From positions 1 through 64,000 of the forward strand of contig CASFXY010000004.1 in NCBI GenBank assembly GCA_949298805.1: DNA of 64,000 nt, given 5' to 3'. Shown piece by piece: positions 1 to 64,000 of the stretch (the first letter of the stretch is position 1; each line of letters starts with the position of its first letter). A program made the position numbers and the translations under genes. This stretch comes from an uncultured bacterium. Lineage in GTDB: Bacteria > Cyanobacteriota > Vampirovibrionia > Gastranaerophilales > Gastranaerophilaceae. The notes beneath the pieces were generated by a model. The model saw only the letters and a program-made list of their open reading frames with translations, ran no database searches and was not told where the DNA came from.

Positions 1-54
1 GAACTTCACGAACCTGTGAGGGAAGCAAGACTTTGCAGCATTCGAATTCCCACT
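1..54. other. Unassigned, possibly structured RNA fragment
   Basis: No coding sequence is visible here. Read on the plus strand, the stretch can fold a CUUCAC/GUGAGG hairpin followed by a GGGAA/UUCCC stem enclosing a GCAA/UUGC hairpin, so it may be the end of a structured RNA that starts outside the window. It does not match the conserved parts of SRP RNA, tmRNA, RNase P RNA or a tRNA that I can recall. Strand and identity are unknown. Confidence 0.2.
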
Positions 55-77
55 AAAAAAGCGGCTGCTTGCCGCTT
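55..77 (-). terminator. Rho-independent terminator after tRNA-Glu
   Basis: On the minus strand a 7-bp stem (AAGCGGC/GCCGCTT) with a 5-base loop is followed by a run of T. It begins 5 bases after the CCA end of the tRNA, so it should end the tRNA-Glu transcript. Confidence 0.75.
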
Positions 78-82
78 ATTAA

Positions 83-158
83 TGGTACCCCCAAGGGAAT
101 TCGAATCCCTGTCTACACCGTGAAAGGGTGTTGTCCTAGGCCTCTAGACGATGGGGGC
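83..158 (-). tRNA. tRNA-Glu (anticodon UUC)
   Basis: The minus strand gives a 76-nt cloverleaf. The acceptor stem is GCCCCCA/TGGGGGT with a G-U first pair, the anticodon stem is ACACC/GGTGT around the loop CTTTCAC (anticodon TTC), and the T arm is AGGGA-TTCGAAT-TCCCT. The 3' CCA is encoded at 83-85. TTC decodes GAA/GAG, so this is tRNA-Glu. A terminator follows directly. Confidence 0.95.
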
Positions 159-165
159 ATAAGAC

Positions 166-786
166 TTATTTTCTGTCATTGTACACAAATAAACCTATGA
201 TATCGTTAAGTTTATTTAGTTGTTTTTGATAATTCGCACTTTGTTTTTCTAAATTACGAATATTTGTTTTATATTCTTGGATTGTATAATTACAGTCTTT
301 AATTGAACTGTTTAGACAATCTCTAACACGTTGTGCATCTTGCAAAACACTTTTCATCGGAATGCCTAAAGCTTCTATTGTTTGACGTATTATCTGAGCA
401 CCTGTTTGCCTTGGCACACCTGTCGGCAATTGATTGATTAACCTTTTTAAAACATTAATGTTGTTAGGCATTTCAAATTCTTCAACAACCTCATCTTCTT
501 CAGAATCAATTGATAATTTTAATTCCGGTGTGGTTTTATCAATATCATCAACATCAACTGAAAAAACAGGAGAATATTCGCTGTCGCTTTGTGTACTGTT
601 TTCATCAATATCATCTAAATTAAACGAATTATCAAAAGATTCATTTGTTTCTTGATAATTAATTGTATCTTGTACACTATCAGAATCAATCTCGAGTGTT
701 TCAAATTTTTCTTCAGATAAATCCTGTTGCTTTAGTGCATCAGCAATTTTCTTTCCCATATTTTTAGGTAAATTGTTGTTTTGCAA
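166..786 (-). CDS. Hypothetical protein, acidic N-terminal half, coiled-coil C-terminus
   Basis: Unrecognised 206-residue protein. The first half is acidic, low-complexity and probably disordered (many D, E, S, N). From about residue 105 it becomes ordered: a segment with PTGVPRQTGAQIIRQTIEALG, then a long predicted coiled coil (about 140-200) rich in N, Q, K and L. No signal peptide or membrane segment is seen. A TTG start at 786 is chosen because AAGGAG lies 6 bases upstream of it, while the in-frame TTG at 792 abuts the ribosome binding site; ATG at 759 is the alternative. The ordered half looks conserved in type, but I cannot name the family. It sits just upstream of tRNA-Glu on the same strand. 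Confidence 0.7.
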   Translation of the reverse strand: MQNNNLPKNMGKKIADALKQQDLSEEKFETLEIDSDSVQDTINYQETNESFDNSFNLDDIDENSTQSDSEYSPVFSVDVDDIDKTTPELKLSIDSEEDEVVEEFEMPNNINVLKRLINQLPTGVPRQTGAQIIRQTIEALGIPMKSVLQDAQRVRDCLNSSIKDCNYTIQEYKTNIRNLEKQSANYQKQLNKLNDIIGLFVYNDRK

Positions 787-890
787 TTGCAACTCCTTTT
801 TTTTACGTCAACTATTTTATTTTATAGAAAAAATAAAATTAATTCAACTAGTTAATATATTCTCAAATAAATATTTATTGTCAAGCAAAT

Positions 891-913
891 AAAAACCCCG
901 CCATAATGCAGGG
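891..913 (-). terminator. Rho-independent terminator for the 85-residue gene
   Basis: On the minus strand CCCTGC pairs with GCGGGG (one U-G pair) around a 6-base loop, followed by five T. It lies about 60 bases after the stop codon of the small gene at 970-1227. Confidence 0.7.
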
Positions 914-969
914 TCGTGTGTTGTTGTGCTTCGGGATTGTGTTGTTAGGTGTTGATAATGCTTATCTCA

Positions 970-1227
970 TTATGCAATGAGATTTAATTTTGTTTTTTCT
1001 AAGCCTTCATTGATGCTTGCAGTTCTTTGCTTAACGGTAGAATTAAAATTGAACAGGGGAGAATTTTTAAGAGTTCCCACAAAACCTGTAAATAAACCGC
1101 CAAGACCACCTTCAACCATATCATTACTGATTGTCGGTGCTTTAACAAGCTCATTACTTCTGTAACCAAAGCTTATGTTTTTATTTAGTGTATTATTTAC
1201 ATTTCTTATTGCATTTATAGCTAACAT
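970..1227 (-). CDS. Small hypothetical protein with NISFGY motif
   Basis: Unrecognised 85-residue protein. The N-terminus reads MLAINAIRNVNNTLNKNISFGYRSNE, and a glycine-rich stretch GGLGGLFTGFVGTL lies in the middle. There is no clear signal peptide. Short proteins with an Asn-Ile-Ser-Phe-Gly segment near the start are, as far as I recall, frequent in gut Melainabacteria, but this is memory and not a search result. A weak purine-rich stretch precedes the ATG. The downstream hairpin terminator supports a real transcription unit. An overlapping plus-strand frame has no such support. Confidence 0.6.
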   Translation of the reverse strand: MLAINAIRNVNNTLNKNISFGYRSNELVKAPTISNDMVEGGLGGLFTGFVGTLKNSPLFNFNSTVKQRTASINEGLEKTKLNLIA

Positions 1228-1545
1228 TTTTCTTTTCTTTAACCTCTTGTTTTTTTGTTTTTAGTGTTTGTGTAACACTTTATCTTTATATTCACATTAT
1301 GTACCTAAAAAAATATTTTGTCAACCCTTTTTTTATATTTTATTATTTTCAATTATAATAAGGGTTTTAGACTAATTTAAAATATCTTTATAAAATATTA
1401 ATATATATAATTGTCTAAATTACACTTATTTTTTTATTTCGGCATGCCAAATTATACCCGCATGGGTTATTGTGAAGTTCCTACATGTATTGTTATATAT
1501 AATTAATCTTTTTCATACTTCCAGCTATTCTTAATTCCAGACAGT
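1228..1545 (+). other. AT-rich stretch without a gene; possible small RNA before an orphan terminator
   Basis: No protein gene is supported here. The part before about 1430 is nearly pure A/T. After it comes a short region of higher complexity with a GGCATGCC palindrome near 1441 and an ACCC-GCAT-GGGT hairpin near 1457-1468, then a strong plus-strand terminator at 1546-1570. A terminator without an upstream plus-strand gene suggests a small untranslated RNA of about 100-150 nt, but I see no family match. Confidence 0.3.
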
Positions 1546-1570
1546 TTGGGGCTTTTGCCCCAATTTTTTT
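1546..1570 (+). terminator. Strong orphan rho-independent terminator
   Basis: TTGGGGC and GCCCCAA form a perfect 7-bp stem with a TTTT loop, followed by seven T. It points along the plus strand although no plus-strand gene precedes it in the window. It may end a small RNA or insulate the downstream fliI promoter. Confidence 0.8.
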
Positions 1571-1620
1571 CGCCCGCCGAGCGAGCTTAGTACAGTGTAC
1601 TTAGCAAGCGAAGGTGGGCG
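1571..1620. repeat. GC-rich inverted repeat, copy A
   Basis: Outer arms CGCCCGCC and GGTGGGCG pair with one wobble, and a 13-base palindrome AGTACA-G-TGTACT lies in the centre. The first 40 bases recur at 1681-1720 with only the central base changed (G to C). The base composition is far richer in G+C than the surroundings. Confidence 0.9.
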
Positions 1621-1680
1621 CATTGGTGTGTGAAGCCCGTGACGGCTGCGATGAGCAGGCGGACAGGGCGTAACCGTACC

Positions 1681-1720
1681 CGCCCGCCGAGCGAGCTTAG
1701 TACACTGTACTTAGCAAGCG
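1681..1720. repeat. GC-rich inverted repeat, copy B
   Basis: This 40-base copy matches the start of the repeat at 1571 except that the centre of the palindrome is C instead of G (AGTACA-C-TGTACT). The change falls on the axis of symmetry and so keeps the inverted repeat intact. Confidence 0.9.
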
Positions 1721-1773
1721 AGCGGATTTTGCGAGGCGTGGCAGGGTGAAACCCGAACGCCTATTGCGAGCAA
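1721..1773. repeat. 53-base direct repeat, copy 1
   Basis: Identical over 53 bases to 1847-1899. Each copy can fold a hairpin with AGGCGT/ACGCCT outer arms and a GGGT/ACCC inner stem, and it ends in TTGCGAGCAA. It is GC-rich against an AT-rich genome. No protein function is assigned; short open frames through it only read the repeat. Confidence 0.9.
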
Positions 1774-1783
1774 GCCCGTTGAG

Positions 1784-1855
1784 GGTTGCGAGCGCGCAAT
1801 AATCCAAGACAGCGGATTTGGTTGCGAGCGCGCAATAATCCAAGACAGCGGATTT
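1784..1855. repeat. Two tandem 36-base units
   Basis: The unit GGTTGCGAGCGCGCAATAAT... (36 bases) occurs twice in perfect tandem at 1784-1819 and 1820-1855. Its last nine bases (AGCGGATTT) are also the first nine of the 53-base repeat, so the two repeat types interlock. Confidence 0.9.
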
Positions 1856-1899
1856 TGCGAGGCGTGGCAGGGTGAAACCCGAACGCCTATTGCGAGCAA
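1847..1899. repeat. 53-base direct repeat, copy 2
   Basis: Exact copy of 1721-1773. It ends 17 bases before the TATAAT box of the fliI-like gene, so the TTGCGA at its right end lies near the -35 region of that promoter. Confidence 0.9.
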
Positions 1900-1915
1900 A
1901 AAATAAAATATATGT

Positions 1916-1921
1916 TATAAT
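1916..1921 (+). promoter_or_regulatory. -10 box TATAAT, probable leaderless promoter
   Basis: A consensus TATAAT ends 7 bases before the ATG at 1929. Transcription would start at or next to the start codon. No ribosome binding site is present. A TTGCGA element lies 20 bases upstream, longer than the usual 16-18 base spacer. Confidence 0.6.
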
Positions 1922-1928
1922 TTATTTA

Positions 1929-3275
1929 ATGGATGAAGAATTGGAATTAAAAATTCATAATCTTAAAACAAAAGCAATAAACACTCTTGAAAACACTCAA
2001 CTATACGGTTTTAAAGGGGCTGTTTCAAAGCTTTTGGGCTTAACTGTTGAAGTTAAACTTCCGGGGCTTAAAATTGGAGATTTGTGCTACATTCAAACTT
2101 ATACGGGAGAAAAAAAAGCCGCAGAAGTTGTTGCTTTTAAAGGAGATTGTGCGCAATTACTCCTGCTTTATGACGGTGAAGGAATAGGGCAGGGGAGTTT
2201 GGTTGAAACAACAGGCGGTCCTATTATGCTTCCTGTTGGGGATTTTTTGCTGGGCAGGCTTATAAATCCGCTTGGCGAACCCTTAGACGGACGTCCTTTA
2301 GACCTTACAAATGCACAATATATGAATATTAACGGAACAATTCCGGATGCTTTTCATCGTCCGATTATAAAAAATTCAATATCAACCGGCATTAGGGTAA
2401 TTGATTCACTTTTAACAATGGGTCAAGGGCAACGCATGGGACTGTTTGCAGGTTCGGGTGTAGGCAAATCCACAATGTTAGGTATGATTGCAAGGAACTC
2501 TGAAGCAGACATAAACGTTATGGCACTAATTGGAGAACGCGGACGTGAAGTAAAAGAATTTATTGAAAATTCATTGGGACCTGAGGGCATGAAACGCTCT
2601 GTTATTGTTTGCTCAACAGGCGACCAACCTCCTCTTATCAGGCAAAAAGCCCTTCTGGCAGCAACAACTGTTTGTGAATACTTTAGGGATCAGGGCAAAA
2701 AAGTTTTTCTTATGACAGATACAGTAACCCGTTGTGCAATGGCGGGGCGTGAAGTGGGTCTTTCAATCGGAGAACCGCCTACTATGAAAGGTTATCCGCC
2801 TTCAATATTTTCTTGGTTACAACGTGCGCTTGAAAGAACAGGAAACTCTGAAAAAGGGTCAATTACCGCGCTTTACACCGTACTTATGGAGGGTGATGAC
2901 ATAACAGACCCTATTGTAGATACAGTAAGGGGTATTGTTGACGGTCACATTTTCTTATCCCGCAAGGTGGCAGAAATGAATCATTATCCCGCAATAGACC
3001 CTCTGGGTTCTATTTCAAGGCTTTTTACGGAAATAACCGACAAAGAACATCAGGAAGCAGCACAAAAAATGCGTCGTTTACTTGCAATGTATCGAGAAAA
3101 CAAAGACTTAATAGATGTTGGCATGTATCAGGCAGGCTCAAATCCAAAACTCGATGTTGCTATTGAACTTATGCCTCAAATAAATGCATTTTTGCAACAA
3201 AAAGTTTCTGATACGGTTAGCATGGAATCAACAATAAGAACTCTTAAAGACATGATGAGAAATGTAGAAGCCTAA
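1929..3275 (+). CDS. fliI: FliI/type III secretion-type export ATPase
   Basis: 448-residue ATPase of the FliI/YscN branch of the F1-beta superfamily. FliI energises unfolding and export of flagellar (or type III secretion) substrates at the cytoplasmic face of the export gate. Visible features are the Walker A motif GSGVGKST (about 175-182), LIGERGREVKEF, the Walker B stretch KVFLMTDTVTR, and GEPPTMKGYPPS typical of this family. Length is normal. ATG at 1929 is chosen: the in-frame ATG at 1872 lies in the GC-rich repeat and upstream of the -10 box. FliM and FliN homologues at 20.5-21.9 kb support a flagellar role, but a non-flagellar system is possible. The gene stands alone, and its stop overlaps the convergent small gene by 4 bases. 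Confidence 0.92.
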   Translation: MDEELELKIHNLKTKAINTLENTQLYGFKGAVSKLLGLTVEVKLPGLKIGDLCYIQTYTGEKKAAEVVAFKGDCAQLLLLYDGEGIGQGSLVETTGGPIMLPVGDFLLGRLINPLGEPLDGRPLDLTNAQYMNINGTIPDAFHRPIIKNSISTGIRVIDSLLTMGQGQRMGLFAGSGVGKSTMLGMIARNSEADINVMALIGERGREVKEFIENSLGPEGMKRSVIVCSTGDQPPLIRQKALLAATTVCEYFRDQGKKVFLMTDTVTRCAMAGREVGLSIGEPPTMKGYPPSIFSWLQRALERTGNSEKGSITALYTVLMEGDDITDPIVDTVRGIVDGHIFLSRKVAEMNHYPAIDPLGSISRLFTEITDKEHQEAAQKMRRLLAMYRENKDLIDVGMYQAGSNPKLDVAIELMPQINAFLQQKVSDTVSMESTIRTLKDMMRNVEA

Positions 3276-3532
3276 GCCTCACCTGTTTTAAAATAATCAC
3301 AAATAAATTTTTTTCTTGTATGAATTCTTAAAAGTTTTTTAATTTTTTCTTTAATGGTAGGTTTATGGCAAATTTTTTTATATTTTTCCATAAGCACAGC
3401 TTTTTTAACTAATATTTTATTGTAAACTTTTTGAATATTACCGTTTGAACCAATTTGAGGTTCAAGTTCCGCAAGCTTTTGTTTACATTTAATAATTTCT
3501 TTTTTTAGGGAATTTAGTTTTTCTGTATCCAT
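3272..3532 (-). CDS. Small basic coiled-coil hypothetical protein
   Basis: 86 residues, lysine-rich, with a predicted helical coiled coil over the first 40 residues (LKKEIIKCKQKLAELE). No membrane segment or known domain was recognised. AAGG lies upstream of the ATG at a usable distance. It converges on the fliI-like gene with a 4-base overlap. FliJ, a short coiled-coil partner of FliI, is usually longer and encoded on the same strand, so I do not assign that role. Confidence 0.5.
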   Translation of the reverse strand: MDTEKLNSLKKEIIKCKQKLAELEPQIGSNGNIQKVYNKILVKKAVLMEKYKKICHKPTIKEKIKKLLRIHTRKKFICDYFKTGEA

Positions 3533-3615
3533 ATATACCTTATTAATGGGGGTTTGCAGAATTTATATTACAACACTTTTATCCTTAAAAGTTCATCTAA
3601 AGAATGGAAAAAGTT

Positions 3616-3629
3616 TTGTTGCACAACAA
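3616..3629. promoter_or_regulatory. Inverted repeat TTGTTG-CA-CAACAA before the mannosidase promoter
   Basis: Perfect 6-base arms separated by two bases end one base upstream of the TATAAT box at 3631. The position suits an operator for a repressor that would block the promoter. No regulator gene is next to it. Confidence 0.4.
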
Positions 3630-3630
3630 G

Positions 3631-3636
3631 TATAAT
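3631..3636 (+). promoter_or_regulatory. -10 box TATAAT, probable leaderless promoter
   Basis: TATAAT ends 6 bases before the ATG at 3643 and no Shine-Dalgarno sequence is present, the same arrangement as at the fliI-like gene. A good -35 box is not evident. Confidence 0.5.
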
Positions 3637-3642
3637 AATTAT

Positions 3643-5895
3643 ATGAAAAAGCGTGTAATTGCCTATCTGCACACCCATTGGGACAGAGAATGGTACAGGG
3701 AAAAAGAAGAATTTAATTTAAGGCTTTTAGAAGTATTTGATGAAGTTTTAAAAGAGCTTGTAAATAATAATGCCCCCTGTTTTTATTTTGACGGGCAAAC
3801 AAGTGCGCTTATTGATTATTTAAAATTCAGGCCTCAAAATTTAGAACTTATAAAAAAACTTATAAAAGAAAAAAAATTATATATAGGACCTTTTTTTGTA
3901 AGTGCTGATGCTTTTTTGGTCAATTTAAGATGTCTTATAAAAAATCTTGAAAAAGGAATTGAATATTCTAAAAATCTTGGTTGTAAAGACTTTATAGGTT
4001 ATTTGCCGGACATTTTCGGTCATAGTCGGGGAGTTTTTGAAGTTTTAGAAAAATTTGACATAAAAAATGCAATTATCTGGAGAGGCACAGGTGCAATAAA
4101 AAGTGATGTAATTGTTAGAAATATAAACACAACAAGGTTAATTGAGGGTTATTTTGTTGACATATTACATCAGAACATATCTTTTCAAGCACTTGCACAA
4201 CAGCTTGAAAATTTCTTGGATAAAATTGCAAAATATTCCTCAAACACTCTTATTTTGCCCCTTGGTGGCGATCATTTGGCAATTATTAAAAATGCAAACG
4301 AAAAAATTACACAAATAAATAAGTATTTAAAAAAATATAAAATAGAGCTTTCAAGTCCTTTTGAATATTTTTCTTCAATTGATTTTTCACACGCAAAAAA
4401 TTTTAAAGGCGAATTTTTGGACAACAGTCAAAATAATATTTTAGGCGGTGTATTTTCTTCTCGAATTTATCAAAAAGTACAAAATGCAAAACTTATGCAT
4501 AAAATTTCGCGAATTATAGAACCGTTAAATTATTTTTTGAATTTGGACTATGCAGCAAATATTGACTATGCTTATGAATTAATTTTAAAAAACCATGCGC
4601 ATGATTCAATTTACGGTTGTTCTACAGATAAAGTACATAAAATTGTTGATGCTCGTTTCGAAAAAACATCTGAAATTCTCGAAGGGCTTGAAAAAAGAAT
4701 AATCAGGGATTTTCATAAAAATACAAAAAAAACAAATTATGTCGGGGTTTTTAACCTTTCTAATTATAAAAACTCTGGTGTAGTAAAAATTATAAGTGAA
4801 AACAAATTAAAACATTCACAAATAATTTCAAAAACCAAAGGGTTTTGTGATTATAAGCTTTATGACATTAACCAAGTTCCTGTTACGGAAGATATCTTAA
4901 CTTTATATGAACAACTTGTTGAAGTTGATGAACAAAAACCAATGAGTTTTAATGCTTTTAAATCAAAAAAGGCAAAAAAATTAACTTTTTGTGATAAAAA
5001 TTGTATTGAAAATCCTTATTTAAAATTAACATTAGAAAATGGAAAAATTAATATTACAGATAAAATAAAAAATCTTTTTTATAAAGATTTTATAAAAATT
5101 ACAGACACAAAAGACAATGGCGACAGCTACAATTATGCGCCTGTTTCAAAACCTGAGATTTTAAACCCGATTAAATCAAAAATTATTGAAAACGGTTCTA
5201 TACGCTCTGTTTTAAGAATTTTTTATAAAAATTTAGTCCTTGATGTAATTTTAAATAATAAAGATAGGTTTTTTGAATTTAATATAAAAATTAACAACAA
5301 AAAGAAAAATCATAAACTTCAGGCGGTATTTAGTTTAAATAAACCTGTTTATGAAACTTTTGCACAAGATAGCATGGGAATTATTAAAAGAAAATGTGAT
5401 CCTGATTATTCACTTTTTGAAAATCAGCCTGCTGCGCGTCCGCATGAGTTAAAAACAAACTCGTTTCCAATGTTAAATTTTGTATATGCTCAAGGCGCAG
5501 GTATTTTAAGCGAAGGTATAAATGAATATGAAATTTATAAGAATGAATTAAGAATTGCTCTTTTACGCTCTAATGGTGTTATTTCCAATCCAAAATGCGC
5601 TTCTCGCTCTATTCCTGCAGGTCCTGCAATATTAACTCCTGATTTGCAATGCTTGGGCTTACAAAATGTTCGTTTTGGCTTATGTTTTACATCAAAAAAA
5701 GAAAAAATGTTTGAATATAGTGAAAAGTTTTTAAAGACACAGCTTGCTTTTGTTCTTGATGAACATATTGAAGAAAAAATTTTATTTAAAAATGAAAAAA
5801 ATAAACTTTTTTATGGTATAGACAGCAAAGGAGTGGGAACTTTTTACGATTTGAAAAATGACAAAATTGAACTTGCAAACATTAAAAAAATCTAA
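3643..5895 (+). CDS. Glycoside hydrolase family 38 alpha-mannosidase
   Basis: About 750 residues. GH38 enzymes are zinc-dependent retaining alpha-mannosidases. The zinc-binding motif HTHWDREWY starts at residue 10, the nucleophile motif LPDIFGHSRG has its Asp near residue 123, IWRGTG follows, and NHAHDSIYGCSTD near residue 318 supplies the third zinc-site element. The C-terminal half is the usual beta-sandwich region. There is no signal peptide, so it is probably cytoplasmic and acts on imported or intracellular mannosides. ATG at 3643 is preferred because it starts directly before the conserved strand MKKRVIAYLHTHWD; ATG at 3604 lies upstream of the -10 box. The amidohydrolase relative follows after 35 bases and may be cotranscribed. 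Confidence 0.9.
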   Translation: MKKRVIAYLHTHWDREWYREKEEFNLRLLEVFDEVLKELVNNNAPCFYFDGQTSALIDYLKFRPQNLELIKKLIKEKKLYIGPFFVSADAFLVNLRCLIKNLEKGIEYSKNLGCKDFIGYLPDIFGHSRGVFEVLEKFDIKNAIIWRGTGAIKSDVIVRNINTTRLIEGYFVDILHQNISFQALAQQLENFLDKIAKYSSNTLILPLGGDHLAIIKNANEKITQINKYLKKYKIELSSPFEYFSSIDFSHAKNFKGEFLDNSQNNILGGVFSSRIYQKVQNAKLMHKISRIIEPLNYFLNLDYAANIDYAYELILKNHAHDSIYGCSTDKVHKIVDARFEKTSEILEGLEKRIIRDFHKNTKKTNYVGVFNLSNYKNSGVVKIISENKLKHSQIISKTKGFCDYKLYDINQVPVTEDILTLYEQLVEVDEQKPMSFNAFKSKKAKKLTFCDKNCIENPYLKLTLENGKINITDKIKNLFYKDFIKITDTKDNGDSYNYAPVSKPEILNPIKSKIIENGSIRSVLRIFYKNLVLDVILNNKDRFFEFNIKINNKKKNHKLQAVFSLNKPVYETFAQDSMGIIKRKCDPDYSLFENQPAARPHELKTNSFPMLNFVYAQGAGILSEGINEYEIYKNELRIALLRSNGVISNPKCASRSIPAGPAILTPDLQCLGLQNVRFGLCFTSKKEKMFEYSEKFLKTQLAFVLDEHIEEKILFKNEKNKLFYGIDSKGVGTFYDLKNDKIELANIKKI

Positions 5896-5930
5896 TAATA
5901 TTAATATATTCACATAAAGTAGGGGCAAAA

Positions 5931-7232
5931 ATGTCAAAAGGATATAGTGCAAAATGGATTATAGCGGCAGATGGCAACTTATATGAAGATTGCACCCTTG
6001 TTGTGGATGAAGGCAGGGTTGAAAAAATTATAAAAACTTCCGAATTAAAAGAAAATGAATGTAAAAATTTAAAAGATTACGGTCATTGTGTAATAACTCC
6101 GGGATTTGTAAATTTACATAATCATCTTCAATATACGGATGTTAACAAAACTCAAAAATGTATAAAATATGCATTTAAAAAGGCATATACTGTTTTAAAA
6201 AAACATTATTTTGTTGCGGGAATTAAAAAAAATTCTTTTGTTTACAAGCTTGCAGACCTTTTAAGCAACTATTTTTGTTTAAGTTCAGAAAACAAACTTG
6301 CTTCTTTTAAAAAAGGTCTTGAATTATCACTTTTGGCAGGAACAACTTGTGTAGCACAGCTTTCTAAAGAAAGCAAATATTTTAAAGTTTTAAATGATTT
6401 ACCAATTAAAACTTGTCTTTTCTTTGAGCTTTTTTCCGATTCTTCAGAATCAAGCAAGGAAGAATTTAGAAATATACAAAAGAAAATAGACAAACTATTA
6501 AAACAAAAGTCTGAAAATACATTTGTTGGTGTAGCACCACATAGTGTTTGTTCGGTTCATAAAAGATTGTTTAAAATTCTTACTAAATATTGCCGAAAAA
6601 ACAATATTTTAATGACAATAAGGTTATCGGAAAGTCAGGAAGAAAAAGATTGGCTTAAGTTTGGATTTTCTGATGTAGATTTATTAAACGAATTTTGCGG
6701 AAATAAAAAATTTGAACCTATTTTTAAAGGTGTTACATCAACTCAATATCTTGCGCAAATGGACGTGTTAAACAAAAGATTAATTGCAAGTTATGGAAAC
6801 TATCTGAATGATGACGACCTTAAAATATTAAAAGAAAATAATGTTGCACTTGCATATTGTCCAAGAGTCAGCAAAAATTTACATGAAAAAGTGCTTGATT
6901 TTGATAAAGTTCTTGAATATTTCCCGCAAAGGTTTGGTTTTGGAACAAACTCGCTTGCTTTTAATAAAGATTTAAGTTTGTTAAATGAACTCAGAAGTGT
7001 TAATTGCGGAAGATTAAGTGCACTTGAGGCAATTAAATATTTAACGATAATTCCTGCGAAAATTTTAAGAATGGATAAAATAATCGGAAGTCTTGAAATA
7101 GATAAAGATGCCGATTTTAATGTATTTTTGCTGGATAAAAACGAAGATTACAACAATATTTTAGACAAATCATATCCTGATTTTGTATATATTAAAGGCT
7201 TTAGAAAAGTACAAAACGGCAAGATAAGATAA
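5931..7232 (+). CDS. Amidohydrolase-family protein with degenerate metal site
   Basis: 433 residues with the overall layout of the MtaD/SsnA/TrzN branch of cyclic amidohydrolases (deaminases and chlorohydrolases). Conserved parts are an N-terminal beta domain, LHNHLQYTD (H63, H65), APHSVCS (H204) and the C-terminal LSALEAIKYLT...GSLEIDKDADF. However, the histidine usually found in HL(A/S)E is Arg231 (IRLSESQ), the next active-site histidine is missing (ASYGNYL, around 289), and the metal-binding aspartate of GTDS is Asn340 (GTNSLAF). Two of four expected metal ligands are therefore replaced, so the normal hydrolytic reaction is doubtful. The reading frame is full length, so it is not a simple pseudogene. 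It lies 35 bases behind the mannosidase gene. Confidence 0.8.
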   Translation: MSKGYSAKWIIAADGNLYEDCTLVVDEGRVEKIIKTSELKENECKNLKDYGHCVITPGFVNLHNHLQYTDVNKTQKCIKYAFKKAYTVLKKHYFVAGIKKNSFVYKLADLLSNYFCLSSENKLASFKKGLELSLLAGTTCVAQLSKESKYFKVLNDLPIKTCLFFELFSDSSESSKEEFRNIQKKIDKLLKQKSENTFVGVAPHSVCSVHKRLFKILTKYCRKNNILMTIRLSESQEEKDWLKFGFSDVDLLNEFCGNKKFEPIFKGVTSTQYLAQMDVLNKRLIASYGNYLNDDDLKILKENNVALAYCPRVSKNLHEKVLDFDKVLEYFPQRFGFGTNSLAFNKDLSLLNELRSVNCGRLSALEAIKYLTIIPAKILRMDKIIGSLEIDKDADFNVFLLDKNEDYNNILDKSYPDFVYIKGFRKVQNGKIR

Positions 7233-7241
7233 TTAAATTAA

Positions 7242-7841
7242 TTAATCAGCAATTGTTCTTGTGTATAATCTCAATTTAATTTTAGCAATGAGAACTTTTT
7301 TATCTTTCTCCCAAGGGGTCAGTTCAACTTCTGCCAGATTTGTAAGATACTGTTCTTTCATAATTGATTTAAAAAATGTTTGAAACTCGGTGTATGTACC
7401 AACTGCAACCATATTAAGCTCACATACATTATAGCCATCTATTTTGGCTGCAAAAATCATATCTTCTTGTGGCGCATAATCATAATCTATAGCACGTATT
7501 CTAATTCCGCTATGTTGTGCAATTGTTAAAACAAGCTCAAATAGAGGCGCAAAAGAAGCATCAGGACTAAATTTCATATCAGGTGCATCAAAAACCACCT
7601 TGCCGTCTTTTACAACTTTTTTCTGGCGGTTTTGCAATTCCTGTTGTGCCTTTAGCGCATCATATTGTTCTTTTACTTGTTCATATTGAGATTTTGTATT
7701 ATTCATGCGTCCAATTGCTTTAAGGCTTTTATTAAACTGAGGGATTACAAAATTAAATAATACTAAAAAGGTTATTAAAACAGGTAAAACATACACAATG
7801 TTTTCTTTTAAAATATTTAATATTATTTTTGTTTTATCCAT
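7242..7841 (-). CDS. pilO: Type IV pilus inner-membrane protein, PilO-like
   Basis: 199 residues with one membrane helix near the N-terminus (about 14-32), then a coiled coil (40-70) and an alpha/beta domain (about 95-199). This is the PilO layout. PilO pairs with PilN in the inner-membrane alignment complex that links the pilus motor to the outer-membrane secretin. Sequence similarity in this family is low, so the call relies on topology and on the PilM-PilN gene 14 bases upstream in the same operon. No other pil gene is seen here. Confidence 0.75.
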   Translation of the reverse strand: MDKTKIILNILKENIVYVLPVLITFLVLFNFVIPQFNKSLKAIGRMNNTKSQYEQVKEQYDALKAQQELQNRQKKVVKDGKVVFDAPDMKFSPDASFAPLFELVLTIAQHSGIRIRAIDYDYAPQEDMIFAAKIDGYNVCELNMVAVGTYTEFQTFFKSIMKEQYLTNLAEVELTPWEKDKKVLIAKIKLRLYTRTIAD

Positions 7842-7855
7842 TTTTGTATTTCCAA

Positions 7856-9514
7856 CTAATTATTTATGTCCACCGGCACAAGGTCTGTTGCAGGTGCATT
7901 ATCCCCTTGTGCGTCGTTTTTGTTTTCGCCGTCTTTTTTATCTTTATCATTTAAGCTGCTTTTTGGTGACTTAACATTTGAAATTTCAAAATCATAATAT
8001 TTTGAACCTAAATCAGGTGCTGCCAAATCATAATCTTGTCCGTTAATTTCCGTTAAAATTTGCAATCTGTTTAATTTAATGCTTGATTGGGGAGAAATAA
8101 CTTTCAGGCTTTTGTAATAATTATAAATATCGGCTATATTTGCACTTACACCCTCAAGAGCCAATTTATCTCCGTTTTTATTATAATAATATTGTAACCA
8201 AACAGACTGAGGAATATCTGTTGCAATAGAATCATAAAAACTTATTGCTTTTTTGTTTAAATCAATAACTCTTGTAACAAGGGTTTCGATATCAACAACT
8301 CCGTCACGACCCGTAATTGCTTGAATTTCTTGTTGTGTAGAATTTATTTTTGTTTGATAAGCATTTGTTTGTTTGTTAAATCCTATATCCACCAGATAAA
8401 AAATGCCATATAAAATACCAAATAACACAAATAAACAACCGGCTATTGCCAAAAGAGCTTTTCTTGCAATTTCTTGGGTAACAACTATTGTTTTTTCTTT
8501 AAATTCAAATGAAAAATACCCGTCACTTGAAGAAGCATTTTGATTTAAAAGATTTAAATCTAAAACTTTTTCTTCCAAATGGTCTGTTGCAAGCGCACCA
8601 ATTAGCGCATAAGTCATTGATGCAGCTTCATTTTGCATTACCGAAGATGAAATATCAATTGGCGGAATTTTTGAATATTTATTACAATCATGCGTAATAA
8701 TTTCTTCATCAAAAGTAAGTTGTGTTTTTAATACTTCCGCACATATATCTTCAGCTTGGCTTAACACAATTAATTTTTTTGCCGGAAAATTAGGTAAAAT
8801 TTGTGAAACAGAAGTAGCAATTGCCTGATAAGCTTCTTCAATAGAGAAAGATTTAATTGCAAGGGGAACTTCCGTATAATCTATTAATCTTATACCCTGC
8901 ATTGAAAATAAAGCATAACTGTTTGAATTAACAAGCAATAAATTCCAATTTTCATTTTCGTTCTTATCAAAATTTATAACGTTAGCAAAATATAAACCTC
9001 TTATAATTGCAGAATAAGAACTTTCTATTCCGACTAAATCACAACCTAAATCTTGAAAAATTTCTTTAATTTGATTAATTGCAGTGTCTTGAAAAGATGT
9101 ATATACAATTATTCTTTTGTCTGTTTGTGAATTTGTAACAAGGTCAGCCCATGCGCTTACCGGCTCAATTCTTTTAAAAATATAGGAATCTTCAGCCTTT
9201 GATAAAATTGCATTGCTGATTGCATCATCGCCAATAATTAAAGGAAGGCTTTCAAAATCTAAGTGTACATTTGGTAAAGTAACATATACACTTGATTTTA
9301 GGCTTATATCAAGCTCTTTAAATAAATCAACAATAACTGCTCTAAATGCTTCATAATCTTGAATTTCTCTTGTTGCAAAATTGTATTCAAGAAATCTTTT
9401 AGCATATTTGATTACGGTAGGAGTTTTTTTATCAAGCAGTGCAACTTCTACACCTATATTTGGTGTAATTGAAACTCCAACTATTTGTTTGTTTGAACTA
9501 ATAAAATTTGCCAT
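7856..9514 (-). CDS. PilM-PilN fusion protein of the type IV pilus
   Basis: 552 residues. Residues 1 to about 315 resemble PilM, the actin-like cytoplasmic protein (start IVGVSITPNIGVEVALL, later ALFSMQGIRLIDYTEVP). LDLNLL at 318-323 looks like the N-terminal peptide of PilN that normally binds PilM. One membrane helix follows at about 353-375, then a coiled coil and a PilN-like periplasmic domain. A Lys/Asp/Asn-rich disordered tail ends the protein. In most bacteria PilM and PilN are separate genes. No frameshift or internal start was noticed. PilO follows immediately. The gene diverges from rlmB. Confidence 0.8.
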   Translation of the reverse strand: MANFISSNKQIVGVSITPNIGVEVALLDKKTPTVIKYAKRFLEYNFATREIQDYEAFRAVIVDLFKELDISLKSSVYVTLPNVHLDFESLPLIIGDDAISNAILSKAEDSYIFKRIEPVSAWADLVTNSQTDKRIIVYTSFQDTAINQIKEIFQDLGCDLVGIESSYSAIIRGLYFANVINFDKNENENWNLLLVNSNSYALFSMQGIRLIDYTEVPLAIKSFSIEEAYQAIATSVSQILPNFPAKKLIVLSQAEDICAEVLKTQLTFDEEIITHDCNKYSKIPPIDISSSVMQNEAASMTYALIGALATDHLEEKVLDLNLLNQNASSSDGYFSFEFKEKTIVVTQEIARKALLAIAGCLFVLFGILYGIFYLVDIGFNKQTNAYQTKINSTQQEIQAITGRDGVVDIETLVTRVIDLNKKAISFYDSIATDIPQSVWLQYYYNKNGDKLALEGVSANIADIYNYYKSLKVISPQSSIKLNRLQILTEINGQDYDLAAPDLGSKYYDFEISNVKSPKSSLNDKDKKDGENKNDAQGDNAPATDLVPVDINN

Positions 9515-9625
9515 TAAATTTATTTAACTCGTAATAATACATATATTATCTATTTTATAATACAATAATCAGTACAAATTAAAAACATTCTTAAAAAAAA
9601 TATACAATTAATGTAGGAAGAAAAA

Positions 9626-10393
9626 ATGGAAAAATCATACGAAAGTATTAAAAATTACATCTATGGTAAAAATGCAATTCTGGAAACAATCACCAAAAAC
9701 CCCAAGAGAATAAATAAAATTTTCTTTTCTCAGGGTATAAATTTTGACAATAAGTTAAAAAAAATTAATGAACTTGCACAAAAAAATTCAATAATAATTC
9801 AATTTACAAATCTTAATAAATTTAACAGACTCTTAGAAAGTGAAGGAAAAAAAATAAATTTTCAGGGTGTCGTTGCATCTGTATCTCCTGTAGAATATGT
9901 TGATTTTGAAGAATTTTTAAATACAAAAACCAATAAATTCAGAAAAATTGTTATTTTAGACGGGGTAGAGGATCCTCATAATTTTGGCGCAATTGCAAGA
10001 ACCCTTGCAGCAGCTTCTTTTGATGCAATAATTATTCCAAAACATCGCTCTTGTCCTATTAATTCTACTGTTGAAAAAACTTCTTGCGGTGCCATTAATC
10101 ATATTTCTGTAATAAAAACAAATAGTCTTCCTTCTATTGTCGATACGCTCAAAAAAAACGACTGGTGGATAATTGCAGCAGACGGACAAAGTAAAGATAA
10201 TTATTTTGACATAAGCTATAAAGATATGAATTTTGCAATTATCTTAGGTGCAGAAGGAGAAGGAGTTTCTAAGACCTTGCTTAATAAAGCAGATTTTAAA
10301 ATAAAAATCCCGTCAAACTTTGAATCATTAAATGTTTCTGCTGCATGCGCCGTTATAGTATATGAAAGCATAAGACAAATACATCAAATGTAG
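9626..10393 (+). CDS. rlmB: 23S rRNA 2'-O-methyltransferase, RlmB/TrmH (SpoU) family
   Basis: 255 residues. RlmB uses S-adenosylmethionine to methylate the 2'-OH of a guanosine in 23S rRNA (G2251 in E. coli). An N-terminal substrate-binding domain starts with YGKNAILETI. The catalytic SPOUT knot follows with VILDGVEDPHNFGAIARTLAAA (motif 1), IILGAEGEGVSKTLL (motif 2) and IPSNFESLNVSAACAVIVYE (motif 3). Start ATG has AGGAAGA upstream. Other members of the TrmH family with different RNA targets cannot be excluded. Confidence 0.88.
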   Translation: MEKSYESIKNYIYGKNAILETITKNPKRINKIFFSQGINFDNKLKKINELAQKNSIIIQFTNLNKFNRLLESEGKKINFQGVVASVSPVEYVDFEEFLNTKTNKFRKIVILDGVEDPHNFGAIARTLAAASFDAIIIPKHRSCPINSTVEKTSCGAINHISVIKTNSLPSIVDTLKKNDWWIIAADGQSKDNYFDISYKDMNFAIILGAEGEGVSKTLLNKADFKIKIPSNFESLNVSAACAVIVYESIRQIHQM

Positions 10394-10394
10394 C

Positions 10395-10422
10395 TTGTTT
10401 CAACAATAAAAAAATGTATAAT
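10395..10422 (+). promoter_or_regulatory. Promoter of the sigma factor gene
   Basis: TTGTTT (10395-10400) and TATAAT (10417-10422) are separated by 16 bases. The -35 element begins just after the rlmB stop. GGAG at 10439 then serves the ATG at 10449, so this gene has a short leader, unlike the leaderless genes nearby. Confidence 0.6.
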
Positions 10423-10448
10423 TATTAAACGGCTTGTTGGAGAAAAAA

Positions 10449-11438
10449 ATGAAAACTAAAAGTTCAAAGCACGAATTAGAAGAAACAAATGAAAACCTTT
10501 TTGAAATAGGTGAAATAGAAGGTCTTGATGATGAAAATAATGAAAATCAAGAAGAAAAAGAAGTAAAAGAAGACTATAAAAGTGCAACTTCGGATGATTC
10601 CGTTAAAGTTTACTTGCAACAAATAGGTAAAATACGTTTGTTGTCTTACGAAGAAGAAATGAAGATTGCAAAAGAAATTAAAGAAAATAACTCTCAAAAG
10701 GCAAAAGAAATTTTAATAAATGCAAATTTGAGGCTTGTTGTTTCAATTGCTAAAAAATACATTGGGCGGGGTCTTTCGTTTCTTGATTTAATTCAAGAAG
10801 GCAATTTAGGGCTTATGAAAGCTGCCGAAAAGTTTGACTATACAAAAGGATATAAATTTTCAACTTATGCAACCTGGTGGATTCAACAATCAATTACAAG
10901 AGGTATTGCGGATAAATCTCGCATGATAAGACTACCTGTTCACATGATTGAAACTTTAGGCAAAATTAAACGTGCAACCATTGAGCTTTCAACAAAGTTA
11001 AATCGCGCGCCTACAAAAGAAGAAGTGGCACATGCAATAGGTATGAGCCCATCAAAATTATCATCTCTTATGAAAAGTGCACAAAGCACAATAAGTATTG
11101 AAACTCCGGCAAATCAAAAAGATGACTCATCAAAAATTGCAGATTTTATTATTGATGATTCACACTTAACACCGGATACTAAAGTTACACAAGAAAATTT
11201 GTTAACCGATGTTCATAAAATGCTCAATCAACTAAACCAAAAAGAGAAAGATGTGCTTATTATGCGCTATGGTTTGGATGATGACGGTCAGAAAAAAACT
11301 TTGGATGAAATAGGCAGTCGTTATGGAGTTTCAAGAGAACGTATAAGACAAATTGAAACACGTGCAATTTCAAAGCTTAAAAAATTGTGTCGTAACCAAA
11401 ATCTAAGCGGTAATTTAAAAAATTACATAGGGTTGTAA
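10449..11438 (+). CDS. rpoD: RNA polymerase sigma-70 factor, RpoD type
   Basis: 329 residues. After an acidic low-complexity N-terminus of about 50 residues comes region 1.2 ([21 protein letters not shown]), region 2 with [24 protein letters not shown] and the -10-reading segment [19 protein letters not shown]...RLPVHM, region 3, and region 4 with [15 protein letters not shown]. It lacks the large non-conserved insert of proteobacterial RpoD and has only a rudimentary region 1.1. It is either the primary sigma factor or a close group 2 relative; the window alone does not decide. ATG at 10449 has GGAG upstream; an in-frame TTG at 10434 is less likely. Confidence 0.88.
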
Positions 11439-11447
11439 TTTTTTATT

Positions 11448-13343
11448 TTATTTATTTGTCAGTTTTCTTGATTCCATTAAAACCATTAAACAAGAAATGT
11501 CCGCAGGCTTTACTCCGCCTATTCTAAGTGCTTGGGCAAGTGTTTTGGGGCGAACTTTATCAAGTTTTTCTTTTGTTTCTGTTGAAATTTGTTTTATTGC
11601 AAAATAATCAATATCGTCGGGAATATTGATTTTTTCCATTTTGTCCGCATTTTGAATTTGGTTTGCCTGACGTTTTATATATCCGTCGTATTTTATTTTA
11701 ATTTCGGCTTGTTCTAAAACTTCACGTTCAAAAAGTTTATCGGGGTAATTTCCTAAAAGCTTATAATTTAATTCTTTTAAAGTTTTATAATCTATATTTG
11801 GACGTTTTAAAAGTTCATAAGCGCTTTTTCCTGTTTCCAGACTTTCGCCGTATTTTTCAAGAACTGCGTTATTTTCAGACGTGGGTGAAATTTTTGTATT
11901 TTTTAAATTATTTATCTCTAATTCAATTTGTTTTTGTTTTTCCTTAAATCTTAAAATTCTTTCTTCTCCGACAAGACCTGTAAAATAACCAATTTCCATT
12001 AATCTTTCATCAGCATTATCCTGCCTTAAAACAAGCCTGTATTCACTTCTTGATGTCAGCATTCTATATGGTTCATCCAAATCTTTTGTAACAAGGTCAT
12101 CAATCAGTGTACCAATATACGAATTTGCTCTTGTTAAATTAAGCGGTTCTTTATTTTGAAGGTAATTAATTGCATTTATTCCGGCTACAAGTCCTTGTGC
12201 GGCGGCTTCTTCATAACCCGAGGTTCCATTAATTTGTCCCGCTAAAAATAATCCTTTTATTTTTTTACACATAAGCGAATGATTAAGTTCAAGGGCATTA
12301 ACAGAGTCATATTCAACAGCATAAGCCGGTTTTATGACAGAAACATTTTCAAGCCCCGGCAATGAATGTAACATTTGAAATTGCACTTCAATAGGTAAAC
12401 TTGTTGAAAATCCCTGCACATAAACTTCATAAGTGTCTTTTCCTTCAGGTTCAATAAAAATATGGTGCGAAGGGTTGTGTGCAAATCTTACGACCTTGTC
12501 TTCAATACTTGGACAATATCTTGGACCCCTACCATGAATCAATCCCTGATAAAGCGGGGATTTGTCCAAATTATCACGTATAATTTTATGGGTTTGTTCC
12601 GTTGTTTTCGTTAAATAGCAAGGTAATTGTTCTCTTATTGGTCGGTTTGGTTTAAAAGAAAAGAAATTCGGTAAACCATCAATCAAAGGGTCCGGCGGCT
12701 GAATAATTAACTTTGAATAGTCTATAGTTCTTCCGTCAACTCTGGCGGGTGTTCCTGTTTTTAATTTTTTTATTTTAAGTCCGTTGTTCTCAAGACTTTT
12801 TGAAAGCCCGCAAGCAGCCCTTTCACCGAGTCTTCCTGCACTAAATGACTTTAGACCAATATATATTTTACCTTCTAGACTTGTTCCTGTGGTTAAAATG
12901 ACCGTTGGTGCAAAATATTCAAGCCCTAATTCATCCCTTACGCCTTTTATTGTGCTGTTTTCAACAATAATTTCAGTAACTTGTGTTTGTTTTAACGAGA
13001 TATTTTTTTCACTCTCTAATAAGTGTCTAAAATATCTCATATATTCTTTTTTGTCAGACTGTGCACGCAAGGCACGTACCGCAGGACCGCGAGATGAATT
13101 CAACATTTTCATTTGAATATAAGTTGCATCTGTTGCTTCGGCCATAACACCGCCAAGGGCATCAATTTCGCGAACTAAATTAGATTTTGCAGGACCTCCA
13201 ACCGCAGGATTACAGGGCATTAAGGCAATATTATCAAGATTTAATGTACAAAAAAGCACTTTTGCACCGAGTCTGGCTGCACTTATTGCCGCCTCAATAC
13301 CCGCATGTCCTGCACCAACTACGATTGTATCAAATTTAAACAT
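11448..13343 (-). CDS. mnmG: tRNA uridine-5-carboxymethylaminomethyl modification enzyme MnmG (GidA)
   Basis: 631 residues, normal length. MnmG with MnmE places the carboxymethylaminomethyl group on wobble U34 of tRNAs, using FAD, NADH and methylene-tetrahydrofolate. The N-terminal FAD-binding motif is VVGAGHAGIEAA, followed by CNPAVGGPAKSNLVREIDAL, GRGPRYCPSIEDK and EYRLVLRQDNAD, all family hallmarks. It is last in the minus-strand run dnaN-thrB-skp-mnmG and starts 1 base after the Skp-like stop. An MnmC-type methyltransferase of the same pathway lies at 48.8 kb. mnmE is not in this window. Confidence 0.97.
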   Translation of the reverse strand: MFKFDTIVVGAGHAGIEAAISAARLGAKVLFCTLNLDNIALMPCNPAVGGPAKSNLVREIDALGGVMAEATDATYIQMKMLNSSRGPAVRALRAQSDKKEYMRYFRHLLESEKNISLKQTQVTEIIVENSTIKGVRDELGLEYFAPTVILTTGTSLEGKIYIGLKSFSAGRLGERAACGLSKSLENNGLKIKKLKTGTPARVDGRTIDYSKLIIQPPDPLIDGLPNFFSFKPNRPIREQLPCYLTKTTEQTHKIIRDNLDKSPLYQGLIHGRGPRYCPSIEDKVVRFAHNPSHHIFIEPEGKDTYEVYVQGFSTSLPIEVQFQMLHSLPGLENVSVIKPAYAVEYDSVNALELNHSLMCKKIKGLFLAGQINGTSGYEEAAAQGLVAGINAINYLQNKEPLNLTRANSYIGTLIDDLVTKDLDEPYRMLTSRSEYRLVLRQDNADERLMEIGYFTGLVGEERILRFKEKQKQIELEINNLKNTKISPTSENNAVLEKYGESLETGKSAYELLKRPNIDYKTLKELNYKLLGNYPDKLFEREVLEQAEIKIKYDGYIKRQANQIQNADKMEKINIPDDIDYFAIKQISTETKEKLDKVRPKTLAQALRIGGVKPADISCLMVLMESRKLTNK

Positions 13344-13344
13344 A

Positions 13345-13776
13345 TTATTTTAATATTGCTAATACAGCCTGTGTTACATCTACTCCGCCTGCTGCAACAT
13401 AATCTTTGTTTAAAATAACATCAAGTTTTTTTTGAACTCTTACTTTTTCAGCTGCAGCATTAATCTTGTTGCTTAAATCTGCTTCATATTTTTGTCTTGT
13501 AGCAAGATAATCTTTTTGTTTTTTTTCAATTTCCGCTAATGCTGTTTTTCTTATAGTTGCTTTTTGCGCTGCGGTTTTAGCATTATTTACTTCTCTGTCT
13601 TTTTGGGTGGTATATGTTTTAATTGAATTCACTTTATTGTTCAAGTTTGTCGTGTATTTTTTTGCCAAAGAATAATTTTTTGAAACTGTATCATAATTAA
13701 TATAGCCTATGCCCGCTGCATTTGAAGCTAGAGTTACAAACATAAAACATAAAATCGAAAGAATTACTTTTTTCAT
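13345..13776 (-). CDS. Skp/OmpH-family periplasmic protein
   Basis: 143 residues. A signal peptide (MKKVILSILCFMFVTLASNAA) precedes GIGYINYDTVSKNYSLAKKY, the typical OmpH start, and a long helical region rich in Lys/Ala (about 45-120) that would form the tentacle coiled coil. Skp holds unfolded outer-membrane proteins in the periplasm. GGAG lies upstream of the ATG. It sits between thrB (27 bases) and mnmG. Confidence 0.75.
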   Translation of the reverse strand: MKKVILSILCFMFVTLASNAAGIGYINYDTVSKNYSLAKKYTTNLNNKVNSIKTYTTQKDREVNNAKTAAQKATIRKTALAEIEKKQKDYLATRQKYEADLSNKINAAAEKVRVQKKLDVILNKDYVAAGGVDVTQAVLAILK

Positions 13777-13803
13777 TATTTTCTCCTTATAAATATTACC
13801 TTT

Positions 13804-14733
13804 TTAGAGTATTCTTTTTGCGCCTTCATTGTCAAGGGGTAATGAATGGAATTGCGTATTGACGTTCATGTCATTCCAAGTTGATGACACTATTTCTTTA
13901 ACCTCTCCTAAATTTGCCCCGCAAGAAATAACACCTATTGCAGGTCCTGCACCACTTAAAAAACAACCGAGCACTCCTTTTGTATGTCTTAAATTATCCA
14001 TTATGGCACTTAAGCCAGGAACAAGTTTTTTTCTGTAGGGTTGATGAAGTTTGTCACGCATTGCAATTTTTAAAAGCTCGCTGTCATGTGTATGTAATGC
14101 TTCTATAAACATCGCAGAGTGTCTTAAATTAAATGCCGCATCTTTTATTGCAACTTCTTTAGGTAAAACAGAACGTGAAATTTCTGTTGCAAGTTCATAA
14201 TCAGGAATACAAACCGTTATTTTCCAATCATCATACCAAGGAAGTTGCCTGTATATAATAGAGCCGTCCTCCTCCCAGCTTGAAAGAGTAATCCCTCCTT
14301 TAATAGCAGGGGTGATATTATCGGGATGTCCTTCTATTTCAGTTGCAATAGAAAGCAAAACGGCTTCATCTGCAGGCTTTCTTAAAAGCTCGTTTGCAGC
14401 CATTAATCCGCCCACAATAACAGAAGCTGAAGAACCTAATCCTCGGGCAATCGGAATTTGTGTTTTTATTGTTATTTTCATTTCATCCGGTGTTTGTCCT
14501 ATATAACCGTATAAAAGCTCAATTGCTTTATAGACAATATTGTTTTTATCCGTTGGAATATTTGAAATACTTTCAGGATTTTTTTCATCAATTATATTAA
14601 TCTCAATACCGGATCCGGGCAAAACGGTTTCTTCTACAATAACAGTATTATATATCGGCAGAGCAAGCCCTAGGCAATCAAAACCACAACCAAGGTTTGC
14701 CATTGTGGCGGGAACTTGAATAGCTACTTTCAT
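13804..14733 (-). CDS. thrB: Homoserine kinase
   Basis: 309 residues, GHMP kinase family. It phosphorylates L-homoserine with ATP in threonine synthesis. The start VAIQVPATMANLGCGFDCLG is characteristic of ThrB, the ATP-binding motif is PIARGLGSSASVIVGGL, and the C-terminal motif is GCFLSGAGPAIGVI. The start at 14733 is chosen because GAGG, lying in the end of dnaN, precedes it; an in-frame ATG at 14766 would overlap dnaN by 31 bases. The gap to the dnaN stop is 2 bases, so the two are probably cotranslated. Confidence 0.95.
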   Translation of the reverse strand: MKVAIQVPATMANLGCGFDCLGLALPIYNTVIVEETVLPGSGIEINIIDEKNPESISNIPTDKNNIVYKAIELLYGYIGQTPDEMKITIKTQIPIARGLGSSASVIVGGLMAANELLRKPADEAVLLSIATEIEGHPDNITPAIKGGITLSSWEEDGSIIYRQLPWYDDWKITVCIPDYELATEISRSVLPKEVAIKDAAFNLRHSAMFIEALHTHDSELLKIAMRDKLHQPYRKKLVPGLSAIMDNLRHTKGVLGCFLSGAGPAIGVISCGANLGEVKEIVSSTWNDMNVNTQFHSLPLDNEGAKRIL

Positions 14734-14735
14734 AT

Positions 14736-15866
14736 TTACCTCACTTGCACCGGCATAACTAAGCAAACATAAGACTCGTCACCGTTTTCATTTTCATCGG
14801 CAGGTTTAAACAAAGTGGCACTCAAACTTGTTGCAATTTCGATTTTAACTTTTTTTGTATCCATGTTTTTTAAACTATCTAAAACATATTTATAATTAAA
14901 TGCAATAACTATTTCATCAAAATTGCTGCTAATGTCAATGAAGTCTTTTCCTGAGCCTGCATCTGGTGAATCTGTACTTAATTCAAGAGTGTTTTTGTTA
15001 AAAGAAAATTTAATTCTGTTTGTGCGTTCGTTAACCATTACACAAACTCTTTCTATTACCCCTATTAATTCTTCTCTGTCCGCATATACTATTTTATCAT
15101 TGCTTGTCGGAATTAATTGTTGGTATTTTGGATACGTCCCGTTAATAAGTTTTGATTGAAATACAACATTTTCAAACACAAACTGAATTTTTGATTTTTT
15201 AAGTTTTATCGTTGCTTTTTCATCCTCAACTATAGAAGCAATTCTAATAAGTTCTTGAATTGTTCTTGACGGCACTATAAAAATAGCACTGTCGTCTTTT
15301 GAGTTTATTTCCTTTGATGCGCGAGTTAAACGATTTCCGTCAGTTGCAACAAACTCAAGAGTATTTGAATCAATATTAAAACACACACCAGACAATATAC
15401 TTGCGCTTTCATGAAAAGCCGCAGAAAAAACTACCTGTTTTACTCCTTTTATAAGGGTGTTTTTATTTATTTCAAAAGATTTTTCATCTTCTTCTGTTTC
15501 GTCAAAAACTTGAGGAAATTCGTTTGCATTTATACCTATAAGTTCAAATTTTGCCTTTCCGCTGCTTATTGTAACAATATTTGTTTCAGGGTTTAAAGAA
15601 AGTTTTACGGGCTTGTTATCTAATTTAGAAGCAATCTCGCCAAACCTTTTTGCACTAAGGGTTATTTTCCCTTCTTTTTCAACCTGGGCTTTTGCAACAC
15701 GGCTTATTGACAAATTTAAGTCTGTTGTACAAAATTTAACCCTGTCATTTGATATTGTTTCAATTAAAATATTTGACAATACAGGCTGAGAACTTTTTTG
15801 TGTCGTTATCTTTTCGACAATTTTAATTCCGTTTAAAAGTTCTTCTTTATTTAAGACAATTTCCAT
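14736..15866 (-). CDS. dnaN: DNA polymerase III beta sliding clamp
   Basis: 376 residues. The clamp encircles DNA and tethers the replicative polymerase. The three-domain fold is recognisable: MEIVLNKEELLNGIKIVEKI, SGVCFNIDSNTLEFVATDGNRL in the middle, and a C-terminus ending YVCLVMPVQVR, the usual VMP(V/M)R clamp ending. ATG at 15866 is preferred with GGGG about 7 bases upstream; an ATG 12 bases earlier is possible. No dnaA gene is next to it. The region upstream carries DnaA-box-like clusters (see the separate entry). Confidence 0.96.
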   Translation of the reverse strand: MEIVLNKEELLNGIKIVEKITTQKSSQPVLSNILIETISNDRVKFCTTDLNLSISRVAKAQVEKEGKITLSAKRFGEIASKLDNKPVKLSLNPETNIVTISSGKAKFELIGINANEFPQVFDETEEDEKSFEINKNTLIKGVKQVVFSAAFHESASILSGVCFNIDSNTLEFVATDGNRLTRASKEINSKDDSAIFIVPSRTIQELIRIASIVEDEKATIKLKKSKIQFVFENVVFQSKLINGTYPKYQQLIPTSNDKIVYADREELIGVIERVCVMVNERTNRIKFSFNKNTLELSTDSPDAGSGKDFIDISSNFDEIVIAFNYKYVLDSLKNMDTKKVKIEIATSLSATLFKPADENENGDESYVCLVMPVQVR

Positions 15867-16012
15867 TTTTTTCCCCATTTATTTTTATATTAATTATATT
15901 ATAAAAAAATAATAATACATAATAATATAATAACTTTTGTGCAAAACTCTCGAAATAGTTGATTTTATCGAATTTTTGCCTGTGCAAAACTCGGACTTTT
16001 TTTGCACAGGTT
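15867..16012. other. Candidate replication origin (AT-rich element plus DnaA-like boxes)
   Basis: Between dnaN and comF there is a nearly pure A/T tract (about 15880-15934) followed by three TTTTGCACA nonamers: minus strand at 15938-15946, minus at 15981-15989, plus at 16000-16008. TTTTGCACA fits the general DnaA box form TTWTNCACA. The last two boxes form an 11-base perfect inverted repeat (CCTGTGCAAAA at 15979-15989, complement at 16000-16010). A second group of three boxes lies in comF. An AT-rich unwinding element next to box clusters beside dnaN is the typical origin layout. The inverted repeat could instead be an RNA hairpin behind comF. Confidence 0.5.
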
Positions 16013-16672
16013 TTAACAGGCCAGAGTAAAACAGATTATATTGTAATAAGAATTTTTTTGAAGGTTGGAAATAACCTCAAACAAAGTTGCAGAGGTAGTT
16101 ATAATATCATCAATAAGTATCAAAGTCTTGTCCTGTGCATGGTTTGGACTGATTTTAAATGCACCGCGAACATTTTTTGCTTTTTGGTTTGCCCTTACTT
16201 TGTATTGAGGGATAGTGTTTTTAACCTTTTTAATTATTTTAAAGTCGGCATTAATTCCGCACAGTTTTGAAAATTCCTTTGAAATCAGCTCGGTGTGGCA
16301 ATATCCCCTTTTTATTACTCTTAAATAATGGCTTGGAACACAAGATATTATTGAGTTTTCGACATTAAGATTTAAGTTATTTGCCTTACACACCCTGATA
16401 AAATAATCATAAAGAAGTGCAGCACAAGGAATTGCAGCACTTCTTCTTTTTTTAAATTTAAAATTTTGAATTAAATTTTTAATTGTTCCATCGTATTTAA
16501 AAGCACAAAAAATATTGACACCTTCAATTTTTTTCTGTGCAAAAGGTGAAAGGTTTTGCACAGTTTTTAAACAGTTTTTGCACAGAATTTCATTGTTTTT
16601 TGAACAGCCGCACACAACGCATTTTTGTTTATATATTAAATCTGCGAACAGTTCAAAAAAATTCTTAATCAT
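16013..16672 (-). CDS. ComF-family phosphoribosyltransferase-like protein
   Basis: 219 residues. An N-terminal zinc finger (CVVCGCSKNNEILCKNC, two CxxC pairs) is followed by a PRTase domain with the PRPP-binding motif LILIDDIITTSAT. ComF proteins act in DNA uptake during transformation, close to the translocation machinery; the exact reaction is unsettled. The type IV pilus genes at 7-9.5 kb make a competence role reasonable, as an inference. The start codon overlaps the thiG stop by one base (TAATG), so translation is coupled. Three TTTTGCACA boxes lie inside its 5' coding part. Confidence 0.88.
   Translation of the reverse strand: MIKNFFELFADLIYKQKCVVCGCSKNNEILCKNCLKTVQNLSPFAQKKIEGVNIFCAFKYDGTIKNLIQNFKFKKRRSAAIPCAALLYDYFIRVCKANNLNLNVENSIISCVPSHYLRVIKRGYCHTELISKEFSKLCGINADFKIIKKVKNTIPQYKVRANQKAKNVRGAFKISPNHAQDKTLILIDDIITTSATLFEVISNLQKNSYYNIICFTLAC
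16536..16584. other. Second cluster of three TTTTGCACA boxes inside comF
   Basis: The nonamer occurs on the minus strand at 16536-16544 and on the plus strand at 16554-16562 and 16576-16584. Together with the three copies at 15938-16008 this makes six copies in under 650 bases. They encode ordinary residues of ComF (for example CAA AAC, TTT GCA CAG), so coding coincidence has to be considered. Confidence 0.45.
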
Positions 16673-17445
16673 TATTTGCCAATTATTCCTTCTAGTGGTG
16701 AAGATGCGCTCGCATAAGCTTTTTTCGGAATTCTTCCTGCTTCATAAGCTTTTCTTCCTGCAATAACTCCATATTTGAAGGCTTCTGCCATTTTAACAGG
16801 GTCATCTGCTTTTGCAATGGCGGTATTAATTAAGCAAAAATCAGCACCTGCTTCCATTACAAGGGACGCATCGGAAGGAACACCAATTCCTGCATCTACT
16901 ACAACGGGAATATTTGATTGTTCTATAATTATTTTTATATTTTCCAAAGTTTTTACTCCCTGACCTGTGCCAATAGGACTTGCAAGGGGCATAACAGTTG
17001 CACAGCCAACTTCTTCAAGTCTTTTTGCCAAAATCGGATCTGCGTTGATATAAGGTAAAACAGTAAAACCTTCGTCCACAAGTTGTTTTGCTGCTTCAAG
17101 AGTTGCAACAGGGTCAGGAAGAAGAAATTTAGAATCCGGTATAACCTCTAATTTAATCCAGTTGTTTATACCCATCGCACGTGAGAGTCTTGCAACACGC
17201 AATGCCTCATCTACATTTGCACACCCTGCAGTATTTGGCAAAATCCAATATTTGTTTGTATCAATATAATCCATTAAACCAATATGCCCTTGAGCATTGT
17301 CATTTACCCTTCTTATGGCAACAGTAACAATTTGTGCCCCCGATGCCAAATGTGCCTTTTGCATTGTTTCAAAATTGTCGAATTTGCCTGTACCAACCAT
17401 TAAACGCGAAGTAAATTCTTTATCGCCGATTATTATTTTATCCAT
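16672..17445 (-). CDS. thiG: Thiazole synthase
   Basis: 257 residues, TIM barrel. ThiG condenses 1-deoxy-D-xylulose-5-phosphate, dehydroglycine and ThiS-thiocarboxylate into the thiazole of thiamine. Family motifs are [12 protein letters not shown] near the start, [23 protein letters not shown] and [23 protein letters not shown]. The ATG at 17445 has GGGAGG 6-8 bases upstream; an ATG at 17460 lies before that site. No other thi gene and no TPP riboswitch is seen in the short upstream region. It is divergent from gcvPB and coupled to comF. Confidence 0.95.
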
Positions 17446-17492
17446 TTTAAATCCTCCCATCTTAATTTTAAGCCAAAAATAAAATTTTGTAG

Positions 17493-17498
17493 TAGTAT
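17493..17498 (+). promoter_or_regulatory. -10-like box TAGTAT, possible leaderless promoter
   Basis: TAGTAT ends 6 bases before the gcvPB ATG and there is no Shine-Dalgarno sequence. This is a weaker match than at the other candidate leaderless genes. Confidence 0.35.
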
Positions 17499-17504
17499 TG
17501 GTAT

Positions 17505-18923
17505 ATGAAAACAATATTTGAAAAAGATAAAAATCTGTACTCTAAACCATTTTTTGTTGATAAAATAGAATTTAATAAAAGAATAACACCATTAAATTTG
17601 CCAAATACAACAGAATTAGAGGTAATGCGGCACTACAAAGAGCTTTCGGACAGAAATTTTTGTATTGAAAAAGGTTTTTATCCGCTTGGTTCTTGCACAA
17701 TGAAATATAATCCGCGAATTAACGAATTTACTGCAAGGCTTGACGATTTTGCAAATTTACACCCTTTACAAGATGACCAAGATTGTCAGGGTGCACTTGA
17801 ATTAATGTATGACCTAGAGCAGTCATTAAAGATTATAACAGGAATGGATGCAATTACTTTACAACCATGTGCCGGCGCGCATGGTGAATTTTGCGCGATG
17901 AATATTGTCAAAAAGTATTTTGAAAAAGATAAAAAAAGAAAAAAAGTCATTATCCCCGATAATGCCCATGGTACAAATCCAATGAGTGCAAAAATGAATG
18001 ATTTTGACTGCATTGAAATAAAATCGGATGAAAACGGCGGTGTAAATTTTGAGGAATTAAAAAAAATAATTAATGAAAAAGGTGAAGAAATTGCCGCAAT
18101 AATGATGACAAACCCAAATACCTTAGGGCTTTTTGATGAAAATATCTTAAAAATATCAGAATTAATGCACAAAAACGGCTCCCTTTTGTATTATGACGGT
18201 GCAAACCTAAATGCTGTTATGGGGCATACAAACCCTCGATTAATGGGTTTTGATATTGTTCACCTTAATCTGCACAAAACATTTTCAACTCCACATGGCG
18301 GGGGCGGCCCCGGCGCAGGACCTGTTGGAGTTATTAAAGAGCTGGAAAAATATTTGCCGATTCCAAGAGTGGAATTTAACGGACAAAAATATTTCAGAAA
18401 CTATGAAAAACCTTATACAATAGGAAAAGTAAGCACTTTTTTTGGTAATTTTTCTGTTTTAGTGCGTGCATATACCTATATTTTATCAATGGGAAAAAGC
18501 CTTAAAAATGCAAGTTCTGATGCTGTTTTAGCAGCAAACTACATAAAAGAAAAACTTAAAAAATATTTTAAATTACCATATAATCGAACCTGCATGCATG
18601 AGTTTGTTTTGTCCGGTGATTTTCAAAAAGAAAAAGGTGTTTCTACCCTTATGATGGCAAAAAGACTTATGGATTCAAACTGTCATCCCCCAACAATATA
18701 TTTTCCGTTAATTGTTCATGAGGCAATGATGATTGAACCTTGTGAAAGCGAAACTAAGGAGGTCTTGGATAATTTTATAAATACCATGATTGAAATTGCA
18801 CAAGAAGTTGAAAACAATCCGGAAAAATTCAATGAATATCCGACAAAAACACCAATTTTAAGAGCAGATGAAACACTTGCGGCAAGGCAGCTTAATACAA
18901 AATATGAATTTAACAACGAATGA
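17505..18923 (+). CDS. gcvPB: Glycine dehydrogenase (decarboxylating) subunit 2
   Basis: 472 residues. This is the PLP-binding half of the two-subunit glycine decarboxylase (P-protein); it releases CO2 from glycine and passes aminomethyl to the lipoyl arm of GcvH. The PLP lysine is K258 in [20 protein letters not shown]. The start [32 protein letters not shown] is characteristic of subunit 2. The partner gcvPA, with gcvT and gcvH, is at 42.4-45.2 kb, so the complex is encoded in two places. queA overlaps its end by 20 bases. Confidence 0.96.
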
Positions 18924-19953
18924 TTTTAATTATAATTTACCCGAAGAACTGATTGCACAATACCCGCTTAAAAAAAGGGAAAGTGCACGGATGATGGTGC
19001 TTGACAGAACGACAAAATCAATCGAACACAAACATTTTTTTGATATTATTGATTATTTAAACAAAGATGATGTTTTAGTTTTAAACAATACAAAAGTTTT
19101 TCCGGCACGCTTAATTGCAAAACGTTATTCAGGCGGAGAGGTTGAAGTTTTTTTACTTAATCCGACAGCACAAAATAATCAATGGTTTTGCCTTATGAAA
19201 CGTTCAAAAAGAGTCAAAGAGGGCGAAACCCTTTTTGTTAATGAAGATTTTAAAATAAAAATTATTAAAAAAGATACAGAGCAAGCTGTGGAAGGTGAAT
19301 TGCCAAAGAACATTGTAGAGCTTGAATTTTCAGGCGATGATGTTTATGAAATTTTAAACAAATATGGCTCTATTCCTTTGCCTCCTTATATTTCAAGACA
19401 AACAAACGAAGACGACAAACAAGACTATCAAACGGTTTTTGCAAAAAATATCGGCTCTGTTGCTGCCCCGACTGCAGGGCTGCATTTCAGCAAAGAAATT
19501 TTAGAGAAAATTAAAAATAAAGGCGTAGAAATTGTTTATATTACTTTAAATGTCGGACTCGGCACATTTTTACCGGTGAAAGTTGAAGATTTTACGAAAC
19601 ATAAAATGCATCATGAAAGTTTTATAATTCCGGAAGAAACCGCAAATACTATTAATAGTGCAAAGGGTTCGGTTATTGCAGCAGGAACAACTGTTTTAAG
19701 GACTCTTGAAGCAACTTATCAAAAATATGGTAAAATAGTTGCACTGCAAGATGAAACAGATATTTTCATTTATCCGCCTTACAAAATAAAGTCAATAGAC
19801 AAACTAATTACTAATTTTCATTTGCCAAAATCAACCTTAATTATGCTGGTTAGTGCCTTTGCAGGAAAAGATTTTATTTTTAGCGCATATCAGGAAGCCA
19901 TAAAAGAAAAATACAGATTTTTTAGTTATGGCGATTGTATGTTAATTAATTAG
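18904..19953 (+). CDS. queA: S-adenosylmethionine:tRNA ribosyltransferase-isomerase
   Basis: 349 residues. QueA transfers and isomerises the ribosyl part of S-adenosylmethionine onto preQ1 at tRNA position 34, giving epoxyqueuosine. Family motifs are LPEELIAQYPLKKRESARMMVLDR, VLNNTKVFPARL, GLHFS and the ending DFIFSAYQEAIKEKYRFFSYGDCMLI. ATG at 18904 gives the usual N-terminus; an earlier in-frame ATG at 18868 would add residues inside gcvPB. It overlaps gcvPB by 20 bases, so the two are cotranscribed. FolE2, which starts the preQ0 route from GTP, lies at 22.3 kb. Confidence 0.96.
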   Translation: MNLTTNDFNYNLPEELIAQYPLKKRESARMMVLDRTTKSIEHKHFFDIIDYLNKDDVLVLNNTKVFPARLIAKRYSGGEVEVFLLNPTAQNNQWFCLMKRSKRVKEGETLFVNEDFKIKIIKKDTEQAVEGELPKNIVELEFSGDDVYEILNKYGSIPLPPYISRQTNEDDKQDYQTVFAKNIGSVAAPTAGLHFSKEILEKIKNKGVEIVYITLNVGLGTFLPVKVEDFTKHKMHHESFIIPEETANTINSAKGSVIAAGTTVLRTLEATYQKYGKIVALQDETDIFIYPPYKIKSIDKLITNFHLPKSTLIMLVSAFAGKDFIFSAYQEAIKEKYRFFSYGDCMLIN

Positions 19954-20548
19954 CACTTACATATTTTATAAGCTCGTCTTGCCAACCTGTATCCTTTTGT
20001 AAGAACACGTTTGCGCCGCGGTTTAAACATTTTACTTTGTGTTCACCCTTTGACGATGCGGTAATAACAACAATTTTTGATTTTAATCCTTTTTGAACAA
20101 TGGTTTTTTTTGTTTCATCAAGCAATAAAAAACCCTCGCGCTCGGTTGATACAAATAAATCCATAACAATAAAATCGTAAATATTTTTTCTTATTAATTT
20201 TGCGGCACTGTAAATGTCTTTTGCGGTATCAACTTCAAAACCTAGTTTTTGAAATAAAATTTTTAATTGGTATGTAACCACACCAATATCATCTACAACA
20301 AGAATTTTTCTTTTATCACCAAAACCCGCCATAGCCATATCTTTTTGCCATTGTTCTTCGCTGTATCCTTCTTTGTCTTGTTCCGGCGGTATAATATCTA
20401 AGGATTCCGCATCACTTAATTTCTTTTCTATAACACAAAGTGCCAATCTAATTGTTTCATCGCTTGGTGTTTCAGGCTTTTGAGTTCCTGCAATTTTATA
20501 TATTAAATCAATGGTATCTTTGGTTATGGAAACGTTTTCTTCACTCAT
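19946..20548 (-). CDS. Response regulator with receiver domain and N-terminal extension
   Basis: 200 residues. Residues 80-200 form a CheY-like receiver: acidic pocket D86/D87 (ILVVDD), phosphoacceptor D130 (FIVMDLF), T163 (VVITASS) and K185 (FLQKD). The first 75 residues are helical, have no known domain, and may link it to the flagellar switch. No output domain follows. The gene overlaps fliN by 8 bases and lies in the fliM-fliN operon, which suggests it acts on motor switching. No histidine kinase or other che gene is present in the window. Confidence 0.88.
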   Translation of the reverse strand: MSEENVSITKDTIDLIYKIAGTQKPETPSDETIRLALCVIEKKLSDAESLDIIPPEQDKEGYSEEQWQKDMAMAGFGDKRKILVVDDIGVVTYQLKILFQKLGFEVDTAKDIYSAAKLIRKNIYDFIVMDLFVSTEREGFLLLDETKKTIVQKGLKSKIVVITASSKGEHKVKCLNRGANVFLQKDTGWQDELIKYVSAN

Positions 20549-20882
20549 GAATTTTTAAATCCTCATTTACGGTATCGGTAATTCTTAATCCGAAATTGTC
20601 TTCGATAATTACAACTTCACCCTTTCCTATCGGTTTTCCGTTAACAAGTAAATCAATAGGGTCTGCGGTTTTATTTTCAAGTTCTATAATTGAACCTTTT
20701 GTCAATTCAAGAATTTTTTTTAATGTCATATCAGTCGAACCTAAAATTGCACTAAGCTCAAGCTCTACATCCATTAAAAGCCCCAAAGTGTTACCGGATG
20801 AGCTTTCTTGTTCATTTTCTATCGGACGTTCAACATTTTCAAATTTACTTAAATCAAGGTTTTTAGGTTCTTTTTCAGACAT
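20541..20882 (-). CDS. fliN: Flagellar motor switch protein FliN (SPOA domain)
   Basis: 113 residues. A low-complexity N-terminus of about 40 residues is followed by a SPOA domain (LLMDVELELSAILGSTDMTL...GSIIELENKTADPIDLLVNGKPIGKGEVVIIEDNFGLRIT), as in FliN, part of the cytoplasmic C-ring. AAAGGA lies 6 bases before the ATG at 20882; the ATG at 20888 abuts that site and overlaps the fliM stop. The order fliM-fliN-response regulator forms one operon. SPOA proteins also serve type III secretion, but the FliM-type neighbour favours flagella. Confidence 0.9.
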   Translation of the reverse strand: MSEKEPKNLDLSKFENVERPIENEQESSSGNTLGLLMDVELELSAILGSTDMTLKKILELTKGSIIELENKTADPIDLLVNGKPIGKGEVVIIEDNFGLRITDTVNEDLKIHE

Positions 20883-20884
20883 TA

Positions 20885-21889
20885 TCATTCCTTTGGTATA
20901 TACCGTTGAGCAATTTTAACACACACTTTACCTTCTTTTCTGCCCGGTATTGCAACGAATTTCTTCTTATTATTAATTAAAACATAAAGTTTTTCATCTA
21001 TTTTTTGGTCAAGTTTAATAACATCTCCCTCTTTTAATTCTAAAACATCGTTTATTAAAATTTTTGTCGTACCTAAAATTACGCTTAAATCAAGCGGGGC
21101 GGAATTTATTTTTGCAAGAATTTCATTTCTTCCGATTTCATTTGAAACAATATTTGTATGCTGAAAAATATATTGTGGTGTAAGTTTTTGCAACACTGTT
21201 TCTAATACCGGATAAGGGAAACAAAGATTTATTAATCCGAAATTTTTTGAACCCAAACGAATTTCGAAAGAAATCAGCGCAACAATTTCGCCCGATGTTG
21301 TAATGGGCACAACATGATAACCGTTATCAAGACTTGTAAATTCGGCTTTTACCGGTAATACCGAACACCAAGAATTTTCCAGTGTTTTTATAATTTTTTC
21401 AATAATTTTTTTGGTAAGAGCTTCTTCAATTTGTGTAAGGTCACGATTATAATCATGATTTGAGCCGTCACCACCCAACATTCTGTCTAAAATTACCGTT
21501 AAAACATCGCTGCTTAACCCTAGAGAAATTTCTCCCGAAAGCGGATTTAATTTAAAAATACCGTTTTGAAAATGTGAAGGCATTGAACAGACATATTCAT
21601 CATAAGTAAGCTGATCAACAGAAATTATATCCATTTCAACATCCATGCGAAGATAAGCAGTAAGAGTCAAAGCTAATTGTCTTACAAAATCACGATGAAT
21701 ATCCTGTAATGCACGTAAATGTTCTTTTGAAAATTTGTCGGGACGACGGAAATTGTAAAGTTTATAACCTTTTTTAAATTCTTCCGAAATTTCTTCGATT
21801 AATGCGGATTCTTCCTCAAGCGCAGCAAGGCTTTCCTGATTTAAATCAGGATTGTTTTCAAGCGGGTTATTGCCTGTTTGATTTTGCAC
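20885..21889 (-). CDS. fliM: Flagellar motor switch protein FliM
   Basis: 334 residues. The middle domain is the CheC-like FliM fold (residues about 45-240: FSKEHLRALQDIHRDFVRQLALTL, then ILDRMLGGDGSNHDYNRDLTQIEEAL), and the C-terminus is a SPOA domain (PLDLSVILGTTKILINDVLELKEGDVIKLDQ). FliM links CheY-P to the flagellar rotor. A GTG start at 21889 is chosen because GGAGG lies 4 bases upstream; longer in-frame starts would run into the divergent gene at 21999. The canonical LSQxEIDxLL CheY-binding peptide is not seen at the N-terminus; an acidic stretch (LAALEEESALIEEI) occupies that region. Confidence 0.92.
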   Translation of the reverse strand: MQNQTGNNPLENNPDLNQESLAALEEESALIEEISEEFKKGYKLYNFRRPDKFSKEHLRALQDIHRDFVRQLALTLTAYLRMDVEMDIISVDQLTYDEYVCSMPSHFQNGIFKLNPLSGEISLGLSSDVLTVILDRMLGGDGSNHDYNRDLTQIEEALTKKIIEKIIKTLENSWCSVLPVKAEFTSLDNGYHVVPITTSGEIVALISFEIRLGSKNFGLINLCFPYPVLETVLQKLTPQYIFQHTNIVSNEIGRNEILAKINSAPLDLSVILGTTKILINDVLELKEGDVIKLDQKIDEKLYVLINNKKKFVAIPGRKEGKVCVKIAQRYIPKE

Positions 21890-21998
21890 TTGTCCTCCGA
21901 TAATAACACTACAGCACTTATATATTACTATCATAGAGCTTGTTTGTCTATCATGCGTATGATATACTTTTTTTATATTTTTAAAAAACAGGAGAATT

Positions 21999-22334
21999 AT
22001 GGAAGAATCTTTTGAAAAAAAACGCTGGTATGACAAAGACCCGATTTTAAAAGAAGCACTTGAGCTTTTAAGATTATCATCTGATAATGAAAAAGAAGCG
22101 GCAAAAGATTTTATTTTAAAATTACAGGAAGATGTTGCAAAAGATGTGATTGAGCGCATTTATGAAATTGTTACAAAATACGAAGGTGTGGGAAATCGTT
22201 GGTATGATAACGACCCTGTTATGATTAAAGCAATTGAAATATTAAGAAATGCAGACCCTAAAGTGCAAAGAAAAGCTGCGCTAAAATTACTTTTGGCACT
22301 GGAAGAAAAGAGTTTTCCCCAAGATAATGATTAA
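21999..22334 (+). CDS. Hypothetical protein with two RWYD-x-DP repeats
   Basis: Unrecognised 111-residue helical protein made of two related halves. RWYDKDP (9-15) followed by an amphipathic segment ending FILKLQED matches RWYDNDP (67-73) followed by a similar segment ending LLLALEEK. The repeat unit is about 40 residues with a linker of about 20. No signal peptide or membrane helix is seen. AGGAG lies before the ATG. It diverges from fliM and overlaps folE2 by 8 bases, so it is cotranslated with that gene. Confidence 0.75.
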   Translation: MEESFEKKRWYDKDPILKEALELLRLSSDNEKEAAKDFILKLQEDVAKDVIERIYEIVTKYEGVGNRWYDNDPVMIKAIEILRNADPKVQRKAALKLLLALEEKSFPQDND

Positions 22335-23112
22335 AGACATACAAAAAACATTTGATGCAAGAAACATTGCATTACAGAAAGTCGGCGTAAAGGATGTGGA
22401 AACCCTTTTAAACATTGAAAGAAAAGGTCAAAAATCACCCCAAAAGGTTTATGCCAAAGCAAAAATGAGTGTTTATTTGCCTTCTAATTATAAAGGCACC
22501 CACATGAGTCGATTTATCGAAATTTTAGAAGAATATCGTAAAAAAAACCTTATTGGCATTGATATAAAAAAAATGCTTGAAGATATGAAAATCAAATTGG
22601 AATCAAAAAGTGCCTATTTAAAATTTGATTTTAAATATTTTATAAAAAAATGTGCACCAAAATCTGCTCTGGAAGCCCTTATGGCCTATGATTGTTATTT
22701 TGAAGGTACTTTAGACGAAAATAATTTTTATAAATTTTATCTTGGTACAAAAGTTCCTGTTACAACACTTTGCCCATGTTCAAAAGAAATTTCGGACTGC
22801 GGCGCTCATAACCAAAGAGCACTTGTGAGTGTTAAAGTTTCTTATCCGGAAAATAAACATATTTGGCTTGAAGATTTAATAAAAGAAATTGAAAGCTGTT
22901 CTTCATGTGAATTGTTTTCACTTTTGAAGCGCGAAGATGAAAAATTTGTAACGGAAAGTGCTTATAAAAATCCGAAATTTGTTGAAGATGTTATGCGTGA
23001 TGTTGTTTTAAAATTGGAAAGCAACCCAATAATTAATTATTATGAAATTGAAATTGAGGCATTTGAGAGTATACATAATCATAGTGCATGGTGTAAACAG
23101 GTTAAAAAATAA
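22327..23112 (+). CDS. folE2: GTP cyclohydrolase FolE2 (type IB)
   Basis: 261 residues. FolE2 converts GTP to 7,8-dihydroneopterin triphosphate, the first step of folate and queuosine precursors, using Zn or Mn. The diagnostic motif is TTLCPCSKEISDCGAHNQR (about 150-170); the N-terminal motif VYLPSNYKGTHMSRF and C-terminal ESIHNHSAW also fit. No FolE1-type gene is seen here. Known FolE2 enzymes can work when zinc is scarce, but no zinc regulator site was found. It is translationally coupled to the upstream duplicated-motif protein. Confidence 0.95.
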   Translation: MIKDIQKTFDARNIALQKVGVKDVETLLNIERKGQKSPQKVYAKAKMSVYLPSNYKGTHMSRFIEILEEYRKKNLIGIDIKKMLEDMKIKLESKSAYLKFDFKYFIKKCAPKSALEALMAYDCYFEGTLDENNFYKFYLGTKVPVTTLCPCSKEISDCGAHNQRALVSVKVSYPENKHIWLEDLIKEIESCSSCELFSLLKREDEKFVTESAYKNPKFVEDVMRDVVLKLESNPIINYYEIEIEAFESIHNHSAWCKQVKK

Positions 23113-23211
23113 ATATAAATTTTTGTAACAATTAATTGCCAAAATTATAAAGTTCATTAAAATTTATCCGAAATACTTATTGTAAACAATAAGGACAACA
23201 AGGAGAAGACA

Positions 23212-23598
23212 ATGGACAATGTTTCAAAAATAGGCGCAAATGCTAATTTTTATGTTCAAAATCAATCTGTAAAAAAAGAGAATGACTCAAAAAAAGCAAG
23301 CGAAAAAGAAAATTCGTCTCAAGCAACAAAAAGTGAAGCAAAAAATCCGGATGCAATTTTTGATGCAATGCAAATGAGCGCAATTCAAAATAAAGCGGTT
23401 GCATTTGGAAAGTTTGTAAACCCTAAAGACTATTTATCAGAAGATAGAATAAAAGATATTGAATCATCAATGGGTGTTTTCGAAAGCAACACTGAAAGCG
23501 CAAAAGCCGCGATGGATACGGAGTTTAAAGGTGTTGGCGCGTGGGAAAATCTTTCGGATGCACAAAAATTGGCTCTGGCAGCAAATATACAGATTTAA
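23212..23598 (+). CDS. Hypothetical protein, disordered N-terminus
   Basis: Unrecognised 128-residue protein. Residues 15-48 are a Lys/Ser/Glu/Asn-rich low-complexity stretch; the rest is helical with AFGKFVNPKDYLSEDRI and ENLSDAQKLALAANIQI. There is no signal peptide, although a structural, pilus or flagellum-related accessory role would fit the composition. AAGGAG precedes the ATG at good distance. It ends close to the fabI terminator region. Confidence 0.65.
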   Translation: MDNVSKIGANANFYVQNQSVKKENDSKKASEKENSSQATKSEAKNPDAIFDAMQMSAIQNKAVAFGKFVNPKDYLSEDRIKDIESSMGVFESNTESAKAAMDTEFKGVGAWENLSDAQKLALAANIQI

Positions 23599-23630
23599 CT
23601 TACCCCTTATTTGTTCTTCTCACTATTGTT

Positions 23631-23666
23631 CAAAAATGTCGCTGTGGATTAACTACAGCGACATTT
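23631..23666 (-). terminator. Terminator between the 128-residue gene and fabI
   Basis: A perfect 12-bp stem (AAATGTCGCTGT/ACAGCGACATTT) has a 9-base loop. On the minus strand it is followed by a short T run, so it ends the fabI transcript. On the plus strand the trailing sequence is poorer in T, but it may also stop transcription of the 128-residue gene. Confidence 0.75.
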
Positions 23667-23689
23667 GACAAAATTAACATTAAAAGCTC

Positions 23690-24502
23690 TTAAGCTTCGT
23701 TTTGACACATACATTCCATTTCGTCGATTGAAGCAAATACGCTTGATGCACCGCAATCAACAAATTGAACTTGACCTGTTACCCCTGAAGATAAATCAGA
23801 AGCCAAATATAAACCTGCTTTACCAACATCTTCCAAAGAAGGGGTACGATTTAGCGGTGCTTTTAATGCATTAAATTTAAGCATTTTGTCAAAACCGCCA
23901 ATTCCTTTTGCGGCAAGAGTTTTAACAGGGCCTGCCGATAGACAATTGCAACGAATATTAAATTTGCCTAAATCTGCCGCAATAAATCGCATTGAAGATT
24001 CAAGTGCTGCTTTTGCAACGCCCATAATATTATAATTTGCAACAGCATGGGTTGAGCCAAGATAAGTTAAAGCTAAAATTGAACCTCCGCCCGTTTTTTC
24101 CAATTGAGGTTTAGCGTATTTTGTCAATGTTAAAAGAGAATATGCACTTACATGCATTGCTAAATCCCAACCTTCTCTGCTTGTTGTGTAAAAATCGCCT
24201 AAAAGATCCTCTCTGTTAGCAAAAGCAACAGCATGAATTACAAAATCCAGCCTGTCGTATACTTTTGCATACTGTTCAAAAACATTTTTAACATCTTCAT
24301 CTTTTGTAACATCGCACTCTACACATATTTTTGCATTCATTTCTTGTGCAATGGGCTTAACTCTTTTTTCCATTGCTTCATTGGCATAAGTAAAAGCAAT
24401 TTCACCGCCAGCGGCATAAATTTGTTCGGCTATGGCATTTGCGATACCGTGTTTATTTGAAACACCGAATATAATGCCTTTTTTGCCATCCATAATACCC
24501 AT
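23690..24502 (-). CDS. fabI: Enoyl-[acyl-carrier-protein] reductase FabI
   Basis: 270 residues, short-chain dehydrogenase fold. FabI performs the NAD(P)H-dependent last reduction of the fatty acid elongation cycle. The divergent nucleotide motif GVSNKHGIANAIAEQ is typical of FabI, LDFVIHAVAFA follows, and the catalytic Tyr-x6-Lys is in YNIMGVAKAALES. The C-terminus ends with a short Cys/Met-containing tail (MECMCQNEA). AGGAG precedes the ATG. The gene is monocistronic with a strong terminator. Confidence 0.96.
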   Translation of the reverse strand: MGIMDGKKGIIFGVSNKHGIANAIAEQIYAAGGEIAFTYANEAMEKRVKPIAQEMNAKICVECDVTKDEDVKNVFEQYAKVYDRLDFVIHAVAFANREDLLGDFYTTSREGWDLAMHVSAYSLLTLTKYAKPQLEKTGGGSILALTYLGSTHAVANYNIMGVAKAALESSMRFIAADLGKFNIRCNCLSAGPVKTLAAKGIGGFDKMLKFNALKAPLNRTPSLEDVGKAGLYLASDLSSGVTGQVQFVDCGASSVFASIDEMECMCQNEA

Positions 24503-24550
24503 AAGAATCTCCTTTTTAAAGTCCTTATGGTTATTTTACTATAAAAATGA

Positions 24551-27172
24551 TTATAACAAGTATTTATTTTCATTTTTAACAGGGGTATTTTCTTGACTTT
24601 TTTCTGTATTGGCATAATACCTTGGGTCTTCAAGTTCTTCTAATGCTTTCATAACACCCAATCTGCCTGCTTCTTTTTGTAATTTTGCAAGATACGATTC
24701 AATTGCAAAAGTAATAGCAAGGTTTAATGCACTCCATGTGCCTGCTGCTATTGCACCGAATTTTTTTATGTCTTTTGTTAAGAAAATTTTTCGTAAGTTT
24801 TCTCCATCTAGTAATATTTTTGCTTCTTGCGGATTTTTTTGTATTATTTCGTTAACCGTAGATAAAATTTCTTGTAAGCTTTCTTCAGGAATATTATTTG
24901 CGATGTTTTCCAGATTATTTATTATATTTAAAAATTGTTTTTTATCAGTTTCTTTTGACAGTTTTTTAAACAAATTCGGCATTTTTGAACTTGAAAACAA
25001 TTTTAAAAATTCTTCTTCACTCAAATTTTCTATAAATTCTTTGTAAGATTTTATCATGTTTTTTAATTCCGAAAATGAAAGATTAAAGTCTGTAAAATCT
25101 TTATAGAAACCATCCATATTTTTTCTTGTTTCAAAACTTATTTCTTTTGCTGTTTCTGAAAGGTTTTGATTGACGTTTTTTAGATATTTTTTTACGGTTT
25201 TACCCTTTAAAAAATCTGTTTTATCAGCCAAAAATTTGCTTGTTTTTTCAACTACGTTGCTGACTTTTATTTTACCCCTTGCAATTTGAATACCTATAAT
25301 AATTGCGGGAGATAAAAAGCTTAACAATCCTAAACTCATTACAACAGGTTTTGCTATTTCGGTAGCTGCTTCAACTGATTCGGAGTATTCTTGGGATTTA
25401 TCATCCACTTTTTCAAACGTATTAAACATTTTGCGTTGCAAATTTTTCGCATCTTTTAATTGTTTTTCGTCTACATTTGAGTTTTTAACCAGTTCTTCTT
25501 TTATTACTCTGTTTTTTGCCGCTGTTGTCTTTAAATATTTTTTATATTCAAAGTATTCTTTAAACACTCTTGGTAAAAAGGTTATATATTCTTTGAATTT
25601 TTTACCGAAAGGTTCTTTTTGTGCTTTTATGTCTTCAACGGATTTTAGTTCTTCTTCGCTGTAGCCGATAAAATTGTTAGGGTCTTGTTCAAGTTCTCTT
25701 TTAGCTAAAAATCTTCCTGCTCTAGCCGATGCTTTTTGAAGTTTTAGACCCATAATAAGCCCTATAATTGAGGTTACAACACTTCCTGTAATTGCAAATA
25801 TTTTATTTCTTCCTCCTTTTGTAGAAATAAAAATATTAAATCCTTTTTTGATATTTTGTAAAATTACATCCGCGCCCGTTCCTTTATCGTGCATAAAATC
25901 AGCCATTAAAATAGACATTGAAAGTTTTTTTGAAGCTTTTTTAATATCAGGACTGTCTTTTGCAAGTTTTTTAAATGCAAAATAGGCTTTTTTTACTTCT
26001 TGTGCACTTTGTTCGGTTAATTCTTCGGCTAATTTATTTATATTTTTTTCTGCCAATCTGTCTAAAATACCTGTTTTGTTTCCGATAAAACTTATAAGCG
26101 CACCAATTGCACCACCCAAAAAAGGCGTACCCATAATAAGCGTGTCAGCAGCAACTTCCATATTTTCAGAATAATCTTCCGCCTTATTATTTATAATTTT
26201 TGTTATTCTTTGAATTACTTCTTTGTCTTTTTGCGCTTGAATTAATTCATCTTGTGTTAATTCCCTTTCAACAATTTTGGATTCATCAGTATCGGTTTTT
26301 TTCCATTGTTGATAATTTTTATTATCTTTAATAATTTGAATTAAAGATGACCTTTCTTTTTTCTTAAATAATTTTGAAATAAACCCTTTTTCTTGTTGTT
26401 CTTTTTGTTCAACCGTTTGTTTAGCCTGTTCGATTTGTTCAGGAGTATATTCAACAAAATATTTCGGGTTTTTAAGTTGTTCTCTTGATTGCCAACGAGC
26501 AATTCTTGAAGAATTAACCTGTAATTTTGTTGCAAAAATCGTTGAACCGATAAAACTTATTATTCCCAGAGTAATTGGTATAATTGCGCCGAGTCCTATT
26601 TTTTTACCAAGATTTTTAACTGCTGGATTGTTTTTGTATTCTTGAACAATTTTGTTTGCTTTTTTATAAATTGTTTTTATTTCTTCGTCTTGAATTTTTT
26701 CAAGCAAATCCATTTTGTCTTTTTTTAAAAAGTCGCCATTCCAAAAATAGCTTAAATTTTCAATGTTGTTTTTATCAGCATAAGCACGAATTTTTTTAGT
26801 GAACATGCTAATATTTTCATTATCAATAAATTCTGTGTGCGCTTTGTCCATATCATTAATTGCAGGTTTAATCAATGTTTTATAGCTTGCAAAACCGGAG
26901 AACAAAAGGGTAAAATATGGAATTAAAGCTTGAATAGGGGCTGTTGCGGTTTCTGTTTTTTCTGCAACATCCTCAGAATGAGCATCCATAATATCAACAA
27001 TATCAATTATTACTTGACCTTGTTTTTTTGCTGCTTCAAGTTCTTGAGCAGATTTTGGGTTTTTTTGCGCAAGCTCTTGCCTTCTTGCACTATTATCTTT
27101 TTGTTCTTTTTCCCATAGTTTAAAATTTTTATTATTTGACAGAACCTGTCCTATCGAGTTAAAAAATCCCAT
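24551..27172 (-). CDS. Large membrane protein built of three tandem repeats, function unknown
   Basis: 873 residues, not recognised. It has three related units starting near residues 13, 280 and 537. Each starts with an aromatic-rich helix (NFKLWEKEQ / NYQQWKKTD / YKKYLKTTA), then a SEDVAEKTETA / AEDYSENMEVA / SQEYSESVEAA helix, a hydrophobic segment likely to cross the membrane, and later a second hydrophobic segment ending in a basic, Arg/Lys-rich stretch (SSRIARWQSREQL / SARAGRFLAKREL / KEAGRLGVMKALEEL). Several membrane spans are expected overall. No catalytic motif was seen. GGAG precedes the ATG. It is divergent from the lptB operon. Confidence 0.8.
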   Translation of the reverse strand: MGFFNSIGQVLSNNKNFKLWEKEQKDNSARRQELAQKNPKSAQELEAAKKQGQVIIDIVDIMDAHSEDVAEKTETATAPIQALIPYFTLLFSGFASYKTLIKPAINDMDKAHTEFIDNENISMFTKKIRAYADKNNIENLSYFWNGDFLKKDKMDLLEKIQDEEIKTIYKKANKIVQEYKNNPAVKNLGKKIGLGAIIPITLGIISFIGSTIFATKLQVNSSRIARWQSREQLKNPKYFVEYTPEQIEQAKQTVEQKEQQEKGFISKLFKKKERSSLIQIIKDNKNYQQWKKTDTDESKIVERELTQDELIQAQKDKEVIQRITKIINNKAEDYSENMEVAADTLIMGTPFLGGAIGALISFIGNKTGILDRLAEKNINKLAEELTEQSAQEVKKAYFAFKKLAKDSPDIKKASKKLSMSILMADFMHDKGTGADVILQNIKKGFNIFISTKGGRNKIFAITGSVVTSIIGLIMGLKLQKASARAGRFLAKRELEQDPNNFIGYSEEELKSVEDIKAQKEPFGKKFKEYITFLPRVFKEYFEYKKYLKTTAAKNRVIKEELVKNSNVDEKQLKDAKNLQRKMFNTFEKVDDKSQEYSESVEAATEIAKPVVMSLGLLSFLSPAIIIGIQIARGKIKVSNVVEKTSKFLADKTDFLKGKTVKKYLKNVNQNLSETAKEISFETRKNMDGFYKDFTDFNLSFSELKNMIKSYKEFIENLSEEEFLKLFSSSKMPNLFKKLSKETDKKQFLNIINNLENIANNIPEESLQEILSTVNEIIQKNPQEAKILLDGENLRKIFLTKDIKKFGAIAAGTWSALNLAITFAIESYLAKLQKEAGRLGVMKALEELEDPRYYANTEKSQENTPVKNENKYLL

Positions 27173-27294
27173 TATTCTTCTCCGATATTGTTTAATAATT
27201 ACATATATAAAAACAACAGAAAAAATAAAAAATTGTCTTTTTATTTCAAGTTGTTTAGTTTATTATAGTATTAAAAATTTATTGAGAGATTTTT

Positions 27295-28053
27295 ATGAAA
27301 ATTATTGCAAATAATCTTGTAAAAATATATGGCGATCGTTCTGTAGTAAACGATGTTTCTTTTGAAGTTAACAAAGGGGAGGTTGTTGGTTTGCTTGGTC
27401 CTAACGGTGCAGGAAAAACCACAACTTTTTATATGATTGTGGGTCTTGTTAAAGCAAATTCCGGTCATATATACTTAAATGTTGACAAAAAAGACGGTGT
27501 TGAGTGCGACGGAAAACTTGAGATAACAAAAATGCCAATGAATGAACGCGCTAAAATTGGTATAGGTTATCTTCCTCAAGAGGCTTCAATTTTTAGAAAA
27601 TTGTCTGTTGAAGATAATTTAAAACTTGTTTTGGAAATGAATGAGTCTTTAAACGAAGAACAAAAAGCCCAAAAACTTGAAGATTTACTGGAAGAATTCG
27701 GTGTTAAAAAATTAAGAACATCATCTGCCGTTTCATTGTCCGGAGGAGAAAGAAGAAGGGTAGAAATAGCACGTGCTCTGGCGGCAACTCCGCATTTTAT
27801 TCTTTTGGATGAACCTTTTACAGGTATTGACCCTATTGCAATAGGTGAAATTAAAGAGAATATTTATAAACTTGCACGCGAAAAGGGAATCGGTGTTTTG
27901 ATTACCGATCACAATCCAAAAGCAACTTTATCAATTACAGACAGAGCTTATGTAATTTTTGACGGTAAGATAAAAATTTCCGGCAAATCACAAGATGTTG
28001 CCGTAGACCCTGTAGCAAAAGAATTTTATTTGGGAAAAGATTTTATACTTTAA
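27295..28053 (+). CDS. lptB: LPS export ABC transporter ATPase LptB
   Basis: 252 residues. LptB powers extraction of lipopolysaccharide from the inner membrane with LptF and LptG. Walker A is GPNGAGKTT, the Q-loop is in GYLPQEASIFRKL (typical of LptB), the signature is LSGGERRRVEIARAL and Walker B is FILLDEPFTGIDP. GAGAG precedes the ATG. Its stop overlaps the permease start by one base (TAATG). The neighbour identifies it as LptB rather than a branched-chain amino acid ATPase. Confidence 0.95.
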   Translation: MKIIANNLVKIYGDRSVVNDVSFEVNKGEVVGLLGPNGAGKTTTFYMIVGLVKANSGHIYLNVDKKDGVECDGKLEITKMPMNERAKIGIGYLPQEASIFRKLSVEDNLKLVLEMNESLNEEQKAQKLEDLLEEFGVKKLRTSSAVSLSGGERRRVEIARALAATPHFILLDEPFTGIDPIAIGEIKENIYKLAREKGIGVLITDHNPKATLSITDRAYVIFDGKIKISGKSQDVAVDPVAKEFYLGKDFIL

Positions 28054-29159
28054 TGAATAAATTAAAATTTACAATTTTTGATAAATATATTTTTAAACAA
28101 GTCCTTATGGCAACGCTTGTTTGTTTGTTTTTATTTATAATTGTATGGATTGCCCCTGAAACTTTAGTAAGGACAATTAAAAGAATATTAATCGAACATG
28201 TACCTTTTATTGAAGCAACAAAGCTATTGCTTTACGAAATTCCTAAAGTACTTGCAAAAGCAATACCCGTAGGTATTTTGCTCGGGTCTTTGTTTACTTT
28301 TGATACTCTTTCAAAAAACTCTGAATTGAGTATTTTTCGCGGTGTGGGTCTTTCCTTTAATCGTATTATGGCACCTGTACTTGTTTTAGGAATAATACTT
28401 GCTTATTTTTGTTATGTCGTTAACGATAAATTTATTCCTTATACATCTGCAAAAGCAGGAGAAGCAGGCGGATACGATGTCCATTTTGTTTATATTATTA
28501 AAGATGAAAACGATAAGCCAAAACAGGGTTTGATTGTTTCAAATTTTAGTGTGAGAGAAATTAAAAATCTTATTTTATTAAATTTTGCACCAAACAGGTA
28601 CGAAGATGCCCAAATGTTTAATAGTATTATTTTTGCCCCCTATGCCTTAAAACTTAACGATAAATGGTTATTAAAAGAAGCTAAGCAATATAGTATAAAT
28701 CCTAACGGTATTTATCAGGAAATTAAAAATGTCGGGGATTATCCTATTTTAAACGAAAAATTATCGGATGAAGTTTTTCAATTAATGAAAAATGCTACTC
28801 GTCGCGACAGGTCATATACAAATAAAGATTTGGGTGAGTATGTAAAATTACTCAAAAAACAAGAATATACGGATGAACACAATTTTATGCTTGCAAAGTA
28901 TTATCAAAGATTTTTGCATCCTCTGACTTGTATTATTTTTGCGGCAATCGGATGTTTGCTGGGTTTTTCCCCTCCGCGTTCTCAAAGACTTGTCGGTTTT
29001 ACAATAGGCGTAGGTATGATTTTTGCTTATTATATAACTTTGCCGTTTTTTGACCTGTTGGCTCAAAAAGGTGCCATGTGGCCTTTCTTGGCGGCAGCAT
29101 TTCCTATAATTGTATTTGTAGCAGCAATCTTTGTTATTAAAAAAGCGAGGGATTTATAA
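28053..29159 (+). CDS. LptF/LptG family LPS export permease
   Basis: 368 residues. The family layout is clear: three membrane helices at the N-terminus (start FDKYIFKQVLMATLVCLFLF; about 15-120), a periplasmic beta-jellyroll region (about 125-280) and three C-terminal helices. Only one permease gene is here; the partner may be elsewhere, or the protein may act as a homodimer, which sequence cannot decide. It is coupled to lptB and to the following gene by one-base overlaps. Confidence 0.9.
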   Translation: MNKLKFTIFDKYIFKQVLMATLVCLFLFIIVWIAPETLVRTIKRILIEHVPFIEATKLLLYEIPKVLAKAIPVGILLGSLFTFDTLSKNSELSIFRGVGLSFNRIMAPVLVLGIILAYFCYVVNDKFIPYTSAKAGEAGGYDVHFVYIIKDENDKPKQGLIVSNFSVREIKNLILLNFAPNRYEDAQMFNSIIFAPYALKLNDKWLLKEAKQYSINPNGIYQEIKNVGDYPILNEKLSDEVFQLMKNATRRDRSYTNKDLGEYVKLLKKQEYTDEHNFMLAKYYQRFLHPLTCIIFAAIGCLLGFSPPRSQRLVGFTIGVGMIFAYYITLPFFDLLAQKGAMWPFLAAAFPIIVFVAAIFVIKKARDL

Positions 29160-29968
29160 TGTTTAAAAAAATATTTTTGGTATTCGCTATATTTATGTTT
29201 TCGGCTGCAGCCTTTGCAAAAGACGGTATTGATATAAAATATGACAAAAAAGGTAAATTTTATGTTTATAAAATTGATTTAAAAGAATTAGGACCCAGAA
29301 TTCGTCCTTATATTGTACAAGACGGCCTAAAAACAGCAAGAGAAGTTTTCAAGGAAAATAATTTTGATTTTGTTATTAACGGCGGCTTTTTTGACCCTAA
29401 AACTTCAAAATCGGTATCTTATGTAATGATTGACAAAAAAATGATGGGTACTCCTTTTGAATCAATGGAAATGATAGAAAAATTATCAAAAGAGAATCGT
29501 GTTGAAAATGTACTAAACAGAAGTGAATTCAGAATATATAAACATAATCTGACCGATGGTTTAAAATTTGACATAACAAACCATTTTGACCCTGTTCCAA
29601 AAAACTATTATATTGCTCATATACTTGGCGGCGGACCTATGATATATCCCGAGGAGGGTATGGAAAAAGAAGGTTTTGTGAAGTATGATGAAACAGGATA
29701 TCCATTAATTCAAAGTGCCCATGTGCTTAAAAAAAGAGCACGTACGATAATTGCGCTAAAGGATGATTATCTTTATGTTGTAATGTTTTCGAACTTTGCG
29801 CCGGTAACTATTCCCGAGGTTACTAAAAAACTTGAAAAATATCACTTTGATAAAATTATGGCATTTGATGGCGGACCATCTACATCGCTTAATTATGAAG
29901 ATAATGAAATTTTTTCTTCAAATAACGAACAAAGAAAAGTAAAATCATTTTTAATAATTCAAAAATAG
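29159..29968 (+). CDS. Secreted phosphodiester glycosidase (NAGPA) family protein
   Basis: 269 residues with a signal peptide (MFKKIFLVFAIFMFSAAAFA). The domain fits the NAGPA/DUF2233 family: INGGFFDP near residue 80, LGGGPMIYP in the middle, RARTIIALKDDYLYVVMF and the strong motif MAFDGGPSTSL. Members cleave or bind phosphodiester-linked sugars; the bacterial substrate is usually unknown. Coupling to lptB/lptF suggests an envelope polymer as substrate, an inference. Confidence 0.85.
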   Translation: MFKKIFLVFAIFMFSAAAFAKDGIDIKYDKKGKFYVYKIDLKELGPRIRPYIVQDGLKTAREVFKENNFDFVINGGFFDPKTSKSVSYVMIDKKMMGTPFESMEMIEKLSKENRVENVLNRSEFRIYKHNLTDGLKFDITNHFDPVPKNYYIAHILGGGPMIYPEEGMEKEGFVKYDETGYPLIQSAHVLKKRARTIIALKDDYLYVVMFSNFAPVTIPEVTKKLEKYHFDKIMAFDGGPSTSLNYEDNEIFSSNNEQRKVKSFLIIQK

Positions 29969-29976
29969 GAGTAAAA

Positions 29977-30402
29977 ATGAATAAAATTGCAAAAATAGAA
30001 ATAGCAGTGATAATAATCCTTGTTTTATGTATTGGTTTGTATTTAATGCCATATTTAACAGGCGGACTTGATAAAAAGAAAGAGGCAAAAGTTGTTGCAA
30101 ATGCTGCGATTTTCACTTCAAAAACCCTTGCAAATTTTTCTCTTAATAAAAAAGAAAAAGCCTCAATTGTTGCAAAAAAGACAGCAGATGAGCTAAACAC
30201 TTTAAGTAAAAATCCTTTTAATAAAAAATTACCTGCCTATGTTTTTGAAAATCCTCAGACAGGCAGCGTTATAATTCAATCTGATGATGAAGTTCAAACA
30301 GTTACGGTTACAGGCTTGGGCATAGAAAAACAAATTGTTGTCAGGACAGTTATTAAACCGCCGTCATTTGTCACTTATCAAAAATATGAGGATAAAAAAT
30401 GA
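29977..30402 (+). CDS. Membrane-anchored hypothetical protein
   Basis: Unrecognised 141-residue protein. One hydrophobic helix (about 8-28, IEIAVIIILVLCIGLYLMPYL) anchors a Lys/Ala-rich helical segment and a small C-terminal beta region. The pattern of a single N-terminal helix with a soluble outside domain recalls pilin-like or envelope-bound proteins, but the pilin cleavage motif (G-F-T-L-x-E) is absent. GGAG precedes the ATG. The gene lies in the lpt operon and overlaps the next gene by 4 bases (ATGA). Confidence 0.75.
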   Translation: MNKIAKIEIAVIIILVLCIGLYLMPYLTGGLDKKKEAKVVANAAIFTSKTLANFSLNKKEKASIVAKKTADELNTLSKNPFNKKLPAYVFENPQTGSVIIQSDDEVQTVTVTGLGIEKQIVVRTVIKPPSFVTYQKYEDKK

Positions 30403-30794
30403 TAGAAAATATTATGCGATTTAAAGTTCAATATGCTGATACCGATGCTTATGGTGTTATGTGGCATGGGGCTTATCTTAGATATATGGAAATGGGGCGT
30501 GTTGAACTTCTAGAGGATTATGGCATTAAAATTGATAAACTTCAAAAAGAACAAGATGTTATAATGCCTGTTATAGAACTTGATATAAAATATAAATTCA
30601 GTGCAAAACTTATGGACGAGTGTGTTTTAAAAACAAAAATTATTGATTTAACAAAAACATCGGTTACATTTTTACAAGAAATTTATATTGAAAACACTCA
30701 AAAATTGTGCACAGGTGCAATTGTGCGTGCGACTGCATTAAAAAGCGGTAAAATTTCAAGACAGGTAGACGAGTATTTTAAAGAGAGGGTTTAA
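30399..30794 (+). CDS. YbgC/4-hydroxybenzoyl-CoA-type acyl-CoA thioesterase
   Basis: 131 residues, hotdog fold. The motif VQYADTDAYGVMWHGAYLRYMEMGRVE holds the catalytic aspartate and the helix typical of this family. Members hydrolyse acyl-CoA or acyl-ACP thioesters; YbgC of E. coli is linked to the Tol-Pal system. No tol gene is seen here. It starts in the previous gene (ATGA) and the next gene follows its stop with no gap. Confidence 0.88.
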   Translation: MIENIMRFKVQYADTDAYGVMWHGAYLRYMEMGRVELLEDYGIKIDKLQKEQDVIMPVIELDIKYKFSAKLMDECVLKTKIIDLTKTSVTFLQEIYIENTQKLCTGAIVRATALKSGKISRQVDEYFKERV

Positions 30795-31418
30795 ATGCAA
30801 ATTTTCAGTGCAATGGATAGCTATTTTCAGAGTTTAGGAACAGTAGGGCTTGCTCTAAATTCTTTTATAGAAAGTTTTTTTCTTGTCCCGCCTCCTGATT
30901 TTTTACTTATTGCAATGGATTTGGCAAAACCTGAACGCGCTCTATACTATGCGCTTGTTTGCACAATAGCTTCTGCTTTTGGCGGCATGGTAGGTTATTG
31001 GATTGGTAAATTTGGCGGGAGACCTGTATTTATTTGGATTTTAACTTCTCTTTCAAATAAAAAAGGTATTCAAAAAAGAAAACAATTAAAAAATGCCTTG
31101 CAAAAATTTAATGAAGTTGAAGCACTTTATAATAAATGGGGTGTGCATGCCGTATTTTTTGCAGCTTTTACACCAATCCCTTATAAAGTATTTACGATTG
31201 CAAGCGGTATTTTAAATATGAATTTATTATCATTTACTCTTGCTTCAGTTGTAGGGCGTGGCATGAGGTTTTTTATCGTAAGTATTGTTCTTATGCTTTT
31301 TGGTGAAAGTATAAAAGACCATCTTGAGCTTATAATTCTTGCTGCAACAGCAGTTATCGTGATATTTTTTATTGTTTTATATAAAAAACGTCACGATATT
31401 TCAAAAAAAGTAAAATAA
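30795..31418 (+). CDS. YqaA/DedA-type VTT-domain membrane protein
   Basis: 207 residues with about five hydrophobic segments. SFIESFFLVPPPDFLLIAMDLAKP near the start and FFAAFTPIPYKVFTIASGILNMNLLSF in the middle are typical of the SNARE-associated (VTT) domain family, YqaA branch. Members are thought to move lipids across the membrane. It is last in the lptB operon and begins at the base after the thioesterase stop. A short weak hairpin follows its stop and precedes the convergent ilvD stop. Confidence 0.85.
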   Translation: MQIFSAMDSYFQSLGTVGLALNSFIESFFLVPPPDFLLIAMDLAKPERALYYALVCTIASAFGGMVGYWIGKFGGRPVFIWILTSLSNKKGIQKRKQLKNALQKFNEVEALYNKWGVHAVFFAAFTPIPYKVFTIASGILNMNLLSFTLASVVGRGMRFFIVSIVLMLFGESIKDHLELIILAATAVIVIFFIVLYKKRHDISKKVK

Positions 31419-31436
31419 AACGGGGTATTGCCCTAT

Positions 31437-33095
31437 TTAACCTGTTATTGCACCTACATTTGCGCCTTGAACGGTTTTTGCGTATTTAGTTAAAAACCCT
31501 TTTGGAATTTCCTTTTTTACAGGCACAAATTCTTTTTGCCTTTGTGCTAATTCTTCTTCTGATACCAAAAGCTCGATTGTTCTTTTGTTAATATCTATTT
31601 TAATTTTGTCACCGTTTTTAATAAGCCCTATGACTCCTCCTTCAGGCGCTTCAGGACAAATGTGACCAATGCACAAACCTCTTGTGCCGCCTGAAAATCT
31701 GCCGTCAGTAATTAAAGCACAAGACTTTCCAAGACCTTTGCCAACTAAAAGTGATGTAGGGGCAAGCATTTCACGCATTCCGGGTCCGCCTTTAGGACCT
31801 TCGTTTCTGATAACTACAACATCCCCTGCGATAACTTCGTCTGTTTCAATGCCTTTCATGGCATCTTCTTCACGCTCGTAAACCTTTGCAGTACCTTCAA
31901 ATTCAAAAACACTTTCATCTACGCCTGAGATTTTAACAACTGCACCCAACGGTGCTAAATTTCCATGGAGAATTGCAAGACCGGGGTTTTTTGTTATCGG
32001 ATTGTTAAAAGGCTTAATTACGGTATTATCTACCCATGCGTTTTTTGCGCGCTGTTCAACTGTTTGACCAATTAAATTAACGGTATTTTTAAGCTCGTCA
32101 CTGTGCCCCCAGATTGTTTTTAATGCGCCTGAAATACCTCCTGCATTATCTAAATCCGTCATTGTTAGTGTTGATGAGGGGTCAAGTTTAATAATTTGCG
32201 GGATTTTAAAACTTAATTCTTCAAAATCATCCAAAGTCAGGTTAATTCCTGCACTGTTTGCAATAGCGAGTAAATGCAGAATAGAATTTGTTGAACCGCC
32301 AAGGGCTAAATCTACAATAATTGCGTTTCTTAGGGAATCGCGAGTAATGATATCTTTCGGGCAAATATTTTCTCTTACCAAATCTACAATAGTATAACCT
32401 GAATCGAATGCTATTCTGCGCTTTTTAGAGCTTACAGCCGAGGCAGTTGCACAACCTTCTAAGCTCATTCCCATAACTTCAGTCAGGCATGCCAGAGTAT
32501 TTGCGGTATATAATCCTTGGCATGCACCAAGTGTCGGGCATGCATAGTGTTCCATTTCACAAAGTTTTTCCGCTGTTATTTCTCCTGCTCTATAACGTCC
32601 TACTGCTTCGGATGAACCTCTTATAAAAGTTAATGTTTCACCTTTGCATTGACCTTCTAAAGATGGTCCTGCAGTTACAATGATTGCGGGAATATTAAGT
32701 CTAAGTGCCGCAATTAACATCCCCGGGGTAATTTTATCGCAATTTGTTAAAAGTACAAGCCCGTCAAGCTGGTGAGCGCCTGCAACTGCTTCAACACAAT
32801 CTGCAATTAAATCCCGACTGGGCAGAGAATATCTCATGCCGCTATGCCCCATTGCAATACCGTCACAAATTGCGGGAGTTCCAAAAATATAGGCTTGACC
32901 ACCGTTTGAGTGAATGCCTTTTTCAATTTGACGCTCTAAATCTCTCATTCCGGCATGTCCGGGAACTAAATCAGAAAATGAACTTGCAATGCCGATAAAT
33001 GGCTTTTTAATATTTTTATCGCTTAATCCGCCTGCATAAAGCAGTGCTCTGTGCGGTGCATGTGCCATGCCTTCTTTAATAGCGTCAGATTTCAT
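31437..33095 (-). CDS. ilvD: Dihydroxy-acid dehydratase
   Basis: 552 residues, normal length. IlvD dehydrates 2,3-dihydroxy acids to 2-keto acids in valine, leucine and isoleucine synthesis, using an Fe-S cluster. Cluster cysteines lie in [10 protein letters not shown] and [12 protein letters not shown]; further motifs are [35 protein letters not shown]. Single gene with a usual ribosome binding site. No other ilv gene is in the window. Confidence 0.97.
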
Positions 33096-33227
33096 ATTTT
33101 TCTCCTTTTTTTCAATTATACATTCTTTTGTAAAAAAATGTTCATAAAAACGATTTAAAAACTTTAAATTTACATAACTTCATGAGAAAATTTTTTTGTA
33201 ATAAGTATAAAAAAATAAGGCGCCCCC

Positions 33228-34550
33228 ATGTATCAAGATAAATCAAGCTTTAAGGCAATAATTCTTGCGGCAGGCAAAGGCACAAGAATGAAATCAACTA
33301 AGCCGAAAGTTTTGCATGAAATATTTTCTAAGCCTCTTGTTGCTTGGGTTGTTGATGCGGTTAATGAAATTTATCCGCAAAACAATACACAAAGTATTGT
33401 GGTTGTGGGTCATGGCTCAGATGAAGTTGAAAAATATTTAAAAAAATATGAAAATGTCACTTGTGTCCTTCAAAAAGAACAATTAGGAACAGGACATGCG
33501 GTTTCAATGACTATTAACGAATTAAAAGATTTTTGCGGTACGGTTTTAATAACTTGTGGAGATACTCCCCTTTTAAAAGCATCTACAATGTGCGCTATGG
33601 TTGAATATCACCTTGAACATAATGCTGATGTTACTGTTATGAGTGCAATTTTTGAAAATCCTTTCGGTTATGGCAGAATTATTCGCGCACAAGATGGTTC
33701 TATAGAGCGTATTATTGAGCAAAAAGATGCAAATGAAGAACAAAAAGCAATAAAAGAAATTAACGCGGGTGTTTACTGCTTAAAGTGGGAAAGTGTTAAA
33801 GGTGCTTTTAGTGAGCTTAAAAATAATAATTCACAATGTGAATATTACCTGACAGATATAGTTTCTTGGGTAAAAGAAAAAAATAAAAAAGCTCTTTCAT
33901 TTGTGATTGAAAATTCAGATGAAACTTTAGGAATAAATTCTCGATTACAACTTGCACAAGCTACACAAATTATGAAAAATGAAAAGCTTGACGAGCTTAT
34001 GGAAACGGGTGTTACTATTGTTGACCCCCAATCGACTTCAATATCGCCTGAAACTCAAATCGGCGCGGATACTGTAATTTACCCCAATACTTATATAAAC
34101 GGAAAAAATAAAATCGGCTCAAACTGTAAAATTGGGCCTTTTTCGCATTTTAGGGGAAATGTTGAAGTCGGTGATTATTCTAAAATAGGTAATTTTGTCG
34201 AATTAAAAAATGCAAAAATAGGCTCTTATACAAATGTTTCTCATTTAAGTTATGTAGGGGATGCTCAATTGGGCTCAAACGTAAATATTGGCGCGGGTAC
34301 AATTTTTGCAAATTACAATTCAATTACAAAAGAAAAAAAACAATCAACCCTAAAAGATGGTGTTTCAATAGGTTCAAACACTGTTATTGTGGCACCTGTT
34401 GAGTTGAGTGAAAATGTTTTTGTCGGCGCAGGCAGTATTATTACAAAAAATGTTCAAAAAAATTCCCTTGCGCTTTGCAGAACACCTCAAAAGGAATACC
34501 CTAATTGGGTTGAAAAACAAAAGAAATTACTGAACAAAGGAGATAATTAA
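33228..34550 (+). CDS. glmU: Bifunctional N-acetylglucosamine-1-phosphate uridyltransferase / glucosamine-1-phosphate acetyltransferase
   Basis: 440 residues. GlmU makes UDP-GlcNAc for peptidoglycan and lipopolysaccharide. The N-terminal pyrophosphorylase domain has LAAGKGTRMKSTKPKVLHE and QLGTGHAV; the C-terminal left-handed beta-helix shows hexapeptide repeats (IGPFSHFRGN, IGNFVELKNA, IGAGTIFANY). It is slightly shorter than the usual 450-460 residues. It is followed after 2 bases by prs, forming an operon with prs and the uracil-DNA glycosylase. Confidence 0.96.
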   Translation: MYQDKSSFKAIILAAGKGTRMKSTKPKVLHEIFSKPLVAWVVDAVNEIYPQNNTQSIVVVGHGSDEVEKYLKKYENVTCVLQKEQLGTGHAVSMTINELKDFCGTVLITCGDTPLLKASTMCAMVEYHLEHNADVTVMSAIFENPFGYGRIIRAQDGSIERIIEQKDANEEQKAIKEINAGVYCLKWESVKGAFSELKNNNSQCEYYLTDIVSWVKEKNKKALSFVIENSDETLGINSRLQLAQATQIMKNEKLDELMETGVTIVDPQSTSISPETQIGADTVIYPNTYINGKNKIGSNCKIGPFSHFRGNVEVGDYSKIGNFVELKNAKIGSYTNVSHLSYVGDAQLGSNVNIGAGTIFANYNSITKEKKQSTLKDGVSIGSNTVIVAPVELSENVFVGAGSIITKNVQKNSLALCRTPQKEYPNWVEKQKKLLNKGDN

Positions 34551-34552
34551 AA

Positions 34553-35566
34553 ATGAAATTAGGGCTTGAAGTTATGGAACAGCAGCAAAATACAGTGTTG
34601 CCAACTCATGACATAAAACTTTTTTCAGGTCGCTCTAACCCTGTATTGGCGCAAGAAATTGCTCAATATTTGGGTACAACGGTTGAGCCGATGATTGTTA
34701 AAAATTTCATGGATGGTGAAATTTATGTGCAAATCCAAGATTCAATAAGAGGTGATGATGTTTTTGTTGTTCAGCCGGTATGCAATCCGGTAAATGAAAG
34801 TTTAATGGAATTATTAATAATAATTGATGCATTTAAGCGTGCAAGTGCAAAGACAATTACGGCAGTTATTCCATATTACGGTTATGCCCGTCAAGACAGA
34901 AAAACATCAGGCAGGGAAGCAATTACAGCTAAGCTTGTTGCAGACCTTTTAACAACAGCAGGTGCAAACCGTGTCCTTGCAATGGATTTGCATACAGGAC
35001 AAATTCAAGGTTTCTTTAATATTTTAGTTGACCATATCTACTCTACTCCTGTGCTTGTAGATTACATTAAGAACCTAAATATTCCGCAAGATGTGCTTAT
35101 GGCTGTTTCTCCCGATACAGGTGGTGTTCAAAGGACACGTGCATTTGCAAAAGCACTTAACTGTCCTTTATCTATTATTGATAAGCGTCGTGATAAACAT
35201 AATGTTGCAATAGCTGATCATGTTATAGGAGATGTTAGAGATAAAGTTTGCGTTATGTTTGATGATATGATTGATACTGCAGGTACAATCTGCGAGGCTG
35301 CCAAACTTCTTATTAGAGAAGGCGCCAAGGAAGTTTATGTTTGTGCTTGCCATCCGGTATTTTCAGGTCCTGCTTTGCAAAGGCTGGATGAAGCACCTAT
35401 TAAAGAAGTTATTGTTACAAATACAATTCCTTTAAAAAATGAATTCATACCTACAAAAATTACACAATTAAGCATTGCGCCGCTTTTGGGAGAGGCAATT
35501 TCAAGAATTCATGATGATCAAAGCGTATCTTCACTATTTGGTTTTGAAAAGGAATATAAAAACTAA
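34553..35566 (+). CDS. prs: Ribose-phosphate pyrophosphokinase
   Basis: 337 residues. It makes PRPP from ribose-5-phosphate and ATP. Typical motifs are IKLFSGRSNPVLAQEIA, PYYGYARQDRKTSGREAITAKLVADLL and the PRPP loop VCVMFDDMIDTAGTI. AGGAG lies before the ATG. An N-terminal extension of about 20 residues precedes the conserved start. It shares one base with the next gene (TAATG). glmU followed by prs is a common gene order. Confidence 0.97.
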   Translation: MKLGLEVMEQQQNTVLPTHDIKLFSGRSNPVLAQEIAQYLGTTVEPMIVKNFMDGEIYVQIQDSIRGDDVFVVQPVCNPVNESLMELLIIIDAFKRASAKTITAVIPYYGYARQDRKTSGREAITAKLVADLLTTAGANRVLAMDLHTGQIQGFFNILVDHIYSTPVLVDYIKNLNIPQDVLMAVSPDTGGVQRTRAFAKALNCPLSIIDKRRDKHNVAIADHVIGDVRDKVCVMFDDMIDTAGTICEAAKLLIREGAKEVYVCACHPVFSGPALQRLDEAPIKEVIVTNTIPLKNEFIPTKITQLSIAPLLGEAISRIHDDQSVSSLFGFEKEYKN

Positions 35567-36150
35567 TGACTTTTGAAAAGTTAGAAAATATTGAAAAAGA
35601 GGTGCAGCAGTGTAAAAGCTGCCCTCTTTTTGCTACAAGAAACAATGTTGTTTTTTCCGACGGTTCAAAAAATGCCAAAATTATGCTTATAGGAGAAGCC
35701 CCCGGCGCTGATGAAGATAAGCAGGGTAAACCTTTTGTAGGGCGTGCGGGCAAGTTATTAAACGAGTTTTTAATAATGGCGGGAATTAGCAGAGAGGAAG
35801 ATTTGTATATTGTAAATACTTTAAAATGCAGACCTCCTGAAAATCGCAAACCGACGAAAGAAGAAAAAAATGCTTGCGGGAAATTTTTATATGCTCAAAT
35901 TGAAATTATAAAGCCAAAAATTATTGTGCTTTGTGGTGCAACTGCGATGGAGAGTTTCTTAGACAAAAAATTTAAAATTTCAAAAGTGAGAGGGCAATTT
36001 TTTGAAAATATAGAAGGGTTCAAAGGGATTAAATTTATACCTATTTTGCATCCGTCTTATCTTTTAAGGCAGCACTCAACAGAAATTGGCTCACCCAGAG
36101 ATTTAACATTAAAAGATTTAATTATGATTAAAAAAGCGGTTCTTGAATGA
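35566..36150 (+). CDS. Family 4 (Fe-S) uracil-DNA glycosylase
   Basis: 194 residues. Family 4 enzymes remove uracil from DNA and carry a 4Fe-4S cluster. The four cluster cysteines are visible at 16, 19 (QQCKSCP), 88 (TLKCRPPENRKP) and 104. The active-site motif is IGEAPGADED (42-51), and the second motif is HPSYLLRQ. The stop codon lies inside the stem of a bidirectional terminator. Confidence 0.93.
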   Translation: MTFEKLENIEKEVQQCKSCPLFATRNNVVFSDGSKNAKIMLIGEAPGADEDKQGKPFVGRAGKLLNEFLIMAGISREEDLYIVNTLKCRPPENRKPTKEEKNACGKFLYAQIEIIKPKIIVLCGATAMESFLDKKFKISKVRGQFFENIEGFKGIKFIPILHPSYLLRQHSTEIGSPRDLTLKDLIMIKKAVLE

Positions 36151-36160
36151 ACCGCTTTTT
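36131..36160. terminator. Bidirectional terminator shared by two convergent genes
   Basis: AAAAAGCGGTTC and GAACCGCTTTTT form a perfect 12-bp stem with a 6-base loop and a U-run on either strand. It contains the end of the uracil-DNA glycosylase gene, and the stop of the convergent SLH gene follows it directly. Confidence 0.9.
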
Positions 36161-37453
36161 TTACATATTTTCGTGAGTGTTAACCGAATCATCGGAACTT
36201 TGCGAGTCGTCTTCAACTTCAAATTCCCAATAATTTTCATTAGGTATAACCATATCGCCGGTTAAAAGAATATAAACCAGCTCATCACCTTTTAAATCAT
36301 ATTTAACAATTGGGGATAGTTTATTTGTATATTTAACTAAAAATTCAGCTTTTGTAATTTGTTTTCTGCCTTCAAAGTAATTTTCTTTAACAGGTGCTTT
36401 TTTATCAACGGTTTTTGTTGTAACAACTTTACCTTTGTCTGTAGTGTATGTAACGCCTGCCATTTCATGGCTTATTCCGTTTGGCATATAAAATTTTCTT
36501 AAAACTATAAGATTTTTTTGTTTTCTTATTCTAAAAGGCGTGTATTTTATCTTTTGAACATCGGCAACAAATTGTGTTCCTGCAGGATATAAAAATGTAC
36601 CTTCTTGAGTATATACATCGGCTGGCGCAACAAATATAAGCTGATCGCCAATTTCATGTTTTTTGCTGTTTATTGGTTGATTTGGTTTTGCAATTATGAT
36701 GTTTCCTGCCTCAATAACATTTTTTGTATTGTACAAACTAACAGTGTTTCTTGGTGCACCTTCAACAAGTTTTAAAGTATTTGTGCCTAAAAATTCCGTA
36801 GGAACTTTATTAGCTGTTTTTTTGTATTTATCTTCAACAAGGTTCATTTGTTTTTCAACTTGTTCAAACAACACTGCAGCCTCAGCGCGTGTTAGAAAAT
36901 CATTCGGTCTAAAATATGTAGGGTCGGGATAATTTATATAAAGCTTGTTTGCTACATTTTTAACATAAGAATAAATTGCCCAGTTTGGGATTTCATCTTT
37001 GTCGTTAAAGTTTTCAATAACACTTATATCTCCGTAAAATCCTTTTGTGACATTTGCTATTACTGCATTTGCTTCTGAGCGCAAAATTGATTGTTCCGGT
37101 TTAAAAGTGTAATCCGGATAACCAAAGATAAGCCTTAATTGTTCTGATGTTAAAATACTTTGGTCATAAGGAGTATTTGAATCAACATCTTTAAATTTAG
37201 TTGTGCCGTCAGTCATAATGTCTTCGCTTCTGATGACTTTCAGGAGTGAATGAACAAATTCGCTTCTTGAAAGTGTTTCATCCGGTGCAAAAGAATAACC
37301 GCTTTTAAAACCCATATAGCCTTTGTTTAGTGCATTTGCAATTTGCGCAGCTGCCCAGTGATCATTTTTTACATCGGTAACTTCAAGAGCAAAAACTCTA
37401 TTTACACTTAATGCTAATAAGCAAAGCACTAACAGACAAAATATCTTTTTCAT
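36161..37453 (-). CDS. SLH-domain envelope protein
   Basis: 430 residues. A signal peptide (MKKIFCLLVLCLLALSVNRVFA) is followed by three S-layer homology domains (about 25-80, 85-145, 150-205; for example HWAAAQIANALNKGYM, TLSRSEFVHSLLKVI, NDFLTRAEAAVLFEQV). SLH domains bind peptidoglycan-linked polymers. The C-terminal 220 residues are beta-rich and unrecognised (GDQLIFVAPADVYTQEG...). SLH domains in outer-membrane proteins occur in Cyanobacteria and a few other diderms. No porin barrel is evident, so a periplasmic or surface role is more likely. Confidence 0.9.
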   Translation of the reverse strand: MKKIFCLLVLCLLALSVNRVFALEVTDVKNDHWAAAQIANALNKGYMGFKSGYSFAPDETLSRSEFVHSLLKVIRSEDIMTDGTTKFKDVDSNTPYDQSILTSEQLRLIFGYPDYTFKPEQSILRSEANAVIANVTKGFYGDISVIENFNDKDEIPNWAIYSYVKNVANKLYINYPDPTYFRPNDFLTRAEAAVLFEQVEKQMNLVEDKYKKTANKVPTEFLGTNTLKLVEGAPRNTVSLYNTKNVIEAGNIIIAKPNQPINSKKHEIGDQLIFVAPADVYTQEGTFLYPAGTQFVADVQKIKYTPFRIRKQKNLIVLRKFYMPNGISHEMAGVTYTTDKGKVVTTKTVDKKAPVKENYFEGRKQITKAEFLVKYTNKLSPIVKYDLKGDELVYILLTGDMVIPNENYWEFEVEDDSQSSDDSVNTHENM

Positions 37454-37525
37454 ATATTTTAAGCCTCATTTTACTCAAAACCTATGAAAATTCTACAATA
37501 ATGTAAGCTTAAAATCAAACCGAGT

Positions 37526-38542
37526 CTATATTTTGCTTATTATTTCTTTATAATCAATATTTAAACAATCGCTGTGTTCACAGTTTTGCGCCCTTCTATG
37601 CCACAAGCAGGGACGACATGTTATGTTATTTTTTATTACAAAAAACTTTTCACTTTTGGGCAAAAGTTTTTCTTCATTTGTAGGACCAAATATTGCAAAA
37701 GTTTTTGCATTTACGCCAACAGCTACATGCATTGGTGCAGAATCTGCACATATTACATATTTTGCCTTATTGAACATATTGGCCATATCTAACAAACTTT
37801 TTGTTTTATTAAAATAATTAATAAAATTTTTATGATTTGCAATTTTTTCATCCGATGTAATTTTTAGAATTAATTCTTCGTCATCACGAGTGCCGAAAAG
37901 CACTACTTTTTCGCCCTTTTCTAGTAATTCATAAATTAAATTTTTCCAAAAATCCAATTTCGGACATTTTAAAATATTTTTTCTTATGCTCATTTTGCTT
38001 ACTCCGGGGTGGATTGCGCAAAAACCTTTTTCAGTAAGTATTTCGGGCAAAATATAATTTTCATCAATTGTAATTTTCGGAAAATTACAATCTAAATCAC
38101 AAATCGGCGAAATTAAATCATGATACATATTTGAGGCATATTGATTTTCATTTAATTCAACACTTTTTGTAAGCAAAAAAGCTGTCTTTGATTTAAAACC
38201 GATACGTTCTTTTATTCCTGTTAAAAAGAGTAAAATGCTTACCAGCGGAGATTTTCCACTGGATATTACAATATCAAAATTTTTGTTCCAAACTTGAATT
38301 AAAAATTTAAAAATATTTAAATATTTTCTTAATCCATGTGCTTTTATGTCCGCCTTTATAATATCGTTAATATCAGGGCAAAGCTGTATTATACTTGCGC
38401 TTCTGGGTTCAAGAGCAAGAGTAATTTTACTGTTATTAAAAGTTTCTCTCAGGCTTTTAATAACAGGCATAAATAAAATTTCATCTCCTATTCCGCCCCA
38501 ATTTATCAGCAAAATATTTTTATATTCCTTTTTTTGTACCAT
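37526..38542 (-). CDS. Glycosyltransferase family 9 (heptosyltransferase-like)
   Basis: 338 residues, GT-B fold. N-terminal ILLINWGGIGDEILFMPVI matches the GT9 start and the C-terminal ICADSAPMHVAVGVNAKTFAIFGPT the sugar-nucleotide-binding site. GT9 enzymes add heptose or related sugars to the lipopolysaccharide core. A cysteine-containing tail (CRPCLWHRRAQNCEHSDCL) is typical of some members. It stands alone, 72 bases upstream of the SLH gene on the same strand. Confidence 0.92.
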   Translation of the reverse strand: MVQKKEYKNILLINWGGIGDEILFMPVIKSLRETFNNSKITLALEPRSASIIQLCPDINDIIKADIKAHGLRKYLNIFKFLIQVWNKNFDIVISSGKSPLVSILLFLTGIKERIGFKSKTAFLLTKSVELNENQYASNMYHDLISPICDLDCNFPKITIDENYILPEILTEKGFCAIHPGVSKMSIRKNILKCPKLDFWKNLIYELLEKGEKVVLFGTRDDEELILKITSDEKIANHKNFINYFNKTKSLLDMANMFNKAKYVICADSAPMHVAVGVNAKTFAIFGPTNEEKLLPKSEKFFVIKNNITCRPCLWHRRAQNCEHSDCLNIDYKEIISKI

Positions 38543-38580
38543 TTTTATACCTTTTTCATAATTTTACTTCTTTTTAATTT

Positions 38581-38586
38581 TATAAT
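38581..38586 (+). promoter_or_regulatory. -10 box TATAAT of the one-carbon operon
   Basis: TATAAT ends 11 bases before the ATG at 38598, leaving a leader of only about 5 nt. No Shine-Dalgarno sequence is present between them. This promoter probably drives the nine overlapping genes up to 46607. Confidence 0.5.
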
Positions 38587-38597
38587 AAAATAAATCT

Positions 38598-39692
38598 ATG
38601 AGCGAGTTAACTTTAAATTATACCGGAATAGGCTCTTTGCCCTTCAAAGATGAAAACGCACCAAAAAAAGCTTTAGATTTTATTTTTACCGAATTTAAAA
38701 GTATGCCGTTTTGGCCCCAGTTACCGCATTTTGCGCGTGAAGAAGATATGGTTTTTCAATATACTCAAAATCTTGCAGGGCTCAGTTTTGACGGGGACAA
38801 ATATTTCTTAAATTCTGAATGTGATGAATTTTTTATTGCACTTGAAGAATTATTTTTTGATTATGAAAGTGTAACATCTGCATCAGATTTATTTGAATGC
38901 GAGGAGATACTTAATAAATATGCAATTTTGCCTCCTAATTCAAATACACTTAAGCCTTTTTTAGATAAATTGAAAAATCAAAATCCGGATTTTGTAAAAG
39001 GTTCAGTTACGGGTCCATTTACATTTTCAACTTCAATTACAGATAATGAAGGTAAATGTGCCTATTATAATGATATTTTAAGAGATGTTTGTGTTAAAAC
39101 TCTTTCCCTAAAAGCTCTTTGGCAGGTAAAAGAATTTAAAAAAGCTGCACCAAAAGCGCGTGCTGTTATTTTTATGGATGAGCCTTCAATTTCACAGGTT
39201 GGCTCGTGCGCTTTTTTATCAGTGGAAAGTTCTGATGTTATTGAAATTCTCAAAATTATTGCCAATGATTTAAAAAAATTTGATGTCATAAGCGGTATTC
39301 ATTGTTGCGGTAAAACAGATTGGGAAATAGCACTCTCGTCAGGAGTGAATGTGGTTAATTTTGATGCTTATTTTTTCGCTCAGAGTGTTGCAAATTTTGC
39401 TGCTGCAGCAAAGAAATTTATTGAAAACGGCGGTTTTTTTGCTTTCGGTATTGTACCGACAGTTGATAGTGAACTAAAAACGCTTGATATAAAGACCTTA
39501 GAAGAAAAATTTAATGATTCAATAAAATTTTTTATTTCTAAAGGAATTGATAAAAATTTACTTTTAGAACATTTGTTTTTAACACCTTCCTGCGGTTGTG
39601 GTTCTCTTAATTGTGATGATGCGCTAAAAGCATTAAGACTGACAAAAGAACTTTCAATATGTTTAAAAGAAAGGTATGGTGTATATTTATGA
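38598..39692 (+). CDS. Core methionine synthase-like protein (MetE C-terminal/UROD fold)
   Basis: 364 residues, the length of the catalytic half of cobalamin-independent methionine synthase alone. Start TGIGSLPFKDENAPKKALDFI is typical of MetE-core proteins. Zinc-site residues are visible: H235 and C237 in IHCCGKTDW and C332/C334 in TPSCGCGSL. The N-terminal folate-binding half of MetE is missing. Known core MetE proteins (as in Dehalococcoides and archaea) take methyl groups from methylcobalamin or a corrinoid protein. Which donor is used here is unknown. Related UROD-fold methyltransferases are an alternative. It overlaps the CooC-like gene by 4 bases (ATGA). Confidence 0.8.
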   Translation: MSELTLNYTGIGSLPFKDENAPKKALDFIFTEFKSMPFWPQLPHFAREEDMVFQYTQNLAGLSFDGDKYFLNSECDEFFIALEELFFDYESVTSASDLFECEEILNKYAILPPNSNTLKPFLDKLKNQNPDFVKGSVTGPFTFSTSITDNEGKCAYYNDILRDVCVKTLSLKALWQVKEFKKAAPKARAVIFMDEPSISQVGSCAFLSVESSDVIEILKIIANDLKKFDVISGIHCCGKTDWEIALSSGVNVVNFDAYFFAQSVANFAAAAKKFIENGGFFAFGIVPTVDSELKTLDIKTLEEKFNDSIKFFISKGIDKNLLLEHLFLTPSCGCGSLNCDDALKALRLTKELSICLKERYGVYL

Positions 39693-40432
39693 CACATACT
39701 CTTGCACTTTTAGGCAAAGGAGGTAGTGGTAAAACTACTTTAACAAGGGCTTTTTGTTCTCTTTTAAGAGAATATTTCCCCTCTGCTTCTATTTTGCTTG
39801 TTGATAATGATTTAACTTGTGAGCTTGCGGGAAGTTTTGGGCTAAAATCCAGAAATACAATTTATGGTATTCGTTCGGGAAAACATGAATACAAAACAGG
39901 TATTCCCAAAGGAATGACAAAACAAGAATATATTGAATGGGCACTTGAGGATATTCTGGAAGAAGTCGAAGAAAATACGAATATAATTGTTTCATGGTTT
40001 GTTGCTTCAAAAGATTGTCGCTGCCCTATTACAAAACAAATGAATGATGCGCTTGTAAAGCTTATTGACGGTTATGATTTTGTTATTTTTGATTCGGAAT
40101 TTGATTTAAAATATCTTAATTTGCTTGTGGATTATCCTATTGACACTTCAATAATTGTTGCAAATCCCACGCAAAAGTCTATTCATCTTGCAGGTGAGAT
40201 TTATGATTTTTCAAAAAAATATGCTGCAGATGGGCAGTTTGGAGTTATTTTAAATAGAGCAAAAAAAGAAACTTTAAATAAATTTGTTGAACAAATAAAT
40301 TTAAACAATCTAAATTTATTAGGTATAATTGATGATTTGGGTGAAGATGTCAATTATGAAAAAATTAAAGAAATGATAAAAGATTTTTATCCGCGCTTAA
40401 ATCTTCCGCAAAATATTTCAGGGGGTGTGTAG
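39689..40432 (+). CDS. CooC-like P-loop ATPase
   Basis: 247 residues, MinD/CooC family. The deviant Walker A is GKGGSGKTT (9-17). A CxC pair at C110/C112 (KDCRCP) sits where CooC proteins bind metal at their dimer interface (112/114 in the studied Carboxydothermus enzyme, as I recall). CooC and relatives load nickel into carbon monoxide dehydrogenase or help activate corrinoid proteins. No such enzyme is in the window. The ATG at 39689 overlaps the upstream stop; an earlier in-frame ATG would lie deep in that gene. Its target is likely linked to one-carbon metabolism, as an inference from the operon. Confidence 0.82.
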   Translation: MTHTLALLGKGGSGKTTLTRAFCSLLREYFPSASILLVDNDLTCELAGSFGLKSRNTIYGIRSGKHEYKTGIPKGMTKQEYIEWALEDILEEVEENTNIIVSWFVASKDCRCPITKQMNDALVKLIDGYDFVIFDSEFDLKYLNLLVDYPIDTSIIVANPTQKSIHLAGEIYDFSKKYAADGQFGVILNRAKKETLNKFVEQINLNNLNLLGIIDDLGEDVNYEKIKEMIKDFYPRLNLPQNISGGV

Positions 40433-40433
40433 T

Positions 40434-41279
40434 TTGGCTAAAATTATGGATGGGAAAGCTTATTCAAAAGAAATTCTAGAGCAAATAAAAATTAAAGTTT
40501 GTAATATGCAAAAAAAGCCCTCGATAGCAGTTATTTTGGTAGGGAATAATCCAGCTTCGCAAATATATGTAAATAATAAAGAAAAAACAGCCCGCGAGCT
40601 TGGTTTTGTTTCAAAAACTTATCACTTAAAAGAAAATACTAATGCAAATGAATTAAAAGATTTAATTTTAAATTTAAACTCAGATAAAAATACAGATGCG
40701 ATTTTATTGCAGTTGCCGCTGCCTAAACACCTTGTATCGCAAGATTTTATAGAATTAATTGACCCTAAAAAAGATGTTGATGGTTTTCATCCGATAAATT
40801 GCGGTAAGCTTATGACAAATTCAAATCCTTATGCGATTTCTTGCACTCCGAAAGGAATTATCAAGCTTTTAAAAAAATATAATGTAAAAATTGACGGTGC
40901 AAATGCTGTTGTAATCGGACGTTCTAATATGGTAGGGAAGCCTTTGGCTCAGCTTTTATTAAATGAAAATGCAACAGTTACCGTTGCCCATTCAAAAACA
41001 AAAAATCTTTCTGCTATTGCACACGGGGCTGATATTTTAATTAGTGCAACAGGTATAAAAGGGCTTGTGACAAAGGATTTTGTAAAATCAGGCGCCGTTG
41101 TTGTTGATGTTGGTATTTTTCGCGATGAAGACGGCAAAATAAATGGGGATGTCGAATTTGAAGAAGTTTCAAAAATTGCTTCCTTGATAACGCCTGTTCC
41201 AGGGGGGATTGGACCTATGACAATTGCCATGTTAATGGAAAATACATTGGAGTTGAGTTTAAATAATGCAAAATTTTAG
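40434..41279 (+). CDS. folD: Methylenetetrahydrofolate dehydrogenase/cyclohydrolase FolD
   Basis: 281 residues. FolD interconverts methylene-, methenyl- and 10-formyl-tetrahydrofolate. Motifs are VGNNPASQIYVNNKEKTARELG (with the catalytic lysine), LQLPLPKHL, DPKKDVDGFHPINCGKL, VIGRSNMVGKPLAQLL and PVPGGIGPMTIAMLMENT. A TTG start at 40434 with GGGGGTG upstream gives the typical N-terminus (AKIMDGKAY); a GTG at 40425 abuts that site. It sits between the CooC-like and alr genes and overlaps alr by 14 bases. Confidence 0.96.
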   Translation: MAKIMDGKAYSKEILEQIKIKVCNMQKKPSIAVILVGNNPASQIYVNNKEKTARELGFVSKTYHLKENTNANELKDLILNLNSDKNTDAILLQLPLPKHLVSQDFIELIDPKKDVDGFHPINCGKLMTNSNPYAISCTPKGIIKLLKKYNVKIDGANAVVIGRSNMVGKPLAQLLLNENATVTVAHSKTKNLSAIAHGADILISATGIKGLVTKDFVKSGAVVVDVGIFRDEDGKINGDVEFEEVSKIASLITPVPGGIGPMTIAMLMENTLELSLNNAKF

Positions 41280-42426
41280 GGGAACTTTTGTAAATAAACA
41301 TCGTGATGCTTGGATTGAAGTAAATTTGGGATATCTTGAGCATAATATTCTGCAAATTAAAAAAGCAATTTTTAACGGGAAAGATAATGATAAAGTTAAA
41401 TTGCTTGCAGTAATTAAAGCAGATGCATACGGACATGGTTCCATTATGTGTGCGCCTACTTTGCTTGCCTGCGGCATTGATTTTTTTGGGGTTGCAAGTA
41501 TTGATGAGGCTCTTGAATTAAGGCAAAATAAAATTTCCGCGCCAATTTTAGTGCTTGGTTCCGTTCCAATTTGGTCGTATGAAACCGCAATAAAAAATGA
41601 TATTACTGTTTCAATTTTTTCAGATGAACATTTGGAAGCTGCGAAGTTAATCAGTGAGCGTTTGGGAGGTAAAAAACTTAAAGCACATATAAAAATTGAT
41701 ACCGGCATGAACAGAATCGGTATAAATCCAAAAAATGCGATTGAGTTTTTTAATAAAACAAAAAGGGCTGATTATATTGATTTAAAAGGTATTTTTACAC
41801 ATTTTGCGGATGTTGAAAGTGATGAAATTACAAAAAAACAAATTGATAATTTTAAATATGTTATAAATTCAATCGATGTAACCGGTTTAATTGTTCATTG
41901 TTCAAATTCTGCAGCAAGTCTTTTTTATAATGATTTAAAATTTGACATGCTGCGTTTGGGTATTATTTTATATGGATTGAGTCCTTTAAGTTATGATAAT
42001 TCTTCGAAGTTTAAATTGCCTGATTTAAAACAAGTGATTGGGCTAAAAGGCAGAATTACCAATATTCACACAATCGAAAAAGGCGAAGGAGTAAGTTACG
42101 GACATATCTTTATTGCTGATAAAAAAACTCGCATTGCAACAATTCCAATAGGTTATGCAGACGGGGTTTCAAGATTGTTGTCCGGAAAAATAAAAGCAAG
42201 TTTGAACGGTAAAATTATTAAACAAATAGGGCGCATTACCATGGACCAAATGATGTTTGATATTGGTGATATTGAGGCCCAAAACGGTGATATAATAACA
42301 CTTTTAGGTGACGATGAGGCAGGGAATTTCTTCTCAATTGATAGCTGGGCGAATTTGTTAAATACTATAAATTACGAACTTACTTGTCGTTTAAAAGTTC
42401 GTTTGCCAAGAATTTATGTAAGATAA
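41266..42426 (+). CDS. alr: Alanine racemase
   Basis: 386 residues. Alr makes D-alanine for peptidoglycan with pyridoxal phosphate. The PLP lysine is in LLAVIKADAYGHG and the catalytic tyrosine in GEGVSYGHIF; IDTGMNRIGI and RITMDQMMFDIGD are further family motifs. Its start lies 14 bases inside folD, so it belongs to the same operon although its role is in the cell wall. Confidence 0.96.
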   Translation: MQNFRGTFVNKHRDAWIEVNLGYLEHNILQIKKAIFNGKDNDKVKLLAVIKADAYGHGSIMCAPTLLACGIDFFGVASIDEALELRQNKISAPILVLGSVPIWSYETAIKNDITVSIFSDEHLEAAKLISERLGGKKLKAHIKIDTGMNRIGINPKNAIEFFNKTKRADYIDLKGIFTHFADVESDEITKKQIDNFKYVINSIDVTGLIVHCSNSAASLFYNDLKFDMLRLGIILYGLSPLSYDNSSKFKLPDLKQVIGLKGRITNIHTIEKGEGVSYGHIFIADKKTRIATIPIGYADGVSRLLSGKIKASLNGKIIKQIGRITMDQMMFDIGDIEAQNGDIITLLGDDEAGNFFSIDSWANLLNTINYELTCRLKVRLPRIYVR

Positions 42427-42438
42427 GAGGTATTAACA

Positions 42439-43578
42439 ATGAAAAAAACTTTTTTACACGATGAGCATATAATGCTTGGTGCCAGAATGGTTGAATTTGG
42501 CGGTTGGGAGATGCCCGTTCAATATAAATCAATTCTTGATGAGCATAAATCGGTACGTGAAAATGTCGGTATATTTGATGTTTCGCACATGGGGCAAGTT
42601 TTTATTTCAGGAGATGATGCTCTAAATTTTTTACAAAAAATTGTCCCTCAAGATGTTTCAAAATTTTCTTTAAATCATGCACATTACTGTCAATTGCCAT
42701 ATTCTAACGGCACTTTGGTTGATGACCTTATTATATATAAACTTGAAAATAAATATTTAATAATAGTGAATGTATCACGTCGCGAGGCTGACGTAGATTG
42801 GTTTAACATTAATTCAAAAGGGTTTAATATAAAAATTGATGATAAGTCTGATGAGTTTTCAATGATTGCTCTACAGGGACCTAAAGCACTTAATGTTATT
42901 GAAAAAGCCGGAATTAAAAAAGAAAATCAGCCGAAATTTTTTACAATAAGCCAAACAAAACTTTTTGGTTTTGATGTTTATCTTTGTCGCACTGGATATA
43001 CAGGTGAAGATGGTTTTGAAATAATTTGCAAAAATGAAAATGTTGTTGATATATGGAAAAAATTACTTGAATATGGACAAGAATTTTTAATAGCCCCTGT
43101 TGGGTTGGGCGCAAGAGATACTTTAAGATTGGAAGCTGCTTTATGCTTGTACGGTGCTGATATAAACGAAGAAACAACACCTGTTGAAGCTGATTTGGGA
43201 TGGTCTGTGCCTAAAGATAAAAAAGAAAATTATAATGGTAAGGAGATAATTTTAGGACAATTAAACGGAGAAATACCTTTAAATAAAAGACTTTTTGCAT
43301 TTGAAATGCTTGACAAAGCAATTGCTCGTCATGGTGCGGAAGTTTTTATTGACGGAAAAAAATGCGGATATGTAACATCTGGCTCAATTTCCCCTACATT
43401 AGGCAAAAATATTGGTCTTTGTTTGATTTCCTTTGTCGGAGAATGCCAAGATTTAGCAACATCACTTAACACAAAAGAAAAAAGTATTGGCAGGACAATA
43501 CAAATTATGGTAAGAAATAAAATGTACAATGCAAAAATTGTTAAAAAACCCTTTGTTCAAAAGAAATATGTTAAATAG
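42439..43578 (+). CDS. gcvT: Glycine cleavage system T protein (aminomethyltransferase)
   Basis: 379 residues. GcvT releases ammonia from the aminomethyl-lipoyl arm of GcvH and forms methylene-tetrahydrofolate. Motifs are MVEFGGWEMPVQYKSILDEH, GIFDVSHMGQ, ALQGPKA, CRTGYTGEDGFEI and GLGARDTLRLEAALCLYG. GAGG precedes the ATG. Only 12 bases separate it from alr, so there is no room for a glycine riboswitch; gcvH follows after 8 bases. Confidence 0.97.
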   Translation: MKKTFLHDEHIMLGARMVEFGGWEMPVQYKSILDEHKSVRENVGIFDVSHMGQVFISGDDALNFLQKIVPQDVSKFSLNHAHYCQLPYSNGTLVDDLIIYKLENKYLIIVNVSRREADVDWFNINSKGFNIKIDDKSDEFSMIALQGPKALNVIEKAGIKKENQPKFFTISQTKLFGFDVYLCRTGYTGEDGFEIICKNENVVDIWKKLLEYGQEFLIAPVGLGARDTLRLEAALCLYGADINEETTPVEADLGWSVPKDKKENYNGKEIILGQLNGEIPLNKRLFAFEMLDKAIARHGAEVFIDGKKCGYVTSGSISPTLGKNIGLCLISFVGECQDLATSLNTKEKSIGRTIQIMVRNKMYNAKIVKKPFVQKKYVK

Positions 43579-43586
43579 GAGACAAA

Positions 43587-43973
43587 ATGAGTATTCAACC
43601 ACCTGAGGGAATATTATGTTCAAAAAGCCATGAATGGGTACTTGAGCAAGGCGATACTTTTAAAATTGGTTTAACCGATTATGCAGTTGAGCAATTAGGC
43701 GATATTGTATTTGTAGAATTGCCGGAATTAGACAGTGAATTTGCAAAAGGTGAAGTTTTTGCGACAATTGAATCCGTAAAAGCAGCAAGCGAAATTTATA
43801 TGCCTATAGGCGGTAAAATTGTTGAAGTCAACGAAGAACTGATTAATGCGCCTGAACTCATTAATGAAAATGTATGGGAAAAAGGCTGGCTTGTAAAAGT
43901 CCAAAGTGACAGCTTTTCCCAAGACAGTCTGGGGCTTATGGAATACGAAGATTACAAAGAAGAAACAGTCTAA
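43587..43973 (+). CDS. gcvH: Glycine cleavage system H protein
   Basis: 128 residues, normal length. The lipoyl lysine is K65 in TIESVKAASEIYMP. The start SHEWV and the YAVEQLGDIVFVELPE stretch are typical. GcvH carries the aminomethyl group between the P and T proteins. GGAG precedes the ATG. gcvPA follows after 2 bases. Confidence 0.97.
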   Translation: MSIQPPEGILCSKSHEWVLEQGDTFKIGLTDYAVEQLGDIVFVELPELDSEFAKGEVFATIESVKAASEIYMPIGGKIVEVNEELINAPELINENVWEKGWLVKVQSDSFSQDSLGLMEYEDYKEETV

Positions 43974-43975
43974 AA

Positions 43976-45217
43976 ATGTATAATTATGAAGCATTAAGCA
44001 GTGATGACCGTATACAAATGTGTGCTAAAATAGGTATAAAATCAAGCGATGAGCTTTTTAATGTTATACCTGCAGGCGCACGTGTGACTGATTTTAAATT
44101 AAATGAGCCTTTAAGCGAGCTTGAAGTTCAAAAAAAACTTAAAAAAATTTCATCTGAAAATAATACTGCCTATGCTTGTTTTTTAGGTGCAGGCGCATAT
44201 AAAAAATTTATCCCCTCGGCATTGCTTGACACTGTTTCTCGTTACGAATTTTTATCTGCTTACACTCCTTATCAGGCAGAAATTTCTCAAGGTTCATTAC
44301 AAATAATGTATGAATTTCAGACAATGATTTGTAATTTATGTGCCCAAGATGTTGCAAATGCTTCTGTTTATGATGGTGCAACTGCTTGTGCAGAGGCTAT
44401 TTTAATGGCTTGCCGTTTAAGCAAAAAAAATAAAGCTTTTGTTGATGAAAATATTAATCCAAATTATTTAGAAGTTATAAAAACATACCTTTATGCGGCA
44501 AATATAGAGTTAATTATCTCGAATGCTTGTAATGATGAAGATTTGGCGTGCAAATTATATCAAAGTCCAAACTATCTTGGCGAAATTATGCAAGTGCCGC
44601 AAAAAAACAATAAAGAAATAATTATTGCTTGTGTTGATATTTCAACATTGTCACTTTTAGAACCTCCGAAAAGTGATATTACAGTGGGCGATTTTCAAAC
44701 GCTTGGGCTCTCACTTAATTTTGGAGGACCTTATGGCGGGTTTATATGTTGCCATGATGAATATAAACGTCAATTACCGGGTAGGATAGTCGGTAAAACA
44801 GTTGATAAAGAAGGTAATGATGCTTACGTTTTAACTTTACAGGCGCGAGAACAGCATATAAGACGTGAAAAAGCCACAAGTAACATTTGTTCTAATCAAG
44901 CCCATTGTGCGCTTTGTGCTACACTTTATCTAAGTCTTTTGGGAGAAAAAGGATTTAGGGAAGTGAATTATCTTGCGTATAAAAATGCACATAACTTAGC
45001 AAAAGGGCTTCAAAATAAAGGCTATAAAATTTTAAATGAGAACTTTTTTAATGAATTTGTTTACGAATTGAAAGATGGACAAAATGCTCAAATTTACCTT
45101 GAAATGCTTAAAGAAAAAGGTATTTTAGGGGGTATAGCTCTTGACAATAAAAGAATTTTAACTGCCGCAACCGAATTAAATGATGAAGACGAAATCAAAC
45201 TGTATTTAAGCCTATGA
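43976..45217 (+). CDS. gcvPA: Glycine dehydrogenase (decarboxylating) subunit 1
   Basis: 413 residues, slightly shorter than the usual 440-450. It is the non-PLP half of glycine decarboxylase and pairs with GcvPB encoded at 17.5 kb. Typical motifs are FLGAGAYKKFIPSALLDTVSRYEFLSAYTPYQAEISQGSLQ, YDGATACAEAI, GLSLNFGGPYGGFICC, LPGRIVGKTVDKEG and LQAREQHIRREKATSNICSNQ. The normal position of gcvPB directly downstream is taken by an unknown gene, which overlaps by 4 bases. Confidence 0.96.
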   Translation: MYNYEALSSDDRIQMCAKIGIKSSDELFNVIPAGARVTDFKLNEPLSELEVQKKLKKISSENNTAYACFLGAGAYKKFIPSALLDTVSRYEFLSAYTPYQAEISQGSLQIMYEFQTMICNLCAQDVANASVYDGATACAEAILMACRLSKKNKAFVDENINPNYLEVIKTYLYAANIELIISNACNDEDLACKLYQSPNYLGEIMQVPQKNNKEIIIACVDISTLSLLEPPKSDITVGDFQTLGLSLNFGGPYGGFICCHDEYKRQLPGRIVGKTVDKEGNDAYVLTLQAREQHIRREKATSNICSNQAHCALCATLYLSLLGEKGFREVNYLAYKNAHNLAKGLQNKGYKILNENFFNEFVYELKDGQNAQIYLEMLKEKGILGGIALDNKRILTAATELNDEDEIKLYLSL

Positions 45218-45948
45218 CAAAGGATATAATTGCTTTTTGGGGATATCCGCACCCTGATTTAATAAAAAAAACAAAAATTCAATATTCAAGTGCAAAGTGG
45301 GTTGATTTAGATATCTGTTATAATTATCCATCCTCAAAATTCACTCCTGATGCGTATTGCGGGATTATTAAAAATATTTTTGATAATGCGTTTTATTTGA
45401 AAGACAGAATTATAAAAATTATAGCTGCAGTGGGAAAAGATAAATGTGACAGCGGATTTTTTGCCGCAAATTTATTAAAACAAGAGGGATTTGATATTGA
45501 AATTTCTTTTTTTGAAGAAACTCTACCCTTAAATCAGCTGCCTGATGTACCTATTTGTAAAAGCTCTTTGCCTCTTAAGGAAAAATTATCATTAATTACT
45601 GCAAACATTATTGAGCAAAAAAATTATTCACATCTTGTGCAAACAAAAGCTCGTTTTGGCTTTTGGGGTGTGCCTCCCAATGATTTGAATATTTGTGATT
45701 TATTTCCTTCCCAAACACATGTTTTTGGCTGGTCAAGATGTGTTGAGGCTAAAAATCCGGCTAATTTTGAGCTTGAAATGTTTGTTGAACCTGATTTACC
45801 AACTGTATTTTTTGCGCAGACATTTTGTTCAAAAACTGCTCTGGCAAAGTATTTGGCGGATAAATACAACGGGCTTTATATTGATATTGATGTTACTCCT
45901 TCAAATTCGGCTTATGCTAAAATAGAAGCATTTTTGAGGTTAAGATGA
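45214..45948 (+). CDS. Hypothetical protein of the one-carbon operon
   Basis: Unrecognised 244-residue soluble protein. It has seven cysteines (35, 49, 78, 115, 161, 176, 205) and conserved-looking segments ARFGFWGVPPNDLNICDLFP, GWSRCVEAKNP and PTVFFAQTFCSKTALAKYLA. Alternating alpha/beta elements are likely (IIKIIAAVGK, GLYIDIDVTPS). The ATGA overlaps on both sides tie it tightly to gcvPA and to the HgdC-like activator. A metal- or Fe-S-binding partner of that activator is a possible role, inferred only from context and cysteine content. No 2-hydroxyacyl-CoA dehydratase motif was identified. Confidence 0.75.
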   Translation: MTKDIIAFWGYPHPDLIKKTKIQYSSAKWVDLDICYNYPSSKFTPDAYCGIIKNIFDNAFYLKDRIIKIIAAVGKDKCDSGFFAANLLKQEGFDIEISFFEETLPLNQLPDVPICKSSLPLKEKLSLITANIIEQKNYSHLVQTKARFGFWGVPPNDLNICDLFPSQTHVFGWSRCVEAKNPANFELEMFVEPDLPTVFFAQTFCSKTALAKYLADKYNGLYIDIDVTPSNSAYAKIEAFLRLR

Positions 45949-46607
45949 ACGATTCAAAATATTATATAGATGCAGGTACAACTTGGACAAAAATTCTTGA
46001 AATATTACCTATTGGTGAGCGTAAATACAGCGTTTATCCTACAAATCAAGCAAGAAAATTTAACTTGAATTATGAAAAAATAACAGGTCATACAAGTGAT
46101 AAGAATTCAAATAAATATGAAAATGAGGTTGTAGCTCTTGCGATGGGCGCAAAAGCACACCTTGAAAATAATTTCATCGCGCTTGATTTAGGTTCGAGGG
46201 ACGTTAAATGGATAAAATTTAAAAACGGTAAATTTTCTGATATGGATTGGAATTCTAGTTGTGCTGCAGCAACAGGTGCAACAGTTGAAATGCTCTTAAA
46301 ATTTTATGATGTTAAAGTAGAGGATTTAAAATTTTGCGAGGAGAAATATCCTGTTACTTGTGGGATTTTTGGGCTGGAAAAAATTATGGATGATGTTTCA
46401 AAAGGGCTTTTGCCTTCAATTGCAATTTCGAAATTTATTCATGGAATAGCTTATAACGCTTATAATTTTACAAAAAATCCTGATAAGATTTGTATTTCCG
46501 GTGGATTTTGCGAAAATAAATGCTTTATGGACTCTTTGCAAAAGTATTGTGAAGTGTTGCCTCTGGGGCGTTTTGTTCTTGTTGACGGTCTTGCCTTGCG
46601 TCCATAA
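45945..46607 (+). CDS. HgdC/BcrA-type ATPase (Fe-S activator of the ASKHA fold)
   Basis: 220 residues, BadF/BadG/BcrA/BcrD family. Phosphate-binding loops IDAGTTWTKIL (8-18) and LDLGSRDVKWI (80-90), the cluster motif SSCAAATGATVEML (C106; canonical NxxCAAGTG) and a second cysteine C139 (PVTCGIF), matching the two cysteines that hold the bridging 4Fe-4S cluster of HgdC dimers. CISGGFCENKCF replaces the usual GGV motif. Such proteins use ATP to drive low-potential electrons into a partner enzyme. No dehydratase or reductase partner is in the window. It is the last gene of the operon and overlaps the unknown gene by 4 bases. Confidence 0.87.
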   Translation: MNDSKYYIDAGTTWTKILEILPIGERKYSVYPTNQARKFNLNYEKITGHTSDKNSNKYENEVVALAMGAKAHLENNFIALDLGSRDVKWIKFKNGKFSDMDWNSSCAAATGATVEMLLKFYDVKVEDLKFCEEKYPVTCGIFGLEKIMDDVSKGLLPSIAISKFIHGIAYNAYNFTKNPDKICISGGFCENKCFMDSLQKYCEVLPLGRFVLVDGLALRP

Positions 46608-46616
46608 TATTTTGTG

Positions 46617-46622
46617 TATAAA
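46617..46622 (+). promoter_or_regulatory. -10-like box TATAAA upstream of a secreted small protein
   Basis: TATAAA ends 8 bases before the ATG at 46631, and no ribosome binding site is present. TTGCGT lies 15 bases upstream. This is another possible leaderless start. Confidence 0.35.
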
Positions 46623-46630
46623 ATACAATT

Positions 46631-46999
46631 ATGAATTTGAGGATTTTGCTTACTTTTATATTTTTATGCGTGCAGTTGTTTGTTTACAGTGCTGTTTGTG
46701 CGGATAATCATACGCATTTTAAGAAAAACTCATTAATTGAAAAAAATTTTATAATTGATGCTGAAAAAAACGGTGTTTTAAATAAAACTTTAAGCGATGG
46801 GCATTTTGTATGCCAAAATAATTCTTCGAAGTTTCTTAATTCTCATAAAGAGGTAAATGGCGGTTTTTTATCTTCAGTTATACCTTCTTTCAGATTTAAT
46901 TTTTCAAATAAAGCAAATTATTTTTATAAAAATAATTTTTTAACAATTAATTGCACTAAACTCGCATACTCAACCGAAATAAACCGTCGGGCACCTTAG
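46631..46999 (+). CDS. Small hypothetical protein with N-terminal hydrophobic segment
   Basis: Unrecognised 122-residue protein. Residues 1-24 (MNLRILLTFIFLCVQLFVYSAVCA) look like a signal peptide with cleavage after the last Ala. The mature part is Asn/Lys/Phe-rich with two cysteines and an NRRAP ending. Composition is close to random AT-rich sequence, so coding status is moderate. It follows the HgdC-like gene by 23 bases and precedes the oadG-like gene. Confidence 0.5.
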   Translation: MNLRILLTFIFLCVQLFVYSAVCADNHTHFKKNSLIEKNFIIDAEKNGVLNKTLSDGHFVCQNNSSKFLNSHKEVNGGFLSSVIPSFRFNFSNKANYFYKNNFLTINCTKLAYSTEINRRAP

Positions 47000-47048
47000 T
47001 ATAATTGTTTTTTGAAAATTAAAACAGTTATATGAAAAGGAGAAAATA

Positions 47049-47303
47049 ATGGAAAATATTATTCAAGCTGTTTCTGACGGCGTGATTATTACTATTGTAG
47101 GTATGCTCGTAGTATTTGGTTTTTTAACAATCATGGTTATTGCCATGAATATAACCTCAGGTATAGTTGCTTATCTGAATAAAAAATTCCCGCCAAAAGT
47201 TGTTGAAACAGCAACAACAAAGAAAAAATCACAAACAAATGAAGAAGAAATGGTTGCAATTGCTGTTGCTTCGATTTTAAACTTACAAAGAAGCGGGAGA
47301 TAA
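47049..47303 (+). CDS. OadG-like sodium-pump decarboxylase gamma subunit family protein
   Basis: 84 residues. One membrane helix (about 12-36, VIITIVGMLVVFGFLTIMVIAM) followed by a charged linker and a short C-terminal helix ending EEMVAIAVASILNLQRSGR is the OadG layout. OadG holds together the membrane-bound Na+-pumping decarboxylases. The alpha and beta subunits are not in the window, so it may serve another partner. AAGGAG precedes the ATG. The transporter gene follows after 3 bases, hence an operon. Confidence 0.75.
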   Translation: MENIIQAVSDGVIITIVGMLVVFGFLTIMVIAMNITSGIVAYLNKKFPPKVVETATTKKKSQTNEEEMVAIAVASILNLQRSGR

Positions 47304-47306
47304 AAT

Positions 47307-48635
47307 ATGTTAGAAACAATACAAAATTTTGCAAGCGCAAATGCTGTTGCATTTAGTGCGGGACTTTTAATTCTTGCGTATATTTTTATAGCATTGGAAA
47401 AAATTCCAAAAGTTACGATTGCTTTAATTGGTGCGGTAATTGCAATTTTATTAAATCTTGTAAGTCAGGTAAAAATAATTGATGGCACAATAAATCCGCA
47501 TTATTTCATCAATTTTGTTGATTTTAATGTCATATTTTTACTTGTTTCAATGATGATTATAGTTGCAATTACTACCCGTAGCGGTATTTTTAACTGGATT
47601 GCAAACGAACTTTTAAAATTCACAAAAGGACATCCCGTAAAAGTTCTTTTTATGCTTTCAATTTTTACTGCAGCAGTAAGCGCACTTTTGGATAATGTTA
47701 CAACGGTTATTTTAATTTTGCCGATTACATTTGCGATAGCAAAAAAATTGGATATAAACCCTCTGCCTTATTTGATTGTAGAAATTTTTGCATCAAATAT
47801 CGGTGGGACTGCTACACTTATTGGTGATCCGCCAAATATCATAATAGGTTCTGCTGCAGGTTTTTCTTTTATGGATTTTATAAAAGAATTAACAGGCATT
47901 GTTGCAATTATTTTGCTTGCAGTAGTCAGTGTTATGTACTTTTTGTTTAGAAAACAACTTATTACAACTGAAGAAAAGATGAAATCAGTTATAAATATAG
48001 ACAATTCAAAAACAATAGAGGATATTCCTTTAATGATTCGCTCGCTTGTAGTGCTTTCGCTTGTTATTTTAGGTTTTGTATTGCATGATACTTTACATAT
48101 TGAAACAAGCATTGTTGCAATGATGGGCGCGTGCGCACTTTTGCTCTTTGAGAAACCGACAGATATTTTGCGCGATGTTGAGTGGAATGCAATATTTTTC
48201 TTTATCGGATTATTTGTAATTATTGGTGCACTTGAGGCATCAGGCGGCATAAAACTTATGGCGCAATGGCTGATTGATGTTACTCAGGGTTCAAAAGCAA
48301 TGACTTGCTCTTTGGTTTTATGGATATCCGGTATAGCCTCGGGAATTATTGATAATATTCCTTATACTGCAACAATGGCGCCTTTAATTGCTGAAATTGA
48401 GCGTGAATTGGGCAGTGCTTATGCTTATCCGATTTGGTGGTCATTGTCATTAGGCGCTTGTCTTGGCGGTAACTTAACAATAATAGGTGCTGCCGCAAAT
48501 GTTTACGTGTCTGAAAATGCTGCAAATAACGGTTATCCGATAGGCTTTTTGCATTTTATGAAATATGGTGCAATTTGTGTACTTATTTCGCTTGTTTTAA
48601 GCAGTGCATATATTTACCTGAGATTTTTGATGTAG
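47307..48635 (+). CDS. ArsB/NhaD-type ion transporter
   Basis: 442 residues with about 11-12 membrane helices. Two internal repeats carry LDNVTTVILILPITFAIA + GGTATLIGDPPNIIIGSAAG and IIDNIPYTATMAPLI + GGNLTIIGAAANVYVSEN, diagnostic of the IT superfamily (ArsB, NhaD, SLC13-like). Substrate cannot be fixed from sequence: Na+/H+ exchange or export of an anion such as arsenite are both known. No arsR, arsC or arsA gene is near. The OadG-like gene upstream hints at sodium coupling. Confidence 0.85.
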   Translation: MLETIQNFASANAVAFSAGLLILAYIFIALEKIPKVTIALIGAVIAILLNLVSQVKIIDGTINPHYFINFVDFNVIFLLVSMMIIVAITTRSGIFNWIANELLKFTKGHPVKVLFMLSIFTAAVSALLDNVTTVILILPITFAIAKKLDINPLPYLIVEIFASNIGGTATLIGDPPNIIIGSAAGFSFMDFIKELTGIVAIILLAVVSVMYFLFRKQLITTEEKMKSVINIDNSKTIEDIPLMIRSLVVLSLVILGFVLHDTLHIETSIVAMMGACALLLFEKPTDILRDVEWNAIFFFIGLFVIIGALEASGGIKLMAQWLIDVTQGSKAMTCSLVLWISGIASGIIDNIPYTATMAPLIAEIERELGSAYAYPIWWSLSLGACLGGNLTIIGAAANVYVSENAANNGYPIGFLHFMKYGAICVLISLVLSSAYIYLRFLM

Positions 48636-48647
48636 AAAGGTTGTTTA

Positions 48648-48752
48648 ATGAACGAATTTAAACACAATAATAAAGATGTGTTGATAGGCATGGGCATGTT
48701 TGTGCTAATGGTTATATTTATGGCACTTTTGGCACATCTTCTAAATACATAA
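48648..48752 (+). CDS. 34-residue single-helix membrane peptide
   Basis: A short frame reads MNEFKHNNKDVLIGMGMFVL and then continues to ...LLNT. A charged N-terminus of nine residues is followed by a helix of about 20 hydrophobic residues. AAAGG lies 8 bases upstream of the ATG, and the stop is followed by a strong terminator. It begins 12 bases after the transporter stop, so it is the last gene of the oadG-like/transporter operon. It may be an accessory subunit of the transporter. The family is not recognised. Confidence 0.6.
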   Translation: MNEFKHNNKDVLIGMGMFVLMVIFMALLAHLLNT

Positions 48753-48758
48753 ATGTTT

Positions 48759-48784
48759 AAGGGAGTAAATTTACTCCCTTTTTT
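48759..48784 (+). terminator. Rho-independent terminator of the transporter operon
   Basis: A 22-base palindrome with arms AAGGGAGTAAA and TTTACTCCCTT is followed by a run of T. The -10 box of the next gene begins two bases after the T run, so termination and the next initiation are directly adjacent. Confidence 0.9.
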
Positions 48785-48785
48785 G

Positions 48786-48791
48786 TATAAT
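48786..48791 (+). promoter_or_regulatory. -10 box TATAAT, probable leaderless promoter
   Basis: TATAAT ends 6 bases before the ATG at 48798 with no Shine-Dalgarno sequence between. An in-frame ATG at 48753 precedes the terminator and is therefore unlikely as the start. Confidence 0.6.
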
Positions 48792-48797
48792 TATTTT

Positions 48798-49613
48798 ATG
48801 AAAAATGCACAAATTTTTAAAACCGATGATGGTTCAATAGGACTTTACAATAAAGAATTAGACGAAATTTATCACTCAAGAGAGGGCGCGCAAAAAGAAA
48901 GTATTGAAAAGTTTATAATTCCTTCAGACTTTGAACAAAGAACCAAAAACAGTTCTTTAGTGCGTCTTTTGGATATTTGTTACGGAATTGGTTATAATTC
49001 AAAAAATGCTCTTTGTTTTTACAAAAATTGTGATATTTTAATTGATGCTCTGGAGTGGGATAATGAACTTATTGAATATTCAAAAACTTCAGATTTTTAT
49101 TTACCGGAGATTAATGAATTTTTAAGAGGCGAAAAAAAGCTTGGCAATTCAAAAATCATTTTTCATATTGATGATGCCAGAAAAAGTGTTTTGAAATTAA
49201 AAGAACAATACGATGTTATTTTTCTTGATGCATTTGCACCAAATAAGTTGCCCACGCTTTGGTCGGTTGAATTTTTTGCTCAATTAAAAAGGTTGCTTGC
49301 GCCTAAAGGTGTGCTTGTAACTTATTGCAGCGCGCAGCCTGTAAGAAAGGCAATGAGTTTAAACGGTTTTTTTGTGGGCAAAATGCTTGATGAAAAAAAT
49401 CATTCTTATGTTAGCATTGCAGCATTGGACAACAAATTAATAAAATTACCTCTTGATAATTTTGAAATCGGTTTAATGAATACAAGGGCAGGAATTCCTT
49501 ACAGAGATAAAAATTTAAACTCAAGTGCCGATGAAATGTTTGAATTGCGAAATTTTGAAATTAAAAATTCAAAACTTGAAGGTGCAAGTGCTTATTTGAA
49601 GAAAGTGCGCTAA
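48798..49613 (+). CDS. MnmC-type tRNA methyltransferase (MnmC2/DUF752 domain)
   Basis: 271 residues, class I S-adenosylmethionine-dependent fold. LLDICYGIGYNSKNAL is motif I, YDVIFLDAFAPNKLPTLWS is the substrate-side motif typical of the MnmC methyltransferase domain, and GVLVTYCSAQPVRKAMSLNGF follows. The domain methylates 5-aminomethyl wobble uridine to the methylaminomethyl form, the last step after MnmEG. The FAD-dependent MnmC1 domain is absent, as in single-domain homologues. Its stop is directly next to the stop of the convergent coiled-coil gene. Confidence 0.87.
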   Translation: MKNAQIFKTDDGSIGLYNKELDEIYHSREGAQKESIEKFIIPSDFEQRTKNSSLVRLLDICYGIGYNSKNALCFYKNCDILIDALEWDNELIEYSKTSDFYLPEINEFLRGEKKLGNSKIIFHIDDARKSVLKLKEQYDVIFLDAFAPNKLPTLWSVEFFAQLKRLLAPKGVLVTYCSAQPVRKAMSLNGFFVGKMLDEKNHSYVSIAALDNKLIKLPLDNFEIGLMNTRAGIPYRDKNLNSSADEMFELRNFEIKNSKLEGASAYLKKVR

Positions 49614-52600
49614 TTATTCTTCGATATAAGCAACAATTTTTTCCATATAACCTTGAATTTTGTCTATTTTAACTTCCATTTCATCCATGCGGCTTGCTAA
49701 TTCTTTTGTTTGTTTCATATTTTCATAAGTTACATCAATAAAAGAATTAGGGTCAAAACCATCTTGTTGTCTTTGTAAAAGAACATTTAACTTTTCGTCT
49801 AAATCTTCAAGATATGAAATTTGCCTTTTATTTACTTCTTCAAATTTTCCGTTGTCAGAGGATTTTTCAGAGCGGATAAGGCGAGTTTTAATTTCTTCCA
49901 TGCTCATTTTTTCTGCATTTTCAACTTGCTGAGAGAGCATTTCCAATTTTTGGGCAACTGATTTTAACCAGTTATTCAAATTTCCCATTTGCCCTTCAAG
50001 AGTATGATTTAATTTATTGTTTTCGATATTTATATTTTTTAATTCAATAAGTCTGTTGATAAATTCTTTGTAATTATCACCTTTTAGATTTTTTTCAATG
50101 GTTAATCTTAATTTTGCAATATCTGATTCAACATCTTGCAGGGAATAAGCATAACTTGTATCATCTGTAGAATTTATTATTTTTGCAATGCTTGTTGTAA
50201 TTTTATCTATATCAACTTCAACATTTGAGACCTTTTGAATAAGGTTATATGTTTCAATTTTTGCTTCATCATTTTTAGCCTTAAGTGTTGTCTCAAATTT
50301 GTCTTGCAAATTGAGAACTTGTGCTTCTATACATTCTTTTAAATCTTCGCTTAAATTATTTTTTAAATACTCTACATTTGCAAGATATTCATCAATTTTT
50401 GCCAGATACTCATCTACTTCGATATTTTTTTCTTTTGATAATGGTTCGTTTTTGTTTGTAATTTCATTTGTGTTGTCTGAAATTTCACTTATTTTGTCGG
50501 TAATTTCATTAATTTTATCTGAAACTTCGCTTACTTTGTCATAAATTTCGGTGTTTTTTTCTAAAATTTGTTCATTTGTTTTTTTCGCTGTTGCTTCAAT
50601 ATATTCTTTTAAAAGTTCGATTGACTCTTTAATTTCTTGGTCGTTATCTGAATTCACTGATAAAAGTACTTCGTTTATTTCATCAATTTTCTTGAAAATT
50701 TCATCATTAATATTAGTTTTTTGATATTCTTTTTTTGTAAAATCTTCAAGTTTTTGCGAAATTTCAACACTGCTGCTTTGAATTTCTTCAAGAAGTTCTT
50801 TTGCGTTATGAATTTGTTGTTGATTTGTATGCTCTATTTTTTCCAGAATATTGTTTATAACTTCAAGAATAACCTGTTCGTTATTTGATTCTTGTAATTT
50901 TGTTTGATTTTCGAGAATATTATTTATTTTTTCTTCTAAGATAATAAAATTAGCTTTTGCATTTTTTGTGCTGCCTAAAATACCCTCCACTAAATCATTT
51001 TTAATAGAGCTTAATGTTTGTTTTAATTCAACAGTATCTATATTTGCGTTGTCAATATTATCTAAGAAATTTTTTATTGTATTTTTATATTCTTCAAATT
51101 CTTTTGAAATATTTATGTTTATATTTTCAACACTTTCAATTAAATAATTGGAAAGAGTTTGTAAATCAACCTTTATTTCAGTTAAAGGAGAATTATATGC
51201 ATCTTTGATATCTTCAATGTATGTTTTAATGATTTCGGATGTTTCTTTAAAATAATTTTTAAGCTCTTGAATATTTTCAGTATTTTCTTGCGTTAAGTAA
51301 CCTCTGAAAACCTCAAGCTTTTCTGAAATCATAGGAATTGTGTCATTCAGTTTTGAAAGAATTTCAATATTTGTGCCTGATGCGGCATGTTCAAAGTTTT
51401 CTTTTATTTTTTCAAAAGAATCATTTATGCTTGATGTTGTATTTTTGATATTTTCATTGATTATGTTTAACTGTTCATCAATTGTAGTTTCTCTTAATTC
51501 TTTGAGGGCTTTTTCAAGAGGTTCTTTAAGCGTGTTTATATTTCCCTGACTTGCAAGGGAGATTTCATCTTTTAGTATTGAAAATTTTTCATTAAATGAT
51601 TTTATATCATCTCTTAAATTGTTAATAGCAAAGTCAATTTTTCTGTTGTTTTCTACATCTTTGCCTTCAAGAGATTTATCAAGACTGGAAAATTCACTGC
51701 TTATAAGTTCTACAATGCTTGATAGAGAATCTTTAGTAAGAGTTTTTAAGCTGCTCTCAATTATTTTTATTTCGTTAAGCATGCTTTCTTTTGGTAGTTT
51801 TTGAATGTTTTGCTCTATTGAATCCAGCTTATTTTTTAAATTGTTTATATTTTCATCTACCCTTTGAGTTTTGTCCAAAAAGGATGTATTGACATTTTCC
51901 TGTAATTTTTTTATTTGAGAATTTATGTTATTAATTCCTTGATTAACAACATTTGCATGGTCAAAAATTTTGTTTTTTAAATCCGTATCGCCTTGGACTT
52001 TTAATTTAGCAAGTTCTTCCTGCAATTTTAATATAAATTCATCTTTGCCTTGGGAATTTTGAATGCTTAATTTATCAATAAGAGCTTTAAGTTCGCCTTT
52101 TAATTTGTTTATATCTTCACAAGAAATACCTTGTGAAAGTCTTGCTTCAATAGAATTTATTACATTTGTAAGCTTTTGAGAGTTTTGATTAATTGTTTGG
52201 TCGATATTGCCCTGTATTGCATTAATGTTTTCACTTACAAAGTTTAAATGTTCTTTGATTTCATTTGCATCTTCATGAGTAGCACTTTTTGAAATATCTT
52301 CTTTTATATGTTCAAATTTATCCGTGATTTGCTTAATGCCTTCAAGACTTTGGTCAAAAACCGCTTCTTTTGAATGAAAAGCTTCAACAAGCCCTGTTAA
52401 ATCTCTGTATTTGTGGTCAATAATTGCAAGGGCGGAAATAATGGAGTTAATATTCCCGTTAATTGTATCAAGTTCAAGTTGAATATCCGTTAATTCTTCT
52501 TTTGAATTAAAAGATTTAACCTGATTTAAAAAGTCTGTAAAATTTTTGTTTAAAGTATGGGTTATATTTTCAAAACCGCGACTGAAAACATTAAATTCAT

Positions 52601-53027
52601 TACTTAATTTAACAATTTCATTAATCGGATTTGCAGATTTATTTGTTATTAAAGTTTGGTTGATTTTTTGAAGGGCAATCTCTTGAGAACCGAGTTTTGC
52701 GTACATGTCTGTGACTTCGTTTAAAATTTTTGACACTTCCATGGACATTTTGGGATTTGAAAGACCTTGTGTCATTTGTTTTATTAGGTTTTCAAAGCCG
52801 GTTAATTGCTGGCGCATCTCAAGTTGTTTTTCTTCAAGAACTTTTTTTGTTTCGTTGATAATAACGCCGATAAATTTTTGAGAGTTTATTTCTGTTGAAT
52901 TTTCAAACTTTTGTGCAAGGTTTGTCATCAGGTTATTGATTTCACTTTGTGTTAGTGAGGGCCTTGAATACAAACTTCTAATTGCATCTGTGAGTTGTTC
53001 TAATTTTACTTCAACGTTATCCGCCAT
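49614..53027 (-). CDS. Very long coiled-coil protein, function unknown
   Basis: 1137 residues, rich in E, K, I, N, L and S with almost no Gly, Pro or Cys. Nearly the whole length is predicted heptad coiled coil, with repeated I-x2-L/I-x3-I patterns. No transmembrane segment, signal peptide or Walker motif was found. The C-terminal 60 residues (IDVTYENMKQTKELASRMDE...) look like a separate short helical domain. It may be a cytoskeletal or scaffold protein. Homology to any SMC-like or filament family cannot be claimed. It is single, with the GH13-like gene divergent from it. Confidence 0.75.
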   Translation of the reverse strand: MADNVEVKLEQLTDAIRSLYSRPSLTQSEINNLMTNLAQKFENSTEINSQKFIGVIINETKKVLEEKQLEMRQQLTGFENLIKQMTQGLSNPKMSMEVSKILNEVTDMYAKLGSQEIALQKINQTLITNKSANPINEIVKLSNEFNVFSRGFENITHTLNKNFTDFLNQVKSFNSKEELTDIQLELDTINGNINSIISALAIIDHKYRDLTGLVEAFHSKEAVFDQSLEGIKQITDKFEHIKEDISKSATHEDANEIKEHLNFVSENINAIQGNIDQTINQNSQKLTNVINSIEARLSQGISCEDINKLKGELKALIDKLSIQNSQGKDEFILKLQEELAKLKVQGDTDLKNKIFDHANVVNQGINNINSQIKKLQENVNTSFLDKTQRVDENINNLKNKLDSIEQNIQKLPKESMLNEIKIIESSLKTLTKDSLSSIVELISSEFSSLDKSLEGKDVENNRKIDFAINNLRDDIKSFNEKFSILKDEISLASQGNINTLKEPLEKALKELRETTIDEQLNIINENIKNTTSSINDSFEKIKENFEHAASGTNIEILSKLNDTIPMISEKLEVFRGYLTQENTENIQELKNYFKETSEIIKTYIEDIKDAYNSPLTEIKVDLQTLSNYLIESVENININISKEFEEYKNTIKNFLDNIDNANIDTVELKQTLSSIKNDLVEGILGSTKNAKANFIILEEKINNILENQTKLQESNNEQVILEVINNILEKIEHTNQQQIHNAKELLEEIQSSSVEISQKLEDFTKKEYQKTNINDEIFKKIDEINEVLLSVNSDNDQEIKESIELLKEYIEATAKKTNEQILEKNTEIYDKVSEVSDKINEITDKISEISDNTNEITNKNEPLSKEKNIEVDEYLAKIDEYLANVEYLKNNLSEDLKECIEAQVLNLQDKFETTLKAKNDEAKIETYNLIQKVSNVEVDIDKITTSIAKIINSTDDTSYAYSLQDVESDIAKLRLTIEKNLKGDNYKEFINRLIELKNINIENNKLNHTLEGQMGNLNNWLKSVAQKLEMLSQQVENAEKMSMEEIKTRLIRSEKSSDNGKFEEVNKRQISYLEDLDEKLNVLLQRQQDGFDPNSFIDVTYENMKQTKELASRMDEMEVKIDKIQGYMEKIVAYIEE

Positions 53028-53221
53028 AAACCCTAAAATCCCTCTTTAAAATTTTATTTTTATTCGACATTTTAATATAAAAATATTAATTTTCCTACTT
53101 TGTAAAGCATATTAGATTAATGCTCTGTTACAATTCTTTACTTCAAGTTAAAAAAATGAACTTTTTTTGTTAGTATATACCATGTTAAAAGGATAGATTA
53201 CAGATAAGTGACGGTGGATAA

Positions 53222-55414
53222 GTGCTTAATTTAATTAACCCCAAGATGAATGATTTTGAATTTTTAAACAATTTTGACATTAATAGCCAATTTGCAAAGC
53301 TAAAAGAGATATATTGTATTTCGGATATCTCACAAGACAGAAAAGAATATCTTTCAAAAACCATACAAAAATATGGGTATTTACCTTATCCGCACTATAA
53401 AACCCTTGAGGAGTTGACAAGTGCTGAAATTATTTATGCTTTTTGTGAGAAATTAAAACTTGAGGGAACTTATGACGGTGAAAAATTTATTCGTTTTTCT
53501 AACCCTTCTCCACTTGCAAGAAGAAAAGTAAAACACTCTAATTGGTTTAAAAAAGAAGGTCATAATATAAAACTGCTATCTCTTGCGGGATTGGGTGCTA
53601 ATCCAAATGAAGTCGGAAAATTTATTGATTGGCTTGCAGCAGTGGTTTCTCTTGATTGGGGTAATAAAGATTTAAACATCATGCCTGCCACTGTTTATTT
53701 AATTCCTTTTCACCCTCGTGAATTTGGTTGTGCTTATTTGCCTCAATCCTCCGATGTTTCCAAAAAACTTTGTGATGAAAAAATAGCAAAATTCTTGGGT
53801 TTAGATGCAAAAGAACAGGTTAAATTTTTTATAACCCTGACTCAACTTGCAGGACACCCTGTAATATATGATGTTTTGCCGCAAACAGGCAGATTTTCAA
53901 AAATTGTTTTAACTAATCCTTATGTAGCAAGATGGATGGATGTAAAAGAGCTTGATAATCAAATAAATAATTTTAAAAAGGCTCTAAAATCCAATAAATC
54001 TAAAACCTATGATGAAGATTTAAAAGAGTTTAAAATTTTAATTTCATATAAAATGTCCTTTAAAGATAAGCAAGAAGAATTGGTTAAAAGAGTAGAACAA
54101 ATAATAGAGTATGTTAACGGTAAAAAACCAAAATGCGAAGAAGATATTGTTAAACAAACAGAAATAATACAAGCTCTTATAAATGAAGGACTCTGGACAA
54201 TGCCCGGCGGTGCATGGTGCTCAGCAGGTGTTCCTGTGTATGACAAAATGCATAAGTCAGGTGAGTATCCTACTTATAAGCATTATAATTTTAAGGGTGA
54301 AGATGTTACGCATTTTGCAAATTTAGATTGTCAAACTCCTTACTATTTTGTTTATTTTGAAAAATCAAAATATAATACTAAAGTTAAAGAATTTTTTGTT
54401 GATTATATGGAAAATCTGCAAAAAGAATTTAACTTTGACGGTTTTAGAGTGGACCATATTGACCATGTGGTTGATGAAGTTTCTCAAAAATCAGGCATGC
54501 CAATAAGCTACAGAATACCAAGCAAAGTTTTGGCTGCGATGAATTTAAAGTTAAAAAAACGCATACCATATTTTGCAACTCTTGCCGAATATATGCTATG
54601 GGACGGTTATTTTAAAGAATATCATAATGATATGCATTTTGACCTTCTCTGGGGTGATGATATTGTAAGTCAGTACATAAAAACACCCGAACAAATAATT
54701 AATGATAATATGCGTCTTGAAATTTATAATAATAAAGCTTCAAAAATAAATCCTCTTTCTATTTTAAAGGCTTATAATAATCAAGACGGAGAATTTCGCG
54801 AGATTGATCAATATCCTGCTCAATTGGGAGAACAAGGTGCCTTGTTTAAATGGTTTAAATATAAATTCCTCCCCGGAGGAAAGTTTGCGCAACGTTCAAC
54901 GCTTTATGTTGACGGTGATGAAAGTTTCACAAAAACAGGTATAGAACGTATTATAGGCAATGAAGTTTCAATGGAGAGGAATAAAAATTGGAATTTTTAT
55001 GAAAAATTCAATGCTCTTAATTATTTTGTGCAACATAGCGAACTTATAAGCCGCGGAAAAGCTGTTTTGCATATCCAAAGCGATGATGGTTTTTGCTGTT
55101 GGGAAATTATAAGCGATAAAAAATCTAGCGAAAGCCTTTTTGTGGTTGCAAATTATCTTTCGCCGACAGAAAAAGTTAATGTGGTCGATATTAATGGCAA
55201 CACAAGACGGATGACAAAAAAAGGCAAAGCAGTTTTAAATAAAACCATTAAGCTAAAGGACAACAAAAGACTTAGCGCATTTTACGATTTCAGATTAGAT
55301 GAAATGCAAAAATGCTCTTTTGTTGAAATTCCTATGCAAGAAGAAATAAAAGGCTCAATAACCTTTGATATCTTGCAACCTGCGGAATTTAAAGTTTATA
55401 AAATGTTAAAATAA
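53222..55414 (+). CDS. GH13-like alpha-amylase family protein
   Basis: 730 residues. The catalytic motif GFRVDHIDHV (around residue 405) matches region II of GH13 with the nucleophile aspartate, and ATLAEYMLWDG about 50 residues later can supply the acid/base glutamate. Region I, usually DxVxNH, is altered to YDVLPQTG, and a clear NHD of region IV is not visible. The C-terminal beta domain (SESLFVVANYLSPTEKVNVVD) fits an amylase domain C. Substrate is likely an alpha-glucan but is unproven. No signal peptide, so cytoplasmic. GTG at 53222 has GGTGG upstream; ATG at 53246 lacks one. Confidence 0.75.
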   Translation: MLNLINPKMNDFEFLNNFDINSQFAKLKEIYCISDISQDRKEYLSKTIQKYGYLPYPHYKTLEELTSAEIIYAFCEKLKLEGTYDGEKFIRFSNPSPLARRKVKHSNWFKKEGHNIKLLSLAGLGANPNEVGKFIDWLAAVVSLDWGNKDLNIMPATVYLIPFHPREFGCAYLPQSSDVSKKLCDEKIAKFLGLDAKEQVKFFITLTQLAGHPVIYDVLPQTGRFSKIVLTNPYVARWMDVKELDNQINNFKKALKSNKSKTYDEDLKEFKILISYKMSFKDKQEELVKRVEQIIEYVNGKKPKCEEDIVKQTEIIQALINEGLWTMPGGAWCSAGVPVYDKMHKSGEYPTYKHYNFKGEDVTHFANLDCQTPYYFVYFEKSKYNTKVKEFFVDYMENLQKEFNFDGFRVDHIDHVVDEVSQKSGMPISYRIPSKVLAAMNLKLKKRIPYFATLAEYMLWDGYFKEYHNDMHFDLLWGDDIVSQYIKTPEQIINDNMRLEIYNNKASKINPLSILKAYNNQDGEFREIDQYPAQLGEQGALFKWFKYKFLPGGKFAQRSTLYVDGDESFTKTGIERIIGNEVSMERNKNWNFYEKFNALNYFVQHSELISRGKAVLHIQSDDGFCCWEIISDKKSSESLFVVANYLSPTEKVNVVDINGNTRRMTKKGKAVLNKTIKLKDNKRLSAFYDFRLDEMQKCSFVEIPMQEEIKGSITFDILQPAEFKVYKMLK

Positions 55415-55482
55415 AATTTTTTTAAATAAAAAATGAACAAAATAAATATGTGCTTCGTTATATAGATGTAGGAGCTAAAAAA

Positions 55483-55836
55483 ATGAAAGATAAATGTAAT
55501 AAATACGAAGCATATTTTACATTCAGGGACGAAAAAGAGTTATTGGAACATGTTGAAAATTGTCCTGATTGTAAAGTTGAGCATGAAAAAATGCAAAAAG
55601 TTTCGGATTTAATAGGTGAAGTGCGTCCGTATTTTTTAGCACAAAAACAACGTGAGAAAAAGAAACTCTATAAACTAAAAGCAGCTTGTTTTTCTATTGC
55701 ATTGATGTTTTTTGCGCTTGGCGGTACTGCTCTAAATTATGAATACGATATTGTAAATTCAATTGTGTATCATAATTTAAGTGCGGAAGACTTAGGTTTT
55801 CCAACCGACGAATACGGGCTTATAATGGTAGAGTGA
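55483..55836 (+). CDS. Anti-sigma factor-like protein with zinc motif and one membrane helix
   Basis: 117 residues. H23-x3-C27-x2-C30 (HVENCPDC) is the ZAS zinc motif of anti-ECF-sigma factors. A basic stretch and one hydrophobic helix (about 65-85, LKAACFSIALMFFALGGTAL) follow, then about 30 residues that would lie outside the membrane. GTAGGAG precedes the ATG. It overlaps the ECF sigma gene (gtgatga), so it probably holds that sigma factor at the membrane. The order, anti-sigma before sigma, is the reverse of the more common one. Confidence 0.8.
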   Translation: MKDKCNKYEAYFTFRDEKELLEHVENCPDCKVEHEKMQKVSDLIGEVRPYFLAQKQREKKKLYKLKAACFSIALMFFALGGTALNYEYDIVNSIVYHNLSAEDLGFPTDEYGLIMVE

Positions 55837-56327
55837 TGAACTTAAGTGAATTAATCAAACAAAACAAACAAAATGTCAGAAATATAATCAAAAAAATAAC
55901 AAACGAACAAAACGAAGATATTGAACAGGAAGTTTATATAAAAATCTGGCAAAATCAAGATAAATATGAGGAAAAAGGGAAGTTGAAGGGCTGGATTGGC
56001 ACTATAGCTAAGAATTTGGCTAAAGACTACCTAAAATCTTCTTACGTCAAAAATACAACAATAGCAGAGGAAGAAAAACTAAATGAAATAAAAGACAAAA
56101 AGCAAACTCCCGAGTTAACTTTAATACAAAATGAGCGTCAAAAGCTTATTATTAATGCAATTAACGCTCTGAAACCAAAGTTTAAGGAAGTTGTGATGTT
56201 ATATGAAATAGAACAGCTTTCTTATGAACAAATCGCGCGCAAAATTAAAACTCCAATAGGAACAGTAAAATCAAGACTTTACAACGCAAAAAAAGAACTT
56301 GCGCAAAGTCTTAAGGATTTAATTTAG
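55836..56327 (+). CDS. ECF-type RNA polymerase sigma factor
   Basis: 163 residues. Region 2: NEDIEQEVYIKIWQNQDKYE and GWIGTIAKNLAKDYLKSS; region 4: KPKFKEVVMLYEIEQLSYEQIARKIKTPIGTVKSRLYNAKKEL. The size and the absence of region 3 are typical of ECF sigma factors. ATG at 55836 is preferred over GTG at 55833; the start overlaps the anti-sigma stop. The Spy-like gene follows after 13 bases and is a probable target or sensor. Confidence 0.93.
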   Translation: MNLSELIKQNKQNVRNIIKKITNEQNEDIEQEVYIKIWQNQDKYEEKGKLKGWIGTIAKNLAKDYLKSSYVKNTTIAEEEKLNEIKDKKQTPELTLIQNERQKLIINAINALKPKFKEVVMLYEIEQLSYEQIARKIKTPIGTVKSRLYNAKKELAQSLKDLI

Positions 56328-56340
56328 AAAGGATTTAATT

Positions 56341-56922
56341 ATGAAAAAATTAGTACTTGCATCAACTTTAATACTTTTCTTATCCGTAGGGGCTGCAAAT
56401 GCTCAAGGATGTCCGATAGACGGACAAAAGCCAACCCCTAAAATGGAACAAAAATGTCAAAAACCGCCAATGACACCTGAAATGAAAGCTAAAATGGAAC
56501 AAAAGAAAGCTGAATTTGATAAAAAACTTGGTTTGACCGATGAACAAAAAGCAAAGGTTGAACAAGTGAGAAAAGACGGTTTTGAAAAAATGAAACCCGT
56601 AATGGAACAAATAAAAGTTAAAAGAGATGAAATTAAAACCATCCGTGAAAACGGTTCATTAACTCAAGCGGAAGCAAATGCAAAAGTTCAGGCATTGCAT
56701 AAGGAAATAGGCGAACTTAAAGCACAGGCAAAAGAAATCAGAAAACAAAATATGCAAGACTTTGAAGCAATTTTGACTGATAAACAAAAGAAAACTTTAG
56801 AAAAAATGAAACAAGACGGCAGAAAAGAATTTGCAAAAAAACATAAAGCTCATAAAGGAACTCGTCCAATGCCCCCACATCATCCTGATTTGCAACCTTT
56901 GGGCGCACCTGAAGCAAAATAA
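56341..56922 (+). CDS. Spy/CpxP-like periplasmic protein
   Basis: 193 residues. A signal peptide (MKKLVLASTLILFLSVGAANA) is followed by a Lys/Met/Glu/Gln-rich helical protein with two LTxxQ motifs (LTDEQKAKVEQVR and LTDKQKKTLEKM), the hallmark of Spy/CpxP/ZraP proteins. These are chaperone-like or metal-sensing envelope proteins. The tail is His/Pro-rich (RPMPPHHPD). Together with the upstream anti-sigma and ECF genes it forms a candidate envelope-stress or metal-response cassette. Confidence 0.85.
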   Translation: MKKLVLASTLILFLSVGAANAQGCPIDGQKPTPKMEQKCQKPPMTPEMKAKMEQKKAEFDKKLGLTDEQKAKVEQVRKDGFEKMKPVMEQIKVKRDEIKTIRENGSLTQAEANAKVQALHKEIGELKAQAKEIRKQNMQDFEAILTDKQKKTLEKMKQDGRKEFAKKHKAHKGTRPMPPHHPDLQPLGAPEAK

Positions 56923-56950
56923 AATTTGTTTAATTCACTACAACCGATTA

Positions 56951-56984
56951 AGCCACCTTACAAATTGTAAGGTGGCTCTTTTTT
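56951..56984 (+). terminator. Rho-independent terminator after the Spy-like gene
   Basis: A long palindrome with arms AGCCACCTTACAA and TTGTAAGGTGGCT is followed by CTTTTTTG. It ends the anti-sigma/ECF/Spy-like transcript, 28 bases after the last stop. Confidence 0.9.
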
Positions 56985-56990
56985 GTTTAC

Positions 56991-57018
56991 TTGCACTAAA
57001 GTCTATAAATTGTATAAT
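56991..57018 (+). promoter_or_regulatory. Promoter of gmd
   Basis: TTGCAC (56991-56996) and TATAAT (57013-57018) are separated by 16 bases. A leader of about 20 bases with TGGAG precedes the ATG at 57047, so this gene has a conventional leader. Confidence 0.6.
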
Positions 57019-57046
57019 GTTCTTATAAACATTTAATGGAGTGAAT

Positions 57047-58135
57047 ATGAAAAAAGCGCTTATAACAGGGATTACAGGACAAGATGGCAGCTATCTTGCG
57101 GAATTATTGCTTGAAAAGGGTTATGAAGTCCATGGCATGAAGCGTCGTGCATCTTCTTTTAATACATCAAGAATTGACCATCTTTACCAAGATATTCATA
57201 ATCCCGATTTAAAATTTAAATTACACTATGGAGATTTAACGGATTCTACTAATATAATAAGACTTATGCAAGAAATTCAGCCTGATGAAGTTTATAATCT
57301 TGCAGCACAATCCCATGTTAAAGTATCTTTTGATGAACCTGAATATACTGCAAATGCAGATGGCATAGGCACACTAAGGATTTTGGAAGCAATCAGGCTT
57401 TTGGGCTTGGGTGAAAAAACAAAGTTTTATCAAGCTTCAACTTCAGAGCTTTTTGGCAAAGTGCAAGAAACTCCTCAAAAGGAAACAACCCCTTTTTATC
57501 CCCGCTCGCCTTATGCTTGTGCTAAATTATATGCTTATTGGATTACTGTAAATTATCGTGAAAGCTATAACTTATATGCTTGTAACGGTATTTTATTTAA
57601 CCATGAAAGTCCTCGTCGTGGCGAAACTTTTGTTACAAGAAAAATTACCCGTGCTGCAGTTCGTATAGCTCTTGGCATGGAGGATAAATTATATCTTGGC
57701 AATATGGACTCCAAGCGCGATTGGGGACATGCAAAAGATTATGTTGAGGGTATGTGGAGAGTTTTGCAACAGGAAAAACCTGACGATTTTGTTCTTGCAA
57801 CAGGTGTTACAACCTCGATTCGTGATTTTTGCAATATGACATTTAAAGAATTGGATATTGAACTTGATTGGCAAGGTCAGGGAATTAACGAAAAAGGTAT
57901 TGATAAGAAAACCGGTAAAGTATTAATTGAAGTTGACCCCAGATATTTTAGGCCGGCTGAAGTTGATTTCCTTTTGGGTGATAGCGCAAAAGCACGCGAA
58001 AAATTGGGATGGCAACCTAAGTATAATCTTGAAACCATGGTTTCTGAAATGGTGGCGGAGGATATGAAAGAAGCAACTAAAGAAAAAGTTTTAAAAGAAA
58101 AAGGTTATCAGGTTTTAATTCCACAAGAAGCTTAA
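57047..58135 (+). CDS. gmd: GDP-mannose 4,6-dehydratase
   Basis: 362 residues. Gmd converts GDP-mannose to GDP-4-keto-6-deoxymannose, precursor of GDP-fucose, GDP-rhamnose and others for envelope glycans. The NAD(P) motif is [15 protein letters not shown], the catalytic Tyr-x3-Lys is in [12 protein letters not shown], and [16 protein letters not shown] is family-specific. ATG at 57047 has TGGAG upstream; a GTG 6 bases earlier overlaps that site. The epimerase-reductase that usually follows (fcl) is absent here. Confidence 0.97.
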
Positions 58136-58148
58136 ATAAGGAGGATTT

Positions 58149-58757
58149 ATGAAGAAAATTCTTTTAATATTTGCCGTAATGCTTGCAACTACACCTGTGT
58201 TTGCAGCAAGTAAAACTGTTGTGCAGTGTCTTAATTCTTTTTCATCAAATAATCCTTCGGCGTACTTTAGTGCAAAAGTTGTTAAAGAAATGGAATACAA
58301 AAACGGAATTTATTTAAAAGAAAATTCTATAGTTAGAGCAAAAGTGGTTAAAGTAGTTGATGCAAAACGTGCAAAACGTGATGCTTACTTTGTTATTAAA
58401 CCTTTAAGCTATACAGACCCTACGGTCGGCAAAACATATAATATTCAAAATCTGCCCGTTGAGGCAAAAGTTGTAGGATACAAGCCCTTTGATGCCAAAG
58501 AAACTGCAAAAAAAGCAGGGATAAGCGTTGCTAATTTCTTTGTACAAGGTTTTAGTACCGCATATCATTTTGGCGATGGTTTTATACATCCGACAGCAGG
58601 AAAGGGTCGCTTTAAATCAGGTGTTCAAAATGCCTATGATAATTCAATTTTATCTTATATTGAAGAAGGCGATGCTTTAAAAGTCAATAGCGGAGATTGT
58701 TTAGCATTGAAATTTTACCAAACTGAAACTCCTAAATGGAAATTTTGGAAAAAGTAA
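58149..58757 (+). CDS. Secreted hypothetical protein
   Basis: Unrecognised 202-residue protein with a clear signal peptide (MKKILLIFAVMLATTPVFA). The mature part is beta-rich with alternating hydrophobic and charged residues (VKEMEYKNGIYLKENSIVRAKVVKVVDAKRAKRDAYFVI), which may form a periplasmic domain. AGGAGG lies before the ATG, 13 bases after the gmd stop, so the two genes share a transcript. It ends directly at the convergent peptidase stop. Confidence 0.7.
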   Translation: MKKILLIFAVMLATTPVFAASKTVVQCLNSFSSNNPSAYFSAKVVKEMEYKNGIYLKENSIVRAKVVKVVDAKRAKRDAYFVIKPLSYTDPTVGKTYNIQNLPVEAKVVGYKPFDAKETAKKAGISVANFFVQGFSTAYHFGDGFIHPTAGKGRFKSGVQNAYDNSILSYIEEGDALKVNSGDCLALKFYQTETPKWKFWKK

Positions 58758-59960
58758 TTAAGCATTGAATTCCATAAAAAATTCTTTTAAGAATTTATAA
58801 CCTTCAAGGTATGAATTTATATGAATTTTTTCTTCAGGTGAGTGCATATTTTCTATATTTGCAATTCCGATTAATACCGGTTTAAATATTTTATTGTGTT
58901 TATTTTTTTCATTTGCATAAACATGAGTTTCGGCGCCTGCATGAAAAGAGCTTACATCTAATCTTAATCCTGCTTTTTTGGCTGCTTCACGTCCAATGTT
59001 TACAAGAGTGTTATCATCTGATTTTTCGAAAGCTTTTAAATGTTCATTTGTTTCAATGGTTATTTCAATGTTTTCGCCGTATTTCTTTTTAATTTCTTCT
59101 GCTATGTTTTTATATGCATCAATTAATTCTTTTTCAAACCAAGCATTTGAACTTCTGATTGAATAATGCGCGCAAGCAGTAGTGTTAATAACGTTATCAG
59201 TGCAATTTTTTGAAATATATTCATGCGGATTCTTAGCTTTTTGTGCTGATTTTAGTGTTCTTTCAATTCCGCCTGCCACAATGCAACCTAAATTTGCAGA
59301 TGTTACAATACCAAGTTCATCCTCGTTTATTACTCCTATTGGTGCAATTTTTACATAATCTGCAATGACTTTTGCGGCATTAATTCTATCTTTTTTGCCT
59401 ATATCAAGCCCGCTGTGTCCGCCGGTTTTTGTTTTGACGGTTATATCAAGTTTAGTATAACTTGCCCCCGAGATTTCAAATTTACCAAGTTCTGAGGAGT
59501 CAAGCACAAGAATATATTCGCTTTCAAGTTGTGAAAAATCAATGTTATGAATGCCGCTCATTCCCATTTCTTCATCTCTGGTAAATACGAGCTCTAAACC
59601 GCCATGTTTTAAATCTTTATTTTTATTTATTTCGCTTGCAAGTCTTATTGCTGCTGCAACACCTGCTTTGTCGTCTGCCCCTAAAGTTCTTGTTTTATCA
59701 GTTTCAATAATATCTCCGTTAATAACAATATTAACAGGACTACAATCACCCACAACATCCATGTGCGCGCTTAAAAGCAGCGGATGTTTTTTATTGTCAG
59801 TCGGTTTAATGAATGCAAGAACATTGCCGTAACTGTCTTTTTTTGCATTAATATTTTCTGCATTTAAAATTTCAATTATTTTATCTGCAACTTTTTCTTC
59901 GTCCAAAGAGGGAGAAGGGATTTTAACGAGTTCAATAAATGTTTCAATGAGTTTATTCAT
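58758..59960 (-). CDS. M20-family peptidase (PepT-like)
   Basis: 400 residues. The metal-site motifs are SAHMDVVGD, TLGADDKAGVAAAI, FTRDEEMGMSG and HAGAETHVYANE near the C-terminus. GHSGLD marks the dimerisation-domain boundary. Closest in pattern to tripeptidase T and related cytoplasmic dinuclear zinc peptidases; substrate not fixed. It starts at the base after the trpS stop and belongs to the TPR-trpS run. Confidence 0.9.
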   Translation of the reverse strand: MNKLIETFIELVKIPSPSLDEEKVADKIIEILNAENINAKKDSYGNVLAFIKPTDNKKHPLLLSAHMDVVGDCSPVNIVINGDIIETDKTRTLGADDKAGVAAAIRLASEINKNKDLKHGGLELVFTRDEEMGMSGIHNIDFSQLESEYILVLDSSELGKFEISGASYTKLDITVKTKTGGHSGLDIGKKDRINAAKVIADYVKIAPIGVINEDELGIVTSANLGCIVAGGIERTLKSAQKAKNPHEYISKNCTDNVINTTACAHYSIRSSNAWFEKELIDAYKNIAEEIKKKYGENIEITIETNEHLKAFEKSDDNTLVNIGREAAKKAGLRLDVSSFHAGAETHVYANEKNKHNKIFKPVLIGIANIENMHSPEEKIHINSYLEGYKFLKEFFMEFNA

Positions 59961-60968
59961 TTAATACATCCTTATAACTTCTTTTACATTATCTAAAATT
60001 ATTTGTGCTTCTTTTTGTGCTTTGTTTGAACCTTCGAGCAGAATTTCGCGCACGATTTTTGGGTTTTCGCTTAATTTATGCCGTTTTTCGCGAATTGGCG
60101 CAAGCAATTCGTTAACTTTTTGTGCCAACTCTCTTTTGCATTGTGCACAGCCTATTTCACCATTGCGACAGAGCAAATCAATTTCTTTTACTTTTTCTTC
60201 ACTGCCAAAAATTTTCCAATAATCATAAACTACTTCGCAATCTTCAGGATGTCCCGGGTCATCTCGTCTTAGTCTTGACCTGTCTGTAATTGCGCTCATA
60301 ATTTTTTTGGTTGTAGTTTCTTCATCATCCGAGATTTTAATGTCATTATTAAAAGATTTACCCATTTTATTTCCGTCAATGCCTTTCATCAAAGGAATTT
60401 GAGTTAATAATGGTTCGGGTTCTACAAAAAAATCAGTCTTATAAATATTATTAAAACGTCTTACAATGTCGCGTGAAAGTTCAACATGCGGGACTTGGTC
60501 AATTCCTACGGGAACATAATTTGCATTAAACATCATAATATCCGCTGTCATTAAAACAGGATAGCCTAAAAGCCCGTAAGATATTTGTGTGTCATTATGT
60601 CCGCCTTCTCTTAAAGCTCGCGCCATATCTTTTAAAGTCGGGTCACGTTCTACCCAATTTTGTGGGGTAATCATGCTTAAATAAATGTGCAGTTGTGCAA
60701 TTTGAGGAACAAGTGACTGAACATATATTGTTGATTTTTCAGGGTCAATTCCGCATGATAGCCAATCTAATGCAACATTTTCAACATTTTGTGCTAAAGT
60801 TTCGGTAGTATCAAATTTTGTTGTAAGTGCATGCCAGTCGGCAATAAAATAAAAACTTTCGTATTCTTCCTGTAGTTTTTTCCAATTGGCAAGTACACCG
60901 AAATAATGACCCAGATGTAGTTTTCCCGTTGAGCGCATGCCGGAAACTATTCGTTTTTTATTGTTCAT
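59961..60968 (-). CDS. trpS: Tryptophanyl-tRNA synthetase
   Basis: 335 residues, class I aminoacyl-tRNA synthetase. The HIGH motif is HLGH in STGKLHLGHYFGVL and the KMSKS motif is KMGKS. VPVGIDQVPHVELSRDI and QISYGLLGYPVLMTADIM are typical of TrpRS. It overlaps the TPR gene by 11 bases and is followed with no gap by the M20 peptidase. Confidence 0.97.
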   Translation of the reverse strand: MNNKKRIVSGMRSTGKLHLGHYFGVLANWKKLQEEYESFYFIADWHALTTKFDTTETLAQNVENVALDWLSCGIDPEKSTIYVQSLVPQIAQLHIYLSMITPQNWVERDPTLKDMARALREGGHNDTQISYGLLGYPVLMTADIMMFNANYVPVGIDQVPHVELSRDIVRRFNNIYKTDFFVEPEPLLTQIPLMKGIDGNKMGKSFNNDIKISDDEETTTKKIMSAITDRSRLRRDDPGHPEDCEVVYDYWKIFGSEEKVKEIDLLCRNGEIGCAQCKRELAQKVNELLAPIREKRHKLSENPKIVREILLEGSNKAQKEAQIILDNVKEVIRMY

Positions 60969-62751
60969 TTTTTTGTCTTTCCGCTTCTTTTATTATTTTT
61001 AATGCATCATTGTAGTCTTCAAATATTAAAAGCGCTGCATTTGCCGCTTCTTTTGCTTTTTCAAATTCATTTAATTTTAAATAACATTCTCCTAGATTGC
61101 ATAACAAAATATGATTTTTAGGAAAATCTTTTCTTAATTTTTCAAAAATTCCGCAAGCGCTTTTGTAATCCTTTGTTTTTAAATAACAAAGAGCAAGTAT
61201 ATTAAGCGTTTCAGGGTCATTATTTTTAATGCTTAAGATGTCCTCAAGAATTTGTTTTGCAATGTTATATTTTTTTTGAGAAAAATAAATTTTTGAAAGA
61301 TTATAAAGCGCAATGTAGTTTTTAGGGTTTAATTTTATTGCTTTTTGTAATTTTTCTACACCTTTATCAATATTTGTTTGTGCTATTAAATTTTCCCCCC
61401 AATGTGCATAATAATCGGCAGTTTCACTATCTAAGGAAATTGTTTTTTCATAGTATTTATTTGCTTGTTCAAAATCATTTATTTTGTTTAACATAACGGC
61501 ATAAGCAAAAGTTATTTCGGGTTCATCAGGTTCAAGTTCAATTGCTTGTTTTAATTCGTCTTGTGCCCAGTCAACCATGTTCATTTTTAAATACAAAAGC
61601 CCCAAGTCTTTGTGTACAAAGGGATTATGGGGTTCAAGGGCAATACATTTTAAAAACGCATCTTTTGAACTTTCCAAATCTCCCACATTTGCAAGGCTTA
61701 TGGCAAGATTGTAGTATATCTCAACATCTACTTTTCCGCGCTTAACCAAACTTTTTAATATTTCACATGCACTTTCATTAGAGCCTGTTAATCTTAATAA
61801 AGCAGCATATTTTTTAAGTAAATCAATGCTTTTGGGATTTAATTTTAAAAGGTCTTTTACCGTTTTAATTGCCTCCTGATATTTTCTTGTTTCCATAAGC
61901 AAAGACAAAAGATTGTTTTGGAAATTTGCTTTATCCGGATAAATTGAAACAAGACTTTTATACAAGCTGATTGCAAGGTCATATTTTTCGGCACGCCTTG
62001 CGCAATAAGCAAGTGTTGTCAACAATGAGACGGAGGGTTCTTTTTGGTATGCAATATTAAAATAATCAAAAGCTTTTTTATAATCACCTTTTATTTGATA
62101 AAGTACTCCAAGATTGTAATTCGTCATTGCAAAATCTTTATTCAGAGCAAACGCGCTTTCTAATATAATTTGCGCATTTTCAAGTTCATTTAGCGCAATG
62201 TAGCAGTTTGCAAGATTATTCTGTAATTGTAAATGCTCAGGGCGCATTTCAATTGCTTTTTTTAACGGCTCTATTGCTTCGGCATGTTTGCCAAGAGCGA
62301 TGTATGCTGTTGCAATAAGGTAGTAAAAGACATAATCGTCTTTTTTATATTTAATTATGGGTTTAATAAGTTCGATTATTCTTTCATGCTGACCTTGTTT
62401 CATAAGAATTACCGCAAGATTTTTATATGCATCAAAAAATTCTTTCCTTAATTTCAAGACTTTTTGATACTTTTCAATGGCTTTATCTTCAAAGCCCAAT
62501 TTTTCTTCACAATTTGCAAGGTAATAAAGAGCAGTTGCATCATTTTCATCTTTTTCAAGAGCTTTTTTAAAAGCATGCGCGGCTTTTTCATAGTTTTGAG
62601 TGTTTATATAGCAAAGTCCAAGGTTTTTTATTACCTCGACATTATTTTCGTTGTCTATGCAAATTTTTTCCAATAAACTTGCAGCATCACTAAATTCACC
62701 TTTTGCAATTAAATCAATTGCGCGATTTATTATTTTATTTTTATCTTCCAT
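60958..62751 (-). CDS. Tetratricopeptide repeat protein
   Basis: 597 residues made almost entirely of TPR units of 34 residues, roughly 16-17 of them (for example NYEKAAHAFKKALEKDENDA, KHAEAIEPLKKAIEMRPEHL, MNMVDWAQDELKQAIELEPDE). No signal peptide, membrane segment or catalytic domain. TPR superhelices bind partner proteins; the partner is unknown. It is the first gene of the TPR-trpS-peptidase run. Confidence 0.88.
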   Translation of the reverse strand: MEDKNKIINRAIDLIAKGEFSDAASLLEKICIDNENNVEVIKNLGLCYINTQNYEKAAHAFKKALEKDENDATALYYLANCEEKLGFEDKAIEKYQKVLKLRKEFFDAYKNLAVILMKQGQHERIIELIKPIIKYKKDDYVFYYLIATAYIALGKHAEAIEPLKKAIEMRPEHLQLQNNLANCYIALNELENAQIILESAFALNKDFAMTNYNLGVLYQIKGDYKKAFDYFNIAYQKEPSVSLLTTLAYCARRAEKYDLAISLYKSLVSIYPDKANFQNNLLSLLMETRKYQEAIKTVKDLLKLNPKSIDLLKKYAALLRLTGSNESACEILKSLVKRGKVDVEIYYNLAISLANVGDLESSKDAFLKCIALEPHNPFVHKDLGLLYLKMNMVDWAQDELKQAIELEPDEPEITFAYAVMLNKINDFEQANKYYEKTISLDSETADYYAHWGENLIAQTNIDKGVEKLQKAIKLNPKNYIALYNLSKIYFSQKKYNIAKQILEDILSIKNNDPETLNILALCYLKTKDYKSACGIFEKLRKDFPKNHILLCNLGECYLKLNEFEKAKEAANAALLIFEDYNDALKIIKEAERQKNEQ

Positions 62752-62845
62752 AAAGTGATTATATCAGGAAATTGTATATAAATCACTTTTATGTTAGAAT
62801 ATTTTCAACTTTTTTTAGATTTTTATTTGAAAAGGAGAAAAATTA

Positions 62846-64000
62846 ATGACAACACAAAAACGTGTATGGCTTTTTAGAGAAGGCAATGCCGATATGCGCA
62901 ATTTACTTGGCGGAAAGGGTGCTAACCTTGCTGAGATGACAAATGCAGGGCTGCCTGTTCCCCCCGGTTTGACTATTACAACTGAAACCTGCATGGAATA
63001 TATTAATTCTGGTAATAAAATGCCCGATGGAGTTATGGACGAAGTAAAAGCAGCTTTAGCGGATGTTGAAAAACAAACAGGCAAAAAGTTTGGCGATAGT
63101 GAAAATCCGCTTTTGGTTTCTGTTCGCTCAGGTGCAAGACTTTCTATGCCCGGTATGATGGAAACTATCCTAAACCTTGGCATGAATGATAAAACAGTTG
63201 AAGGTATGATTAAACTTACCAACAATCCTCGTTTTTGCTATGATTCATACCGCAGATTTTTAACAATGTTCGGCTCGGTTGCTTGGGATATTGAAAGAGT
63301 AAAATTTGAAGAATACATTGATAAAATTAAAGAACAAAAAGGTGTTAAGCAAGATACCGAATTAAGTGCCGATGATTGGAAATCACTTATCGAGCCTTAT
63401 AAAGAATTAATCAAAAAAGAAACAGGAAAAGAATTCCCGCAAGACCCTATGGTACAACTTCAAGAAGCTATTGAAGCGGTATTTAGAAGCTGGAATATTC
63501 CTCGTGCGGTTGCTTACCGTAATCACTACAAAATCGACCATAATTATGGTACAGCCGTAAACGTACAAACCATGGTATTTGGTAATATGGGCGATGATTG
63601 TGCAACAGGTGTTTCATTCACAAGAAACCCCTCAACAGGCGAAAATAAATTCTATGGTGAATACTTAACAAATGCTCAAGGCGAAGATGTTGTTGCAGGT
63701 ATTAGAACACCTAAACCGATTTGCGAACTAGAGCATGAAATGCCTGAACTTTACAGACAATATGTTGATATTGCTAAAAACCTTGAAAAACATTATAAAG
63801 ATGTTCAAGATATGGAATTTACCATTGAACGCGGTAAATTATACGTTCTTCAAACAAGAAACGGCAAAAGAACAGCTGCCGCTGCGGTTAGAATTGCCGT
63901 TGAAATGGAAAAAGAAGGTATAATCACAAAAGAAAGAGCTATCTCTCTTGTTGACCCTTACCAATTGTATCAACTTTTATTGCCATCTTTTGACCCGAAA
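62846..64000 (+). CDS. ppdK: Pyruvate, phosphate dikinase (partial, runs off the window)
   Basis: The 385 codons present are the N-terminal part of an enzyme of about 870-900 residues. PPDK interconverts pyruvate, ATP and Pi with phosphoenolpyruvate, AMP and PPi. Seen are LLGGKGANLAEMTNAGLPVPPGLTI, LLVSVRSGARLSMPGMMETILNLGMND, and TGVSFTRNPSTGENKFYGEYL, followed by LYVLQTRNGKRTAAAA at the end of the nucleotide-binding domain. AAGGAG lies before the ATG. Codon use looks less A/T-biased than in the hypothetical genes, fitting a highly expressed gene. The catalytic histidine domain lies beyond the window. Confidence 0.96.
   Translation, partial: MTTQKRVWLFREGNADMRNLLGGKGANLAEMTNAGLPVPPGLTITTETCMEYINSGNKMPDGVMDEVKAALADVEKQTGKKFGDSENPLLVSVRSGARLSMPGMMETILNLGMNDKTVEGMIKLTNNPRFCYDSYRRFLTMFGSVAWDIERVKFEEYIDKIKEQKGVKQDTELSADDWKSLIEPYKELIKKETGKEFPQDPMVQLQEAIEAVFRSWNIPRAVAYRNHYKIDHNYGTAVNVQTMVFGNMGDDCATGVSFTRNPSTGENKFYGEYLTNAQGEDVVAGIRTPKPICELEHEMPELYRQYVDIAKNLEKHYKDVQDMEFTIERGKLYVLQTRNGKRTAAAAVRIAVEMEKEGIITKERAISLVDPYQLYQLLLPSFDPK

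Follow-up and report, generated by a model that had tools for sequence, protein, structure and literature searches.

The 244-residue protein encoded directly upstream of an HgdC-type activator in the gastranaerophilalean DNA studied here is, to judge from its predicted structure, a miniature member of the HGD-D superfamily (2-hydroxyacyl-CoA dehydratases, benzoyl-CoA reductases and double-cubane proteins) with two Rossmann-like domains, and it is probably the client of that activator. The two proteins, in the following referred to as unk and act, would then have the architecture of a two-component, ATP-driven, low-potential Fe-S reductase, a reading to which we assign a probability of roughly 70%. 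Their genes lie in the window, i.e. the whole stretch of 64,000 nucleotides that was analysed, and the source is a metagenome-assembled genome of the Candidatus Gastranaerophilales type, a gut-dwelling group related to the cyanobacteria, with a size of 1.68 Mb.

Locus and joint occurrence of the two genes

The two overlapping reading frames from which the original prediction started were confirmed (Table 1). An ATGA overlap joins gcvPA to unk (45214-45217), where the stop codon of the one meets the start codon of the other, and a second joins unk to act in the same manner; this spacing fits the translational coupling that had been proposed for the pair. In the genus of the window, unk and act constitute the end of a run in the order MtbA/MetE-like gene, CooC-like gene, folD, alr, gcvT, gcvH, gcvPA, unk and act. 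The start of this run (38598-40432) is occupied by the MtbA/MetE-like methyltransferase, a protein of 364 aa with a weak match to PRK00957 methionine synthase and to MtbA, followed by the CooC/MinD-like ATPase. The gcv/folate context was considered as a clue to function and dropped, because it is confined to the window genus. Directly 3' of act there is an ORF of 122 aa with a signal-peptide-like start (46631-46999), which is poorly conserved and present only in the window genus and its closest kin.

Table 1. Positions of the two genes and of the codons and motifs discussed in the text; positions refer to the window unless a contig is named, and fractions are distinct homologues that share the residue
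Feature	Position	Strand	Description
unk	45214..45948	+	244 aa, seven Cys; predicted miniature HGD-D-fold protein, proposed client
unk C49 codon	45358..45360	+	motif YCxIIKN; equivalent to BzdN C73 / BzdO C95
unk C78 codon	45445..45447	+	motif KDKCDS; equivalent to BzdN C100 / BzdO C128
unk C176 codon	45739..45741	+	motif GWxRCVE; 62/75; by motif the distal ligand C263 of BzdN
unk C205 codon	45826..45828	+	motif QxFCxK; equivalent to BzdN C327 / BzdO C380
ATGA stop/start overlap of unk and act	45945..45948	+	read from the sequence
act	45945..46607	+	220 aa; HgdC-type ATPase/activator, predicted homodimer with one shared [4Fe-4S]
act C106 codon	46260..46262	+	cluster cysteine, on the NDKCAAGTG cysteine of HgdC; 71/71
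act C139 codon	46359..46361	+	cluster cysteine, on the TCTVFAE cysteine of HgdC; 71/71
act C189-x3-C193	46509..46523	+	adenosine-binding loop SGGFCENKC; conserved in the subfamily
Pair from another class, L162 (G297:C106)	2467-3846		unk and act side by side

The same 289 genomes from the class were searched with profiles of both proteins. The unk gene is present in 89 of them and act, counted at strong scores, likewise in 89; 88 genomes possess both genes, one unk only, one act only and 199 neither (Fisher p = 1e-72, a value that ignores shared descent). Phylogenetic co-occurrence had been named as a check on the supposed activator-client pair, and it came out in favour of the pairing, with both genes in 88 of the 90 genomes that carry either. 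The two exceptions are G234 (act only, in an assembly of 110 contigs) and G254 (unk only, 94% complete), where the missing partner may be due to assembly gaps. Rather than lying apart in most genomes, the two genes are neighbours in 67 of the 88: unk immediately precedes act on one strand, and the gap between them ranges from -1 to 38 bp. In the remaining 21, which belong to the genera g7 and g15, they are located on different contigs and are nevertheless both present. In g7, both unlinked genes occur in eight genomes, unk without act in one, and neither gene in 13 (p = 3e-5, again a value that ignores shared descent), and such joint presence and absence of unlinked genes within one genus makes their transfer as one block a poor explanation. 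When gene neighbourhoods were compared in 25 genera, unk and act were the sole genes common to all, a single client gene was found beside act with no second client subunit, and no substrate pathway was tied to the pair. Since unk and act are nearly always present or absent as a pair, they probably represent one self-contained reducing machine.

The pair recurs outside the class. In a phylum-wide sample, one GC-rich genome from another class has unk and act abutting with zero gap, and the encoded proteins share 39% (unk) and 41% (act) identity with those of the window. The contig has a GC content of 59%, vs 32% for the window, and unk is absent from the other 17 of the 18 genomes of that class, so that transfer or misbinning of this contig is possible; in either case its composition indicates that the pair occurs outside Gastranaerophilales. 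Unrelated genes surround this second pair, among them IscU-like and NifS/IscS-like ones encoded on the opposite strand. No relatives were found in the viral contigs and plasmids searched.

Folds and conserved cysteines

The activator is a genuine relative of HgdC with an ASKHA fold. Compared with the family models, it gives E = 5e-14 for TIGR00241 (acyl-CoA dehydratase activase; 52 of 125 bits) and E = 4e-6 for PF01869 (27 of 31.5 bits), in both cases under the curated cut-off. HgdC of A. fermentans (1hux) is matched with E = 2.6e-10 by the sequence on its own and with E = 6e-15 by a profile of its family. The six best fold matches of its AF2 model (pLDDT 87.9) are exclusively HgdC-type activators (Z 19.3-21.1 over 216-219 of 220 residues), followed by pantothenate kinases at Z 16.9. 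First among them is DCCP-R (Z 21.1, 217 of 220 residues), the reductase that partners DCCP. The retention of the cluster cysteines C106 and C139, already noted in the original prediction, was borne out by the alignment to the HgdC motifs, and both are invariant among the distinct homologues of act. A further pair of cysteines is a feature of the subfamily: C189 occurs in 71 of 71 and C193 in 70 of 71 homologues, and they are absent from the HgdC sequences aligned.

The upstream protein had been described as unknown, and a profile search had been suggested for it. Single-sequence searches with the window protein gave no match in Pfam, NCBIfam or the PDB, and no Pfam or NCBIfam model recognises it; among 39 homologues of unk a single one matches PF06050 (HGD-D), with E 0.026. 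The predicted structure, by contrast, is informative. The AF2 model (pLDDT 79.7, pTM 0.70, built on a shallow alignment) consists of two alpha/beta halves, and in Foldseek its three matches with E < 0.001 are DCCP (6eno), MbdN and DCCP (7yyl). In VIA-align the first ten rows are all HGD-D proteins, among them HadC, DCCP, BzdN and MbdN (Z 12.9 to 8.5 over 222-235 of 244 residues), vs Z 6.1 for the next unrelated protein; the best match is HadC (3o3n_B) at Z 12.9, tied with DCCP. The earlier claim that no enzyme of the kind driven by such activators is encoded here was accordingly mistaken, as the neighbour itself is predicted to have the dehydratase/DCCP fold in miniature, together with three cysteines of the cluster type. 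Where YjiM and BzdN have about 140 residues that form the central helical domain, unk has about 45; in BzdNO this domain contributes to the channel that takes up the CoA tail (PMC11971306).

The count of seven cysteines in unk was correct, but only C49, C78 and C205 are universal (75 of 75 distinct homologues); C35, C115 and C161 each occur in a minority of these, and C176 is widespread without being universal. In a profile-profile alignment against 12 HGD-D proteins (including E. coli YjiM, DCCP, BzdN, MbdN, HadC, HadB and plasmid-encoded relatives) the three universal cysteines coincide exactly with the family's three ligand columns, with YCxIIKN on LCPLIKS, KDKCDS on ETTCDG and QTFCSK on LQACHT, and there is also a C-terminal similarity (KIEAFLRL and RVAAFIEML). 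The alignment scores 27.5, compared with a mean of 15.3 and a maximum of 23.6 in 400 full shuffles and a maximum of 27.2 in 400 shuffles with the cysteines fixed in place; all three cysteines came to lie on ligand columns in none of the 800 shuffles. Unrelated natural families score up to 26.9, a cruder, uncurated unk alignment reaches 22.5, and the hhalign probability is 7.6% with deeper alignments (1.4% in a first run with 16 unk and 5 HGD-D sequences, an alignment too shallow). The score alone is thus not decisive, and the case for unk stands on fold, cysteine register and activator jointly.

The ligands described for the benzoyl-CoA reductases allow this register to be read in terms of clusters. 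The double cubane of BzdN is bound by C36, C73, C100, C263, C293 and C327, and the catalytic [4Fe-4S]-OH2 cluster of BzdO by C95, C128 and C380 (PMC11971306); residue numbers of BzdN were matched to our alignment via the printed BzdN sequence. Equivalents of C36 and C293 are missing from unk, and that of C263 is present in 62 of 75 homologues. On these grounds we predict a single cubane in which one iron is open, on the pattern of BzdO, rather than a double cubane. With both the helical domain and the distal ligands gone, unk would belong to the superfamily, yet stand outside the CoA dehydratases, the benzoyl-CoA reductases and DCCP.

Proposed reaction and rival explanations

From the gene pairing, co-occurrence, predicted fold and cysteine equivalence obtained here we infer the cluster, the complex, the electron flow and the class of substrate as follows. 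By analogy with its family, act would form a homodimer whose two subunits each contribute C106 and C139 to one common [4Fe-4S] cluster. It would take up an electron from ferredoxin or flavodoxin, subsequently bind ATP, dock on a putative unk dimer and inject the electron, at very low potential, into a [4Fe-4S] cluster of unk, which may be held by C49, C78 and C205 between the two Rossmann-like domains and would leave its fourth iron open to substrate. The role that such a system might have is a CoA-independent reduction of a small molecule, DCCP-like but with a single cubane. The lack of the CoA-channel helical domain and of the distal-cluster ligands makes this role the most likely one, and at somewhat short of even odds we tentatively suggest that the pair itself reduces a small molecule independently of CoA. 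A more specific proposal, which we put forward with still greater reserve, is that of an ATP-driven, CoA-independent reductase with a single open-site [4Fe-4S] cluster and a substrate outside the known repertoire, an exceptionally small system for this superfamily.

With neither a CoA channel nor a second subunit nor a constant metabolic neighbour, a DCCP-type small-molecule reductase is rated highest, and the main rival is an electron relay, in which unk would still be the client of act but work on another protein, e.g. as reactivator of a corrinoid or radical enzyme. The run folD-alr-gcvT-gcvH-gcvPA of the window genus, opened by the MtbA/MetE-like methyltransferase and the CooC-like ATPase, would suit such a relay, and corrinoid activating enzymes are likewise ATP-dependent (PMC6739815). 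We nevertheless consider it unlikely, as the gcv context is found in that one genus, the distribution of the MtbA-like gene (matches in 24 of 34 genera tested) differs from that of the pair, and the universal set of three cysteine ligands is the one that goes with a cluster whose fourth iron is open.

Clearly less probable than a relay is that unk represents a genuine 2-hydroxyacyl-CoA dehydratase in shortened form, with a hydroxyacyl-CoA as its substrate. The position of HadC as joint first structural match would agree with this, as would the dehydratase type of act and a gene for a glutamate/dicarboxylate-type (SDF) symporter that in six genera (L113, L117, L118, L132, L133 and L135) directly precedes unk, at a distance of 2-22 bp. 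That symporter, however, is present in 80 of 80 genomes tested, with or without the pair, and since it is universal in the sample it provides at most a weak functional hint. Moreover, the CoA channel is built by a central helical domain (PMC11971306) which unk lacks, and neither a second subunit nor a gene of a CoA pathway is constant beside the pair in the 25 genera.

A different objection is that unk and act are a conserved operon and nothing more, with act in fact serving an HGD-D-like protein encoded elsewhere. The genome does contain such a gene, L029 (G000:C2:48423-49499; 359 aa), with a weak PF06050 match over its C-terminal part, and a distant dehydratase of this kind was the alternative partner envisaged in the original prediction. 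As it turned out, L029 is present in 80 of 80 genomes tested irrespective of the pair, and the same genome encodes a separate full-length activator, L001 (G000:C12; 335 aa, TIGR00241 194 bits). Weak activator matches in ORFs of about 335 aa are likewise found in the majority of the family's genomes without the pair. L029 and the L001-type activator look like a separate universal set. As unk and act, on the other hand, occur together even where unlinked, we regard service to L029 as very improbable. L001 adjoins a rubrerythrin-like gene.

Least probable of all is a sulfur-removing enzyme like TudS of the same superfamily, which likewise has a three-cysteine [4Fe-4S] cluster with an open iron (PMC10611767) and is described as a single domain of the BCR I/HAD fold (PMC11971306), since the unk model has two alpha/beta domains, DUF523 matches none of the 39 unk members and TudS is redox-independent (PMC10611767), which would leave the co-inherited act unexplained.

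Relation to known systems and significance

Among the known systems closest to the proposed reductase, DCCP/DCCP-R (6eno, 7yyl) likewise consists of two genes, one for a small HgdC-type activator and one for a HGD-D-fold protein that works independently of CoA; its members are the top Foldseek matches of unk and the top fold match of act. The pair differs from it in the length of the client (244 vs about 420 aa), in the absence of the central helical domain, and in having universal cysteines for the proximal cluster only, so that a single cubane is predicted vs the [8Fe-9S] cluster on six cysteines of DCCP. HadBC and its activator (3o3m/3o3n, 4eht) share with the pair the predicted fold, the three-cysteine cluster arrangement and the ATP-driven activator; unlike HadBC, however, the pair lacks a gene for a heterodimer partner, a CoA-channel domain and constant nearby CoA pathway genes. 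In BzdNOPQ and MbdONPQ (8s02, 9gai) the similarity lies in the three proximal ligands of BzdN and BzdO, which match C49, C78 and C205, whereas unk has neither the distal ligands C36 and C293 nor the helical domain, and is a single client gene. Finally, the TudS/DUF523 desulfidases resemble unk as small members of the same superfamily with an open-site [4Fe-4S] on three cysteines, which in unk is predicted, but they are redox-independent and have one domain, in contrast to the two domains and the co-inherited activator of the present system.

HgdC-type activators and HGD-D proteins as such are already known. By contrast, the family libraries and literature searched contained no miniature, single-cubane version devoid of the CoA channel and accompanied by a co-inherited activator of its own, and the literature searched included no paper connecting Gastranaerophilales with these proteins. 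The example of unk also shows that standard family models miss members of the HGD-D superfamily.

ATP-driven Fe-S reductases attain very low potentials and carry out reductions that are among the hardest in biology, and we know of no physiological role for DCCP, the CoA-independent branch. A stripped-down version of only two genes, which is optional in gut bacteria, offers a compact system in which to ask what share of the fold is required, and the comparison of closely related species with and without the pair constitutes a route to the substrate. If the more specific proposal made above, that of a single-cubane reductase with a substrate outside the known repertoire, is true, the pair would represent a third evolutionary outcome of this superfamily, alongside the CoA enzymes and the double-cubane proteins.
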